A stretch of 64,000 bases of DNA from Halocafeteria seosinensis (taxonomy: Eukaryota; Sar; Bigyra; Bicosoecida), in NCBI GenBank assembly GCA_001687465.1, contig LVLI01000241.1:55012-119011 (forward strand). The letters are read 5' to 3'. A program made the position numbers and the translations under genes. Positions 1-64,000 of this stretch are shown one piece after another. Position 1 is the stretch's first letter. Each line of letters begins with the position of its first letter. The notes under the pieces were generated by a model that was not told the origin of the DNA, did not search any database, and worked only from the letters and a program-made list of their open reading frames with translations.

Positions 1-29
1 GGTCGTTTGGGTTCCTTTCATCTATACAG

Positions 30-225
30 GGTACGACATGAGAAGACGCTGCAAAAGCAATATGAAGCCCTGGTCAGGAACATGGTGATGAACGACACTA
101 CCCCTGCTCACATGTACAATGAGGCCGCTCGTTTTTTGCGAGAGCAGGAGTCCAAGGCGAGCAAGGATCCAAGACATAAGGCCTCACTACGGCGGAAAAC
201 TACTTTGGTGAAGAAGAGGAGATGA
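30..225 (+). CDS. C-terminal exon of an unrecognised protein (partial)
   Basis: Only the last exon of this gene is inside the window. A pyrimidine-rich stretch ending in AG at 28-29 looks like a splice acceptor, and the frame then runs openly to a TGA at 223-225. The 65 or so visible residues are highly charged, with a helical-looking segment (QKQYEALVRNM) and a lysine/arginine-rich end (KKRR). I recognise no family. The gene converges on the cation exchanger on the other strand, whose stop lies about 200 bp away. The strand and frame are fairly secure because the open frame runs through the acceptor; the function is unknown. Confidence 0.5.
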
Positions 226-426
226 TGTTTCTGGGTATTTTGGCTTCTGCCGGGGACTCTTAGCACAGCCTTTACCATTACAATCGAATATATATTGTTG
301 TTTATCGATGCAACTCTCTCATTTCGAGCAGTACTCACATTTGAACTTTCAACAGCATACACTGTTCCGCTAAAGTCATGCGTACACCAGCCGCATGTAT
401 CCGGCTTACAAGAAGCAAATTCAAAA

Positions 427-2535
427 CTAATTCAAACCAGCACCGTTTTCCAATGCGGCAACGAACCCAATAGAAAGTGGGAATAACAGAAGCGCTATAA
501 TGGCGTGCCAGGTAGGAGGGTGACGAGTGCGCAGGGCCAATAGCCCCATAACAACCTCTACAACCAAAATTGCCAATACTTCTGCAGTAAACGACCATTC
601 CAAACCTCGGAAGTAAATGAGAGCTAGGAAGAGGGACAGTCCAAAAGTGTTGTTCATAGTTGCCGCACCCAATAAAGCGGAGAATGTCATCGTGATGGAT
701 GCCGATGTTCTTTTCCTCGCAAAAAGGATGCTTGAAATAACTTCACTGGCATTGGAAACCAATGGTGTTACGATGAAGGAAACGTAAAACGGAGGGACAT
801 GCATTCGGCTGCCAATTACAGAGAGAAGGCTCACCATGGGGTCGGAAAATAGGATAACCATACCCAATCCACCAAACATGAGTCCTAGTGCTTTTAGCAA
901 GATCTGTTTTCTAGTCAAATGCGCATTTTCTTCTTCGAGTTCGTTATTCTCTGTTTCCTCGTCCTGCACTACTGTTGCCTTCGCAGCTTCAAAACTTTCT
1001 TTCCTTTCTTTCGCAGGGCGGTTAAGAGACTGCAATGCTGAGTCAGCGCTTCGTCTTTCGGAAGGTTCATGACTGCTATATTCTTGTAACCAAACATAGA
1101 ACATTTGCTCGAATTCGTCAAAATCTGCATTGTCTTTTCAGTTTCATTGTACAATGTCGTTACCCCAGGTACAACTGGTGTGGTTCTTACCAATCGCGCC
1201 ATCGGCATCGACATCGAATCGTACAAATAAGCTGTCAACATCTTCAGCATTAATACTTGAAACATCTTTCAGCCGCATCGCATCTTTCAGTAAGAATCGC
1301 AGCTCATATTTGTCAATGTGCTGCATAAGCAGATCCAATGAGGCATACCACGACGACATCAAAGCCGCAATCACTTACACCACTCTTGTCGAAATCCGAA
1401 TGCTCGAATAACTCCCGAAGAATTGGACGTGCTCGTTGACAGTACGCTTGAGCTTCTTTGTCATCTTCTAGCAGTTGCTCCTGTAACCTCCCGGTTTGCG
1501 CTTTCTCAGACAGCTTTTCCGCAAACAGAGAACCTAGTGAAACGTGTACATCACGTTGAAAGGCCCGTTTCCTGGCAGCACGTTAAACGCGAGAAACAGC
1601 ACCATAGCCATTGGGCTGAATTGTCTACCCATTAGTTCACAAGTTTTAGTTACCTTGACTGCGCCATTCGCCTTTCTTGCTGTTCCAAGGCAGCTGAGCT
1701 AAAGACTTGATAAATGCTGTAGGCAATGAAGAGAATACACGCGATGATGAATCCCGCTAGTGCCCAATATTTCTCTTGATGCGCAGCATCGTGATGTATC
1801 GTCTTCGCATTATCTTTATCGTGTTTAAATGCGGGCCCTTGGATGATCAGATACGTGATCGCGGTGCCCAACATGATAATCGCATTCCGAGGAACTTCCT
1901 TTGTCGTCCCTACACCTGTTTTTCGAAGACTACAGCCGTTTCGGAGTTTTAAGGCTTCCCTATCGTATTGGGCTTTGCCTGAACACAAATATAAGCACTG
2001 AACCGCACTGGTACTGCACTCTTCGCGTTGCTGATTCCTACCTTTATCCGTCAAGTCGATTCGCCCCATAAGTTGGCACAGTCCCCACGGTACCGTTAAA
2101 AGCATGATCGTCGATCCCTGCATAAGAATCTCTCTCTAAAACTCTTAGTTCATGCACGTTAACCACAAACACGTACCGCCAGAGTTCCAACACCAACCGC
2201 CACATTCTCCTGAGCAGTACTTTTGGGTCCCAAGCCGGAGAAGAGGATAATCGCTCCATCGGGAACTGCGGAACGCAACGATAGCCTCGAGAACGTAGTC
2301 AAACCCGTGTAAACCACCTGATCGACTTACCGGCGCCCATAACGGGAAGTATCAATCCTCCTACCAACCCGGGGCTCATTAGCAGAGTTAATAATTCGCT
2401 TCCATCAGCTATCATGTTCGACGCCAGAAACAGTATGTACCCGTAAATGCACATCAGGATCAGAAGAGCCACGAACCCCGTGGCATCGTCTGAAACACCA
2501 CTAGGGTCCACAAAGAGCTTATCAATGCCAGACAT
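427..2535 (-). CDS. EF-hand Na+/Ca2+ exchanger-like or CAX-type cation exchanger
   Basis: A predicted membrane antiporter that moves Ca2+ (or another cation) against Na+ or H+, with a cytosolic Ca2+ sensor. Seven exons join in frame to about 571 residues: 2331-2535, 2177-2265, 2042-2117, 1654-1978, 1379-1571, 1191-1320 and 427-1124. The first exchanger half carries the conserved VPDGAIILFSGLG and AVGVGTLAGST segments. The middle has two canonical EF-hand loops (DFDKSGHID and DVDADGAID). The second half has PLVSNASEVISS, matching the second alpha repeat. Exchanger repeats flanking an EF-hand pair is the plan of plant NCL/EF-CAX proteins. The start is the first ATG of the first recognisable exon; an upstream exon cannot be excluded. 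The fourth-to-fifth exon junction was chosen by phase. The transported ion is inferred. Confidence 0.88.
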
Positions 2536-3260
2536 GGCTTACGGCGAGGACGAGGGTACTTCCTCCGTCTACAGCACTATGTTCACCACAAATACCCCGT
2601 CATGCACACACACATGACTCTATTGACAGAGTCTTTTCAAGCCGAAAAACTACCGTCAGAGTGTAATAAGCCCAGGAGGAACCTCCAACGTCCGAGGAGT
2701 GTGTGTCGCAGCAGACCAACCTCTGTAGTCTACAGGCTGTAGAAGTGGAATTGGGAACTCCTACTTTACAGAGTAACTCACCGACATTACTGAGTTCCAT
2801 AAAGGTGTTGTAGACAAATTGTAGTGTAATGAACAGCTAAATGGAGCCATGGCGTGACTATTAAGACACAATGAACTACTGCTGCTCCAGGAATGCTAAT
2901 TGTTGGTCATCATGTGCAGATTTCGAAGCTTATGCCAGATAGATTTTCTCATCAAACCTTAAAGACAACAATACTGAGTGGTAAGAATCTCCAACATAGG
3001 AGGTTTCATCCTACAGGATATACCCTATTAAGTGTGCTCACTGGCGGAGCCTGAACAGCGTCGCCGTAGAAACGTGCCAGTGACAGCCTGGTGGCTGACA
3101 ACGGCAACATTTTCTAGTTCACCGTTGCACACCATCTTTGTCCAAATATAATTGCACTCGATTCGGCCATTGCATCACCGTGATTTGGCGACACCATGGA
3201 AACGCCCTCTCCAGCATTCAGGGTGACTAAAGCGCTGAACGTGCTTTTTTCCAGCCGCCA
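2536..3260 (-). other. Intergenic, no gene seen
   Basis: About 725 bp between the exchanger start and the FIS1 stop, both on the minus strand. It contains only short open frames with no recognisable protein similarity. It presumably holds the exchanger promoter and 5' UTR and the FIS1 3' UTR. No repeat or structured RNA was noticed. Confidence 0.4.
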
Positions 3261-4069
3261 TTATCTCTTGTGATGAAATAAACGATTTAATCCATGTCGC
3301 GAAGGACTGTAATTCTTCCGCGAGCCAGAAGTGCGAGGCTCAGGAGATCGTCGAGACCACCAAATAAAACCAAGACCCAAGACAACTATAGAACCGACAA
3401 TCAGCAGACCATATAAGCCTCCTGCAAGGTAAGATACAATCAATTAAGTTAAAGTTCTCAAGAGTCGGAGACTTGGAGAAATGAACGTACTTTGCTGCAT
3501 TTTAACCTGATAAAAGTCTAACATCTGAGATCCTCGTTTGTGAAGTGGGTCCACGCGAAGTAATTCCACTATCATATCTTTGCATTTCCTGTATTCCCCC
3601 AGTCGATAATATCCTAAACTCCTAAAGAAGAGTGCCTCCGTCATGTATTCACTGCTCCGACAGAGCTCTGCATTGAAAGTCATATGGCCTCCTCCTAGGG
3701 ACATGAAGCGGCTGGGCTGATTCCACAATCAAACAGACTTACCCGCCATGAGCCCTATTCCCTCTGTTATATGTTCCCGCTTATTACTCCTCAGTAGCGC
3801 TTTGGCGTAGCTGAATTGGCGAGAAAGGTTCTCATCGACTGAGCTTTGACCATACCCATCGTGAAATGCCTTGCGTGAAGTCTGCAAGCGTTTACACCAT
3901 ACAAAACGGCGATTCTACAGGACTTTCCAAACACATTGAGACATACATTTAGTGTATCCTGTGAGAACTCATTCTCAAAATCGCGTAGAAAACGCTCCAT
4001 TGCTTCCTCGGGGGATTGGAAGTCATCGTGGTGCTCAGGAGAGCCACTTCCATGGTCATCGTGGCTCAT
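3261..4069 (-). CDS. FIS1: Mitochondrial/peroxisomal fission protein FIS1
   Basis: FIS1 is a small tail-anchored outer-membrane adaptor that takes part in mitochondrial and peroxisomal fission. Four exons (3947-4069, 3743-3881, 3491-3667, 3261-3421) sum to a whole number of codons, giving about 199 residues. The TPR-like region is recognisable: RQFSYAKALLRSNKRE matches the FIS1 YAWCLIRSK helix, LFFRSLGYYRLGEYRKCK matches the second repeat, and LLRVDPLHKRGSQML follows. The C-terminal membrane helix (GLYGLLIVGSIVVLGLG) is the tail anchor. Unusually, about 35 polar and basic residues follow the anchor, whereas FIS1 tails are normally a few residues. The first exon junction is the least certain. 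The TPR-anchor order makes the family call strong. Confidence 0.85.
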
Positions 4070-4380
4070 GGCTGACCAATATACAGAGCACCAAGATTAC
4101 AAATTTTTTCAGAAAGCGACACAATTCTACACACGCAAATTGATTAAGTAGGGGAGGAAATATGGTCACAGGGAGTGTGGCAATTTTTAACAAACCATGT
4201 CACCCTCGAAGTTCAGGCTGGAACTTAGCGGTGAAGTCGTTTTAACAGAGGGATTCTGCGTTCACGTATTTGAACGTGACGTTTATCCTTCGAGTATGAT
4301 ACTAACTATAGAACGTGTTAATATTCTTGGTTTATTTGGCTGTTCACATTAAGTGCTGCTATGACCGATTACCCGATACC
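4070..4380. other. Intergenic, no gene seen
   Basis: About 310 bp between FIS1 and the coiled-coil gene, both on the minus strand. It is AT-rich in places, with no supported coding frame or repeat. Confidence 0.35.
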
Positions 4381-7300
4381 CTAATGACCACGACTACTTC
4401 GGTGCCTTGATTGGGATTTTCGACCCGATGTTGGGGTTCTTGCAGAATGATGAGGCGTCGCAGTACGTTCCCTAGAAGAACGATGTTGCGGTGAAAAGTA
4501 AGATAGTTGCCCTTCATTTGTGTCTGAGAGTGATTCTTCATCCCAGCTGTCCGCATTATCCGTCTCTACGGAGACTGGACTGTATTCTCGTTCTTCCTCA
4601 CGACTAGACTCCCGACCGTGCGTGTGCTGTTGACTTTCTCTCTGTGATCTGCCATTCCTGCTCGATGCCGGCGCAGCCCACCTTTGCTCGCCACTGTCCT
4701 CCTGAGTATAGCCACTTTGGTCAAAAGAACGAGAGGAGGTAAAGCTTTGGTTGTGACTTGTTTCTGGGAAGAAGTAACGCCCATCCCTCTGCGAGTCTCT
4801 ACTCCCAGAGGGGGTGGAAACTTCGAAAGAGGTTTCTACTTCCCGATGGCTCTTTGGTGTTTTCGACACACGCGTGGAACGTTTCGTCGGAGGAGATGTC
4901 AACTTAGGAGTGCGAGGGTGAGATTTCGGAGTCGCAGACTGAGACCGTTTCTTCTTCGCTGGCGTGGATTTTGGCTTTACTGCGGGTCCGCCTAATGTCG
5001 ATAGTACGCGGACCCCACTAGAAACGGTGTCCCCTGCCAGTCGTTTGGAAGGAGTGGTTGCCGTGCGTCTCTTTAACTTCCCCCGCGAACTTCCTCCACT
5101 GACTTTGCTTGAGCTTGCACTTCTGGCTGAAGGAGTAGAAGCGCCTGACTTGCTCTTCTTGCTCTGTGTCCGCGATGGAGTCTTAGGAGTCCTGGGCACT
5201 TCTTTTCCCTTCTCTGTGCCAGTAAATCTGTCAATAATATCTGCTAATCTGTTTTCTGTCGCCGGAGGAAATGAAACGCGTGGAGTGTCACTTCGACCTG
5301 CCCCTTTCATGACAGACTTCTTCTTCCTTTTCTGAGGCCGCGGCTGTTCATCACGCTGTTCTTCCTGTTGCTGGGACTCGTCGGTTTGCTTATCAAGTGT
5401 CTTGGCCTTTTGTCGAAGAAACGTCTCGTCTGCCTGAGAACTGCCCGTCCTCGGTTGTCTCCCCATTTGATACTGTCGGATTTCGTTGTCTTTTTGCGAC
5501 AGCAGCGATAAGGCATTCTCTAATAACCCCGCCTGCTCCTTCATCCTGTTACGATATTCCTCGATCCGATTCTGCCCGGAAAGTCAGACATGTTGCGCGT
5601 GCATTGATAGTCTTCCTTGGTACAAATTTAACGTACCTGATAGTGGTTGATGCTTTCAATGTACTGCGAACGTTCATGAGTTAATTCATCAACTTGGCGG
5701 GTCAAGCGCTCCTTGCTTTCCCGTAGCTCTCGCTCGCGCGAAGAGTATGAAGCTTGGTTTCTCTCAATATCATTGACCTTTCGCTTCAATTCAGCGATTT
5801 CGTCGTCTTTAGAAGAATTCTGTTCTTTGAAATCTTCAATCTGTTGTTCCTTCTCTTTCAATTTCTTTTTGAGTTTGCGATACTGCTCGTGATATTTCCC
5901 ACTCTGCGCACCAAGAGAGACATATTCCTAAGAATAGACCCGAAGTACCCCATACCCATACCTTATACTCGTCTCTTGCTTCTCTGGATTCCAGTTCCTC
6001 TTTCATATCTTTAACTTCACTTTCGGCAATCGTTTGCCTCCTCCAGGCTCCCTGGTCACAAGGACAAACAATACAATCTAACGGCAATCTCACCATGAGA
6101 CGGAATATCTTCAAAGCATACTTGTAAAACGTTTATGAGCTTGCGTAAACCAGATGAAATATTTGGCAGAGATTCTACCAGCGAAGCATCATCAAAGACA
6201 TCCATCCATTGCTGAATTTGGTCTGGATTCTTAATAGTTTTCTCTAGGATACCGTGTACCTTCGCTTCCGCGTTCCTGATGTTGGATTTGAAGTTACTAA
6301 GTATTTCGTTCTGGTTGCGTAAGTCTTCACATCGGTTCTGCAGCGACTTGCACAGTTGTTCCGTCCGTTTCATAGCTTGTTTCAGTGCTTCTCTATCGTG
6401 CTTTCTATAGTTCGACACGACATTTCGTATTTCCGATACGACATTGTGGTATTCGCCGTCGTTTTGCGATGGACTCGTCGGAGAACCGTCTTCCTCTTCC
6501 AACAACGAGTCAGAGTCGTAGTCTTCGTCCTGGAATGTATCATTGCCTTTTCGAGAATGTCGAGATTTTCGGTTATGGCGGTCGTGTTTGATTCCGGAAT
6601 ATAATGATTCCACCCAAGCTTCAGGGTCATCTTTCAATAAGCGAAAACCAGTTTGGTAATAGAGTGCATCTGCCCTCTCCCTATACCTTTCAATTTCCTG
6701 CTCTGCTCGTTGCCACCGTCTCTCTTCAGTGTATTTTTCTTGTTCCAGCTGTTTCATTTTAGATTCAGCATCATTCTGCATCTCTAACAGCGCATGCCTA
6801 CACAGCAGGATACAACCGTCCGAATGCTTCAGTAAGACTTACCTTTTCCTTTTCTAGCTGTCGCTCCCTTGTCGCATGATTAGTGATTTCTGATAGCAAT
6901 TCTTGTTGAACAGCTTCTAGTTCTTGTATTTTCGACTCGTTTTGACTTTGAGTCGCCACCTGAGCAGACAATTCGGACTCGCGCTTGCGTAATTTTTCCA
7001 CCTGCACGTATTGCGCAAACGATTAAATGCACGTATTAAGCCATACTCATGAGCCCATCCCTTACCTCTTGTTCCAGTTCTCTGGCCTTCTGGCTGTCGG
7101 ACGACGATCGCTTGCTTTCCTCAGAGAGTTGATTGCGAGTTTGGATGAGCTCATGTTGGACCTGTTGATATTGATGTTGTAAGGGCTCAAGCTGGTTGAC
7201 CCGATACTGCAGCTGACTCAACTCGCTGTGGAGTCGTTGCCGTTCTTGGTCTAATTGATTTATACGCGAATCCCTTTCCTGTATTTGAGGGGCGAACAAG

Positions 7301-8235
7301 TAAGTAAAGAGTGGGGATTGTGACAGGCCAACTAGCACGGAAACGTACAGCGAGGGTATTTTCATAGCTTTCTATATCATTCAGGGCTTGATTAAGTCGA
7401 GATTCTACTTGGGACTTCCCATCAGCATTGCTCCTTAGTTCAGAAAGTTTATCTTCTAGTTCTGTAGTATCAGATGGCAAGAAGTGGGGTTGGCGTGACA
7501 CGTACAACGACAAGACGTGCACATACCTGCAACACGTTGAGATGTACGTTCTTGCATTTGCTTTTCTGTTTCCAATTGTGAGCGTAAAAGCTGGTTTTCA
7601 GCCCGTAAGTCTGAAGCATTATGCTGTTGGTTCGTTCGTTTGCTTTGGGATCCGCTAGCAACATTCCCGTGCGTTGAACGAGATTGTTCAGGCGTTGCAG
7701 CAGTGCTACGTGAACGCACGCTACTATAGTTCGGTCGTCCTCTATTCATTGATGCTGCCGTTGTATTTACCACCTGCATTATTAAGGGTATATCAACTTG
7801 CTAGATTACGAACCGGTTGCAAAAGGGCACAACACTTACGCCCTTAGAATGCAAGGTCTCACGTGCATCCCTAATGTGGGTAGGTGGAGCGGTTGCTGCA
7901 ACAGCAACTGCGGTGGGAGAAACAGGATCAGCTCTCTCTTCGTGAGTTTGGCCTCTATTAGAGTTCACCTCCGCCGTCCCACTGCGGGTCCTAGCCTGGG
8001 ATGTCCTGGTGGCAGGAGCACGATAGGCGGTAGGCCGAGGTGTATCGTCCTTATGCGAACAGGCTTTCCCTATAGTTGTCGTCTCTGTAGAGCAGCGTAC
8101 GGACGAGCGTTGGGTTCGCTTTTTCTGCAAATGACTCTCCAATTGATCGAGACGATTGTTGAGCGATTCCAGTGAATTCACAACTCCTTGATTGGCTTTA
8201 CAGAACTCCAGGTAGGGGTTATAGTGTGATAGCAT
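4381..8235 (-). CDS. Long coiled-coil protein with disordered basic C-terminus
   Basis: Nine exons (7840-8235, 7527-7773, 7349-7461, 7066-7278, 6843-7001, 6122-6781, 5962-6051, 5637-5927, 4381-5571) join in phase to about 1119 residues. The first ATG is followed by a short helical region and a Ser/Thr/Arg-rich linker. A near-continuous coiled coil follows (for example ERDSRINQLDQERQRLHSEL), interrupted by an acidic, Ser-rich insert with a possible globular segment near nt 6500-6620. The last 350 residues are low-complexity and rich in Lys, Ser, Thr and Pro (TPKSHPRTPKLTSPPTKRS), ending in SR repeats. This plan is common in centrosomal, basal-body and cytoskeletal scaffolds, but I do not recognise a family. 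One predicted intron (5928-5961) is only 34 bp and should be checked. Function is inferred from shape only. Confidence 0.7.
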
Positions 8236-8680
8236 ACGACCTTGACGAATCCGAGCACCTACTCATCCACTCAACCATAGCAAACAGTCCCCTGTATCTG
8301 CAAATATGGGGCTTAGTTTAGGTAGAAACCAGGTTGTTGGGGGCCTGTATTTGAACTCGTAATACTATTCCCAGGCGCTCTAGTAGATCGATCCTTCCAG
8401 AAGAGAGAGAGAGACACACAAAGGCCCCGGTCAAATCATCTTAGATTAAAGATTGTAGTACACCTCTACCTGTATAGAGGGGGCCACTTTCGTTCCAAGA
8501 CCAGTTTAACGGGCATCACAACCTGATTCACAAACCAATTTTGTGAAGCTCAGACTCCCATACGGTATGGGCCATACCAAGCTGCATGGAAATGGAGAGG
8601 GATGCAACGCATTGCAATGAGCCATAATACAAACACTGGGTTTTATCTTCTTTCTTTTGGACGAAGAGAGACCACGTACG
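8236..8680. other. Divergent intergenic region
   Basis: About 445 bp between the divergent coiled-coil gene and the small membrane protein gene, so it should carry two promoters. It contains a short GA/CA-rich stretch near 8405. No coding frame or RNA gene is supported. Confidence 0.4.
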
Positions 8681-8941
8681 ATGTCTCGTGTTGAGGCCTG
8701 GATTCGACGGTACTTGGCAGGTTCAAACCCTTCCCAAGCCACCATTATCCAACGAAAGCGTATTTTTTTTCACACGTTAGTGTGGTTCCCTACTTTCACG
8801 TTTGCGGGTATAGTCGGGTACACTAAGTACTCTATGTTCAAAAGTGAGCAACGACGGAAGCGACATGAGCAAGAAATTCGGGAGCATGAGACCAGGAAAC
8901 AGGAGGCTAAGGAGAAGTTCCGGAAGGCTCTAGAGGACTGA
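8681..8941 (+). CDS. Small single-pass membrane protein, 86 aa
   Basis: An intronless frame from ATG at 8681 to TGA at 8939. An upstream in-frame TTG at 8657 is not a credible eukaryotic start. The N-terminus is basic and amphipathic (SRVEAWIRRYLAG), followed by one hydrophobic helix (FFHTLVWFPTFTFAGIVGY). The tail is long, charged and helical, rich in Lys, Arg and Glu (EQRRKRHEQEIREHETRK). The plan resembles small single-helix organelle-membrane subunits, possibly of the mitochondrial inner membrane, but no family is recognised. Codon use looks ordinary. The gene is small, but its frame, start and membrane helix make it likely to be real. Confidence 0.6.
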   Translation: MSRVEAWIRRYLAGSNPSQATIIQRKRIFFHTLVWFPTFTFAGIVGYTKYSMFKSEQRRKRHEQEIREHETRKQEAKEKFRKALED

Positions 8942-9011
8942 AACTCGAATGAACTTTTCACCTGTGTATTTTTCACTTAAATACCGGAAAATGCAATTTT
9001 CTCTCTATTCT

Positions 9012-10175
9012 CTAAGTAGGGTTCCCTTTCTGGAACACGGTACCGTTCACTTTTTCGGCTGTGGATTTGCCTTGGTTATAAGTCACTGGGGCCTGAATTC
9101 GCCGTGCTCCTTCATTTACACTCGTAGGGGCATGCTCCCCTCCCATTGACGTCCGTACCCAGCCGGGATCAGCAGCATTGCAAACTGATGACATCGAAGA
9201 CGAAATACAATGCTCGGTGGGCTGCAAGCTGCCGTGGAATACCCCCTCAATCGTAACTTACTTAATGTATCCTTTGGATACTTGGATGCGAGGAGTTCGC
9301 TCATTCGATTCAGAGCGGCCTTGCTGACTTTGTACGTCGGCTTGAACTCATCTGTAGAGAGGAAGTATTCGCTTGCAGATGGAGTACACCGACCAAACTA
9401 TGATAAAATGGTATGTCTACTCACCTTTCAACTCTGTATCTAATTCATCAAAGCACAGTTCCTCCAGAAGTTCATCGATCGTGTCGGCGTTCTGTATGCT
9501 TCGCTTGTAGTTGTTTGATAGGAAGCTCACGCTTCCGTATCCCGACGTGACATTGACAACCTCTAGGGGATGACCCTTTGGGACCAGACCAGCACTCTTG
9601 ATTTCTTCAATTAGCGCGAGCGGTGCACGAACGTTAGTTTGCATTGTCCGTTGGAAGACCGATTCTGACCAGCCGTCTTCGAAAATCTGTGAACATACCG
9701 AGGTGATGAGTCGCTGATGACTGTCGAAGGACATTCAGAATCGAGTTGAACAGTACTAACTCCGGCATTGTTGAATAAGTAGTCAACGCAGCTTGTTTCG
9801 TTCTTAACCTTTTCCACAAAACTGCGGATACTGGAGTTATCGAGCACATCAAGATCGTGGAACGTAACCGTTTGAGGTTCCTTAATATCTTTCCTCAACT
9901 CGTTCAAAGCCCTGAGAGTCAAAAACTCAAGAGGTGCGAATCAACTGGTAACTATTCGGGGTAATGCATCGGCCAGTACCTCTCTTTTAGGTGTGCCTGA
10001 CGAACACCACCTATTATGGTCGATACCTGATCGGCTTCCAAGAGTCGCTGGCACAAGCGAAACCCTGCAGGTTTTAGTAAGATGAAGAGAGTCACAGCAT
10101 TAAGTGGACCGTCAGCTGCAGCGACGTACCGAGTCCTCTGTTTGCCCCCGTGACAACAGCTACTTTTGAAGACAT
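9012..10175 (-). CDS. Short-chain dehydrogenase/reductase, carbonyl reductase-like
   Basis: A predicted NADP(H)-dependent oxidoreductase of the classical SDR family, most like carbonyl reductase 1 or salutaridine reductase. Exons: 10130-10175, 9980-10064, 9911 down to about 9745-9760, 9425-9686, 9262-9351, 9012-9184. The N-terminus has the Rossmann motif VVTGANRGLG. Next come FHDLDVLD (adenine-ring pocket), NNAG, the strand VVNVTSGYGS with the catalytic serine region, YKVSKAAL with the catalytic Tyr and Lys, and PGWVRTSMGG near the end. The 3' end of the third exon is ambiguous: donors at two or three phase-0 positions are possible. The substrate cannot be told from sequence. The gene is divergent from the RNA-repair gene. 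Confidence 0.87.
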
Positions 10176-10550
10176 TCTGCTTTTGTCTTCGGTATGTTTA
10201 CCAGCTGGATGCAGAACGTTCGACGCAGGTTGCTGCAACTTTTTGTTCTCACGTATGTGTGAACAGCGAGAGGATCACTATGCAGTACGAATGGTTTCGT
10301 TACCATAAACAATTACCTTTTTCCCTGCACGCATTAGGGTGGATACTCCCATGCCCTGACGTGGTTCATCATCAAGGGATCGAAGCGTCGACTTGCATCC
10401 CTTGTGAAGCTATGTGGTGTTTCCCTGTGAAGGTGGGAAGTAACTTCAAGCGAATGAGAATTGTTGCTACTTTGGCAGAAACATTCTTTAAGAGTCACAT
10501 TAGTAAACAACGAAGCTGTAAAAAGAGTAGAAAGAGTCTGTGATACTAAT
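10176..10550. other. Divergent promoter region
   Basis: 375 bp between the divergent starts of the dehydrogenase (minus) and the RNA-repair enzyme (plus). Short open frames cross it but none looks like a protein. It presumably holds both promoters. Confidence 0.4.
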
Positions 10551-13175
10551 ATGGAGTGGAAGTGGTCCCGAGGGTGCCTCTACCTCGAAAATGTGGACCA
10601 GTATGAGGACCCAATGCTTGTGAATTTCGCCCGCAACAACGAACTTCGTGAAACGACCAACAACTACACTCTGGAGGAGGTAACCCGAGATTGGATTGAC
10701 GCGGTTCCATCACAATTCCGTAATAACAGAGTGCTCCGTGACGGAAGTAATCATTGGCACATCACTGTGATCAATAGCATTGAGATGAAGGAAACGTGTG
10801 CTGTACACGATATAGAGACCATCCTGGCAAAGGACGGTGCTTCTGCGATTTCCGACCTCATCATTGCCGGAATGGGAAGAGTTTTTTCGAAAGAGTCTAC
10901 ATCGCCAGCGGAAAGCTATTTCCTTGTTGTTGTGTCTGAACAACTGAACCACCTCCGACATGAGTTTGGGTTGGACGACAGGTTGTTCCACATAACTGTA
11001 GGCTTCTCGTTTTCTGATGTTCACGAAAAAGCCAAGTCCCTGAACACTATTTTTAGACTCCCACAGCTTGCATACCAGAAGAAGACGATTCTAAGATCAC
11101 TCAGTTCTCCGGAGTCAATGACAAATCTCACTTATTTGCAGTGGCTGCTGAATACGGGAGACGCCCGGATACTTAAGGTGTTCTCTGAGGAAGTCGTTTC
11201 ATGCATCGCTCACATCCCAAAGCGTCATCCGTTGTACCAGCAAGCCCTTCATGTGTTGATGGAAGAACGGTATCTCGAAGGTTACTACTTACATTTCAAA
11301 CAGATGTCCCAGGGTTATAACGAGAAGCAAATCGTAGAATCGATGCAGGAACTATTGACATCGGCGAAAACACCACTCACTTATTGTCGAAAGGCTATGC
11401 CTCAGAAAGTACAGAAGGTGCTGAATTTTCCCATGCTTCAGGGGGAACCGTTAAGGAAGTGGTATCGATGGGGAGACGATGGGTACTTCCACACTCATCC
11501 ATTACCTCGAAATTTTTCTTGGATAGATTCGAATGTAGCAGGGTCTGGCATCCCTCACCGGAAAGAATTCTTGGAAACATTTGAAAAGATGGGCGTGTCA
11601 CAAATAATAACGCTAATGGAGGAGCCGTTAGCAGCCCATGTTTCATTGGATGGCCAGTTCAAGGAGATGGTTAACTTCTTCAACGTGACGGACAGACGCC
11701 CACCATCTGTCAAGCAGATGCATTCAATTCTTCAACTACTCCTTGGATCTTCGGGAAACACCGTTGTGCATTGTATGGGTGGCTATGGCAGGACGGCGAC
11801 GGTCCTCCTGGCGTACGTTATGTATGTACATCAGACGGGTTTCCAAGATGCAAAGAGATGGTTGGGTCGTCGCCCCTATAAACTAGACGAATCTCAAGAG
11901 TCGTTTTTAAAAGAGGAGTGGTATCGTGCGTGCAATGAAATTCGTGCTAGTGAGAAGGGGGGTCTCTCAACTGTCCAGAGAAACTCGAAGGTTAAACTCC
12001 CGTCATTGATCATGTTAATGGGCTTACCTGCTTCTGGAAAGAGCACGTTTGCGCAGTCCCTGGAAGAGCAGCTCAAAGAAGTTGTTCGTGTGAACCAGGA
12101 CGAGATCCGAAACAAGCAAACTTGTCATGAGATGGTCGGTCGCCACACGAAGGAGGGGAAGACTGTAATTTTGGATCGCTGCAATCCGACACGTAAGGAT
12201 CGCCAATGGTGGATGAAGTTGCAGATGGGATCTCGTGGGACTTGGAGTATTTACTTTGACACAACTGCAGAAGAGTGTAAGTGGCGGGTATCCCATAGGA
12301 AAGATCACCCTACGCTGAAAGCTTCAGCAGGGGCAAACGTAATTGACACATTAGCTCGGCAAATGGAACCACCTTCTAAAAACGAAGGCTATGACAAAAT
12401 GTGGAGTGTATCGAGTATTCAGGAAGCAAACTCATTATTGGAAGCGTGGGGTTGTACAACAGATCATTTGGAGGAACCGAATTATGACAATATTATCAAG
12501 TTTCCTCGCACCAGACACCTGTATAATTTAGGGGGAGCCTCAAGAGACGACTTACTATTTGACAGGTCTGAACAAGATAATTTTATAGCACATGAGCTCT
12601 GGATCGAAGAGAAAATTGACGGAGCAAATCTGGGCATCTCCGTTCAGAACTATGAGATCAAGGTACAGAATCGAAGTCACTATATAACTGCCTCAACGCA
12701 TCCTCAATTTAAGCTGATCAATGAATGGGTACATGAACACCGAGAGGATTTATGGGAGCTACTCGGTGATGGATCGACAATTCTTTATGGCGAATGGCTT
12801 TATGCACAACACTCGATTCCGTACACTGAACTTCCGGATTACTTTGTCGCCTTCGACGTGTATGACAAACGCGAGAAGCGGTTTTATAGCAGGAAACGAT
12901 TCGAAGAAGCTTTAAAACCAACATCGATAGCGACTGTTCCAGCCTTAGCTTATGGCAAGTTTTCATCATCTTCGGAGATATTGAAATATGTTCATCAACC
13001 ATCTCAATTTTACGAGGGTCCAGTAGAGGGTATCTACCTTAGAATCTGTACCGAACGGTGGCTCGAGCAACGTGCCAAAGTGGTTCGGGAGGACTTCCTG
13101 TCGGGAAATACCCATTGGTCTCATTATAGCATCACCCCGAATAGGCGTTCTGCCTCGTCCTACATCGCGAAATAA
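10551..13175 (+). CDS. Four-domain RNA end-healing and sealing enzyme (2H-DUSP-kinase-ligase)
   Basis: A single intronless frame of 874 residues. I chose the ATG at 10551; the frame is open further upstream but only a TTG lies there. The domains run in this order. First, a 2H phosphoesterase with both catalytic triads (HIT at residues 70-72 and 147-149), expected to open 2',3'-cyclic phosphates. Second, a dual-specificity phosphatase resembling DUSP23 (residues about 318-460), with HCMGGYGRT supplying Cys408 and Arg414 and a likely Asp381. Third, a P-loop polynucleotide kinase (GLPASGKST at 491-499, NQDEIRN, LDRCNPTRKDR). Fourth, an Rnl2-like RNA ligase (PRTRHLYNLGG, nucleotidyl Lys688 in EKIDGAN, YGEW, FVAFDVYD, VEGIYLR, and the motif V lysine in RAKVV). 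All key residues are present. Fungal and plant tRNA ligase runs ligase-kinase-2H, so this is the reverse order with a phosphatase added. It likely repairs or splices RNA, possibly tRNA; the substrate is inferred. Confidence 0.9.
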   Translation: MEWKWSRGCLYLENVDQYEDPMLVNFARNNELRETTNNYTLEEVTRDWIDAVPSQFRNNRVLRDGSNHWHITVINSIEMKETCAVHDIETILAKDGASAISDLIIAGMGRVFSKESTSPAESYFLVVVSEQLNHLRHEFGLDDRLFHITVGFSFSDVHEKAKSLNTIFRLPQLAYQKKTILRSLSSPESMTNLTYLQWLLNTGDARILKVFSEEVVSCIAHIPKRHPLYQQALHVLMEERYLEGYYLHFKQMSQGYNEKQIVESMQELLTSAKTPLTYCRKAMPQKVQKVLNFPMLQGEPLRKWYRWGDDGYFHTHPLPRNFSWIDSNVAGSGIPHRKEFLETFEKMGVSQIITLMEEPLAAHVSLDGQFKEMVNFFNVTDRRPPSVKQMHSILQLLLGSSGNTVVHCMGGYGRTATVLLAYVMYVHQTGFQDAKRWLGRRPYKLDESQESFLKEEWYRACNEIRASEKGGLSTVQRNSKVKLPSLIMLMGLPASGKSTFAQSLEEQLKEVVRVNQDEIRNKQTCHEMVGRHTKEGKTVILDRCNPTRKDRQWWMKLQMGSRGTWSIYFDTTAEECKWRVSHRKDHPTLKASAGANVIDTLARQMEPPSKNEGYDKMWSVSSIQEANSLLEAWGCTTDHLEEPNYDNIIKFPRTRHLYNLGGASRDDLLFDRSEQDNFIAHELWIEEKIDGANLGISVQNYEIKVQNRSHYITASTHPQFKLINEWVHEHREDLWELLGDGSTILYGEWLYAQHSIPYTELPDYFVAFDVYDKREKRFYSRKRFEEALKPTSIATVPALAYGKFSSSSEILKYVHQPSQFYEGPVEGIYLRICTERWLEQRAKVVREDFLSGNTHWSHYSITPNRRSASSYIAK

Positions 13176-13381
13176 GAAAGAAAAAGAAAACGATCTACGT
13201 AATGTATGGGTTGTACCACCTTGTCCACTTAGGTCCCGGTGGTTTTGTGAAGAAACCTGGGAATCCAGTTTAAAGCCGAATAGCATTCACTGAATTGCCT
13301 CGATTCGACATAGATTTAGTTATGCATGGAGAGCAGATACCGTGTATGAAATCTGCCGGAATTTAGAAGCTCTGATGGACC

Positions 13382-13915
13382 ATGTATAGTCGTCTGAAAA
13401 CGTGCGCACTGGGACCACTACGTCAGTGGTGCTTGAGACGAAGCACGCCTTCATTTCAGGGCGCTCACACCCGTGGCGACGGAGAGATGGTAATGAGGTA
13501 TTTTACTACCAAGTCTAGTGGGAATGGAGACCACACGCTTGGCGTTCATGAAGTGGAAACACTTCATGAAAAATTCCAATTTGCTCATGAAGCAGTCGCC
13601 AACATTGCTCAATCGGCAGCTCAAGCGCAAATGGAGCATGAGCCCTCTGAACGAGTTCCGGCAGTTGAATACAGGATACGGTACGCCCGATTCGCTCTCA
13701 GAGAGGTCGAGGATGCACTAGCCGCTTTTGATGTCTTTTGCCGGGAAAAGAATATTGAACTGTTCTCTGAGCGACATGAGGGGAATTACCATGGCCAGTA
13801 TCCTGAGCACGAAGTTCAGAAACTAAGACGACAAAAAGCTTTCCTGGACTCTTACCGAGATAACTTGAAGGCTGAGCTCGCAAAGACAGACTGTGTTACT
13901 GCAAAGCAAAACTAG
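13382..13915 (+). CDS. Predicted mitochondrial protein, helical, 177 aa
   Basis: An intronless frame from ATG at 13382. The first 45 residues are rich in Arg, Ser and Thr, lack acidic residues until about residue 34, and look like a mitochondrial targeting peptide (MYSRLKTCALGPLRQWCLRR). The rest is alpha-helical and charged, with no membrane segment: a first helix (VETLHEKFQFAHEAVANIAQ) and a second block from EYRIRYARFALREVEDAL to the end. I recognise no family. It lies about 200 bp downstream of the RNA-repair gene on the same strand, and both lack introns, which is unusual here. Matrix location is an inference from the presequence. Confidence 0.6.
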   Translation: MYSRLKTCALGPLRQWCLRRSTPSFQGAHTRGDGEMVMRYFTTKSSGNGDHTLGVHEVETLHEKFQFAHEAVANIAQSAAQAQMEHEPSERVPAVEYRIRYARFALREVEDALAAFDVFCREKNIELFSERHEGNYHGQYPEHEVQKLRRQKAFLDSYRDNLKAELAKTDCVTAKQN

Positions 13916-14378
13916 TACATTGCGTGGAACAAACTTGGCTGCGGGGCGGATTGTGGATTGTATTTCATTGTTCGACCTTTCACTGGTGGGTTGCTTTAGC
14001 CATACCAAATAGGGTGAATATGCCCTTATCTACATGTTCGAGTTGGAACTCCCACTAAAAGCAGCACTGTAGCCCAATGTCTCTTCCAAACCAGTGAGAC
14101 TACGACAGACAAGTTATTTTCTCTAAATCCTTATGTCGCCAACTTTACGTGTTGTTCAGAACTTCCAGAAATCAGCCTGGAGTGTTGGACGTTAACACCT
14201 CTCTACCACCCTCAATAAGGAATCCGTTGAGGATGGTTGGCACGTAGTAGCAAACGGCAAGTTGGCATTGCAGCTACGGGAAATTGTATCCTTACTCTCA
14301 TTGACCTACCTGAAGACTGCTCGCCACAACGACTCGGCTACTGGTCACAACATGAGCATTAACTTCGTGCTCCATTCA
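13916..14378. other. Convergent intergenic region
   Basis: About 460 bp between two convergent genes, so mainly 3' UTR sequence. No coding frame, repeat or structured element stood out. Confidence 0.4.
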
Positions 14379-16306
14379 TCAGGTCATTGAAGCTATGGCT
14401 ACTGCAGCAGCACTTATGTCCTTAGCAACCATCACCCGTTGTCCTTTCCAATTCAGCTCCTCATCGAGGGAAGAACGAGCGGTTGCTACTGATGCTGCAC
14501 TGCGGAGTTTTCCCAACGCGTTTTCGCCGAACCCGGTTCTAACAAGCAGGGGGGTGTACTTAACTCCGATAGCCGTCTGAATATCGGACAGTCTGTCGCC
14601 GACCATGAACGATGTCAATGGATCAGTTCCCTGCAGCAACTATGTAGAATGTAGGGTAGATCGAGCTATGCAATACCGAGCATGACGTACTAAAACATTG
14701 GCAATCACCTTGGGGAGCACAGATGCCGGCTTTGCATCGCTTTTGTCGGTGTATGCCGCTTCAGCGCCAGGGATATGTCCGTCTACACCTACGCTGTATG
14801 AAATGACGTCAGGTTCCGATGCATTACTACCGCCATTTTCCTGACGGAGCAAGCAGCAGAGCTGAAAACAGAGTTGCATGAATTGTATGCACTCCAGTTA
14901 CACAACCAAAGTGCGCATACTACGTACCTTGTCCATGACACTTTGTACCAGATCTTCCGTTACGAAGCCATCGCCAACACATGACTGAGTTGATATCACA
15001 GCAATCACATATCCTAATTCATGTAGTCTCTTTATCGCACTTCCAGCACCAGGTACTAATTCTAAGGGCTGCGGAGGCATTGCTTTACCAGGTTCTTGTT
15101 ACTTGTAGATCGCACCCACTGACATCATACCTTTGGTCCTGTCCTGTAAGCCGGCTGCACATTGACTACACCATCTCGATCTAGAAGAACGAGTGGGCGG
15201 GCGCTACGTTTTGGAGACACTGCGTAGACGTCGGTATTTACGAGGGATGGTTCTGTTGCGACGATTTCATGAAGACAAACACAATGGGGGTATTCACTGA
15301 AGGATGGAGCTGACAACTGAATGATCCTAGAATTGTCACCTCCGTCAACGTGCAATGACATCCGACTAGCTGTTCCGTCTTCAGTACTGCTCTTGGCTAT
15401 GTGATTTAACACGTCAGGATTCCATTGTCTGAACGTGTCACTAGATAGCAATACAGTTGTTGAACATGGACTCTGAGAAATTAGGGACAGAATATGCTCC
15501 CTGTCAAAGTACGTGTGATGGCCCCTATGCGACGCTAGTGGATGATGCCACCATCTGGCCACGTGGTCTTTTCGGGAATCCGCTATTGATTCTGCTTGGG
15601 TCGCGGAGCACGGCACGTTGCGAGCAGGATGTAGTTGCCAATGTTGGATATGAGTTTGCAGAGGTGATGGTGGTACAAACTTGGACGGAGGTGATGGGTC
15701 AAACTTCGGTACAGGTCTTCCACATAGCTCCCTCAACAGGTGATTCTCATGGTCGATCCGTCGAGGCTCAGTGTAACTCTCCTTCCGACCCTGCGTTGAG
15801 GGCGCAGCATGCGACGTCCATGTTTGTACACTATCTCTAAAAGCGGCCACGAGGAGATCTTTGCCAAACGTGCGGTAAGTCGGGAACCTCGATGCGTCAT
15901 CATTCTCGCCCAGGGACACCCCGAACACTTCCTCGAACAGACCGACGTCGTCTTGCTCCCCGGGACAGATGAATATGGGAATTCCGTCCGGAATAAACGT
16001 TGTCAGAAGATCCCGAATCAATTGGTAATCTGATTTGGTTGCTTCCTGTAGCTCCTTGGAATTGAATGAACAACTGCCGTGTCGCTTCCAGAATCGTTCA
16101 TCGCGGAGGTAGCTCGGCACGTCTACCAGCGTCCCTGTGAAACATACAGCGTCGATCCGATTTCCAGGGATGAATAACTCCCGAAACGCTTTGGAGAGTT
16201 GCTCTTTGACGAATTTACTGCGCTCCGTAATGGTGGGCGAGTTGCCCGGGAGGTGTTCGCGCAGCGATAATGAGCCGAAATGGAGTATGAGCATTTCTAT
16301 TTGCAT
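14379..16306 (-). CDS. Degenerate metallophosphatase fused to a HAD phosphatase (GmhB-like)
   Basis: Four phase-0 exons (15131-16306, 14928-15068, 14709-14861, 14379-14639) give 576 residues. The C-terminal third is a HAD hydrolase like histidinol-phosphate or heptose-bisphosphate phosphatase: LLDRDGVVNV holds the nucleophile Asp, VISTQS replaces the usual TNQS, KPASVLPK carries the motif III Lys, and FMVGDRLSDI the metal-binding Asp pair. The first 250 residues align by pattern with calcineurin-like metallophosphatases, but every metal ligand I can place is changed. ILHFGSLSL stands where SDLHL is usual, TGTLVD where TGDLVD is usual, and PGEQDD where PGNHD is usual. The N-terminal domain is therefore probably a non-catalytic fold, and the middle is low-complexity (PSPPSKFVPPSP). 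I chose the ATG at 16306; a GTG nine bases upstream is not a credible start. The substrate is unknown. Confidence 0.75.
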
Positions 16307-16577
16307 GAATTGCACTCTACCCTCTACCGGCTAGCTACGACATGTGTAATCTATCCTACAATCCTTTTATGGGTGCTGTATATGCAACATGTTTAGTATT
16401 TGTGAAGCAGCTGTTGCACCTTCACACAAGTGAAGCTCCGAGTCGGACCGAGCGTCTGAAGGGGTGGTTTTCGGTGTTGAGGAAACCGGTTGTTCAGAGA
16501 GATGCAGGTTGTTTAAGACTAACAAAATCAGAATCAAATCGTACTTTGAAGTTGTTCTTTTGTGTGACTACTGGTTT

Positions 16578-19500
16578 CTACGAGGTGAGATAGTCATTTA
16601 AACTCTCTCCCGAGCGGCCTTCCAGAAGACGGATAAAACGCTGGGCCAACGTAACTTCTTCTTTGTCATCTCTTTCCATTATCTCGGCAAGTATCGGTAA
16701 GGTTTCAGGAAGGAGCATAAGGATCTCATCACTCATGTTGTCGAAAATTTCGTAAGCAGTTCGCAAAGCTGCCGTTCGCACTCGCAATTTTGAATCTCGT
16801 GCCAAAATTAGCAAATAGTGGTTGACACGTTTCCATCTCGTATCTTTACCTAAGGCTTTGCACAATTCAACAAACGTGGGGACCAAGTATGTCTGGCAAA
16901 ACGAAGAGTGCCCATTGCCACCATTCTCCGGGATCGGAACAATACCATTTATGCGTCCATTTCGAATATCGTGACTAATGGGCTTATCGGTCCGAGATCT
17001 CTTTTTCGAGACCTCTTTGACTCGTGCTTCTGCTGATTTCGAACCAACTGGTAGTTCGAACAGGGAGCACATGGGGCGCAAGACAGTTTCCAGTTTGTCG
17101 TCATCCATGAAACCATCAATATCGTGTGCGCAGCACTGATACAGGCACGAAACGATGGCACACCTTAAGGAATGCTGACATGATGGTAACGTACTGACTT
17201 CAGCCAGGGAAAGCTGATTGTGAACAACTGCTTCGGCCTGGTGTTCCAAAGCAACGCTGTCTTCTTTAACTCGGATGGAATGGTGTCTAACAGCCGCATT
17301 TGACTGTACCATTTCCTCCGTTATACCGTGTGAAGCTTCATCTTCATGCAAGCGAGTTGTATCTCTTTCATCCTCGTCGGATTCCTCACTGCTATTTTCT
17401 GATGCAGAATACGTTCCATTCATGGCAGAGGATTTATGCTTTTTGTTCCTCTTCTGAGGCACTTCTGTGGGAGAAAATCCCGCTCCGCCGAGCTCGCCCA
17501 GTTCAACCATCATATCCTGGATGAAATATCCGTAGAACGGGACAAATATCGACTTTGCACACGATGTCATCACTTCAATGATACGGTAGAAAGTGAGACG
17601 CCGACATAAGGAAGCAAAGCACCATCGCGTTTCTTTTTCCTTCCGATTTTCTCCCTCCAAGTAGGTATCATGTTTTCCACGAGTATCGAAAAGCTCTTCC
17701 TGTTCGGCTACAGCTTCCAGTTCCTCATCGGGAGCGCACCTCCATTGTAACAGACGCAAAAATATCGGACGAAGTTGCGCTTCCGTTAGTTTCAACATTA
17801 GCTCCACACCACACCGAACCACCTTGTCTTCAACTCGCGTAACGCCGGACGCACCAACTTCGTTCCATCGACCTCGTAGCCATCTATAGTCAAAAGCGCG
17901 GAATAAGAAGTCAAATAGTTGTGCACTGCGCTCCGATATTTCCTTGATGTTCATATTCTCTAACTTCGTCCGAAGACCATCTATGAGCGTCGCCGTGCCT
18001 TCGGCGGATAATTTCGAAGCTGTGGGATAAGCATTAATCAGTGGGAGCACGAGCGTTCTTGAGGGACAGGTGGAGCATAGTCCCTTGAAGGCTTCCCGAG
18101 CAACGTTTCGAATGTCTGAGCAACAGTGGTTTAAAATATTCGGATGAAGCAGAACTCCGAGTAGGCGCGAAATTTGCGAAGATAGAAACCGGGATAACCG
18201 ATGACAGAGAGCATTGGCCACGGTGAGCACTGCCTGGAGCAATGCATAAAATGGACTTGACTTGTCGTTAGCATGAGATGAAGGATTGACTTTCATTCCC
18301 CTAATGATAGTTTCCAGTATGCTCCACAACGTGGGGATAACAGTCGGCACATGAGGTATGATAAGGACTTCACTAGACGATCCCGTATGTCCAAATGTGA
18401 GAACGGCACTGGAGAAACACTGGAACAGCTTCGTATTTTCGAGGGAACACGTAGAATTTTCCAAACTCTGCAGAACTTGTTCCTTCGCCGACCCGGTGAT
18501 AAATTTAGCCATACAATTTATCGCCCGTTTAAATGCTTTGGCTCTGAGTTTCCCGAAATGGGAGAGCAGGACGTCAACAGAAAGAACAGCAGTCTGCTTA
18601 TTGAGAAACGTCTCTTCCTCGTCCTCCATCATTTGACACAAATCGGGGAGAAGATCCAGGTACAGAGACATTTCCTCTTCCGTGATGGGAAAACTGGATA
18701 AGTCTTCAATCGGCTGTGCCGACGCAGCGGAAGCCCCAATGAACATCTCCCCTAAGTCACCGTCGTCCAAAGACTTACCAGCTCGTTGCCTCACTATGCG
18801 GGCATTGAGAAATGACAAGCTTCGTCGGCGAATATAAGGATCATCGTACTGAAGAAGCGTATGAATAACCGCAACGAATCCAGAAACAGATAGGCACGTA
18901 GTGAGTCGCTCAAGCACACCTAACGTGAGACGTTGCTCCTCACTTAAATCCCCATCTTGACTTTGAAGAACTCGGAGGAGTTGAAAAATTCTCTGAGCAA
19001 TAGCTAATTGTTTCACTTGAACCTCATCGAAATGGTTCGTTCCTTCAGGGACAGAGCTTAGCTTTTTCAAAAAATCGTTCTTTTCAAAGATGCTATTAAT
19101 GAACCCGAGAAGTGACACCGTCATCGAATTTTGGCCTCGAAGCTCGTGAATATGGTGCATCCAGGTACTAAGGAAACTCGCATCCTCGGATTCGTCTTCG
19201 TCCCAGCTTTGCAAGAATGTCGATGAGCCATCCTCTGAGTTCAGACAAATACTAGTTGACAGCAGTAGCGACGATAATTCTAGGTGGGCAACAGCAGACA
19301 TATTCTGGTTATAAACTGAATGCAAAATTCCAACAATGGTGTCGGCAGCATCCGTGTCAGCGAGAGCCACTCTACGAGCATAGAGCATTGCAACAGCAGC
19401 GCAAACCGTTTCTGCCTTAGAACGGTCCAGAGCTGAACGCTGTTGCTGCTTTCCTCTTGAAGGTCGTTCTTCGCATGCACCTGTGTGTCCGGTGATAGAA

Positions 19501-22500
19501 TCTGATTTTGCTTTCGATATTTGATTGATGAGACTTAAGATGAGAGTATCTCGTCGGTGAGCTGGAATTTCCATTATGGTGTCAATAAAAAGCCTCATGA
19601 AATCCTCCACGGACAGGTCTGCTTCTGAGCCAAACATTGCAACCGCTGGGATTACGTATTCCAGGCTTCGTTGGAGCATAGAGAAAGTCGAAGTATCATC
19701 ACGACCCGCACCGAAACTGCGCAGGACATTCATGATATGCTTCAACACTTCTGATGGCACAACCGATGCCAACGATGCAAGTAGCATCAAACCTGTATTG
19801 CGCATTGTGGGTCCATAGTCGTTCTCCACGCACTTCACTGCCGTATCGACATCAAATACCGTAGAATAATAAGCCGCGTCAGTCTTATCAGGATTGAGTT
19901 TCAAATTTGCGATTATGACATCGGTCAACAGCTGTATATCAGATACGAGGAGATGGCAACAATACTCCATGTCTCCAATATGCTCAGTATCTTCCTGCGA
20001 CTTCTTCAGTTTGTCGACAACATCAAGCTGAGCTCTCAACGATCCAAAGAGCTTAGATACAACCTTCTCAGGCTGCCCAACTTCATTAGACGAATTTAGA
20101 CTCTTATTCATGAGTCGTTCCGCCACTGTTCCGAAGTTGTCCATAGCGCCATCGCTGTTCGCTGAAGAGATCTCAGGCGACTTACGAGGACTCTCCATAG
20201 AACTAGCTACCAGCTCTGAAAAGATGGACACTTGAGTCAAAAATCTCGTTGGGTCCCGCATTGCCCGAGGAGAATCGAGTTGCCACCACTCAGCCAGAAG
20301 TACGAAGGTGTCACCACAGCCGGGTAGCGAGTCAAGCCTCTTTAAACATGCATCCAATGCAGGCGTAGCTTTGAACTCCATATAGATGTCCAACAGTCGA
20401 AGTACAAAATAATCCGCTACTGTTGTATGCTTTCTCTTGAGGAACTGGAATATCTTAGACTCGGAACGGTGACTCTTAGAGGGGGATCCCTTATGACCGT
20501 TCTGATGCACATTGGCGTTACTATTATCGCCGTCTTCAGATTCAGCGAGCTTGTTTAGAGGAGTTCTGGCAGCTAATAGCCATACCCACTTGTCGAATCC
20601 ATCCAGGGCCACTTCCAGTATCTTGCTAGCTGGTGCATCTTGGTTATCAAATTGCCTAAGGCATCGGCAAAGCAACCCTAGAATAGAAGTTATCCCCGAC
20701 TGAAGGTCACGATTTGCAGAAGCAGCGAGTTCGGTTGAGTACGATCTCGCAACAACCTTCAACTGGGTAAAGCAAGTTCCCAGCAATTGATTGTGGCTCT
20801 CTTTCCATAGAGAAGGCTGCGTATGCAAATGCCCCAGAAGCTTCTCTACTATCTTCGTGACTTGAGAAAACGAGTCAAAGTCTGAATAGTGGCTGTAAAC
20901 CTTAACCATATTCGCCGCTAGGAATGGGCTCTTTATGAGGTAGTTCTCACATAGTTCCAACATCGAGCTAGCCTCTGTTGACTCTATAAGACCATCCTTT
21001 TCGTAAATTGCTTGGGCATCAAACGAGATCTCTTCATCTATTTGCAAAACAGATCGCAGGAGGCCTACAGCTGATTTTGGCAACGATTTCAACGTCGAAA
21101 GGGTCTGCACAAACTGCAGTGCACTCTTACGCACTTTGCTACTATGGGATCCGAGTTGATACACGGAGCACATAACAGCTTGAGGAATCAGTTCCTCCGG
21201 CAGCCCCGTTCCATTTTCATAAAGACAGGTATTCATTATAGCGGCACAGCGGGTAAGCGAAGTTGAAGAGACGATCGGATACCGGCAAGAATACAAATCT
21301 GTAAGTACCAGCCAGAAAGTCCTGCTGCGAAGCTGCCTTAGTACTGCGCACACGCCATTTATTCCAACGGACTCAAAAACTTCATAAGGTAGACGGAGCA
21401 TAGCGAGACAAGCGGACAGAACAGCTTCATAAGGAGTCAAATCTAGGAAACTTCCGAAAGTCCTCGCGCGCTCTATTATGTCTTCAAACGAGTGTCCTTC
21501 TTGCTCCTCAAGGTGGGAGGACAGTAGGCTAACTGCCCGGCCTAAGGAATAAACACATGCCTGAATGGTTCTACGCGCACTGGCACTTCGGAACTCATTG
21601 CACACACCCTCGAGGTCCGCAGAGTAATCCCAAGGCCATTGTTCGGGTGATACGGTGGTGACTATGTGGGTCTCTACGTTTTCGGACAGAGATGAAATGT
21701 AACCAGAGTTCAAAAACACACTCATCTTAGCTAACACATAGCGGATAGAGTTATGTTTGTCCGAAGATAGATTCGGCACACTAAGGCCCACGGCTCGGTC
21801 GATAATTAGGCGGATCGCTGATGCGAGTCCCGTACTCTCGTTTTTCGCCAGAGACAGCAAGATCTGTATGCAGCGGTTCCGGTCTATTTCATCCGACGCT
21901 TCAAGGTCCCATACTAAATTTCTAGCTAAAAAGTCAAAAAGTCCACGCATTTCTTTAGTCTCGATTCCCTGTATGAGCATTATCAGCATAAATATTACGT
22001 ATGCATGCTTAACACGCTTAAATGTTGATGCAAACGGATTCTCAGGTTCTGGTTAAATAGAGTTGTCTTCATAACGTTCAGACGAACGAGACCTATGTAG
22101 TGTTTCTTCATTGAATCCGTTTTACGGGAAAATCGAACAAAAGGGAAACTTACCTTTAAGTTCTTCTCGCAATCTTCCCCAAAAAGTGGATGTTTCACTT
22201 CGCTCCAACAGCTTAACAGATGCTGGGATGAGATAAGATTGGGGGCACAGCAAACGAATGAAATAGCCAGCCCAACTAGGAAATCCCCCATCTTATTCCT
22301 TAGCGATGCAATCTTTAAAAGACGACAGGTAGCTTGCAAAAGCATCCGCACACCCTTCTTAATTTCCTCGTGGCCGACGGAAACCAACTGAGGGGAATGT
22401 GGGTCTTGCAGTTTGCGCGTCGCCTCGAATAAGTTATGCGCCAAGTGTCTTTGTCGTTTCCTGACGATGTTCGGTTCATTTAACCCAAAACATTGACTAA

Positions 22501-24417
22501 CAGTTTTGCCTTGGTTCCTCACGTGCCTAACAAATTTGGACTCTTCTGTAAAACAGTCAGGCAGACAAGCTATCACTCGTGAACACTGCACAACTACCGC
22601 CACACTATCATCTAGAAGCTGATTGACAGCCAGTTCCGCCGATCGATACAACGAGCAGACAAGATTGTCTAGCGTCACAAAAGTATCCTCGGTATTTACG
22701 TTCTTTGACTGACTATTTTCAAACTCATTGAAGCGAACAAGAAGCTGCTCAACCTGACGATAGAGTTTCTCTGCTGCAACGATCCTTACGCTTTGAGCCC
22801 CGTGGGAAAAAGAAATGAAAGGAGGCATACAATCGGCAGAGTGGGGCTGACTATCATTTCCGTGTTTTGTGTGTCGCTCTTCCCCGACGAATATATCATC
22901 GATACAGGCGTTCAACTCCTGGGTACTTGTAAAGCATTCGAAACATATTTGGATAGCCCTATCAACGCTCTCTGGATACAGGTTGCTCACATGCCGTAAA
23001 AGTTGCGCTGTCAGTTTGCGACTTGATTCAGAAGAATCAGTGTATAATTCACATGCTTCCTTCACAAATTCAATCACCATGGGTTCCGTCAGTTCAACAC
23101 GACTAATGAGTCGGAGAACAGTTTCGCGGCAGGTTTCATCCTTCTCAGTCATCGTAGGCAACGCACTTACGAGCAGCGAAAGCAAAAAGCACGTGACACT
23201 ACCTGATTCTGCAACCGTCTCCAAGTCCTTAACAACATTGTGAGAAGCAAGTAGCCTCCTAATCATTGGTAAGTCATCTAATACTGGATAAGAGATCGCT
23301 GTATTCACAGATGCTGCCGAGACTGAGCCTCGCGATGCAGCGGACCCGTTGGGATCTGCTGCAGAAAACGCACCCAGATACGATTGGTTCTCAAATAATG
23401 CTACTAACGTCCTCATCCCATGTATCGGTCGTACGTCGAGTACATTATCCACAATGCATTTCACTAATGCGTCAAACCCATGCCTTCTTAGGACTGCTTT
23501 GGAAGATATTTGACAGACGATGACCATGGAAGACAACTGAAATTCTTCATTAGACCGATTGGCTAATCCTTTTACTACTGTGGGTAGCAGATCTGCGAGA
23601 ACAGATTGGGCATCGTCCGCCAACGACAGGGCGTGAGTGACTACAGCAGAAAATAGGGATATCGCAGGTGAAGTATCGAATTCGGGTTCTGCCGCTCGAA
23701 GCACCAAGTTTGCGAAGAATTGACGAAGTGCAGAGTCTTTCAAAAACTGTTGGACTAATATTTGTCTTTCCAAAGGAACACGTTCGCGTTTCACGCCTTG
23801 CAAAAATTCCCATTCGGTCCTTCTGTATTGTTAACACGATGAACAGAATTACAAATCGAGAGAACGACGTCGAGTAAATGGGGCTGTAGACTTACTGTAT
23901 CTGCGCAATTTGAATGAAGCGCGCAAATAAATGAGTATCATGGTATGGAAGAATACATTCCATAAGTCCTCGCACGTTGTAGACGTGAATTCTGCAGTCG
24001 GTAGAGTTCCATCGGCATCTCTTAAGGTTCCAAAACAAATTCGAGTATAAACAAAACTTACTTGAATAGTCTAATGAGATATTCAAAAACCTTCTGTGTA
24101 GCTTTCATTAGCACATACGGAGACAGTAGCTGTAAGAACTGGTCTAGCGCCTTGTCGATTTTCTTTTCATTATCACTCTTGCTCTCCTTCTCCCGATCGA
24201 ATCGCTTCAGATTCGCATTGAACAAGGTTTCCCCATAAGGTCTGAGCCTCTTATCCAATCGACATAACTCTTGGAAGCCACTGCGCCCCATGTCCATAAT
24301 GGTGTCAGTGCCGATTTCTTCAGCTTTTTTGTCATCAAACAGCAAAGAAGCACGTCCACGACGAGACTTCTGCTCCGATTGGAGCGTCTCCAATTGACGC
24401 TGTAGTTGTGTCGACAT
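16578..24417 (-). CDS. UTP10: U3 snoRNP-associated HEAT-repeat protein UTP10/HEATR1
   Basis: A giant nucleolar scaffold of the small-subunit processome, needed for rRNA transcription and 18S processing. Four exons (24062-24417, 23896-23991, 22154-23822, 16578-21968) give 2503 residues, somewhat longer than the human protein (about 2140). Landmarks: the N-terminus ASLLFDDKKAEEIGTDTI, then the YNVRGLMECILPYHDTHLF segment that follows the N-terminal domain in HEATR1. The central region is thousands of residues' worth of HEAT-like helices. The C-terminus RTAALRTAYEIFDNMSDEIL, LLPETLPILAEIMER and the last residues LNDYLTS match the family end. The second exon is short, and its phases agree on both sides. 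An acidic insert lies near nt 17340-17460. The start is the first ATG in frame; a GTG upstream is not credible. Confidence 0.93.
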
Positions 24418-24810
24418 CGTAATCGGAGCAATATGCACCTAAATTAGCCTATAAAACACAAGTAAATAGGGGAATATAATGTGATGGTGTGGGGGTGATC
24501 CTTGAATTACGATATTTACAGTACAACCAAGACGTAAAGTGCGCTACTTTCCACCTGGGAATGAGTAGTCAGATTTAATAAAATCTTACATAGCAAGTGG
24601 AAACTCAAATCATGCTCTAGTAAGCCCTGTTTAACAAGGAGGACCGCCGTCTCCGAGCGGAAAAGCACACCACCGACAGCAACTTCAAGCAAAACAAGAC
24701 TAGTCAGCTGAGTCAAGTCAAAGCACCTCTATCGTGATTACAACTAGAGACACAGAAAATCGCAAAAAAATGCGGCGGTGATGTCGGAATAAGTAGTAGT
24801 TCAAGAGTCA
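24418..24810. other. Intergenic, no gene seen
   Basis: About 390 bp between the UTP10 start and the dephospho-CoA kinase stop, both on the minus strand. It should hold the UTP10 promoter. No coding frame is supported. Confidence 0.4.
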
Positions 24811-25739
24811 TCAAACACAGCGCTCTTCGAGCATGGTATCGAATTCTTGCTTTATGATTGCCTTCGTCTGCTCTTTGGGTCCGGATGTGTCAATAGTGAC
24901 ATCTGCTTTCTTCATTTTCTCTTCTTGACTCATCTGAGAGTCGATGCGCTTCTCGGCATCCTCGCGCGAGAGTTGATTTCGTTCCATCACCCTGCCAATT
25001 TGACTACTTCTGCTGCACATGGTCAACCAGACTTCATCAAAAACGTTGTCCCATCCAGCTTCTATGAGAACTGCCGCTTCCACTAGACCGATAACTTTTG
25101 CCTGTCCCGGTGTTAATTCCCGTATCTTGCCTACAAGTTCTTCCACTATTTTCCGCTCCATTTGAGGCCAAACAATGCTGTTTAACTCCTCCAGTTGCTT
25201 TGGATCGCCAAAAACCTGCGTAACAAATATAACTTATGAAATTTACGGAGATAAACTTATAGTTCGTATCAAGCACAGCACGTACGATGCTTCCTAGCTT
25301 TTTTCTATCAATGTTGCCTGCGAGGGTGGAACGGCGATACTGACATACCATTCCAAGGGTCGCTTGCTAGCCTTACCACTCTCGTCCAGCACGTTAGCTG
25401 CTCCAAAGTGCTCACATACTCTATCATAACCTTCCGTTCCAGGCTCATACACACTATGCGCCAACTTATCCGCGTCCACGCATAAACACCCTAGAGACTC
25501 AATATGTTCACGCGCATGACTCTTTCCAGTTCCAATGGAGCCTGAGGGACCACAATGCACTCAATTTGAGAATATTGCTTCATTTTCGTCTAGGAAGCCG
25601 ATGTGCCGTCCTCGACCTTACCTGTGAGACCGATGACACGACGGAAACCTGCATTATGCAGCTGCTGCAATGCTCCAGAGTGTGCAGCCATTGAGCTAAA
25701 CCATTGCCTCGATTGCCGTATATTGCGCATCATTTCCAT
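24811..25739 (-). CDS. coaE: Dephospho-CoA kinase
   Basis: Catalyses the last step of coenzyme A synthesis, phosphorylating the ribose 3'-OH of dephospho-CoA with ATP. Four exons (25622-25739, 25377-25541, 25286-25317, 24811-25215) join in frame to 239 residues. The P-loop GLTGSIGTGKS spans the first splice junction. It is followed by GCLCVDADKLAH (the conserved DAD of the substrate site), GNIDRKKLGSIVFGDPKQLEELNSIV and the LVEAAVLIEAGW segment. The third exon is only 32 bp, and its phases fit on both sides. The lid region is ERNQLSREDAEKRIDSQMS. About 28 residues precede the P-loop and may be a weak targeting sequence. Length and motif order match the CoaE family well. Divergent from CEP76 across 270 bp. 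Confidence 0.93.
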
Positions 25740-26009
25740 CTAGCCGAAGGTCCATCCTACACATTGAATGGGCTCTGTATCATCACCTCACCTTTATTTA
25801 CATCGCATTACCTTATGTTGAGGAAGCATTGCTTCCGAAGCAATTCCACCTTGGTAATTCAAATGTGATGCGCACAATTCAAACAGCCGCCTTCATATGC
25901 TCCTCCCACAGTGAATAGAATTGATACAGCCTAGGCAGAATTGCAACAGAGAGAATAATTTTATAATCCACGTTTTATGCTGTCGCAGGAGAGTAATAAT
26001 AAATGAACG

Positions 26010-28771
26010 ATGGCTGCAGCAGGAGGAGATGAGCCACAAACGACAACGGCAGATGCCGATACAGACGAGCACTACTACGAGGACTATGAGAACGGCACAG
26101 TCAAAGGAGAAGACAATATTGTCCAGACAAAAGATGTGGAAGACCTCCGAGGTAAACTGGACTCGTTCTTGCGCTCGAAAGACCTGTATTCCCGAGTGAG
26201 AGAGATCCTCAAAGAGCGCAACATTGTACGTAGGGAGGTGTATAGACGTCTCCAGAGCCATTGTGGATCTCAGCACTCAATGTTAGCTGCAGAAGGGAGA
26301 ATCTACGTCTCTGGCTCATATTCGCAATGCTCTTCGTGAAACTGGCGTGATCTCGCATGTCGTCAACGAGCTGCAGTCTACCAGCCGACAGCATAGAGAG
26401 GAAGAGATTCCAACGACGGTTCAGCCAGCAAAGACTTCAAGGCAGTACCCTATCAAATCCGAGGGAAAGAGGTATGTGCTTAGTGTGGATACAGAATTAC
26501 ATGCTCACGGTGACGTGATCCTTTTGTCTCAGTGTTCCTTTCGACGAGTCCGGTGCCAATGGTAACGCGCCAGATAGCGAGGAAGTTGAGTGTCCCGCCG
26601 AAGGAGAGGACGACAACCTATTTGAAGACACTGTGGCAGAAAGCCAATGTACCGATTCTCTCAGTGCGGGTAGACTAAAACATATGCAACCCCAGTTGAA
26701 ATTGCACTTTGTCCGTGGGGCGGCGTTCACCGAGAACTTTGATGAAACGGCCCTTTCCGGAACTCGATCATACTACGTGGTCCATGTCTTATTCAAAGAT
26801 CAAAGATTTCGTTCTCCCATGGTTCCTGTAGAAAGTGAACCCAATTTCAACTGCGTCTTCACTCTCAGACTCCCGTCATTCGATTCCAATACGAAGGTAT
26901 CTGGCAATGCTTTATTGGATTCGCTCCTGGACACTTCGGATCTGATTCACTGCTCGCTAGTACAAATATCAACATTTCCCTCGCAAGACGGCTTCCCATA
27001 TCCTGATTTTGAAAGCAAATTGGTATCTTCGTGGAGTATCGAGTGGAGAGACGTGCTAGTCACGGGTAAACGCGCTCTTCGTGTTGAGCTTCCACAGATC
27101 GGCAATGCTTCAGCTCTTACAGAATTTCCTGTTGGACTATTAGATGTCCGATTAAACTTTATAATGAAAAATGAAGTTTCTGGCTCTACAGCTCCCCTTT
27201 CTTCGCTTAGGAACGGGGAAAGCTCTTACCAGATCACGCCTGAACGAATTGATAAGAAGCTGCGTGGAGAAAAAAAGCAACGCAATAAGGTTGGGCAGCA
27301 GTTGGCATCTTATACGCGACGGTGGTATGGTGAGCTGAAACATTTTGTCCCAAGCAGTCGTCGCTACTTGTACAGGATAACGCGCAGGACTATGCTGGGA
27401 GAGAATCGCCCAGTGACCTGCTTCGTAAAGCCGCTGCGTCCCGGACATTTGATAAAATCATCGAAGCACGCCGCACGGTTCGTTTCGTTGTTCCCTTCTG
27501 AAGTATGTCCAAGATACTACCCCGACTAGAAATAAGGTAGTTCCCTATGTTTTCCCGTTTCGATAATGCAGATACATAGCAATGACGACGATTACGAATT
27601 CTGTCGAAGCCACTTTGAAGCCATGGCGATAAAGAGGTTGAATCCCTTTGAACGAGCTTGCCTTCTTTGTTCACTTCTTCTTGGTTATAGTTTCTGGGCG
27701 TTCGTTGCTATTGGAACGCGGAAGTCATCTGAAGATTCCAACACAGAAGATCACTCATGGGTAGTGACACTATCGAGGGATGACAATGGGTCCGTGGATT
27801 CCTACTACTTATGGGAGCCTACAACTGGGGAGAATTGCCAACAAGGGCAGTACACGTCGACTGATGGATTTGCATTTGAGAACGTCTACCTCTTGTTTAA
27901 TGACAAAGAATTGTATGCCAACATAAACGAAGATCCTAAAGTTACCCGATGCAACTGGGATGTCGAGAACAATCGGTATTGGAAAAGTGTAAGCCTCGTT
28001 TGTGACTCGATCCTGGACGGTGTTGTTAATCCCCGACAACCTGCATCGCAGATGGATCCCCGTTATTTGATGGATTTTGATCCTCTACCGTGCGCCCCCC
28101 TAGTACCGCCCTCAATCAAGGAATATATCCTTTCTGAGAGGGTGGAACAAGAGATTAAACATCGCATTAGGATGCGCCGAAACAAGATATCTGTAAGCAT
28201 AATGTTTCGAAACACACATAAGACCAAACTCGAATGCTAGCACCGTACGTTTGCCCGGTTGCAGCTACCAACTGTTTTCAACGCGGAGTTGGCGTATATT
28301 CTGTCCATGTCTTTATCGACCTATGAGAATGAGCGTCTCACCCGACAGCTGGTCGGGGCAGAAGATTTCCAAGAGGCTATACACAAGTAAGTTGAAGGGC
28401 GAACCCGTAGCTACCTTACCGCCATATCCGAGTCGATATTATCGACCTTTATGATCGCAGCTTTACTCCGCGGGGTTATACGTTCAAAGCATTCCCCATA
28501 ATGTTCAATCACAGTTCTCCCGGGAGGATATTTGCTACTCTGAAGCAGTCCAACATGGCTAAATCAATTATAGAGGTGAGTGAGAAGCTCCGGTAGTTCT
28601 AGAAAGTTGCTTGTCATACCATGCTAGCCCCATATCGTCTCGCAGTGCTCCGAAGCTGAAGCCGTTTTGGGTGTGCGATGCCAAGCGTACATATACCCTG
28701 AGGATGTCCTGGCACTATGGTTGATTGTAGCCACGGTGCAAAAGGAGGCAACTCACGACAGTGAAAAGTAG
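26010..28771 (+). CDS. CEP76: Centrosomal protein of 76 kDa
   Basis: CEP76 is a centriolar protein that limits centriole re-duplication in animals and belongs to the ciliary compartment gene set. Seven exons (26010-26225, 26293-26471, 26533-27502, 27572-28192, 28241-28386, 28461-28575, 28646-28771) give 790 residues, longer than the human 659. Order: an acidic N-terminus, a helical segment (LYSRVREILKER), then the CEP76 C2 domain (LKLHFVRGAAFTENF). The linker PLRPGHLIKSSKHAARFVSLF closely matches the family. The transglutaminase-like domain follows (ACLLCSLLLGYSFWAFVAIGT, HSWVVTL, YYLWEPTTGE). The C-terminus has GAEDFQEAIHK, NFTPRGYTFKAFPIMF and a final CQAYIYPEDVLALWLIV. All phases agree. 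An insert in the acidic region near nt 26540-26640 accounts for some extra length. Converges on TRAPPC4. Confidence 0.95.
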
Positions 28772-28788
28772 CACAGTGTACTCCAGTT

Positions 28789-28820
28789 ATTCACTCACAC
28801 ACAATCCTGAGTGAGTGAAT
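28789..28820. repeat. 10-bp inverted repeat with 12-bp loop
   Basis: A perfect 10-bp inverted repeat (ATTCACTCAC at 28789-28798 and its complement at 28811-28820) sits in the 105-bp gap between the converging CEP76 and TRAPPC4 stops. In RNA it would form a hairpin in either 3' UTR. A role in 3' end formation or transcript separation is only a guess. Confidence 0.5.
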
Positions 28821-28876
28821 GGACAGTAGTAACTGCTTGCGGCAAGCTGGTAACCCTTTTGTTGCTCTTCCGTGGA

Positions 28877-29608
28877 TTACAGCTGTGCGATGCCTTGCGT
28901 CTTGGCGTAGTTTGTGACATGCTGGTCAAACAGTTCACAATGAATTACATTGTTAATGTCTTGGAACGGGTTCTTGAGTACGAAATCTGAGTAATACTCA
29001 TATACCTGCGTACAACACACATGTACAAATACCAATCTCCCTAATTCTCTTTCAAGCCAATACACACTTTATTTAAGAATTCATTGACAAGTTTCGTGTT
29101 GCTTCCCTCTTTAGCCGTGGCAAACATTTTAACTCCTGTTGTTGTAGCGCAGGCGAAATCTCCCGAAAATCAAATGAACACCGCCACACTGAATATTGTA
29201 TCGCTAGTCCACATACCTGTGGGTGTTTCCAGGCATCGTAGTGAGAACGTGTGCGCTTCCAATTCACTAATTCCTTTCGATCCCTTCCTCGGCGACAACT
29301 GTGGGTGATAATCATTTGTGATCATCGTTTAATATTTCGCCGTAATTCCTTGTGTAGCCTGCTTCATCAAGAAGCGGAACGTACTTGACCCGCAATGGCA
29401 TGTAAACTGTGAAATGTCGAGGCCACAATCAGCAGTTCATTGCTCGATCGTGGCTGTGCGTCGGGGGAGAAATGCTGCAGGAAACGGCATGAGGGACGGA
29501 ATACAAGACCATGGTGCTTGTACAGGGCAATCAATGAATACGTACCCGGCAGTATATCATGCCTCCATTTTTGGAGACTATAAACAGTGTATACAGTAAT
29601 GTCGACAT
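28877..29608 (-). CDS. TRAPPC4: TRAPP complex subunit 4 (Trs23)
   Basis: A core subunit of the TRAPP tethering complex, which activates Rab1/Ypt1 in ER-Golgi traffic. Five small exons (29546-29608, 29385-29474, 29217-29298, 29068-29135, 28877-29005) join in frame to 143 residues, the usual Trs23 size when the animal PDZ-like insert is absent. Landmarks: the longin-like start LYTLFIVSKNGGMIYCRH, then SSNELLIVASTFHSLHAIAGQLSP, GISELEAHTFSLRCLETPTG, and near the end YEYYSDFVLKNPF followed by CELFDQHV. These match Trs23 proteins along the whole length. No exon is longer than 130 bp, so the gene is easily missed by frame scanning. It is divergent from the first VIT gene with only 99 bp between start codons. 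Confidence 0.92.
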
Positions 29609-29707
29609 ATTCTACAGTATTGCCACAGTACAGTGCAATAAATACACACAAATGTACATATTTGTGTGGAACCATTCTTTTATCAAACACCGATCAGTGA
29701 TCAAACA
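29609..29707. promoter_or_regulatory. 99-bp bidirectional promoter with a palindromic element
   Basis: The ATGs of TRAPPC4 (minus) and the first iron transporter gene (plus) lie 99 bp apart, so this stretch must hold both promoters and 5' UTRs. It contains an inverted repeat with 9-bp arms (CACACAAAT at 29645-29653, its complement at 29660-29668) around a 6-bp centre. A symmetrical site of this size could bind a dimeric regulator. That reading, and any link to iron, is inference. Confidence 0.5.
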
Positions 29708-31108
29708 ATGAGTGGAGACGACCGACGCACGGAAGAGGTGGAGCTCACCTTCCAGGAGAAGGAGAGCAAGCAAGCCGAGCAACAGCAACAGAACGAACAT
29801 GGAGAGAAAGACACGACCAAGGAATACAACAAGAAAATGGACAAAGCGAAAAGTGCATGTAAGTCATGACATGACAAGAGGTAGAAGGGCTTTGGCATCA
29901 GCTGAGTCCCATGCCTGCTGAGCCTGTGGTATACCACAACAAGGCCTAGTAAAGGATAGCGGCGCCACCCTTGGGCCCTCATATCCACAATAGTAATAGT
30001 ATTTACTGTATGCGCATGGTGGCTGGCACATGTGCGTGTATGTCTAAGCACAAGGGACTGTTCTTTGTGTGACTGCAGTCGAACAAGGAGATATTGAAGC
30101 GTCCATTGCGGCTCATGATGAGAAAGCAAGACTAGCACCTGAAGATCATGGAGGGTACGTGAAACAGCTGAATATCGTGATTACCTCGCTAGTACAGATA
30201 TTACGCTGATGGTGGTGTTGAGTATACGATGCAGAGTTGGATCTGACGTCATCAAGAGTATCGTGTTTGGAGGACTGGATGGTATTATTACAACGTTCGC
30301 GACTGTAGCTGCTGTTGCGGGGTCCGGTCTTGATGTAGAAGTTTTAATACTTTTGGGATTGGCTAATTTAATAGGTGATGCAATATCTATGGGAGTGGGT
30401 GATTTCTTAAGTAGCAAAGCAGAAACAGAACACGTGTGGATCGAACGAGATCGCGAGAAATGGGAGTACGAGAATTACCCAGAAGGAGAAAAGCAAGAGA
30501 TGATTGATATTTATATTAATAAGGGAATTGATCCTTCGGATGCCAAACTTATCATAGACACTTACACTAAGAAGCCAGAGTACGCTGATCTCTTTATCGA
30601 CCACATGATGGTAGAGGAGTTGGGTCTTATGGTGCCCGAAGCTGGTGCTATCAGAGACCATGCAAAAGAGGGTAAGCACGTTTCCGTCTCATGGGCGACT
30701 TATACTCTATTTTACTGAACCCTGTAGCTGTGTTTTGGAAGCAGGCCTGGTTACGTTCTGTAGCTTTCTCATTTTCGGAAGCGTACCACTTTGGTTCTAT
30801 GTCCTCCTCTTTCTTACCGGGGCGCACGACGACGAAACTGACCTGTTTGCCCTTGCATGTGTGGTGACATTCATTACTTTGTTTGGCCTTGGTGTCGTTA
30901 AGGTGAGTTCTGTGTTAAGTCAAGTTCGGTTTCGTATATATCGATTCTAAGTTTGTTCGCTTGCCAGGGCAAAATAACTCGGGGTCATCGTATGAAGTCG
31001 GGATTTTTACTGTCACTAAATGGTGCTCTCGCGGCTGGATCCGCCTTCTTCGTTGGGCTTGGCTTGGAGAAAGCATTCGAGGTAGACAACCTTTCTGGCG
31101 GATGTTAA
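29708..31108 (+). CDS. Vacuolar iron transporter family protein (VIT/CCC1), copy 1
   Basis: VIT1/CCC1 proteins exchange protons for Fe2+ or Mn2+ and load the metal into vacuoles. Five exons (29708-29858, 30079-30154, 30235-30671, 30745-30902, 30968-31108) give 320 residues. A hydrophilic Gln/Lys/Glu-rich N-terminus leads to the first membrane helix, GSDVIKSIVFGGLDGIITTF. The second helix contains the family signature GDAISMGVGDFLSSKAE. The cytosolic metal-binding domain follows (WEYENYPEGEKQEM, then DHMMVEELGLMVPE with the Met/Glu cluster). Three more helices complete the usual five. The next gene is a tandem copy with identical lengths for exons 2, 3 and 4. It likely stores or detoxifies iron; the membrane where it acts is inferred. 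Confidence 0.9.
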
Positions 31109-31552
31109 ACGTGATACGTTTGCGTAGTCTGGGCCATAAATGTTGAGTACAGCTGCTTGTTGCTCATCCAGCTAAGCTAAACTCTTCGGCAAGTATAAGG
31201 GCTACCACTGTACAAGTAGTAAGGCTGTTCAGCTGCTAATCAGTTGAAGGTCTATATAGTTCAGCCAGGATCATAATTTTGTCCAAGACCCACAAAATTG
31301 ATGGCACTTATTCGTTCAACTGTCCTAAGTGATATAAAATGGTCACAAGTTACGTCCTTGACCACATTTCTGCTTCTTGTTCCTCTGAGGTTCGTCATTT
31401 CCGCCTTCACGCCTGAGTCCACAGGCCGACGGACCCGGCTGGCAGTACAACGAGTAAACCGGTTTCGATTGTATTCGTACTGTCGAATATCGCATGAATA
31501 ACGCTGAGTATATACTCAACGGAAGGGATAGAAAAAAAAATCAGCAGTAAAA
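31109..31552 (+). other. Gap between tandem VIT genes
   Basis: About 445 bp separating the two transporter copies. It should contain the promoter of the second copy. An A-rich run precedes its ATG. No coding frame is supported. Confidence 0.4.
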
Positions 31553-32966
31553 ATGGCGGATGGTAATGACAATACCAGCGAGAGGGGAGGCCTTGGGAAT
31601 GGGGAAGAGCACAAAGAACACCCCCAACAGAGCAGCACCCATGATGTACACCACGATGACCGTTCATCCAAGAATGATAGTCAAAAAAAGAAGGAGTACA
31701 CGAAGAAGACTAAAGAAGCTCAAGAAGCATGTAAGTGAGCCAGCGGCATTCGCTGCAGGCGTGGTGGGGCTTTTGGTTTTACAAGGGAAGCATATCTGAA
31801 GCCTTCGACTGATATGATACCCCAATAATGAGCTTTGACGAAAGATTAAAATATGTATATCAAGAGGCTCTTCCAGTTTCGAATTAATGTTGTCTGCCTG
31901 TATGGACACTACTGACATTGTTGAATTCTGGGTATGGCTGACAGATAAGAAGGGAGATATAGAAGCAACCATTGCAGCTCACGATCAGAATCCGATGCTT
32001 GCTGAAGAGAGCCATGGAGGGTAAGTGTCTCTCATTAGCTTAAAAACATACCGAATTCTGCAACCCACGTCGTATTTTATGTGATTCCCACCGCTCAGAG
32101 CTGGGTCTGACGTCATCAAGAGCATCGTATTCGGAGGTATCGATGGCAGCATTACAGTATTCGCTGTGGTCGCCGCGGTGAGAGGTTCAGGATTAGGTGT
32201 TGAAGTGTTAATGCTCATGTCAATAGCGGCGTTAATTGGAGATGCGATATCAATGGGGTTTGGCGACTTCTTGAGCAGTACCGCTGAAACCGATCACGTT
32301 TGGGTAGAGCGTGCCCGAGAGAAATGGGAATATGAAAACTATCCCGAAGGAGAAAAGCAAGAGATGGTCGACATTTACATAAAGAAAGGATTCGATCCAG
32401 AAGATGCGAAACTTATCATTGACACGTATACAAAAAAACCGGAGTACGCTGATGCTTTCATTGACCACATGATGGTCGAAGAATTGGGCTTTATGGTTCC
32501 GGAGAAAGGCGCCCTTGCAACCCATGCAAAAGAAGGTACGCAGGCCACGTATTAGGGGACTTCCTATTGAAGAATTACTTGACCAAACGTATGTAAAACG
32601 TTGCACGCAGGTCTTATTACTTTCTGCAGCTTCGTGTTCTTTGGCAGTGTACCCCTGTGGTTTTATGCACTACTTTACTTTACTGACGCCCATACCAACG
32701 AGAATGATCTATTCGGTATCGCCTGCGCCGCCACTTTTGTCACGTTATATGGACTCGGTGTCGTTCAGGTATGTTGGAGGTGTTGGAGAGGCCAGTGAGA
32801 CCAAAGTGCTGTTACCCTTGTCCTTTCAATTTTACAGGGAAAACTTACTGGAGGAAATAAAATTAAATCAGGGTTAGAGATGGCCATTACAGGGGCGTTG
32901 GCTGCTGCATCCGCCTTTGTAATAGGATTAGGCCTTGAAAATGCCTTCGGCTTGAATGACTGCTAA
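31553..32966 (+). CDS. Vacuolar iron transporter family protein (VIT/CCC1), copy 2
   Basis: A tandem paralogue of the preceding gene. Five exons (31553-31730, 31945-32020, 32099-32535, 32611-32768, 32838-32966) give 325 residues. Exons 2, 3 and 4 are 76, 437 and 158 nt in both copies, with the same phases, so the pair arose by duplication after the introns were in place. The core is very similar: GDAISMGFGDFLSSTAE, WEYENYPEGEKQEM, DHMMVEELGFMVPEK. The N-terminal tails (Asn/His/Lys-rich here) and the extreme C-termini differ. Introns have fully diverged. The divergent tails suggest different sorting or regulation. Metal specificity is not decided by sequence. Confidence 0.9.
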
Positions 32967-33302
32967 GGTGATGCTTTTGTGTGTGCGTTAGAAATACACC
33001 AGCGGAAGACAAATGCGAAGTCTATAATTAGGCGCAATAGAATACGACCTCAGTTGCGTTTCGCCACGTGCCAGAGCATAGTTATGATAACTACGAGTTG
33101 CGAGTCACACTTCCCTGGTTGAAGTGTGAGAGAATGATGGAATACCTGTTGTTCCACAGCACTACTCTCCTAGATCGATTAGAATGAGAGTAATAATACT
33201 AACGTTTCATGTTTTGAATTGATGAAAGGTTTTGTTGGAAGCTATTCGTCAAGCTTTGAATATCATACAATTGTAGCATTCATCACAGGAAAATAGGTGG
33301 GT
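32967..33302 (+). other. Intergenic, no gene seen
   Basis: About 335 bp between the second VIT gene and the BTB gene, both on the plus strand. No coding frame or RNA gene is supported. It presumably holds the BTB promoter. Confidence 0.35.
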
Positions 33303-35098
33303 ATGAGCCGCAGTTTTGGCGAAGAGCGCCCTGCCGACGAGCAGGAAGAAGGTGGATTCAGTGCATTTCTGAGAGGAACAAGAAGACTTCTTAATCGGCC
33401 ATTTTTCAGCAGCGAGGATACTTCATCGTCTCGACAGTCTACACGAGGAGGCGCTTCCTCGGGCCCTCAACGCATTGCTTCCATCGACAACGAGAAATTG
33501 CTGTCACAGGACTTATGCAATGCATATAAGAGCTCACAAGCCCTGGATACGGAAGTGAAGGATGCAGAGACGGGAGAACAATTGACTAGAACGCATGCGC
33601 TAATTCTCTACCGGGCCCAGGATCTTGTTAAGAACATCTACGGTGCTGAACGAGGAGGAGAACAGTACCGGTTGTACCTCAAGAGTAGACATAAAGAAGA
33701 CCAAATTCTAGAGACGATTAGGACTCTTTATGAGCCGCAACTTTTCCAAACAACGGCAAAGACTCTAGCATCAAGTGCTCATAGGCCCAGCAGTTTGTCT
33801 AAACGACAACTTGTAAACGCTAAGCCACTGAAAGGAGAACAAATTACGGAGCTGTCGCGGTTTCTGCATCACTGTATTGAGTTCCTGCTGAAAATCGGTA
33901 ACTGGAGGTCTTGGCTACGATGCAATGCGACAGATCCTCAGGACGGCAAACTTCATCAGGCGGCTAAGAGTATACAGGAATATATTGATTCCGTGAATGT
34001 GCCGTTTTGGGACGTCCAAATCAAAATCCCCTTGACTGTTCCGGATAGCCCTCTCGCAGAAAACAAATCACCGTATGTCGTGATCCCAGCTCACCGCTTT
34101 ATCCTCACGGCGAGGACGGACTTTTTTACGAAAGCCTTGTCGCAAGAGTTACCATTAAAGGAAGCACGGGAGGGTGTCGTACAGATGGACACTAGTTTGG
34201 CCACGTGTAGTGCTATTTTGCATCATATTTATACCGGAAGTACAGCCTATTTGTTGGAAAAATTTGACGTTGACAAAACAGAGGTCCTACTGAGTGCCTC
34301 AAAGTATGGAGTGGAGGACCTCGCAGTAAGTTGCTTCGCTGTAGCATTCTCCACGGTGCCGCTCTTGTAAGCCTGCTTATGAGGCATGTATGCAGACATA
34401 TATAGTTGAGCACATGAAAGCGAACGTCGCGGAAGACAACGCCACTGAGGCATTGCATACTTCGCTGAGTTTACCTAAGAAATTCGGTTATGGTTTGCGA
34501 ATGAAGGCTATGGAGTTCTTGACCAAGCGCAACGACGTAAATAGCTTTGACCCTGAGTTTTGGGAGAACCTACCCCACAGTATAAAGGAGGAGATCAAGG
34601 CATTAAATAAAGCAAGAACTGAAAATCCCCTCGGTGAAGGTGAGTCTGAAATACGCTCCTCGGAGTGTTGGGCTGGGTGTGGTAATTTAAGCGGCCGTTT
34701 GCGAAATTTGGCTTGCAGCCACCTTAGGATGCATGCGAGAGTTCGTGGGCATGCTAAAGGAAGCTCGTCTGGGACAACGCGAAATGGTCGAGTCGTTGAG
34801 GGAACGTGTTAGGCAAGATGAGCGGTCGCTCGAAGAATTTAAAGCAAAAGTCAATCGCCAGCAGCAGCAGGTAGACGCCCAGATTCAAAATGGAAGTCTC
34901 ACGGGCTCCACAAAAGACCGGGCACTTGAGCTCCTCAATGGTGAATTCCATGAAATCGAGAGTAGAAAGCAATGGTTGAGCAAGCAGCAGAACCTGCTAC
35001 AACAACGTGAAAGATACTTGCAGCGACTTGAAGATTACACGAACGACCAAATCCGGCAGATGGAGGCCCTCAAACAACTCAATCAGGAACATAGTTAA
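33303..35098 (+). CDS. BTB/POZ domain protein with C-terminal coiled coil
   Basis: Three exons (33303-34325, 34396-34639, 34719-35098) give 548 residues. The N-terminal 60 residues are disordered and basic. A helical region follows (residues about 60-230). The BTB domain starts near DVQIKIPLTVPD and includes the typical YVVIPAHRFILTARTDFF and the later strand-helix ILHHIYTGS and VLLSASKYGVEDLA. The second exon resembles a BACK-like helical region (KKFGYGLRMKAMEFL, FWENLPHSIKEEI). The last exon is a strong coiled coil rich in Gln, Arg and Glu. BTB proteins often act as substrate adaptors for Cullin-3 ubiquitin ligases, but this fold also serves other assemblies, so the role is open. The ATG at 33303 is used; a GTG six bases upstream is not. 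Confidence 0.78.
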
Positions 35099-35208
35099 GC
35101 AACTTCATTGCATTTCGCCCTTGCAACCTCTGCGGAAGAAGAGGAACCGCCCTCTTCTTGCCATGGGACATGTGTAGCATGAGGTAGAAACCGAGCGTCT
35201 CGTCTACT

Positions 35209-35827
35209 TCATGAATTCCCAGAATCATCGAAAATCATCGATATTGTATCACGCAACAACTCTTCACAGTACTGGCCTGTCCTGTAAATCTCACTGGAGC
35301 TCTGCAAGTCCCCTAGGCGTTGGTGAAGCTCATGTACGCAATCTGTGGCCCGTTTTCGTAAATCCTCGCGCCTCTCGATTTCTAGTGTTCTTGTCTCGAC
35401 GCTGCAACTACATAGCATAACGCATGCAGGATCGGGATGACGACCCATTACAACCCAGCCACACCACGTACGCATCTCGTAGCTTTTTGATCTCAGCATC
35501 TTTCCGTTGCATTTCAATTTTGGCAGTTGTATAGAGAGATGATATATTCCTTTCCAGAACGGCATTCTTGTCTTTCAAAAATTGATTCTGTATCTCATAC
35601 ACGGCCTTCCAGGGATGACCTAATTGTGATGTGTCGAACGTAGCACAATCTTACTTCCTTCCTGGAATCTTCCAGTTTATCAAGTGCATCTTGCTTCTCA
35701 CGTTTTTCTTTCTTTAACTCTGCATATAGCTGCATTTCAGTTGCAATCGTCGTACTTTGCAATACTTCCAGGATTCCCTTCTCTCACTCACTTGTTCAGC
35801 GTCGATTCCTTGGTCTTTATCGCTCAT
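35209..35827 (-). CDS. Small coiled-coil protein, 145 aa
   Basis: Four exons (35792-35827, 35655-35729, 35472-35605, 35209-35401) join with consistent phases to 145 residues. The protein is almost entirely helical and charged (AELKKEKREKQDALDKLEDS, AKIEMQRKDAEIKKLRDA), ending in a segment with Cys and hydrophobic residues (YRTGQYCEELLRDTISMIF). No targeting peptide or membrane helix is visible. I do not recognise the family; proteins of this shape are common among cilium, centrosome and kinetochore components. It converges on the BTB gene, whose stop lies about 110 bp away. The exon model rests on splice sites and open frame, so it is moderately secure. Confidence 0.6.
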
Positions 35828-36121
35828 CGCTCTCACTTCCCTAAGCCCTTATATCACTATATAAACTTAATCACTAACTACTCTACATTGAATGCAAACG
35901 ATATCGTCATACAGGTGCTGTATAGGGGAGAATCAAGACCGGACAAGATATTGAAGAAGGAAGCAATCTTTGACTTCCCCCTAGATTCTTGTATTCAGCT
36001 GGTTTGTTTGCGTCACTTGAGTGATGGAATGAATGAGAGAGAAATCAGCAATAGGGAGAAAGTCCGTTTTTTACACATGCGTGTATAGTGTAGTGTTTAT
36101 TTGTGTCAAGAGTTGTAGATC

Positions 36122-38235
36122 ATGGCAGCCGAAGAAGACAAGACCCACGAATGGGAGGAGCTGCATCAAGGTGACGAAGATAGCGCCAAAAAAGAATACA
36201 ATGAGGGTGAAGGAGCTGCTGATAAACCTATAGACCGCAAACAGCGGCGCAAGAAAAACAAGAAGAAAGGGGGACAGGGAGAGGAAGAAGAAGGAAGTGG
36301 AGCCGGAGCAACTTCATCTGGCGCAGCGGCTGATTCCGCAAGTCAAGCTGCCGATATGGTCAAATCCATGCGAATTCAAGAGGTGAGTCGTCTCCACCAG
36401 AAGCACTTTGATTGATTTGCATCGAACTTTGGATCCGCACTATTGCAGATGCTGAAAGCTATGGGACAACAACCTGAAGCAGAGGAGGACCCTGAGAAGA
36501 AAGAGCACAAGTTTTGGAAGACACAACCGGTTCCCGGATTCGGTGAGTAATTTTTTGGTGACATATGCTGTTCATCCTCCTAGTTCACTTATAGAGCTTG
36601 GCGAATTACCCTTTATTTATACTCCAGATGAAGATGTCAGCAAGCAAGGACCTCTTGACGAACCAAAGACACCTGCCGATGTCAAGCAGGAACCATACAA
36701 TCTTCCGGATGGTTTTAAATGGGTCGAGATCGATGTCACTAGCGAAGAAGAGATTAAGGAACTCTACGAACTTCTTTCCTTCAATTACGTGGAAGATGAT
36801 GACAACATGTTCCGCTTCGACTATTCTCCCGAATTCTTGCGATGGTAAGGATGATCTATCCCAGAATGATGCTAGGCCCCCTCGTTAAGTATGTTGCGCT
36901 CTTGCTGTACAGGGCACTTAGTCCTCCGGGCTATTACAAAGAGTGGCATCTTGGCTTACGCAATACCAAGAACGGGAAGCTATTGGCCTTTATTTCCGGG
37001 GTTCCAGCTCGTGTAGATGTACACAAAAAGTGAGTGGGCAGAAATGCTCTAAGGCGATTATTTCCAGTAACAACCTCAAGCATGCCCACTTTTATTTTAA
37101 CACAGACCTTTAGACCTCTGTGAAATCAATTTCTTGTGTATCCACAAGAAACTGAGGGCAAAACGGTTAGCACCTGTACTCATTAGAGAGGTAACACGGA
37201 GAGTAAACTTAAAAGGTATGCAGTTGTGCAATCCACTCGCTCACCAACTATATCACAGGACAGGTCGTTTTGCACACTCTCGCTGCAGATATCTGGCAAG
37301 CTGTTTACACTGCCGGCGTCGTTCTTCCACGTCCAGTTGCTCGCTGCCGTTACTATCACCGCCCTTTGAACCCCAAGAAACTTGTTGAGGTTGGATTTTC
37401 TCAGAAGTCTCCTCAAATGACTATGGCCAGACTTATTCGAAGACACAAACTTCCAGATGTGAGTGTATTTGAGCTAGCAAATAAGAGCATGCCTCAGGTC
37501 AGTAGTGCGTTTTGTAAATGATGCAGAAGCCGCAACTGTCTGGTTGGAGGTCAATGGAGCGTAAAGACCTTCCGCGGGTAAGGAAAATGGTGAATACGTA
37601 TCTCTCTAAGTAAGTTCTTCCATTGCTAATGGAAGGTTCTATCTGTGGTGTATATTGTTTTATACCATTCTTCAGGTATAAACTGAGGCCTATTTTTGAG
37701 ACGGAAGAAGAATGTGGCCATTGGATACTACCCCGAGATGGAGTCGTGAATTCTTACGTTTTAGAGGAGAATCCATCAAAGAAAGTTACCGATTTCATCT
37801 CCTTTTATCATCTACCCAGCACTGTTATAGGTACGTTTTGGCGGAATTCGTTTCTGGATCGGATATACTTGACTTGGATAAAATCATGCTCTATTTCAGG
37901 CCACCCCAAGCATTCGAAGCTCCGCGCTGCCTACTTTTTCTACAGCGTCGCTGAGAAACACTCATGGTTCGATGTTATGAAAGACGCGCTAATCTTTGCC
38001 CGCGATTTAGATGTCGATGTCTTCAATGCACTGGACCTAATGGAGAATTCACAGTGGCTCAAGGTAAGCAGCTCTTATAAGTACAACGGATCAGCTGTTT
38101 CGACCATTGGTTCCTCTTTCGTCCTTGCTGCAGGACCATAAGTTTGGGGAAGGCGACGGAGATCTACACTATTATCTCTACAACTGGGCATGCCCCGCAA
38201 TGGACAGGACTGACGTCGGTCTGGTTCTTTTGTAG
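36122..38235 (+). CDS. NMT: Glycylpeptide N-tetradecanoyltransferase (N-myristoyltransferase)
   Basis: Transfers myristate from myristoyl-CoA to N-terminal glycines of proteins. Ten exons (36122-36382, 36449-36542, 36595-36844, 36913-37029, 37106-37215, 37289-37458, 37527-37609, 37676-37830, 37900-38063, 38134-38235) sum to exactly 502 codons. A disordered N-terminus with a lysine run (ribosome-binding type) precedes the catalytic core. Core landmarks: [74 protein letters not shown], the [14 protein letters not shown] segment, then [14 protein letters not shown]. The C-terminus ends [11 protein letters not shown] and VGLVLL, as is typical, where the terminal carboxylate is catalytic. Length matches animal and fungal enzymes. 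No oddities except its high intron number. Confidence 0.96.
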
Positions 38236-38823
38236 ATTACCATGACTGCGTTTCGAGTCTACTCGGATAGTAAAACCATATTATCAACAAATAGTGATTT
38301 ATCGAGTTTCTTGACAACTTCACAACTAGCTCCAATGAACTTCTACAGTGTCTACACCATATACAATATGATATATTGGATGGTTCCTGAAGTGATTAGT
38401 TTGCTTCAGATTGAGAATCGTTGTAGAACTCACGAACTGTAGGGACGTACCATGGTATTCTTCCCAGAAAGAGCTTACTATCTTCCAGCAACTGCTCAAA
38501 CAGCAATTATTTGTGAGATTTTGACCCACTAGCCAACATCATTGTAATCGTGTGTATTCATTGTATCACTCTCACTTTGTAAGACTCTTGACTTCAATCA
38601 CTTCTTGACGGGGCGCCGCGCCGGGGGGCCCGGTACGGCGCGGTCCCAGGTCCGTTGGTTGGTTACAGTTAACGCATACACGATGGATGCTCATTCTTGT
38701 GCGAATATGTAGTCCATGATATCATCGAATGTACTTCCAATGTTGCTCTGGTCTGAATAAGAGTGATAAAGAGACAGAGAGGCGCTTGTACTCACGTATT
38801 TCTTGTCCTTCCCGAGCGCAAGC
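38236..38823 (+). other. Intergenic with a GC-rich island
   Basis: About 590 bp downstream of NMT. Most of it is AT-rich and non-coding. It contains one sharply GC-rich block near 38609-38650, described separately. The end should carry the promoter of the EF-hand gene. Confidence 0.45.
38611..38647. repeat. Very GC-rich hairpin
   Basis: An 8-bp perfect inverted repeat (CCGCGCCG at 38616-38623, CGGCGCGG at 38636-38643) lies inside a block of almost pure G and C with its own GGGCCC core. Flanks of GGG and CCC can extend the stem imperfectly. Surrounding DNA is AT-rich, so the block stands out strongly. It may be a structured RNA piece, an inserted fragment or a protein-binding site. Confidence 0.55.
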
Positions 38824-40659
38824 ATGAGCCCTTCTGGGACATCTCCCCATAGTAATGCCAATGGAGCAGCTGGTTACAGCGACAATGGGCAACACAATAC
38901 GTCCGGAGAAAGACAACACCAGCAGCGGAATACGGAGTACTCAACCCCTCAGAGCCATACCTCTGATAATAGCCATGATCGTGTGGCCAACACGGGAGGC
39001 GAGGATACGACGTATTGGGACGAACGACGAGAGCATACAGGGTATTCCAGAAACGATACGGAGTCCCCCGAGTATGCTGAAAATGAACAGTCATTCCGGG
39101 TCCAAGGAGGTGTTGATTCGTATGAGCATATAGACCCGGTACGTACCGGTGAAGCCCTGGAGATGCTAGAATGTCTATAGATGCATGCATGGATATTGTA
39201 ATGCTCTGGAAGTGCAGGATAGCGCCTACAGAGTTGAGGAGAACCAGATGCAATTCCTTGAAGGTGTGCTAAAGGAACTGATTTGTCTGTTACTTTGTTG
39301 GTTCATTACAATCTGTTTGAATGTGTGCAGAAGCGTTCAAGAAATTCGATAGTTCTGGCAATGGACGCGTCCCCACCTTTGATTTACCGGCGTTATTGGA
39401 ATCTATTGGAAGAAATCCCAGTGATGGTGCGTACGCATTAGTAATGATACTTGGTGTAGATTTCATTCTTACGTGTAAGAGCTCTATGCAGCCGACAATA
39501 TGCTAAAGGACTTTGACCCTGATAGGACGAAGTCTATGACATTCCAGCAGTTCGTGGATCTGCTAAACGTGGGCCGCCGTAAGCGATCCGACTACTAGTT
39601 GTTTATAGTCTACCTTGCTGGAATATGACCCTGTTTTCATTTTTCTCAGCCCCTTTACCGGATGATTCCCCCGACCCGAAGATCTACGAGTTCATAAGAG
39701 TGCTCGAAGAATACCGAGTGAAATGTGAAGACGAGGGAAACTATCTTGAAGCTGGACGGGCTGCAAAGCAACTTGCTGTCCTCCGGAAACAGGTTCGTAT
39801 TTCTGTATTATAATATATGTTTTATTTTTTAGATCTAACGTTCGTTGTCATTGTGGTGTCGCTGGATATGATAACAGGAAGAACGCCGCCAGAATAAAGC
39901 TTTACGTGCGCGGCAATTAGCGGAGAGACAGGACGTTCAAATCGCTCATAACATGCAGTTTGCTGAATTCAATTCTGCATGGGATCGGTATATAGCGGAA
40001 TATGACCAAATGGCACAGATGTACATAAAACAGATGACCGAAAAGCACACGCAAAAGCTCAAGGAGTTTCAACAGGCTCTGCATACAGAGCTGATCTCGA
40101 AACCTCCTCGTTTTTCAAGGGAGCTTTTAGATTGGAGAAAACGACAAACTCTACTTGCAAAGTAAGTATTCTAGGTGCACTCAATTTTTATGTTTACCTG
40201 AAATAGACATTTTCCTATTTCAGACAAAGGAAGTACGCGGAGGCACAGAAGATAAAGAGAATCGCCGATGAGCTGGAAAAACGAGAACGCATGAAAATGG
40301 ATGAACATCGCTTAAAGGTTTTTCAACAGCGCGAACAGAAATTTCGGCAGCAGCAAAAGCAGGAACTGGCCTCGCTACTTAAACGAATTGATGTACGGAG
40401 GCGGGAGCACTTGAAGCAACGAGAGAATGATACGAAACGACTTCTGCAACGGAACAAAAACGTACAGCAAGTACTGGAAACCAAACAATCAATGGAACTC
40501 AACAAACGCCGCCAAGAGATTAAATTATCCTTGGCTCCAAAGCAACACACTATGCAGAGAGAGTCGAATAGAAGCCCTGGGGCCACCTCTGTTTCCCGGT
40601 CTAGGAGCGCAAGTCCTCAGAAGGGGCTTACCACTGGCAGTACCAGCCCCTCTCGGTAG
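38824..40659 (+). CDS. EF-hand protein with long coiled coil
   Basis: Seven exons (38824-39138, 39218-39263, 39331-39426, 39480-39578, 39650-39792, 39878-40161, 40224-40659) join in frame to 472 residues. The first 105 residues are disordered and rich in Ser, Asn, His and Glu. An EF-hand pair follows: the first loop is canonical (DSSGNGRVPTFD), the second (DPDRTKSMTFQQF) lacks some ligands. The rest is charged helix: YEFIRVLEEYRVKCEDEGNY, RFSRELLDWRKRQTLLAK, then Gln/Arg/Lys-rich coiled coil and a Ser-rich tail. Similar EF-hand plus coiled-coil proteins occur in flagellate and ciliate genomes, but I cannot name the family. A Ca2+-responsive cytoskeletal or axonemal role is inference. The upstream TTG in frame is ignored; the first ATG is used. 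Confidence 0.72.
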
Positions 40660-41112
40660 TTGCGTTTATTCTACCGCCGCAAAGCCTGGGTGTAATGTGG
40701 AAACCGCTCTCAGCTATATTAATGTATGTTTCAATAGGTCGTTTAATGGACAGTATAAGGATTGAGTACTACCACATCACTGTACAATCGGATGATGTAA
40801 CAAAACAATCCATGATTGTCCAGGGCATACCAGCAGCATCCTTCACAAGGAATAAACAAGTATCTTTTTCATCCTCGATCGATGCTTACTGATAAGTTAT
40901 CAGTGATACAACAGCGGAGCGGTCAGTTTGTTGTGCTTCTGGGAGCTGTTTTCCGCAGCGCGCTCTGCCCAAATTCAAACAACGCTTCAAATTCAAATGA
41001 GGGAAGAGCCCAGAAAACAAGGCGGTTCTGTGTTGATGCGACAGAGAACATTGGCCCTACAAATTTTGTCAATTGTTGCAAACACTTGCAGTAGAACGTG
41101 TAGTGAGCAAAT
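40660..41112 (+). other. Intergenic, no gene seen
   Basis: About 450 bp between the EF-hand gene and TIMELESS, both on the plus strand. It contains a possible 3' UTR and the TIMELESS promoter. No supported coding frame. Confidence 0.35.
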
Positions 41113-44100
41113 ATGTCACAAGAAGAGGAAGACGGCCCTGAGCAAAGCTTCTTCAATGCTGGCATTTTTAAACAGTACGGCTTTTCTGATCGTATACCAC
41201 GAGATGAGGGCGATGCTGAAGGCCAAAGACAGACCCGCAAGTCCTATAGTGGTTCTCAGCAACAGAAACAACCCTCCAGCGCGCCGGATATCGACCTAGA
41301 GGAGCAAGAGAAAGACGATTTGTTCATTGAAAATGACCTTTCAGATGAAGAAAATGCCCCCCAACAGAAACACTCGCGTCAAGGGGCCACAGATGAGAAT
41401 CCGAAGCAAACCAAACCCAGCCCAGCTCAGAAACGGAGGAGTCAACAACTCGAGCAACCGGAAACCACCGAAGAAACATCGGAAATTAAGAGCCAACGAA
41501 TTGATCTCCATGATTGGTGCACCTACTTGGGGGAATATAGCTCTCGCTGGAATCCAGAAACAGGGAAACAAGAACCAGAATTCATTCGAAATCCTGACTG
41601 TATACTCTCCCTAAAGAAAATTAGAAAGTAAGCCATTGGTTATTTGAAGGAGCTTTTATTGTGGAAACGAATGGTATACTCCCGCCACAGGTATCTCGCT
41701 GAGGATTTGGACAACGACAAAGCCCGAGTTGCGCGATGGCTCGGGGAATGGAGGATCGTTGAGCAAAAGCTTCTGCCTTTAATGGCTAAGTACGAAGAAG
41801 ACAAGTATGTCAAATTGCAATTGGTTGCCTATGGGTTGTGACTCGGCTTTACCTCTACAAACACTACCTGTCCAGGGAAGTGTTTCTGCGCTGCATTCAC
41901 ATAATGTGGGCACTTACTAGGTCGGTAGACGACAATGAGGCGGGAACTCCTATTAGCAAACGTTACAGACAAGAAGTTTTGGACTATCAGCGTCGTTTCA
42001 AAAGGCAGATAGCATCGCATAGCGATGTTATCAAGTTGCTGACGAAACTGCTATTTGAACCGTTAAGAGTTCGCAAAGAACGAGAAGCATCCAGATACTC
42101 TGAAGCACGTGGACAGGACACCCTTGAGCAAAGGAGATTTGACCGGGAAAAACTGGATAGTGGAGAGCTAGATGACAACGCTCTTCTAACGTTGTCTCTT
42201 GTTAACCACCTTCTCCTCATCCCTGATACTCCGGGTGATCCTGCCCCTTCGACCGCTCTCATCACTTCAATGGAGGCTTACGGCATATTTGACGTTATGC
42301 GAGGCCTTGCCCAGCAGCTTAATTCTGAGCGCTACTCTTCGAAATACTCGGCGTACGTTTTCCCATTGTTAGAGTTCTACTACGCCCTGTTTGGGATGGT
42401 AGCTCCCGAACTGGTTGTCAAAGCGTCAGAAGCCGAGACTCGGGCACGAGAGAGAAAACAGCAGAACCTCAAGAATAGGAAAACGCCTAGTAGCAAAAAT
42501 GCTGCTCAACAGTCAGTAGATAACACAGATCCTCTTATAGCACTGCGAACCCAAGAGAAACGCAACAAGCAAATGCGCGGAGAAACGGGGTCAAGTAGTC
42601 GTCATCCGAAATTTTCGGGTTCTTACGCCGTGATGCATAAGAATTCGCGACAAGTATTCAGTGATGCATTTCATGTTCAGAATCCTGAGGAAAAGCTGAG
42701 TACAAATGCGAGACGCAAACCGCATAAGGCAAGGAAGAAAAAACAAGATAATTCCATATGCCCGGGGGGAATGGTACACTATCTGCAGCCGGACGCTTTA
42801 GGCGCATATGAACTGGAAGCGATGGCGATGGGAGAGGACCCGCGGTTCGAAATACTCACTGTACTGTATCGAGCTGCCGATGCGTTTATTGCTGGTGAAA
42901 CGGACGAAGTTGACGAGGATGCTTTTGCTCCTGTCACCAGTTGCTTTGCTCATCTGATACGTGCTTGCGCTAAGACGATTGCCTATGGCAGTGGGGTTAC
43001 TGAGCGAGACCGTCTCCGTTTCTTACGCGTGATGTCATTTGGCATTGGTTTCTCTCGCTGGCAATCCTTCAGCATCACTGACCAATTGAACTTCCATCCG
43101 GGCGATGTTCGTGTGACGTTGGATCGTTTCACGTTCACTGTTGTCCTCACAGCAATGGAAAACTACAAAACTTGGAAGCAGTTCGATGCTACTAAGGTCG
43201 CTGTGACCGCTTTGAAGGAAATGGTCGCTCTGTTGATGGCGCTGTTCCAGAGCCAACATCCCATGTCACAAACGTTGGCATTTGCGTTAGAAACTTCAGT
43301 GCTAGGAGAGCGCGAAGTAATAGATAGCATACCGCCACTGCTACGTCAGTGGGACCCAGAGAAGAGCGATCATGATTATGAACGGATTTTGATCGAGCTT
43401 TGCTATTTTATGCGCAAGACGGCAGCACAACTTGTCGAGCGTGGCACCAAGATACGCAAGAAGAACAGAATAAAGCAGCGATCGAATGAAAACGAAGAAG
43501 ATATTGCGGAACGAAACGAAAGAGAGCGAGAACGCCAAGAAGAAGTTGGAATGGACATGGACCAATACTTAAAGCAATTTGTTCATAACAACGTTGTCCG
43601 TTTGCATATTGCTGCCCTGTGGAGATACCAGTCCAATGGTCTTCGAGTCAACAACTATATTTTGGACTTCATGGAACAGTTAGCTTCATTTAAAGATTCT
43701 ACCAAAAGCCTTGCTTCCGCATATTCATGTGAACCGATGCTCTGGCATTTTTCGTTCATAGATTTGCTACCGCAAGCACTTTCTGACTCGTTCATAAAAT
43801 CGAATCCGGACTATCGAGCGTTGCTGGATTTCATGCGCAGTCAAACGAGACATATAATGAGGTTTCTGAAGAAGAAGCCACTCATTATGGCGGAGATGTT
43901 GTTTTGGAGAGAAAAACAGATAAACAGGCTGATCGCCAACGATTACAAGCCATTGGAACTAGTGGAAAGACGAGAAAAGAAGAAGTCTAAGGCACAATTG
44001 GCCAGAGAAGAAGCGGAGCGTGAAGCATACCTGAACAAACTTGCCAACGAAGAAAACGACTCAGAGTATGAGTTTTCGGAAGCCAATGCTGCAGAACTCG

Positions 44101-44855
44101 ACGGAGGAATGATCATAGACCCCGAAGCAAAGAAGAAAAACTCTAACAAGAAGAGCAAGAAACGTCTTTGGACGGAGGAAGAAGAGAAAAAATTGGCAGA
44201 GCTGTACAAGAAGTATTGTGATCTTGATAGTTGTTTCGATCTTATTGCTAGTGAGGAGCCATTCCAACAGACCGCGAAAGGGACCGCACAACTACGTCAG
44301 CGAGCACGTAAGCTAGGGCTAATCGGCAAGAAAAAACGATCATCTACGACGACAAAGGGCAACAAACGGTCGGCAAGTGCATTGACATTTGATATAGAGC
44401 AAGTTCGAAGGTGTCTCGACACATTGCGTCAAGATAATAACATTTCCTGGTCCTCCGTTAGAGAATGGCTGCTCGAACAATTGAAGAGGATGCTCAAAAT
44501 CATACGCGTGACAGTCCCTTCAGACGAAGAATGCGCTAACAACACCAATGCCCTAACTAGCCGACTGTTGGATACCGAGGAGTACAAAAATGCTATCGGA
44601 GTAGGGCTGCCTTTGGTACCCCTATCGGACGAACACTTTGGTTGGGTGAAAAGCCCCGCTGTTAAGGAACTACTCGATTCCATTGGATTCGCCAAAGGAG
44701 AATGGCTGTATTGCTGTAACGTCATGGTTCCCATTTATCATCTGCTTCGGAGCTACGTTATCATCCATTCCGACTGTGAACAAAGCACCACCTCCTCGCC
44801 ACAAAAGAACCGAAGACGGAACAATCTGGTAATCGAGGACAGCGACTCAGAATAA
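41113..44855 (+). CDS. TIMELESS: TIMELESS/Tof1-family replication fork protection protein
   Basis: A nuclear protein that, with Tipin/Csm3, stabilises stalled replication forks and supports checkpoint signalling. Three exons (41113-41627, 41691-41804, 41876-44855) give 1202 residues. A disordered acidic N-terminus leads to the TIMELESS armadillo region: EWRIVEQKLLPLMAKYEEDK spans the second intron and continues into EVFLRCIHIMWALTRS. Then come NALLTLSLVNHLLLIP, the charged loop with QEKRNKQMRGETGSSSRHPKF and YAVMHKNSRQVF, and the later WEYxR-like HIAALWRYQSNGLRVNNYI. The C-terminus has the Myb-like TIMELESS_C segment (RLWTEEEEKKLAELYKKY). The second intron was placed by phase (codon AAG split), which restores family similarity. 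It converges on the kinase gene with 30 bp between stop codons. Confidence 0.92.
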
Positions 44856-44885
44856 TCCAACACAAGCGCTTCCGTCCTATGCTGT

Positions 44886-47800
44886 TTAATTGCTTCCACT
44901 TATTCGATGAGATCTATTCAGGGGGGACGGATTATACGGCTGATTACTGGCCGAACGCGCAATCATTCTTGGTGTGTGTGACACATTGTCATCATTCTGC
45001 GACACTTTGTCCCCGTCGAAAGCATCGTCTGTGTTTGCTCGTTGCTCCAGGAAGTTCCTACTCTTCAAAATGGCATCTTCGACTTTGCCGCGCACGAAGC
45101 CAAGGGAGGGCCGCCGTCTTGGGTTCCTCATGAGCAACAAATTAAAAAGGTCCAGTAGACCAAAAGGGTCGTTATTTTCAGAAGAGGAGTCCTCTCCATC
45201 ATGCACCGATATGACGGGTTTCAATGCCTTCAGTTTAGAATCGTCTAACACATCTAGTTTATCATCCGTTACCCGAACAAAGAAGTTTACCCACTCGTGC
45301 TCGCACTCGTGAGCGAATAATTGGTTACCTGTAAGAATTTCGAACAAAAGGCATCCTAGCGACCAGACATCATGCGATCCTCGTATTTCTCCATGACTAT
45401 GATCCCCGAAATAGTTATTTTGAGGTATACCTTGGTCACCACCAATTTTCAACATCTCCGGCGAGCGAATACAATCGGTTCCGCGGGGTCGGGTTGTAAC
45501 ACTGTCCAAGGCATGCACACCCGGAATGTACGTGCTTTCTCCGAAATCGCTTAAGCAGAGAACGCCACGTAACGAAGACATAATGTCCGAAGAATGTACT
45601 AAGGGATCCATGACAGGACTATTAAATGTATCGTCAGAGGGCTGAGAGGCCGCGTCGTCGTAAAATGAGAAACTCCTTTGGTTTCCCATTGTTGCTGAAG
45701 ACTGTCGCTTCGTTGCCATAGGGGACAGACGGGAAGAATAGAACAAAGCATTGGCCTCGTCCTCCTCCTCCTCATCAGAGTCCTCTGCCTCTTCTAGTTG
45801 CGGAAGATTGACTGGATCATTTCTCATCAAAATATTATCTGCCTTTATATCAAAATGCGTAACGCCTTTTCGATGCAAAAAGTCGACCCCAATCACTATT
45901 TCCCGGAATATGCTCAGAAGGAGCGGTAAGTCCACTAAACACAATCCATTATTTAGCTTTTCTTGCTTGTCGATTTCTGTCATGAAACGCGGTTTTGCCC
46001 TATTCCGGCTAAGACGGCGCTTCGTTGGGGAATCTACAGGTGGCAACGCGGAGGAGCTACGCATCCTCGGGGGAGGAATCGTAATTCGCAGCGCATCCTC
46101 CGTATTCGATTGTGATGATTCGCCACCAGGGATTAGTGATTCACTTCTAAATCTTTGGTACCTCACTTGATCACTAGCCATGCGTTCCAAAGGCGCTGGC
46201 CCTTCTTTTCTATTCAGAGACCGTTGGTGTGCCAACCTCAATTTCCCAAGTTTTTTTCTCCAAGAAGATAGAGTTGTTTTGCACTCCTCCATCACTAGCC
46301 AATAGGATTCATCGGTGACACCATAATCAAAGAGACGCACAACAGGAGGGGGTACTAAGGAATCTTCTCTTGAGTACTGGATCGTCAAGTTCTCTGAAAT
46401 GGCTACCTCAGTTACCAGATCCGCCAATAAACACTTATCGTTAGGGCCTACAGGCAGCTTCAGTTGCTTTACCGCCAAAGGGAATTCAGGTGAGCCCTCC
46501 TGAACCTCAGCTTTACACACGCGACCGTACGCTCCAGATGAAATGTATTCCTTGACTTCGTACTTTTCTGGGTTAAACAGCGAGCCGCTTAGCAGACGAA
46601 GTAGTCTAACCAAATGATTTCCGCGCTGCCTAGCCGCATTGTGCAACTTGCCAATAAGGAAGTGGTTCGCAGGGTGGTTAAGGTGGTGATGAAGAACGTA
46701 CAAAACGTTGGTGGGAGGGCGCACATGTTGAACCCGTTGAATTGCAAAGCCCGACGGCATTTGACCTCTCTCGTAGTTCGTCGGAGTCCCAAACATGGAC
46801 GAAAGTGTACACCAAACATCTGAGGTACATGTCATTGGTGACTCCTGATCGTGCTCATGAACCTCTTGGTTTGGAAATCGCCGAGCAAAGTCGGCCCTGC
46901 AGGCTACCCCCGTTCCATCAAGGATACACTGAAGTAAAAGCAGAATAGACGACGCATGAAGGTCTGGGCAGCGAAAGATAGGACATAGGCTGCGTGCGTA
47001 AAGGTACTTCTTTCTCAAACGCGAGGCATGCTTTCTGACGATCTCGTTCTGTTGTTTCCCCTGTTCATTGACACATTCCTCCCCATGACTGCCTGCCTCC
47101 GGAAAAGAGAACCATACTTTCGTCGAAGTTAAGACGGTCGGCGGGGGCTGATAGGTAGTCTTAGGGCTAGGCAACCCAGAATTCACGCTGCTCAAAGTCT
47201 TCAGTGACTGCTGTCGTCCATAGTTCAAAGTGGAAGTTCCCGTCATCGCAGTGTCGAGAGGCGCACCAAGATTAACATCGGATTGATCAGCATGTCTTCG
47301 AAGGGGAGGAACGTGGAAATTACCATCGTCGTAGTTGTCGTCTTTTGATCCAAGAGGATCTTCCGCCAGCGCAAAGCCATCCTTGCCGCCGTCCACACAG
47401 GGACCGGTCTCAAGATCGTGCTGCGAACGAGTATCAGCGGCCTCCTGTGTCTCCTGAGAGTCGCACTCCTCTTCCTGTTCCTCACATACAGTCCCGTTTT
47501 GATCCAGCTGGCCCTTCCTCTCAAGAGCTTCATCATCACCAACTTCTCTTGAATGAGACAACGACAGACTATGATCAAACACTGAGTGGTCTTGATTATT
47601 GCTGGCAGAAATATCTAGAGAAGCGCTCTCATTCACCACCAAGGAAGGCACTCGGGGCTTAGCATATGCTTCTTCTGTATCGTGTGCATGTGAAGATTCT
47701 ACGACCGTCTCGTCACATCTCCTTGTAACGTTCGATTTGGCCTGCACTTCATGCAAATCCTCCAAATGGCCACCGATTTCGAACTCGTCGCTGTTGTCTT

Positions 47801-50800
47801 CCTCCTCGCTACTATTCCAGGACAAGTTGGACTCTGACAACGATTTTGTAAAATCTATCACATGCACTTGCTTCTGTTCTGCAGGCAGCTCATCGCTGAA
47901 CGTTCCACCACGTTCATCAACAGAGACTTCTGATAAAGGAGATAAATTCGATGACTGTTGTACGGATATCACACTGCGGGCATTATTCGAAGAACCGTGA
48001 CTGCCCGCTGCACTTGGTGACTGCGATTCTTGTATGCCCCCTTGCTCGGCGTGCGAAGATTGCGCCGTGAGCGGCTGATTCTCGCCGTGAGATTGCTGTC
48101 CCCTCTCTGTTAAGACCGGACTCCCTGTATCCGTAGCCCGCTGTTCTGACAACGCCAACGAACGCGTACTTGACGGACCTTGGGTACTGTTCTGTACAGC
48201 TACAAAATCCCCAGCGCTTTCAGCCGCTTCTCCTTTATCCTCCGTTACACTTCTCCCCCTGGAATCTACCGAACGGCTAGAGCGATCAGGAGCCGTCAGT
48301 TGCCGCGTCAGCCAGCGTTCATGGAAGCGTGCTTCAAGACCCAATTCGAGTGACAGGAATGATACGATACCTAGATACTTCAACAGCAACGCTGTGCTAC
48401 GTTCCACTCGATGCCAGCTGGAATGGTTAAACAAACCTACTGTGTCGTTATCTAAATATTCACTTTCCAAGTCCTCAGAGCCAGAAGCGGTCACAAAACG
48501 TTCAACTGCCGAAGAACAAACAATAGCAACCCCCATTATAGAAACGTGCCATGCACACTCTTGCAGCCAGTCGCGTTCAGCAGCTGAAAGGTTGTTTCTC
48601 AGCAACGCACGCTGAATACCGACATAAATCTTCGAGAAGTGGCTATGGTGAGATTGTATGATATGATGCTCCAATGCAGCTGACGATCTGTCGCCCCGCT
48701 GATCTCCCGTAGCATGCCACGGCAGTCGTTGTACGTTTGACAAGCAACTACGGGTACTCAAGGAGGCACCGAGTAAGGTATAAAACATCCGCGACACCAG
48801 CGCGCCATCTTGTTTCCTGTGACGGTTTCTAAATGAACAGAACACGTTGTCTAAGGCGAAGCACGTCTCCACGATTGTACCCGCAGCTTCCTTCACTACA
48901 CTTTCGTCGATAGCCTCTTCGTTTAAAGAATCAGTAAAAGAAGTTTGCTGAGCAAGCGTAACAATCAGTGAGCCGATGTATATCAACGGACTGAGCATAT
49001 ATCCCAAAGAGTCTTGAAACCCTGCTATCCAGGTTGTACAAGTTGTGACCAAATTCAAGTACGACTCCTGCAGAGCGTTAATAGAGCTCATTCTCCGCTG
49101 ATCATCACTGATTAAACAAGCAGCGTGGGCTCCAGCGACCAGGCTACTGTAGCATCCACAAATCCAAATCTTGACAACATCTAACGCTTCATTTGCTACG
49201 CAGTTGCCACTCATAAAATTGCATCTGGAGCAAAGTGCGCTTACAGATTCGTGGAAGTAGCGGTTGAAATGGTTGATACAACTGGTTTCGCTAGCCGCAG
49301 AATAAACGTCTCTTAATCGCGCTAAGAGCATATTTACTGAGTTGATAGAATTTTGCCACCGCCCAAGAGCGGACTCAACCGAATCACCATCGGCCAAGCG
49401 GTCCAATGTGGTCCTTGTGGTTTCAAAGTAGACAGACCAGCAGAATTCCGCAGGAAACGACAGAGTTATTCCCGCGGCCGATTTGCTTCCATTGACTGAA
49501 TTGAAACGCACTGATGGTATTGTACCTCCTGTTGAAGCACGCTTGAATACACAAGCACACTTTAGCGATGGGGTAGCTTTGTACATGTCAACACAAGACC
49601 AAATCACAGAAGCATACATAGATAGAATGCTAACACTAAGCTCCCGCTCCGCGTGGACAGCAACACTCTTTCTGAATTCGTCGAATGGCCTAGAGAATGA
49701 CTCAAGCAGAGCTGTCCACTGTTTTACATGAGTCCACGAAGAGTTCGAGTCTCTATCGTCATCATTACAGCCCATACTCCAAATCCAGCCTTCTACTGCT
49801 GCACAGGGAGAGTAATCCGATTTACTGCTCGAGTCCAATTCCTCCGATCTTCCACGTGTATTTTGTTGCGAAGCGAACAGGGGTGCGTCGGGGGTGCATG
49901 CCGGGGTATACCAAGGCTTCGTCATTGCCGGAACCTCACTCCGTGCACCTCCCATTCTAAACCCTTCCTCTCGTTCCAAATATTGCGAATAGCTTAAGGC
50001 ACTAGCAAATCTTGTAACATATCTCTTACCAAACAATCGCCCTAAGGTCTTGCAGCTATAGTTCTCCGAAAGCAAAGTTTCTTGAGCGCTGACCCTATTG
50101 TACTGGCTCATTCTGGAGCCACTCAGGTCTGTAAGGGATTTCCTCCTCACCGATGAGTCACGCATGGATAACCCTGCAAACGCCCCATCAGCTTCCGCAG
50201 AGGATCCAGAGCAAGTATCCTCAACTGAAGAAGGATAGCTTCGGTTGGAGTGTGCGGCACCTCGAGTACGTACGCTTTGGGTTACAGGTTCCGTAGGGTA
50301 CACACTGGACAAGTCTAGCATTGGAACAGTGCGATTCTGTTCCCACACTTCTGCAGAAGAATGCAAACCAGTAGTTGTTACCGTAAGCACACCATTAGGA
50401 TTCGTCTGCGCATTTGCTTCCGAAACATTTCCACAGGTACTACTTCTCTGGTGGTCATTTTCTTTCACTTCAACGTTGCCAGGTATATACAAATGACGGT
50501 CCGTAAGATAATCCGATTCATGGGAAATGCTTCTATCCTTCTTCATCAGATTCCTTTCACTTTGAGCTTTGACATGTCTGATTGATTTGGTAGGTCTTGA
50601 GTTATTGCGCGTATACTGAGAGGATAACCGAGGTGTTTCTTTCATCACCTGAGAATAAATCCGAAAATCCGCACGCGTAACCGAATAATATCGGGAAGTT
50701 TGGAACCAAGCATTTATAGCATCCCATGCTCTTGGTATAAGAACATTGACGACTGCTGTCCTAGGCCCATCGTAGCCGTCAGATTTCGCTCGATCACAGG

Positions 50801-52957
50801 AGAGCAGTGCCACTGCCCCGAAAAGCTCCACATAAGGGCATATAACAGAGTCTGTCCATTTTCGTTGATTTGTAGGTTCTGCGACAGATCCGAAGACATA
50901 CTTGAGCCGATTGAGGATGCCGTCCAAGAAGCTGACCAAGCCATTCACCAGCGGCTGCGTCTTCAAGGCGGCCAGAACATGCCTTCTAGAGTCTCTCGTG
51001 GCTAACCAGGCTAAAGCAGTACAGTCGGCCTCATACGTAGGGTGTATACATCCACAGCTCTTCTGTAGCAGGTGCTCAGTCAACAGTTGTAAGTCATCTT
51101 GCGGGAACTCAACCCCGTGGTGCAGTTGACTCTTCAAAATACTAGCGACTAGTCCGCCGTCCCGAGAGGAAAATGTCGAGGCCTCGCGCAATAGCGTTGA
51201 CAGCTCGTGGAACGACAATTGATCACGGAGCCTGAGATCCCGACTATTTCCAGAGCGCAGTCCACTGACGGTTTCCTTCAACACCTGACGAAGGTTTCTT
51301 GGAAGCCAATGTAAATCTGTGCCTTCATCATTCTCTCCTGCTAGCAGGCGAAGCTGCTTAAGGTACTCAACAGGGCTTTCGGGGAAACAACTCCTTTGAG
51401 AAGCCTCTTTCATAGAATCGGTACCAATTATTTCCGACAACTCCAGGTTGGGGTCAACTGCGCCGTCACCGACAGCGTCTGTTTCAGACGTCGTCGGATG
51501 GACGGCATACTTCTCTCTGGATCGGCCCTTCATTAATCGTAGTAAAAATGCAAAACAAGAACAAAATGTTTTACTTGCTTCCCTTTTTCCCTCATTCAGA
51601 TTTTTTGAAACGACAATCTTTCCGGACCCCGTCACTAAGTATTGCCAGAGCACCTCCCACGTATCAAACCTCCTCGCATTATTCCCTTCTTTCGCGACGC
51701 GAAACGTACGTTGCACAAGGTCTAAGTCTACGGTCGTTCCCGATTTTGTAAATGTAAGACGGCAAAACTGTACAGTGACCGTTTGAGAGTTCTGGACAGC
51801 ATCGGGGTCCCCGTCGTTAACAAATTGAAAACCGCGTTGCTCAAGCCTCCTTAGAAAAGGCGCAACCTGCTATCCGACATTTAGCATAAACCAAAAAACC
51901 ACCATAAGAATTTTTCATCAGACGTACCTCTCGCTCCACGAACGCAATGGATGCACGAACTTTGGCTAAAGCAGCATAGCTAATTGACAGTAAGAGAGTG
52001 TTGTCTGCGTATTCCTCAAACGAAGAAATAAACGAGCAATTAAGAATACCCGACAGCCAGAGTGAATATTTTTGTTTCTGATTCTGGACTCACCATCAAT
52101 TCTCTTCCAATAAACCTTGCGGGAGACCAAGTACATAGGTAAAATCTGGAAAACGGTACCAAGCCGAAGGACGATCGAGATATGCGCTGGTTCTCGGTGC
52201 TGCAGACAACAGGAAACATAAAATTTGATACAAGTACACACGCACAAAGCTACGGCCTTCCCACTAAACCAATATATGTTTTAGCACTTACGTATGCAGT
52301 CAGTAAATATGGCTTGGAGGATACTTCGTGCAGACATAGCCAAAACTCCCATGTTTCCGTGCGCAAGACAGTCGAAAGGACAGGCAATTTCTCTGCATCA
52401 TGGTTCTTCCAAATAGTGCTGCCGATAGAATCTGCCGTAGTACTCGTATATCCAGTGTTTATAATATCATCGGATCGCTTTGAGTTACGCTGTCCTTCCT
52501 CTTCTTCCATGACTGCCGGCGAAGCCCAAGCCTCCGGTTTCTGTCTTTGCTTCGTTTCTTTGTTTGCAGCGTCGTGATCGTGTCCGGAATGGGTAACTTG
52601 CGCAGAGAGAAAATTACCAGGGTCATTAAATATATCAAGTATTTCCGGGTTATCGTCGTTGTCGGCTCCGGCAGAACTCTCCGCCGACCCTTTATCCTTA
52701 CGCGACACCGACAATTCCTCATCACAAACCGCCTGAGAAGTGGATGCTAGACCGTGCCTTCTACAGGATCCGGCGCTGGGACATAACCAAGCTTGTAGAC
52801 TGCGTCCACTGCTCTGAAAGGAGTTGTTCCCGAGCCCCAAGTTGCTGTTGCATTTGCCCCCTCCAGCCGCGATTTTGATGCTTGTCCATCCATTGTTCAA
52901 TATCGCAGATTGAGGAGTACCTGGGTTCCCAGGAGAAGCATTATAAGCCTTATTCAT
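44886..52957 (-). CDS. Giant protein kinase with large unique N-terminal region
   Basis: Four exons (52292-52957, 52094-52199, 51928-52004, 44886-51866) give 2609 residues. The first ATG in frame after an upstream stop is at 52957. Residues 1-170 are disordered. Then come a compact folded segment across the small exons (HREPAHISIVLRLGTVFQ, VYWKRID) and about 1700 residues mixing helical regions with acidic, Ser-rich disorder. The kinase domain occupies roughly residues 2040-2580: glycine loop ISSGAYGRVCKA, LAVKQLKLP with the ATP Lys, HFDIKADN catalytic loop, LSDFGES, RSPEML and DVWSLGCLLFEIL. Two long inserts lie between these. HFD replaces HRD, so it is a non-RD kinase with all catalytic residues kept. 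I do not recognise the N-terminal family. The substrate is unknown. Confidence 0.82.
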
Positions 52958-53594
52958 CACCTTGGTCCCGAGGCTCCAAAGGCTTATAATAGCTCCATAT
53001 CCGGCTCGTTAGTGGAATATCCCACGACGCACGTTTACGCAAATCCTTTCTCTGTTTCCTTGGCCTCTTTATGGGCCATACGCTTCCACCAAGAGATAAC
53101 GACACCCCTCCAAGTAACCTATCCTGGACACTAGACCTCTGTATCCCCTTACGCAACGAGTTACACGCCCTGTGTCCCAAAGTTGAAGTATATTCTCGCG
53201 CTGGTCATCTGACCATGACATCAACGGAACTGGAGTCGGGCAAGGCGGCCAAGGCCCGAGAGGTTGAAGCCAAGGGAACATCAATCGCTCGACGGTTTCC
53301 TCCGTCTACCGAAAGTGTGTCGGATAACAGAAGTACAGTACAGCACGATCGATGAAATGGAGCAATGAAGCACGGAGTGGACTAAGGCGTTCTTACGATG
53401 ATCTTCCTGTACAAGTAACTCCGAAGCGAAAGTAACGTTAACCGCCTAATCGTGTAATCAAGAAAACTTAGTGGAGGAAAAGTACAAACGTGCCAAGCGT
53501 ACTGTTGAGGCAGAAACACCATGTGTGTGTGTAAAATTCAGGCGGATATACAACTCAGCACCCCAAGCAACTCTACAGCATAAATTGGGACAAT
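52958..53594. other. Intergenic, no gene seen
   Basis: About 635 bp between the kinase start and the CEP95-like stop, both on the minus strand. Short open frames exist on both strands but show no family resemblance or consistent splice sites. It presumably holds the kinase promoter. Confidence 0.4.
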
Positions 53595-56305
53595 TTACCT
53601 ACTGGATGCCGACTTCTTCCCTCGTCGACCAGAAGCGGATGAAGACTTCTTCTTAGCCCGCCTTAGAGTTGAATTCCAATGTTTTTTTGTCTCTTCGACA
53701 AGTCCGTATCCTCCATACTTTTTCGGGGCGGGAGGTGAACCAAAGGCGGTCACAGCTCGGCCTGCCGAGCCCCCACCACCACCTCCGCTACTCGTATTTC
53801 CCATTGTTGCCCCGCGAACATTTCCACTCTTCCAGGCGAGTCGGCGTTTAATAGTTTTTTTATTCCTTGGCTTTCCATTCCTTTTGGTAGATTTCCCTTG
53901 ACCCGCGTTCATTTGATCGAGCGCCTGCTGTAGCGACAGACCGTCTCCAATTCCCAGTGCCTCCTTCAGCTTTTCCTCCGGATCCTTGTCACCAAAAAAG
54001 CGGTCCTCCTTCATGTCAAATCGATCCACATTATCGTTCTGCCATATTTGTTCGTTTTGCTGTAGTTGATTTGTCACATCGTCAGCCAATCGCTTCTGTT
54101 CTTGGGCGGTTTCTCGGGCTGACTCACGCAGCTGCTCCTGTTGCGCCTTCATAGCTGCTTCATGGTCCTTCATCTGCTGCTCGCTGGCTTCACTAAAAAG
54201 GTCCTGCTCTATTCGAAGCCTGTAAACGATTTTCAAGATTATGGATTGGTGCTCGCGGCGGCCAGGTAGGAAGGGAATGATAACTTACTGGTTGGCCATG
54301 GCTGATGCCGTACGGCGTTCTTTCTCCATTTCCCGTTCATGGTCTGCCTGAACAGCCTTACTCTTCTCAATTGCAATCATGCGCTGTTGTTCATTAACTG
54401 CACGAAGCAACGCCGTCATGAAAACATCCTGCTTGTTGCTCCGTTGTAGTCGCAACGACAGATTCTTCCGTTGCACATCTTCTAGGTATCGCCTCGTTCT
54501 TATCTGCATCGACCAAGGCGAATAGAGGCCATTCCGTGGCATCCACTCAAGATGAAAATGACAAAGCACTTACCGATGATACCTTCCGTGTGTGTCTCGC
54601 GGCTCGTGAGCGCGCCTTCGCTCGTTGTAGCATTTTATGCTCTTGGGCTCTCCATGCGGCAGTGCGTTCCTTGATGGCGGCTCGTTGAGCAGCCTTGATG
54701 CGCTGCATTTCCCTCCTGGACGCTATTCTTTGAAGTCTCGTGTAAGTATCTAATTGTTGGGCCGCCTTCTGTACATCACTAAGTTCACGTTTTGGCGAGT
54801 GCTCATCCGATTCATCAGCATCGTACTGGAGAGAGGAAAAGTCTGTTGTTCCAGTTACAGCTCCGGAGGTGTGCTCTGGCACTTCGTGTACCATGTTTTC
54901 CGTGTAGCTTGGCTTTTGTGTCTCATGGATATCCCCAAACTCGTCACCCGTTATCATGATACGACGGCTGGGCCGAGAGGACTCTGAAGTACCTCCAGCA
55001 TCATCGTATTCATCATCCCAGATCATATCTTGAACCTTTTTGGTGGGAGACACTTCCGCTTGTTCAGCAGCTGAAAACTGATTGCTCTCCTGTTGAGACT
55101 CCTCATCGGTATGCTGGTACTCTTGGTATTCGTTTTCTGTGCTTGAACTCTCCACACTTCGTTCTCCTAGCCAAGCAGTTTGAGGTTGATAGTCTTCTTC
55201 CTTCCTCTGTTGGCCTCCTTCATCTGAGAACATATCAACCGCATGTGGTTGAGATGGGACACGATCCACTGGTGCAGCAGGCGGCCTAACCGCTGAGTGT
55301 GTAGTACTTGGGACTTTGGCGTTTAGACGGTCTCGTGCCCCTCCTTTGGCCGTTCCAGGTCGGCCATCTGGACCTAGCCCTTGGCCGCTGTAAGGGACGC
55401 CCGTATGGCGTTTACCTTCTCCTAGTTCCAACCCTGGGAATTCATTATCCGACGTCGTATGTTCAAAGTCTCTTCCACTGTACTCTGTCGAAGACAAATC
55501 CATCGAATTCTCTGACGGTCGAGACACATCCAATAAGCTACCGGCAGGAGATCTACTAAGGAATGGATCTCGGGAAGACGAGGAGTCGGCACTAGGTGTA
55601 TCCGGACGAGTGCCACGCAAACGTTTTCTGGAAGAAGTGGTGCGCACTTTTCGACCTCTTCTACTTCGACTGGTCGACCTCCGTGTGTCCCGTGGGCGAG
55701 AAGATGCCGGGCGATTGCCTTTAGCGGCATTCTTGTTCTTCGGCGGCATTACACGATTCACCTCAGCAAAGAGAGCGATCATAAACGCCAAGGCGGGCCA
55801 TTCCCCTTTGTAAATTGCTTCTCCTGATATTTCTGATGGGATTTCGACTTTTTGTGGAAGCATTTTCCTCAATCCGTTAAGTACTAGCTGAGCATTGAAA
55901 ACGTAGTCTTCCTTCTTCCGCGGGCGTCGTTTGACATGCCCCAACCGGACACCAAAGACCGACTCGAATATGGCGACAAACCTGTGGCAATAACAGATAC
56001 ACTTTCATTCACGAGTGGGTTACACCGGCATCCAGTTTGTCCTTCCATTGCTGGCAATACCGTATACGTACATGCTGCTGGCTGACTGTTGTAGTTCGGC
56101 GGCCTCGGTGAGAGGTTTATCCTGCAGGCCGACATTTTTCAAAAGGTCATTCGCGTTTTGAAGCAATCTCTTCTCTGCAAGATTAATATACAAAATATAC
56201 GGATTCTCGTTAAATGGACGTATATTCACTCTAGGGTATGTAAGAGTAAACTCCAGCGCGCGCTTTTTGCCAGGGCATCTCGCGCTTACCTTCCACAGAT
56301 CCCAT
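53595..56305 (-). CDS. CEP95-like centrosomal protein
   Basis: Five exons (56290-56305, 56072-56174, 54574-55981, 54289-54503, 53595-54219) join with matching phases to 788 residues; human CEP95 is 821. The N-terminal domain resembles CEP95 and related proteins: LLQNANDLLKNVGLQ, MFVAIFESVFGV (compare VFVALYESILG), then EDYVFNAQLVLNGL. A Lys/Arg-rich and Ser-rich disordered middle follows (SRPRDTRRSTSRSRRGRK). After that comes a coiled coil (QQLDTYTRLQRIASRREMQR, HEREMEKERRTASAMANQL). The tail has a glycine run and a basic end. The first coding exon is only 16 bp; its splice phase gives the family-like start MGSVE. The assignment rests mainly on the N-terminal domain and overall plan, so it is likely rather than certain. 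Confidence 0.68.
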
Positions 56306-56681
56306 TCTCCTCTTTTCTCTCAATCCCACGTTTGCATGAGAACGATAATCGAAATAAGTAATTGTGTCCCAATGAATCAAATCCAGACCAGTAAGGCTAA
56401 GATCGCGGCCGTGTCGTCTCGAAGACGTTGTACTACGACACATTTTGTGAAGCTCAACGGCGGTCATGCAGCAGCGCACACAAACACACACAATGCCAGG
56501 CTCCTACGGGTTATTCGGGACTGAAGTGTCAGACACAAGGCCATCATCGGTCCCGTGGTGTTTATTTTTTTAACAGAGGAAACGCTGCCACCGCCGCTGC
56601 CTCTAGGGCGGATCTCCAACTAAATACTATGGACGGATGGTGCATGTATAGTGACAATTCGGAGTCTATTAAGGGTTTGCG
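56306..56681. other. Divergent intergenic region
   Basis: About 375 bp between the divergent starts of the CEP95-like and coiled-coil genes. Such a gap may co-regulate the two. No coding frame is supported. Confidence 0.4.
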
Positions 56682-59291
56682 ATGAACTCAGAAACGTGCA
56701 ACAGCCTTGAACAACAAGAGAGGCAGATGGAACGCCCACCGGCGAATGGGAGTTCTACAGTTGAGGATGTAGAAGTGCTGAAAAAGCAGTTGGAGGAGGT
56801 ACGCAGATACACAACGCGTTCCGGTACGACAAGGCTTCGGTGTCTATTTTCGAGCTTTAACGTCTTGCAGGAGCAAACCCGCCGGAAGAAAGCGAACACG
56901 AATCTCTTTGAAACCAAAGGTAAGGAGGGTATTGTTCCAAAGGAAAAGAGGAGCCCATAGTATGTCAGACTTCGTGCAGCCAAGTTAAACAAACTTCAAA
57001 AGGAGCGGGAGGATGAAAAGAAATCGTATGAGGATAAAATCGAAGATTTAAATAATACAATCAATCTTCAGGCCGAGGAGAATGATCTTCTCCAACAGCT
57101 TGTGGAGACGCGGGAGAATGAATTATCTGACGAACAACGCAACAGGGAGAATGTCCAGTTTCAATTGGAATGTGTCCAGGGAGATATTGAGGAGTACAAG
57201 CTACAATTGCAGCAGAAGGATAAGACAATCAAGTCTCTTCGGAGATCTCGTCATGTTTATGCAGAACCTGAAGACGAGAATGAGGCTGATAGTCTGGATG
57301 GAACAGACCAAAATGTTTCAAGCGCGTCGAATGGAGTGCAGCTGAGTAGCCCCTCTGAATCGACAGGAAGTCGTAAGACCCCCAGAAAGAGGATGAACGT
57401 GTCTCTCGGATCGAATAGTAATGTTAACGAAGACTCGTCGGAAACCTGGGAACCGGGGAGCTCCCCGTTGGCATCTGGACGTCCGTCGCGTAACTCACAG
57501 GAACGTCGACGCGAATTCGAACAGTTGAGAGAAGGTTTAGAGCACTATAAGGAGAAAGCCCTCAGTAGTGCCCAGCACGCACAATCATTGGAAGCAGAAG
57601 TATCTTCCCTAAAACGAGAACTCAACCAACTTCGCAAGGACAAGTCATCCCTTAACTCGCAGCACCAGGATTTGGAGCAATCTAATATTGAGCTTCAGTC
57701 TCAGATTCGAGCAGTCCGGACGCAATTGGAGCAAGAGCAATCCACTATTGAGCAACTCAGACGTAGCAATCGGGAGCTTACTAGCGAGAAAGCAGATCTG
57801 GAGTCCACCGTGTCGATACTGAAAAGACAAACTCAGTACAGCCAAGCAGATAATGAAGACACGATGAAGCATCTGAGGGAACGAATTAACCACTTCCAAG
57901 AGCAACTAGACCAAAGTAGGAACGAAAACCTAAACCTTGCGCAAGAGAACGGTAGCGTTAAAGCCAATGTGCGGAATATGGAGCATGCTCTGGCACATTT
58001 TGTGAGCCCAACAGAGTTTGATACCAGTCACCAAAACCCGTCTTCATTGCATGTATCAGCCCCGGCAATCGTAGCCGGGATCGCTAAAGATATTATACGC
58101 TATGTAATAGAGATTAGCAGATATTTCCGCCGGGAGACCCAGACCCTAAAGAAGCGCACAGAACTTCTCGAAGATGCCCCGCGTTCCGTGGACTCGTGGA
58201 GCGACTATCTATCGTGGGTCTTCAAGCAAGATGCTCCCGGTTCCTCGGACAGCGGGACGGATAAGGACTTTTATAATGTGGGTACCGTTTCTGAAGCTGT
58301 ATCGAACTTTTCATCAATAGTAAAGAGCTTCCAGCACTACCATAGACTCCAGGAAAACCACTGGAAATCCGTCCTATCACGTGCCCTCACCGAGTACTGC
58401 AACGTAAAGGAGCAGTTAAAGCAACGAACTGTTGACATCCAAGAAATACAGTGCCAGAGTCAACAGTTGGAGAAAGACTTGCAAGATGCTGCTGATTATG
58501 GAGCTTTCGTCAGGAACGAGAACCAGCAATTGCAAGAGCAGGTCGCTGCCATTTCCGAAGTTGCCGCCCGAAATAGCTCGTCCGAAGAACAAGCACGCCA
58601 GCTCTCTGCGGCTCTGCGTCAGTATCGACAAGAAATATCGAGGATGCAGCAAAATCTGCAAATCCAACCCGAAGGCCATTCAAATAATGGGTCATCGCAG
58701 CAAGGCGGGGGTAGTTCAACGAAAATATTGAAGGACACAATCCGAGATCAAAAATATGAGATAACATCTTTAAGGCAGCGTATCAAAGAGAAAGACTCGC
58801 AGCTTCAACATTTACAGGAACAGCTACACTATAGTACTGAACGTACCAAACAGCGACTACAGGATAAAGAATTCCAAGTGCAACATCTCGAGCACCAACT
58901 TCAAAATACCTCTGAACAGTTACAGCTGAGCGCATCTTCGCAGGCAAACGCAGCCGGAAACGTTAGGGAGACGAGGTATGAAAGGGAAAACATTCCAAAT
59001 GACGTGCAATCTACGGATGTAGTGTCGTATGCCGTCGATCTGTCCATGCTTTGTGAAGAAGACGAAGTTGGGCTCGAACTCCTGCGGCGGTTGCTCGTGG
59101 TTTTGCAAAAGCGTTCTCGGGGAGAAGGCGACGAGGTTTCAGAAGCAGATATACACCTGGGTGATGATTCGTTTAAACTAAAGAAGCATATTGTCAACCT
59201 GGAAAAGTCGTTATCTATACTTCAAAGACAGTGTGAAACAATCGTCCAGGACTACCTGCACTTGTCGCGCAGAATGGAATCCAATGGATGA
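56682..59291 (+). CDS. Long coiled-coil protein
   Basis: Three exons (56682-56798, 56871-56919, and from about 56962 to 59291) give about 831 residues. After a short start (MNSETCNSLEQQERQME) the protein is nearly continuous coiled coil (KDKSSLNSQHQDLEQSNIEL, RQRIKEKDSQLQHLQEQL). One acidic/Ser-rich break lies near nt 57290-57500, and a likely globular helical segment near nt 57990-58200 (AIVAGIAKDIIRYVIEISRY). The last splice junction is uncertain: the in-frame model needs a 42-bp intron ending at 56961. Divergence from a CEP95-like gene and the shape suggest a centrosomal or cytoskeletal scaffold, but the family is not recognised. The last 28 codons and the 3' region are duplicated downstream. 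Confidence 0.7.
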
Positions 59292-59743
59292 GAATCAACA
59301 ATGCGCATCATAAAAGTGCATAATCAAATAATGTCTAATTTAATGAACCAAGGTTATCCACAGACACACACGCAATATCAAGAGCCGAGTTGATACTGCG
59401 ATATATGTTTCGCCAACCTCATGTGTACACCCACAACAGTGGCCATTCTCACCAATCAAATAAAGAACTGTGGTAGTCGTTATCTATACTTCAAAGACAG
59501 TGTGAAACAATCGTCCAGGACTACCTGCACTTGTCGCGCAGAATGGAATCCAATGGATGAGAATCAACAATGCGCATCATAAAAGTGCATAATCAAATAA
59601 TGTCTAATTTAATGAACCAAGGTTATCCACACACACACACGCAATATCAAGAGCCGAGTTGATACTGCGATATATGTTTCGCCAACCTCATGTGTACACC
59701 CACAACAGTAGCCATTCTCACCAATCAAATAAACAACTGTGGT
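59206..59743 (+). repeat. 269-bp tandem duplication of a gene 3' end
   Basis: Two adjacent copies (59206-59474 and 59475-59743) differ at only three positions that I can find. Each contains the last 28 codons and stop of the coiled-coil gene plus its 3' flank with AATAAA-like signals. The second copy ends three bases before the stop codon of the convergent gene. The high identity indicates a recent event. Confidence 0.93.
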
Positions 59744-59746
59744 AGT

Positions 59747-60397
59747 CTATTCAGTTTGAATCTTCCCCTTCTTTTCCTTCTTTCTCAATCTCTTTTCCTC
59801 TCGCTTTCTCTCTTCCGGTGATTTCTGCTGGATTTCTTCGTATTTCTGGTAAATAATATAGGAAGCAGCGCCCAGACCTGCCAACACGGTCCCGAGCAGA
59901 ACGTATGTAGGGTGTACCATCGATTTCGGCTTTTCTTCTGTTCCAGTTGTGCCTGTTGTAGAATCATCACCTCCATTGCCACCTTCTTGGCCAGATAGTT
60001 CTGATAAGATAGTAGCAATTTCAACGCGGCATTTTCCAGAGATGTTCTCCTGCGCGTTAGACTCCCCTTTGGCGGATCTTTGCTGCAGTTCTAGAAGCTC
60101 ATTGCGGCATTCAGAGGACAAATCTCTGTGTTTAGGAAACAAAGCAAGAACATTTACCGTATCATTCATAGTGACAATATGCTCTGGTACGAGAGAAGGG
60201 TGAAATAGGCCAACATACCGGATCAAAGCCTCATACATCTCCTTGGTAATAGCTGGCTGCTGCTGCTGCTGCTGCTGTTGCTGTTGCTGCTCCTGTGCAT
60301 TACCCATACTGATGCAGTATGACAGAGTAACTAATGCTAACATAAGATACTTCATAGTTGCAGAACGAGGGGTGGGGAAAGTAAGAGTAGGCACCAT
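59747..60397 (-). CDS. PolyQ-containing single-pass secretory-pathway membrane protein
   Basis: An intronless frame of 216 residues. The first ATG (60397) has a purine at -3 and G at +4. A second in-frame ATG at 60355 gives a tidier signal peptide (MKYLMLALVTLSYCISMGNA). A run of about 12 Gln follows, then a lumenal domain with two Cys (SSECRNEL and SGKCRVEI) and two NxT/S sites (NDT, NIS). A Gly/Thr-rich spacer, one membrane helix (YVLLGTVLAGLGAASYIIY) and a strongly charged tail (KKEKKGK) complete it. This is a type I topology with a lysine-rich cytosolic tail, compatible with the endoplasmic reticulum. No family is recognised; location is inferred. Confidence 0.7.
   Translation of the reverse strand: MVPTLTFPTPRSATMKYLMLALVTLSYCISMGNAQEQQQQQQQQQQQPAITKEMYEALIRYVGLFHPSLVPEHIVTMNDTVNVLALFPKHRDLSSECRNELLELQQRSAKGESNAQENISGKCRVEIATILSELSGQEGGNGGDDSTTGTTGTEEKPKSMVHPTYVLLGTVLAGLGAASYIIYQKYEEIQQKSPEERKREEKRLRKKEKKGKIQTE
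60257..60295 (-). repeat. CAG/CTG microsatellite coding for polyglutamine
   Basis: A run of CTG triplets (plus strand) with a few CTC and TTG interruptions, read as CAG and CAA glutamine codons on the minus strand just after the signal peptide of the membrane protein. Triplet runs of this kind vary in length between individuals. Confidence 0.85.
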
Positions 60398-60822
60398 TTT
60401 CTGTTTTGTTACCGGAGGTCTACGGGGTGGAGGTCAGGCCGAGGGCAATTGTACCGCCGATTATCTATGATAGAAGAGAGTTGACTCACGAACGTATTGC
60501 TTATAAGGAAAGCGGCAATCATTACGATTTCGGAGGTCATGGCCCATGGGACGGACATCAGAGATGTTCACAGCCTGGGCGTGCACTACTTCAACCAGGA
60601 GTTGTTTAACCAACAACCTGACCTTCGAAAGCATTCGCGGGTAGTGATATCCGTCAGCTGGACGGAAGTGTCCAATTCGTTGCACGAGCTCGACAACGAA
60701 CCAAAACACCTGACGCTCGAAAGCATTCGCGGGTAGTGATATCCGTCAGCTGGACGGAAGTGTCAAATTCGTTGCCCGAGCTCCAACATCTACATTTTTT
60801 TTTTCGCATAAACACTATCCTG
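60398..60822. other. Spacer between membrane-protein gene and transposon
   Basis: This stretch holds short open frames on both strands without recognisable similarity and a partial 92-bp repeat. It may be a decayed gene or transposon fragment. Nothing in it is supported as coding. Confidence 0.4.
60617..60790 (+). repeat. Tandem repeat, 92-bp period
   Basis: A segment starting at 60617 recurs at 60709, with about 82 of the 92 positions of the second copy present and a handful of mismatches. It lies just outside the putative left edge of the transposon. It could be a remnant of an earlier duplication at the insertion site. Confidence 0.75.
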
Positions 60823-60920
60823 TCCCAATAATGCGGAAAAAATTAGCCCAAGGTCCCAATTCGAGAAAAAGTTTGTGTGGTCCCAATAGAATTCAAAAAA
60901 ATTTAACATCCGGTCCCAAT
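60823..60920 (+). repeat. Four spaced TCCCAAT motifs, putative subterminal repeats
   Basis: The motif TCCCAAT occurs at 60823, 60854, 60881 and 60914, the last three as GGTCCCAAT, spaced about 27-33 bp in AT-rich DNA. They lie about 130 bp upstream of the first transposon exon. Arrays of short motifs near the ends of DNA transposons often bind the transposase. The opposite end is outside the window, so terminal inverted repeats cannot be tested. Confidence 0.5.
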
Positions 60921-61046
60921 TCAGCGAACTATGCAGCATTTGGATTGCCACTAAAAGGTTGTACGCGTAACACTAACTAAACATTTGCGCAATTTTGTTG
61001 CTTCTTGCGATTTGGTTTCGTATATTTGTGAAAGGACTTTTCAGAG

Positions 61047-62405
61047 ATGGACGGAAGGCGAAGCTTGAACAAGACATACCGAGGTAAGGACACCATCGTG
61101 CAAAGTTAAGAACGATGATTGACCCAGCACTATGACGCAATAGTCGCGCAGAGGCTGTATTGTCGAGTGCCAAAGTGCCGACGAAAAACTCGCTCCTGCA
61201 GTCCACAGACCACGGGACCCTGTTGGAGGAGCGGGGTCCCAAGCGGAAGAAGACTTATAGAGGTAAGGATCTTCTGGGAAAGTGCGGTGGACAATGCGCT
61301 ACCCTCCTAGACTAACGTACTCTGATTTACAGAAGCTGTATTGACGAGATCCAAGGCCCGCCTTGGGAATACGGAAGCGGGCAAGAAAACCATTCCTACC
61401 AAACCAGCAACTGCTTTACGGAGACGAAGCACTAACATCCCCCGTGCTATCAACAGCGTCCGCGGCATGCAAACCACAGACAAGGTGGAAGAAGGGCAAC
61501 AGGATACTGAAGCGGACAAGCAAACCGTACCTAGTAGACCGGACATACAAACTGCAGACAAGGTGGAAGAAGGGCAACGGGATACTGAAGCAGGCAAGCA
61601 AATCGTCGCGACCAAAACAGCGACTGCTTCACGCCGACGAAGCTCCAGAGCCTCAAACTTCCTTCAAAATGAACGGAAGACTCAACAGTCCTTGGACGCT
61701 GGGTGGCATTCCACTAACACCCCCGGTGCTATCAACAGCCTGGGCGACATGCAAGCTGCAGACAAGGTGGAAGAAGCGCAACGAGACAGTGAAGCGGGCA
61801 AGCAAACCGTCCCTACCAAACCAGCGACTGCTTCACGGCGACAAAGCTCCAGTTCCTCAAACTTTCTTCAATACAAACGCAAGGCTCAGCAGAACCTCGA
61901 TGCTGAGCGGCATTCCGCCAAAAGCTCCAGTGCTATCAAGGCCTTTCGCGACATACAAGCTGCAGACAAGGTGAAAGAAGGGCAACGGTTCGCTAAAAAA
62001 GCAGAACTAAAACACAGATTCAAGGAATTCTTCACGTTCTACGCTGTGTCACCCGTTACTTACAAAGACTCATGTAACGCTCTCAGGATGAGAGCAAAGG
62101 ACGGAGCGGATTTGATTGACTTGAGAGCGGGATTTGCCCCGAGACCATGTCCGGAATATCCGTGGAGGGTCAATGTGGTCTGGGCTTCATCCTCATTGAA
62201 CAAGCACCGAGGTAGAATGCGCGGCTCGGGATATTCAGTGAACGATTTGGCTGAGGCGTTGGTGAAATATCTAGACCCCTACCTTGGTGAAATATCTAGA
62301 CCCCTACCGACCATATATGACCCACCGAAACGCAAAGCGCATCCTAAAGGGTTACGTCGCCCCGGGAACCAAATTGCGGTCGTCGTTCGTGGCGTCGGTT
62401 CTTAG
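61047..62405 (+). CDS. MULE N-terminal region with internal repeats (frameshifted)
   Basis: Exons 61047-61083, 61152-61262 and 61333-62405, joined in frame. The first two exons both end in TYRE-type codons before a GTAAGGA donor, so KTYREAVL occurs twice: an exon-intron unit has been duplicated. The third exon encodes tandem protein repeats with the core ADKVEEGQRDTEAGKQ and KPATASRRRSS, followed by a conserved-looking segment (FKEFFTFYAVSPVTYKDSCN, VNVVWASSSLNKHRG) that may bind DNA. At 62259-62308 a 25-bp tandem duplication shifts the frame, so translation runs about 40 residues out of frame to TAG at 62403. With one copy, the frame would continue into the transposase. The ATG at 61047 is the first in this exon; an upstream exon is possible. 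Confidence 0.65.
62259..62308 (+). repeat. Perfect 25-bp tandem duplication causing a frameshift
   Basis: Two identical 25-bp copies (62259-62283 and 62284-62308) lie head to tail. As 25 is not a multiple of three, the second copy shifts the reading frame. The upstream frame reads VKYLDPY through copy one, and the downstream frame reads the same VKYLDPY through copy two before continuing into the transposase. Confidence 0.95.
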
Positions 62406-64000
62406 GAAATCTCGAAGAATGGTTATGGGAGTAGCTTCGGAGACGGTGAAACTTTTCCCCGTTCTCGAAGAAGTCCTCCAACAGGGAGGATATGCAGCCG
62501 AAACAAACTACTGGGACGCGCAGCAAATGCGGGATGTAGCAAACCAGATGAGGGAAGAGGGAGAAGAATTACCTCATATACCAAATAACGCAGAGTACAT
62601 CTCCTCATTCTTCGTTTCTCCTCCGTCGGCACGTCCCGGAAAGTGCAAAGAGGTATACTCTGCAGATGCGTGTCATATGACGCACAGTTATCCGGGCACA
62701 CTGTTCTTTTTGTTCGGATACACCGCAAACGACAACTGCCAGTTGATATCCGCGGGCTTCCAATTAGCTGGAGAGTCGGAGCGAACTTGGACGGACTTCT
62801 TTCGTTTCGTTAAGAGAAAATTCCCGAAAATTGACGATCGCGCTAACACGATTATTATGGACGCGGATAAAGGCGCCAGAGCCGCTCATAAATCTGTGTT
62901 CACCAACACCGGCAGATTTATTTGCTCCAACCATCGCTCGGAAACTGTTGCAAAGAAACTGGGGAAGACAGGAAAGGCCATGTATTTGGAAGCAGTTGAT
63001 TCCACAGAGCAGACGACAATTGACGAAAAGCTCCGTTTGCTGCGACGAAAATTTACCAAAAAGAAACTTCACAATGCAATATTTAAGAAGCCTTTAGAGG
63101 AACAGTTTTTACTACCTTGCGTACATAGAAGGCAACCGAGGACCAGGATGTTCGGGAAGAACACGACCCAGCTAGTGGAGTCGCTGAATCAGGCATCTAA
63201 AGCAGCTCGCTGCAAACATTTTCTACAGGCGGTCCTAACTCTCCTCATCACTGAACGAGAACGTCTGCATAAACAGCGAAAGGAACTTAAAAAGTCAAGA
63301 AAGCGCAAGAGACGCTTAACTCCAGCAGCTCAGGCCTTCATTGGTAAATTGGAAAGCAAGGCTGCAGAATGGCCTGCCCACATGCGACACCGTGACGACG
63401 GCATCGTAGAAGTGAAGTTGAAGGAAAACGTGAGAAGGGTCAACTTACAAACAATGGACTGTTCTTGTGGCCGCCCTACTGTACACAACAAGCCTTGCCT
63501 CCATGTCTATCATGCTGCGCCGTCCTATTTCTCTAATATGATCAACAGCGTTAAGTACACGAAAGAAGAAGTCCTTAGGTGTCATCGTCGCTTAGATCTG
63601 ACCAGCCTTAAGCGAATTGTCATTCCGGCAGTTAAGAACAAACATTGGTTCTGTGTGTCTATCGAAATCGACGACCGAAGGCTCATCCAATACGACAGTT
63701 ACAATGTCAGTTTGCGCCGCACCTTCCTACGTTCCCTCTGCCATTGGCTTAGCAACAAATCTGCGCGTGATCATGGGGAGAAGAACCGAATCCCTGAGGA
63801 CCAGTGGGACCTCTCTGTAGGCTACGTTCCACAGCAAACGAACTCCTTCGACTGTGGACCATTCACAGCATGTGTCTGCAGAAGTCTAGCATTAGGCTTG
63901 CCGTTTGATTTTAAAGAGCAGGACATGCCCTACAAGCGGTGCGAAATAGCTCTGGCCATGCTTCGCTACACCCAGGAACCACAGTTATCCATGTCATCCG
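62284..64000 (+). pseudogene. MULE transposase-SWIM-Ulp1 protease, partial, cut off from its N-terminus
   Basis: An uninterrupted frame from the second copy of the 25-bp duplication to the window end. Predicted catalytic acids of the MULE DDE domain: Asp at 62665 (YSADACHM), Asp at 62860 (IIMDADKGA), Glu at 63178 (QLVESLNQ). The C-x2-H-like ICSNHRSE motif lies between the second Asp and the Glu, as is typical. A SWIM finger C-x-C-x9-C-x-H spans 63460-63504. The Ulp1 protease follows: His in NKHWFCVSI (63643), Asp in QYDSY (63694), Gln in PQQTNSFD and Cys in FDCGPF (63853). All active-site residues are intact. In-frame ATGs near 62317 and 62419 could start a shorter product. It is labelled pseudogene only because the upstream duplication separates it from its N-terminus. 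Confidence 0.75.

Follow-up and report, generated by a model that had tools for sequence, protein, structure and literature searches.

The gene analysed here is reasonably likely to encode an enzyme that repairs RNA breaks with a single polypeptide, a member of the Cys-phosphatase (PTP) type of Swiss Army Knife proteins that would follow a scarless, T4-style path and act on conflict-related substrates. It lies in a window of 64,000 nucleotides from Halocafeteria seosinensis, by which we mean the whole stretch of DNA that was analysed, and its features are as follows:

10551..13175, forward strand: whole gene, 874 codons and a stop, intronless
10707..11024, forward strand: 2H phosphoesterase (Pfam stretch, residues 53-158; HIT at 70-72 and HIT at 147-149)
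11070..11438, forward strand: helical region (about residues 174-296, from the secondary structure of both models)
11496..11954, forward strand: Cys-based phosphatase of the dual-specificity type (residues 316-468; Cys408 and Arg414 in HCMGGYGRT)
11994..12455, forward strand: P-loop polynucleotide 5'-kinase (residues 482-635; GLPASGKST, D517, D542, R583)
12486..13160, forward strand: RNA ligase, a covalent nucleotidyltransferase (residues 646-870; Lys688 in EEKIDG, with KFPRTxHLxNLG upstream)

The frame opens with the ATG at 10551, its stop codon ends at 13175 and the product is 874 amino acids long, all of which agrees with what had originally been predicted; an in-frame TTG upstream could lengthen the frame to 10461. 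The original prediction had also considered that transcripts might split the frame into separate genes. Instead, P0002, a EukProt open reading frame that is marked complete and, judging by its name, stems from a transcriptome, shares its start with the gene and spans all 874 amino acids, with 8 substitutions relative to the window protein (P0001). The four domains sit in one transcribed frame, and P0002 supports the gene model. A search of the genome (30.6 Mb in 605 contigs) revealed one full-length place, a 905-codon open frame with no stops, and one kinase-only place, which, from its translation, reads as an ordinary PNKP gene. An artefact or a split gene is ruled out by the transcript ORF of equal length together with the single full-length genomic open frame. 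Because six of the ten larger ORFs of the window that were scanned match families over the cut-off, including UTP10/BP28, CEP76 and TIMELESS, the locus appears to be nuclear DNA of the host. The scanned ORFs closest to the gene match no family over the cut-off. The GC content is 46.3% in the gene, 47.0% in the window and 46.1-46.9% in three neighbours, and a viral insertion in the window is unsupported given the host-type nuclear gene families nearby and a GC content of the gene that is close to that of the window.

A Pfam scan that was based on whole-protein E-values and curated cut-offs, and in which 22 families were listed at E 1, placed 2H-SAK, PTP-SAK, AAA_33 and RNA_ligase along the chain in this order, all of them over their curated cut-offs. 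The 2H-SAK match (PF22547) covers residues 53-158 (E 1.2e-15, 58.3 bits vs a cut-off of 27) and the PTP-SAK match (PF22784), in which the Cx5R signature is present, covers residues 319-436 (E 1.7e-13, 51.3 bits vs 27); the original prediction had depended on profile matches in precisely these two segments, and both are significant. AAA_33 was found at residues 486-608 (E 2.5e-15, 57.5 bits vs 27) and RNA_ligase (PF09414) at residues 682-845 (E 5.2e-35, 121.5 bits vs 27). In the structural comparison, clear fold matches were obtained for the phosphatase and the kinase; the matches listed for the full model were mostly phosphatases, and residues 1-318 were modelled separately. The phosphatase domain has both the fold and the Cx5R signature of DUSP23, and Asp381 is a likely candidate for its general acid. 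For the ligase domain, Foldseek returned the Naegleria RNA ligase 5cou (E 8e-8) and the archaeal RNA ligase 2vug (E 3e-7), and a PHROG RNA ligase was matched as well (E 1.1e-20). Judged by its sequence, the ligase is Rnl2-like and is no Rnl2 equivalog, as it reaches 16.3 bits against the T4 Rnl2 equivalog TIGR02307 vs a cut-off of 197.15.

Conservation was assessed in an alignment of 32 rows that comprised P0001, 30 homologues and the 2H-phosphatase-kinase protein of the viral contig L037, while the permuted P0016 and the near-copy P0002 were excluded. C408, R414, K497, D517, D542 and R583 are identical in all 32 rows, and H70, T72 and H147 are each present in 31. Position 149 is Thr or Ser in 30 of the 32 rows, is Val in P0008 and falls in the domain that is missing in P0014. 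Lys688, the lysine of ligase motif I (KxDG), occurs in 30 rows, the two gaps being the L037 protein, which is without the ligase domain, and the truncated P0021. Among the residues of ligase motifs III-V, E826, K843 and R846 are found in 29 rows (the other rows are gaps) and E748 in 28 (three gaps and one Lys, in P0048). Asp381 is replaced by Asn in P0010-P0012, and both this substitution and the E748K of P0048 argue, at the level of sequence, against a uniform function of the family. Cys408 in HCMGGYGRT and Lys688 in EEKIDG stand exactly where they had first been placed, and the original reading of a four-domain RNA end-repair protein, as far as predicted activities are concerned, is backed by profiles, structure and conservation.

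No Pfam family has its best stretch at E 1 in the helical region between the 2H and phosphatase domains. A profile of this region found P0021, a sequence outside its building set, and gave no match in P0018, P0025, P0031 or the L037 protein, so the region varies between relatives. Our guess is that it might serve in RNA or tRNA recognition. The original prediction mentioned neither the helical region nor the fact that numerous further sequences, some of them viral, have the same domain set.

The first protein search returned at least 29 proteins, at least 16 of them with all four Pfam families (P0002 among these), and a profile search returned at least 28, mostly shared with the first. When residues 1-430 of P0009 were used as the query, at least 15 proteins were obtained; 14 of these were new, and all 14 have the four families. 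Leaving P0002 aside, all four families occur together in at least 29 proteins, and one of these proteins is from Bodo saltans virus. Domain order was placed using profiles that were built from 15 aligned rows, and the placement excludes P0035-P0048. The order 2H, middle region, phosphatase, kinase, ligase was found in 14 of the 15 profile-building rows, which match it by construction, and P0014 is without 2H. P0016, which is outside this set, has the order 2H, ligase, phosphatase, kinase. In P0018, the protein of Bodo saltans virus, 2H, phosphatase and kinase are followed by a sequence that stops within the ligase, and the sequence of P0021 stops at the ligase start. P0025 and P0031 have 2H and phosphatase with a short kinase match, and P0019, P0020, P0027, P0029 and P0030 have ligase and kinase without 2H and phosphatase. 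Both 2H and phosphatase are present in 31 of the 32 aligned rows, the exception being P0014, which has no N-terminus, in an alignment whose rows were picked as relatives, which favours this result.

In the BFVD structural comparison, the top match was the Terrestrivirus protein A0A3G4ZM97 (859 amino acids, E 8.7e-63, full-length) and the second was from Bodo saltans virus; both viruses belong to the Mimiviridae, Klosneuvirinae. On the 30.9 kb IMG/VR contig L037, one strand has a gene of 565 amino acids for 2H, phosphatase and kinase; the opposite strand has a ligase gene of 257 amino acids that overlaps the 3' end of the first gene, the pair being convergent. The domain set therefore stays together when it is unfused, and the cut lies between healing and sealing. 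As the split in L037 and the permutation in P0016 show, the domain order varies and the set is retained. Scans of viral_contigs and genome_contigs gave at least 56 and at least 34 loci, respectively, which were checked by custom profiles on ORFs of at least 80 amino acids; among the matches listed, only L037 has 2H and phosphatase. Viral scans with P0018 and P0008 as queries gave no confirmed relative. Of two DNA-pattern searches, one found 0 stretches and the other 4, and among these only L037 shows 2H or phosphatase. In the phage collection, the best places cover the ligase domain only (10 of 10 records), and the same applies to the best 20 of 34 records in the plasmid collection. In four of the six plasmid regions that were fetched (Tistrella, Aeromonas, Azotobacter and Rhodococcus), an AAA/DUF3696 ATPase is encoded just upstream together with a protein of 169-177 amino acids, an arrangement that is absent from the remaining two. 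The upstream pair in Aeromonas matches HEC-03B (E 1.1e-133) and HEC-03A (E 3.1e-23) of PADLOC.

In the 32-row tree of the 2H-phosphatase-kinase part, the window row joins P0003-P0006 (100/99), and across the midpoint from it stand Bodo saltans virus and L037. The ligase tree has 38 rows, P0002 and rows shorter than 150 amino acids, such as P0018 and P0021, having been dropped; here the L037 ligase stands beside P0010-P0012 (80/94) within a group of 12 that includes the window row (94/95). The two trees conflict on L037, both have long branches and most of their rows are unlabelled environmental sequences, so no direction of transfer can be read from them. Host-to-virus and virus-to-host transfer were both considered, and neither is supported by the two trees.

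The enzymatic steps that we infer for this protein, including their order, the phosphate that is removed and RNA rather than DNA as the substrate, are the following. The substrate would be RNA that has been cut by a metal-independent ribonuclease and has 2',3'-cyclic phosphate and 5'-OH ends. The 2H domain would hydrolyse the cyclic phosphate to a monophosphate, probably the 2' one, and the DUSP23-like domain would strip that monophosphate before sealing, which would yield a 2',3'-diol. The kinase would phosphorylate the 5'-OH, and the Rnl2-like ligase would self-adenylate at Lys688, activate the 5'-phosphate and seal it to the 3'-OH. As in T4 repair, the RNA would be left with an ordinary junction that has no 2'-phosphate, and Tpt1 would be unneeded. 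According to PMC3400036, in its account of these enzymes, T4 ligation uses a cis-diol that is generated by the Pnkp phosphatase. The predicted chemistry is like that of T4 Pnkp with Rnl1/Rnl2, namely a 2',3'-diol and a 5'-phosphate that are then sealed, whereas the T4 system is described as having an Asp-based phosphatase and separate polypeptides (PMC3400036) and the window protein has 2H and a Cys-phosphatase in one chain. In the window protein, a phosphatase and a PF09414 ligase accompany the 2H domain. Most simply read, phosphatase and 2H would together do the job of the single T4 phosphatase. A role in conflict is proposed because phages and viruses are described as using ligases and end-healing enzymes against the cutting of tRNAs by their hosts (PMC7824862, PMC9503650). 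The likely substrates would be tRNAs or other structured RNAs that are cleaved in virus-host or toxin conflict, and the relatives in two Mimiviridae fit such a setting.

The RNA-processing background of the genome bears on this role. RtcB (three exon matches) and Tpt1, for which the original prediction had suggested a search, are both encoded elsewhere in the genome, which also has two splicing-endonuclease matches over the cut-off and another PF09414 ligase, whose sequence resembles the Naegleria type. The tRNA search gave 55 matches; in the 35 loci examined, five of which were chosen for length, ARAGORN called 39 tRNA genes and introns in two of them, tRNA-Met(CAT) and tRNA-Tyr(GTA). Additionally, tRNA-Ile(TAT) is 93 nt long, and its anticodon-loop segment is longer than usual when aligned to the Rfam model. 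Since intron-bearing tRNAs were called and RtcB is encoded, tRNA splicing exists and an alternative ligase is present. The window protein could be a housekeeping tRNA- or mRNA-splicing ligase of the protist and no damage or conflict enzyme, as would suit the two introns, the endonuclease matches and the transcription of the gene. We regard this as unlikely, however: RtcB is capable of the same job, the Naegleria-like ligase is also encoded and a splicing ligase that is essential would not be expected to occur in viruses as this family does. Because the genome also has RtcB and Tpt1, repair is a better fit than an essential part in tRNA splicing. A search of the genome for the fungal-type ligase family gave no match, and the controls were silent too.

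The domain order of Trl1 is ligase-kinase-CPD. The fungal and plant tRNA ligases ScTRL1 and AtRNL resemble the window protein in having a 2H-type cyclic phosphodiesterase, a 5'-kinase and a ligase in one chain (PMC3400036), whereas the window protein has the reverse order, an extra phosphatase and a PF09414 ligase. Its match to tRNA_lig_kinase (PF08303) remains under the cut-off (14.1 bits vs 22.7, E 0.053), and the families listed in its Pfam scan at E 1 do not include the fungal/plant-type ligase. In yeast and plants, as outlined in PMC3400036, the 2H domain opens the cyclic phosphate to 2'-phosphate-3'-OH ends, and ligation typically needs the 2'-phosphate, which is left at the junction and later removed by Tpt1. 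It is conceivable that the window protein follows this route, with the ligase sealing 2'-phosphate ends and the phosphatase then clearing the junction 2'-phosphate in place of Tpt1, and both the end that is left by the yeast and plant 2H domains and the same healing and sealing activities predicted here would agree with it. Even so, this appears less probable still, as the ligase is of the PF09414 type while the dependence on 2'-phosphate is described for the yeast and plant ligases (PMC3400036), the genome carries a standard Tpt1 and the split viral version keeps the phosphatase with 2H and kinase, away from the ligase. Of the two targets that the original prediction had allowed for the phosphatase, the terminal 2'-phosphate is the likelier one; removal from the junction, as a stand-in for Tpt1, has lost ground because Tpt1 is encoded and the ligase is PF09414 and not of the fungal/plant type.

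It is improbable that the phosphatase has a regulatory role, with proteins or small molecules as its substrates, and is merely fused to a repair enzyme. Its nearest solved relatives by fold and sequence are indeed protein or general phosphatases, but it is retained with 2H in 31 of the 32 rows and remains with 2H and kinase when the ligase splits off; moreover, on the proposed chemistry, 2H and a PF09414-type ligase without the phosphatase would miss a step. It is hardly credible that the phosphatase is a 5'-end RNA triphosphatase that acts with the nucleotidyltransferase like an mRNA capping enzyme, because, despite a Foldseek match to the human capping enzyme 8w8f (600 columns, E 9.3e-7, TMq 0.14, rmsd 18.8), this poor superposition suggests shared domain types at most, HCMGGYGRT has Gly at position 413 in 32 of 32 rows where the HCTHGxNRTG of RNA triphosphatases with the Cys-phosphatase fold has Asn, and the C-terminal domain is a PF09414 ligase with the kinase standing between it and the phosphatase.

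The scarless repair enzyme that we favour has precedents. Both of its healing domains are far over the cut-offs of the Swiss Army Knife families (PF22547 and PF22784), whose names reportedly originate from Burroughs and Aravind (2016 and 2023) and which also occur in Bodo saltans virus, one viral contig and environmental proteins. As distinct from these Pfam families as such, the window protein is found in a protist nuclear genome and has a kinase, a ligase and a helical region. As the Pfam names indicate, a predicted kind of protein with these healing domains had been recognised before, and the architecture is precedented. The phage HAD-phosphatase 'Swiss-army-knife' family, as presented in PMC7824862 and PMC9503650, belongs to a different phosphatase superfamily, and no HAD family is among the 22 Pfam families listed for the window protein at E 1. 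In the bacterial Pnkp1-Rnl-Hen1 system, kinase, phosphatase and ligase likewise treat cleaved RNA jointly (PMC4411300); this system is described as three proteins with a methyltransferase (PMC4411300), whereas no methyltransferase family is listed for the window protein. PNKP has a related kinase domain (TIGR01663, E 1.2e-9; PDB 3u7g, E 8.4e-7), but the window protein scores 37.2 bits vs the TIGR01663 cut-off of 502.8, and a separate PNKP-like gene is present in the genome. The original prediction named no characterised enzyme with this domain order, and none was found among the literature matches listed; the domain set, however, is already named 'Swiss Army Knife' in Pfam and is carried by at least 29 proteins. 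Orthologues of the same architecture, which it had seen as a challenge if well described, do exist, and a well-described one was not found in the same literature. Among the literature matches listed, there was no biochemical study of such a four-domain chain, and the papers listed for one of the queries have no mention of a dual-specificity phosphatase.

The architecture is attractive and easily tested, yet it was foreseen. A broader proposal, which we put forward only tentatively and consider rather doubtful, is that a eukaryote and giant viruses share a complete one-chain RNA repair machine that leaves no junction 2'-phosphate, that 2H and a Cys-phosphatase replace the single HAD phosphatase of the T4 type and that protists and Mimiviridae have exchanged the gene in response to defences that cut RNA. 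If true, this would be, to our knowledge, the first Cys-phosphatase that acts on RNA 2'- or 3'-ends. Should the protein follow the path that we favour, Cys-dependent phosphatases would gain a new substrate class, and a single recombinant protein could process and ligate RNA ends for which several enzymes are otherwise required, which would be useful for capture methods on cyclic-phosphate RNAs. Moreover, as protists and giant viruses both have it, the cutting and repair of RNA in infected protists would become directly testable. For dissecting the steps, nature already offers suitable designs in the split and permuted versions.

In the genome of Halocafeteria seosinensis, introns were called in tRNA-Met(CAT) and tRNA-Tyr(GTA), and the anticodon-loop segment of tRNA-Ile(TAT) was longer than usual. 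In the window with the gene for the predicted four-domain RNA repair protein, one further region, known from a reading of its translation only, looks like a short-chain dehydrogenase that is broken by introns or frame changes:
9417-9922, minus strand, short frames with an NNAG motif

Relatives of the repair protein were also found in viruses. The deposited protein of Bodo saltans virus (P0018) has 649 aa and its C-terminus lies shortly past ligase motif I, which may reflect either a broken gene or an incomplete gene model. The BFVD structures include A0A6J5RQR0, a protein of 161 aa from an uncultured Caudovirales phage that bears the name 'Swiss Army Knife 2H phosphoesterase domain-containing protein'; therefore, a stand-alone 2H domain seems to be present in phages too.

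The kinase type of the repair protein was found together with HIT-family domains in P0022-P0024, P0026, P0028 and P0033 (precomputed Pfam), one of which is named aprataxin, and this pairing is possibly a further link to the repair of failed ligation. In Lysinibacillus capsici (locus L096, 5004-6632), the sequence reads as a two-gene unit of a P-loop kinase, which looks as though it also carries an HD domain, followed by a ligase with a PRSFHL element. A kinase match similarly adjoins a ligase match in two other loci, L094 and L097.

In four of the six fetched plasmid regions, a stand-alone relative of the Halocafeteria ligase is encoded downstream of two other proteins, one an AAA/DUF3696 ATPase and the other 169-177 aa long:
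L141, 4227-6687, ATPase/small protein/ligase set, Tistrella plasmid
L142, 4068-6696, ATPase/small protein/ligase set, Aeromonas plasmid
L143, 4066-6684, ATPase/small protein/ligase set, Azotobacter plasmid
L144, 4104-6666, ATPase/small protein/ligase set, Rhodococcus plasmid

Among the four sets, the PADLOC scan covered that of Aeromonas only, whose ATPase and small protein matched HEC-03B and HEC-03A, respectively, a candidate defence pair. Because the third gene of the set encodes an RNA ligase, this arrangement suggests that HEC-03 cuts RNA and that the accompanying ligase serves in protection or repair.
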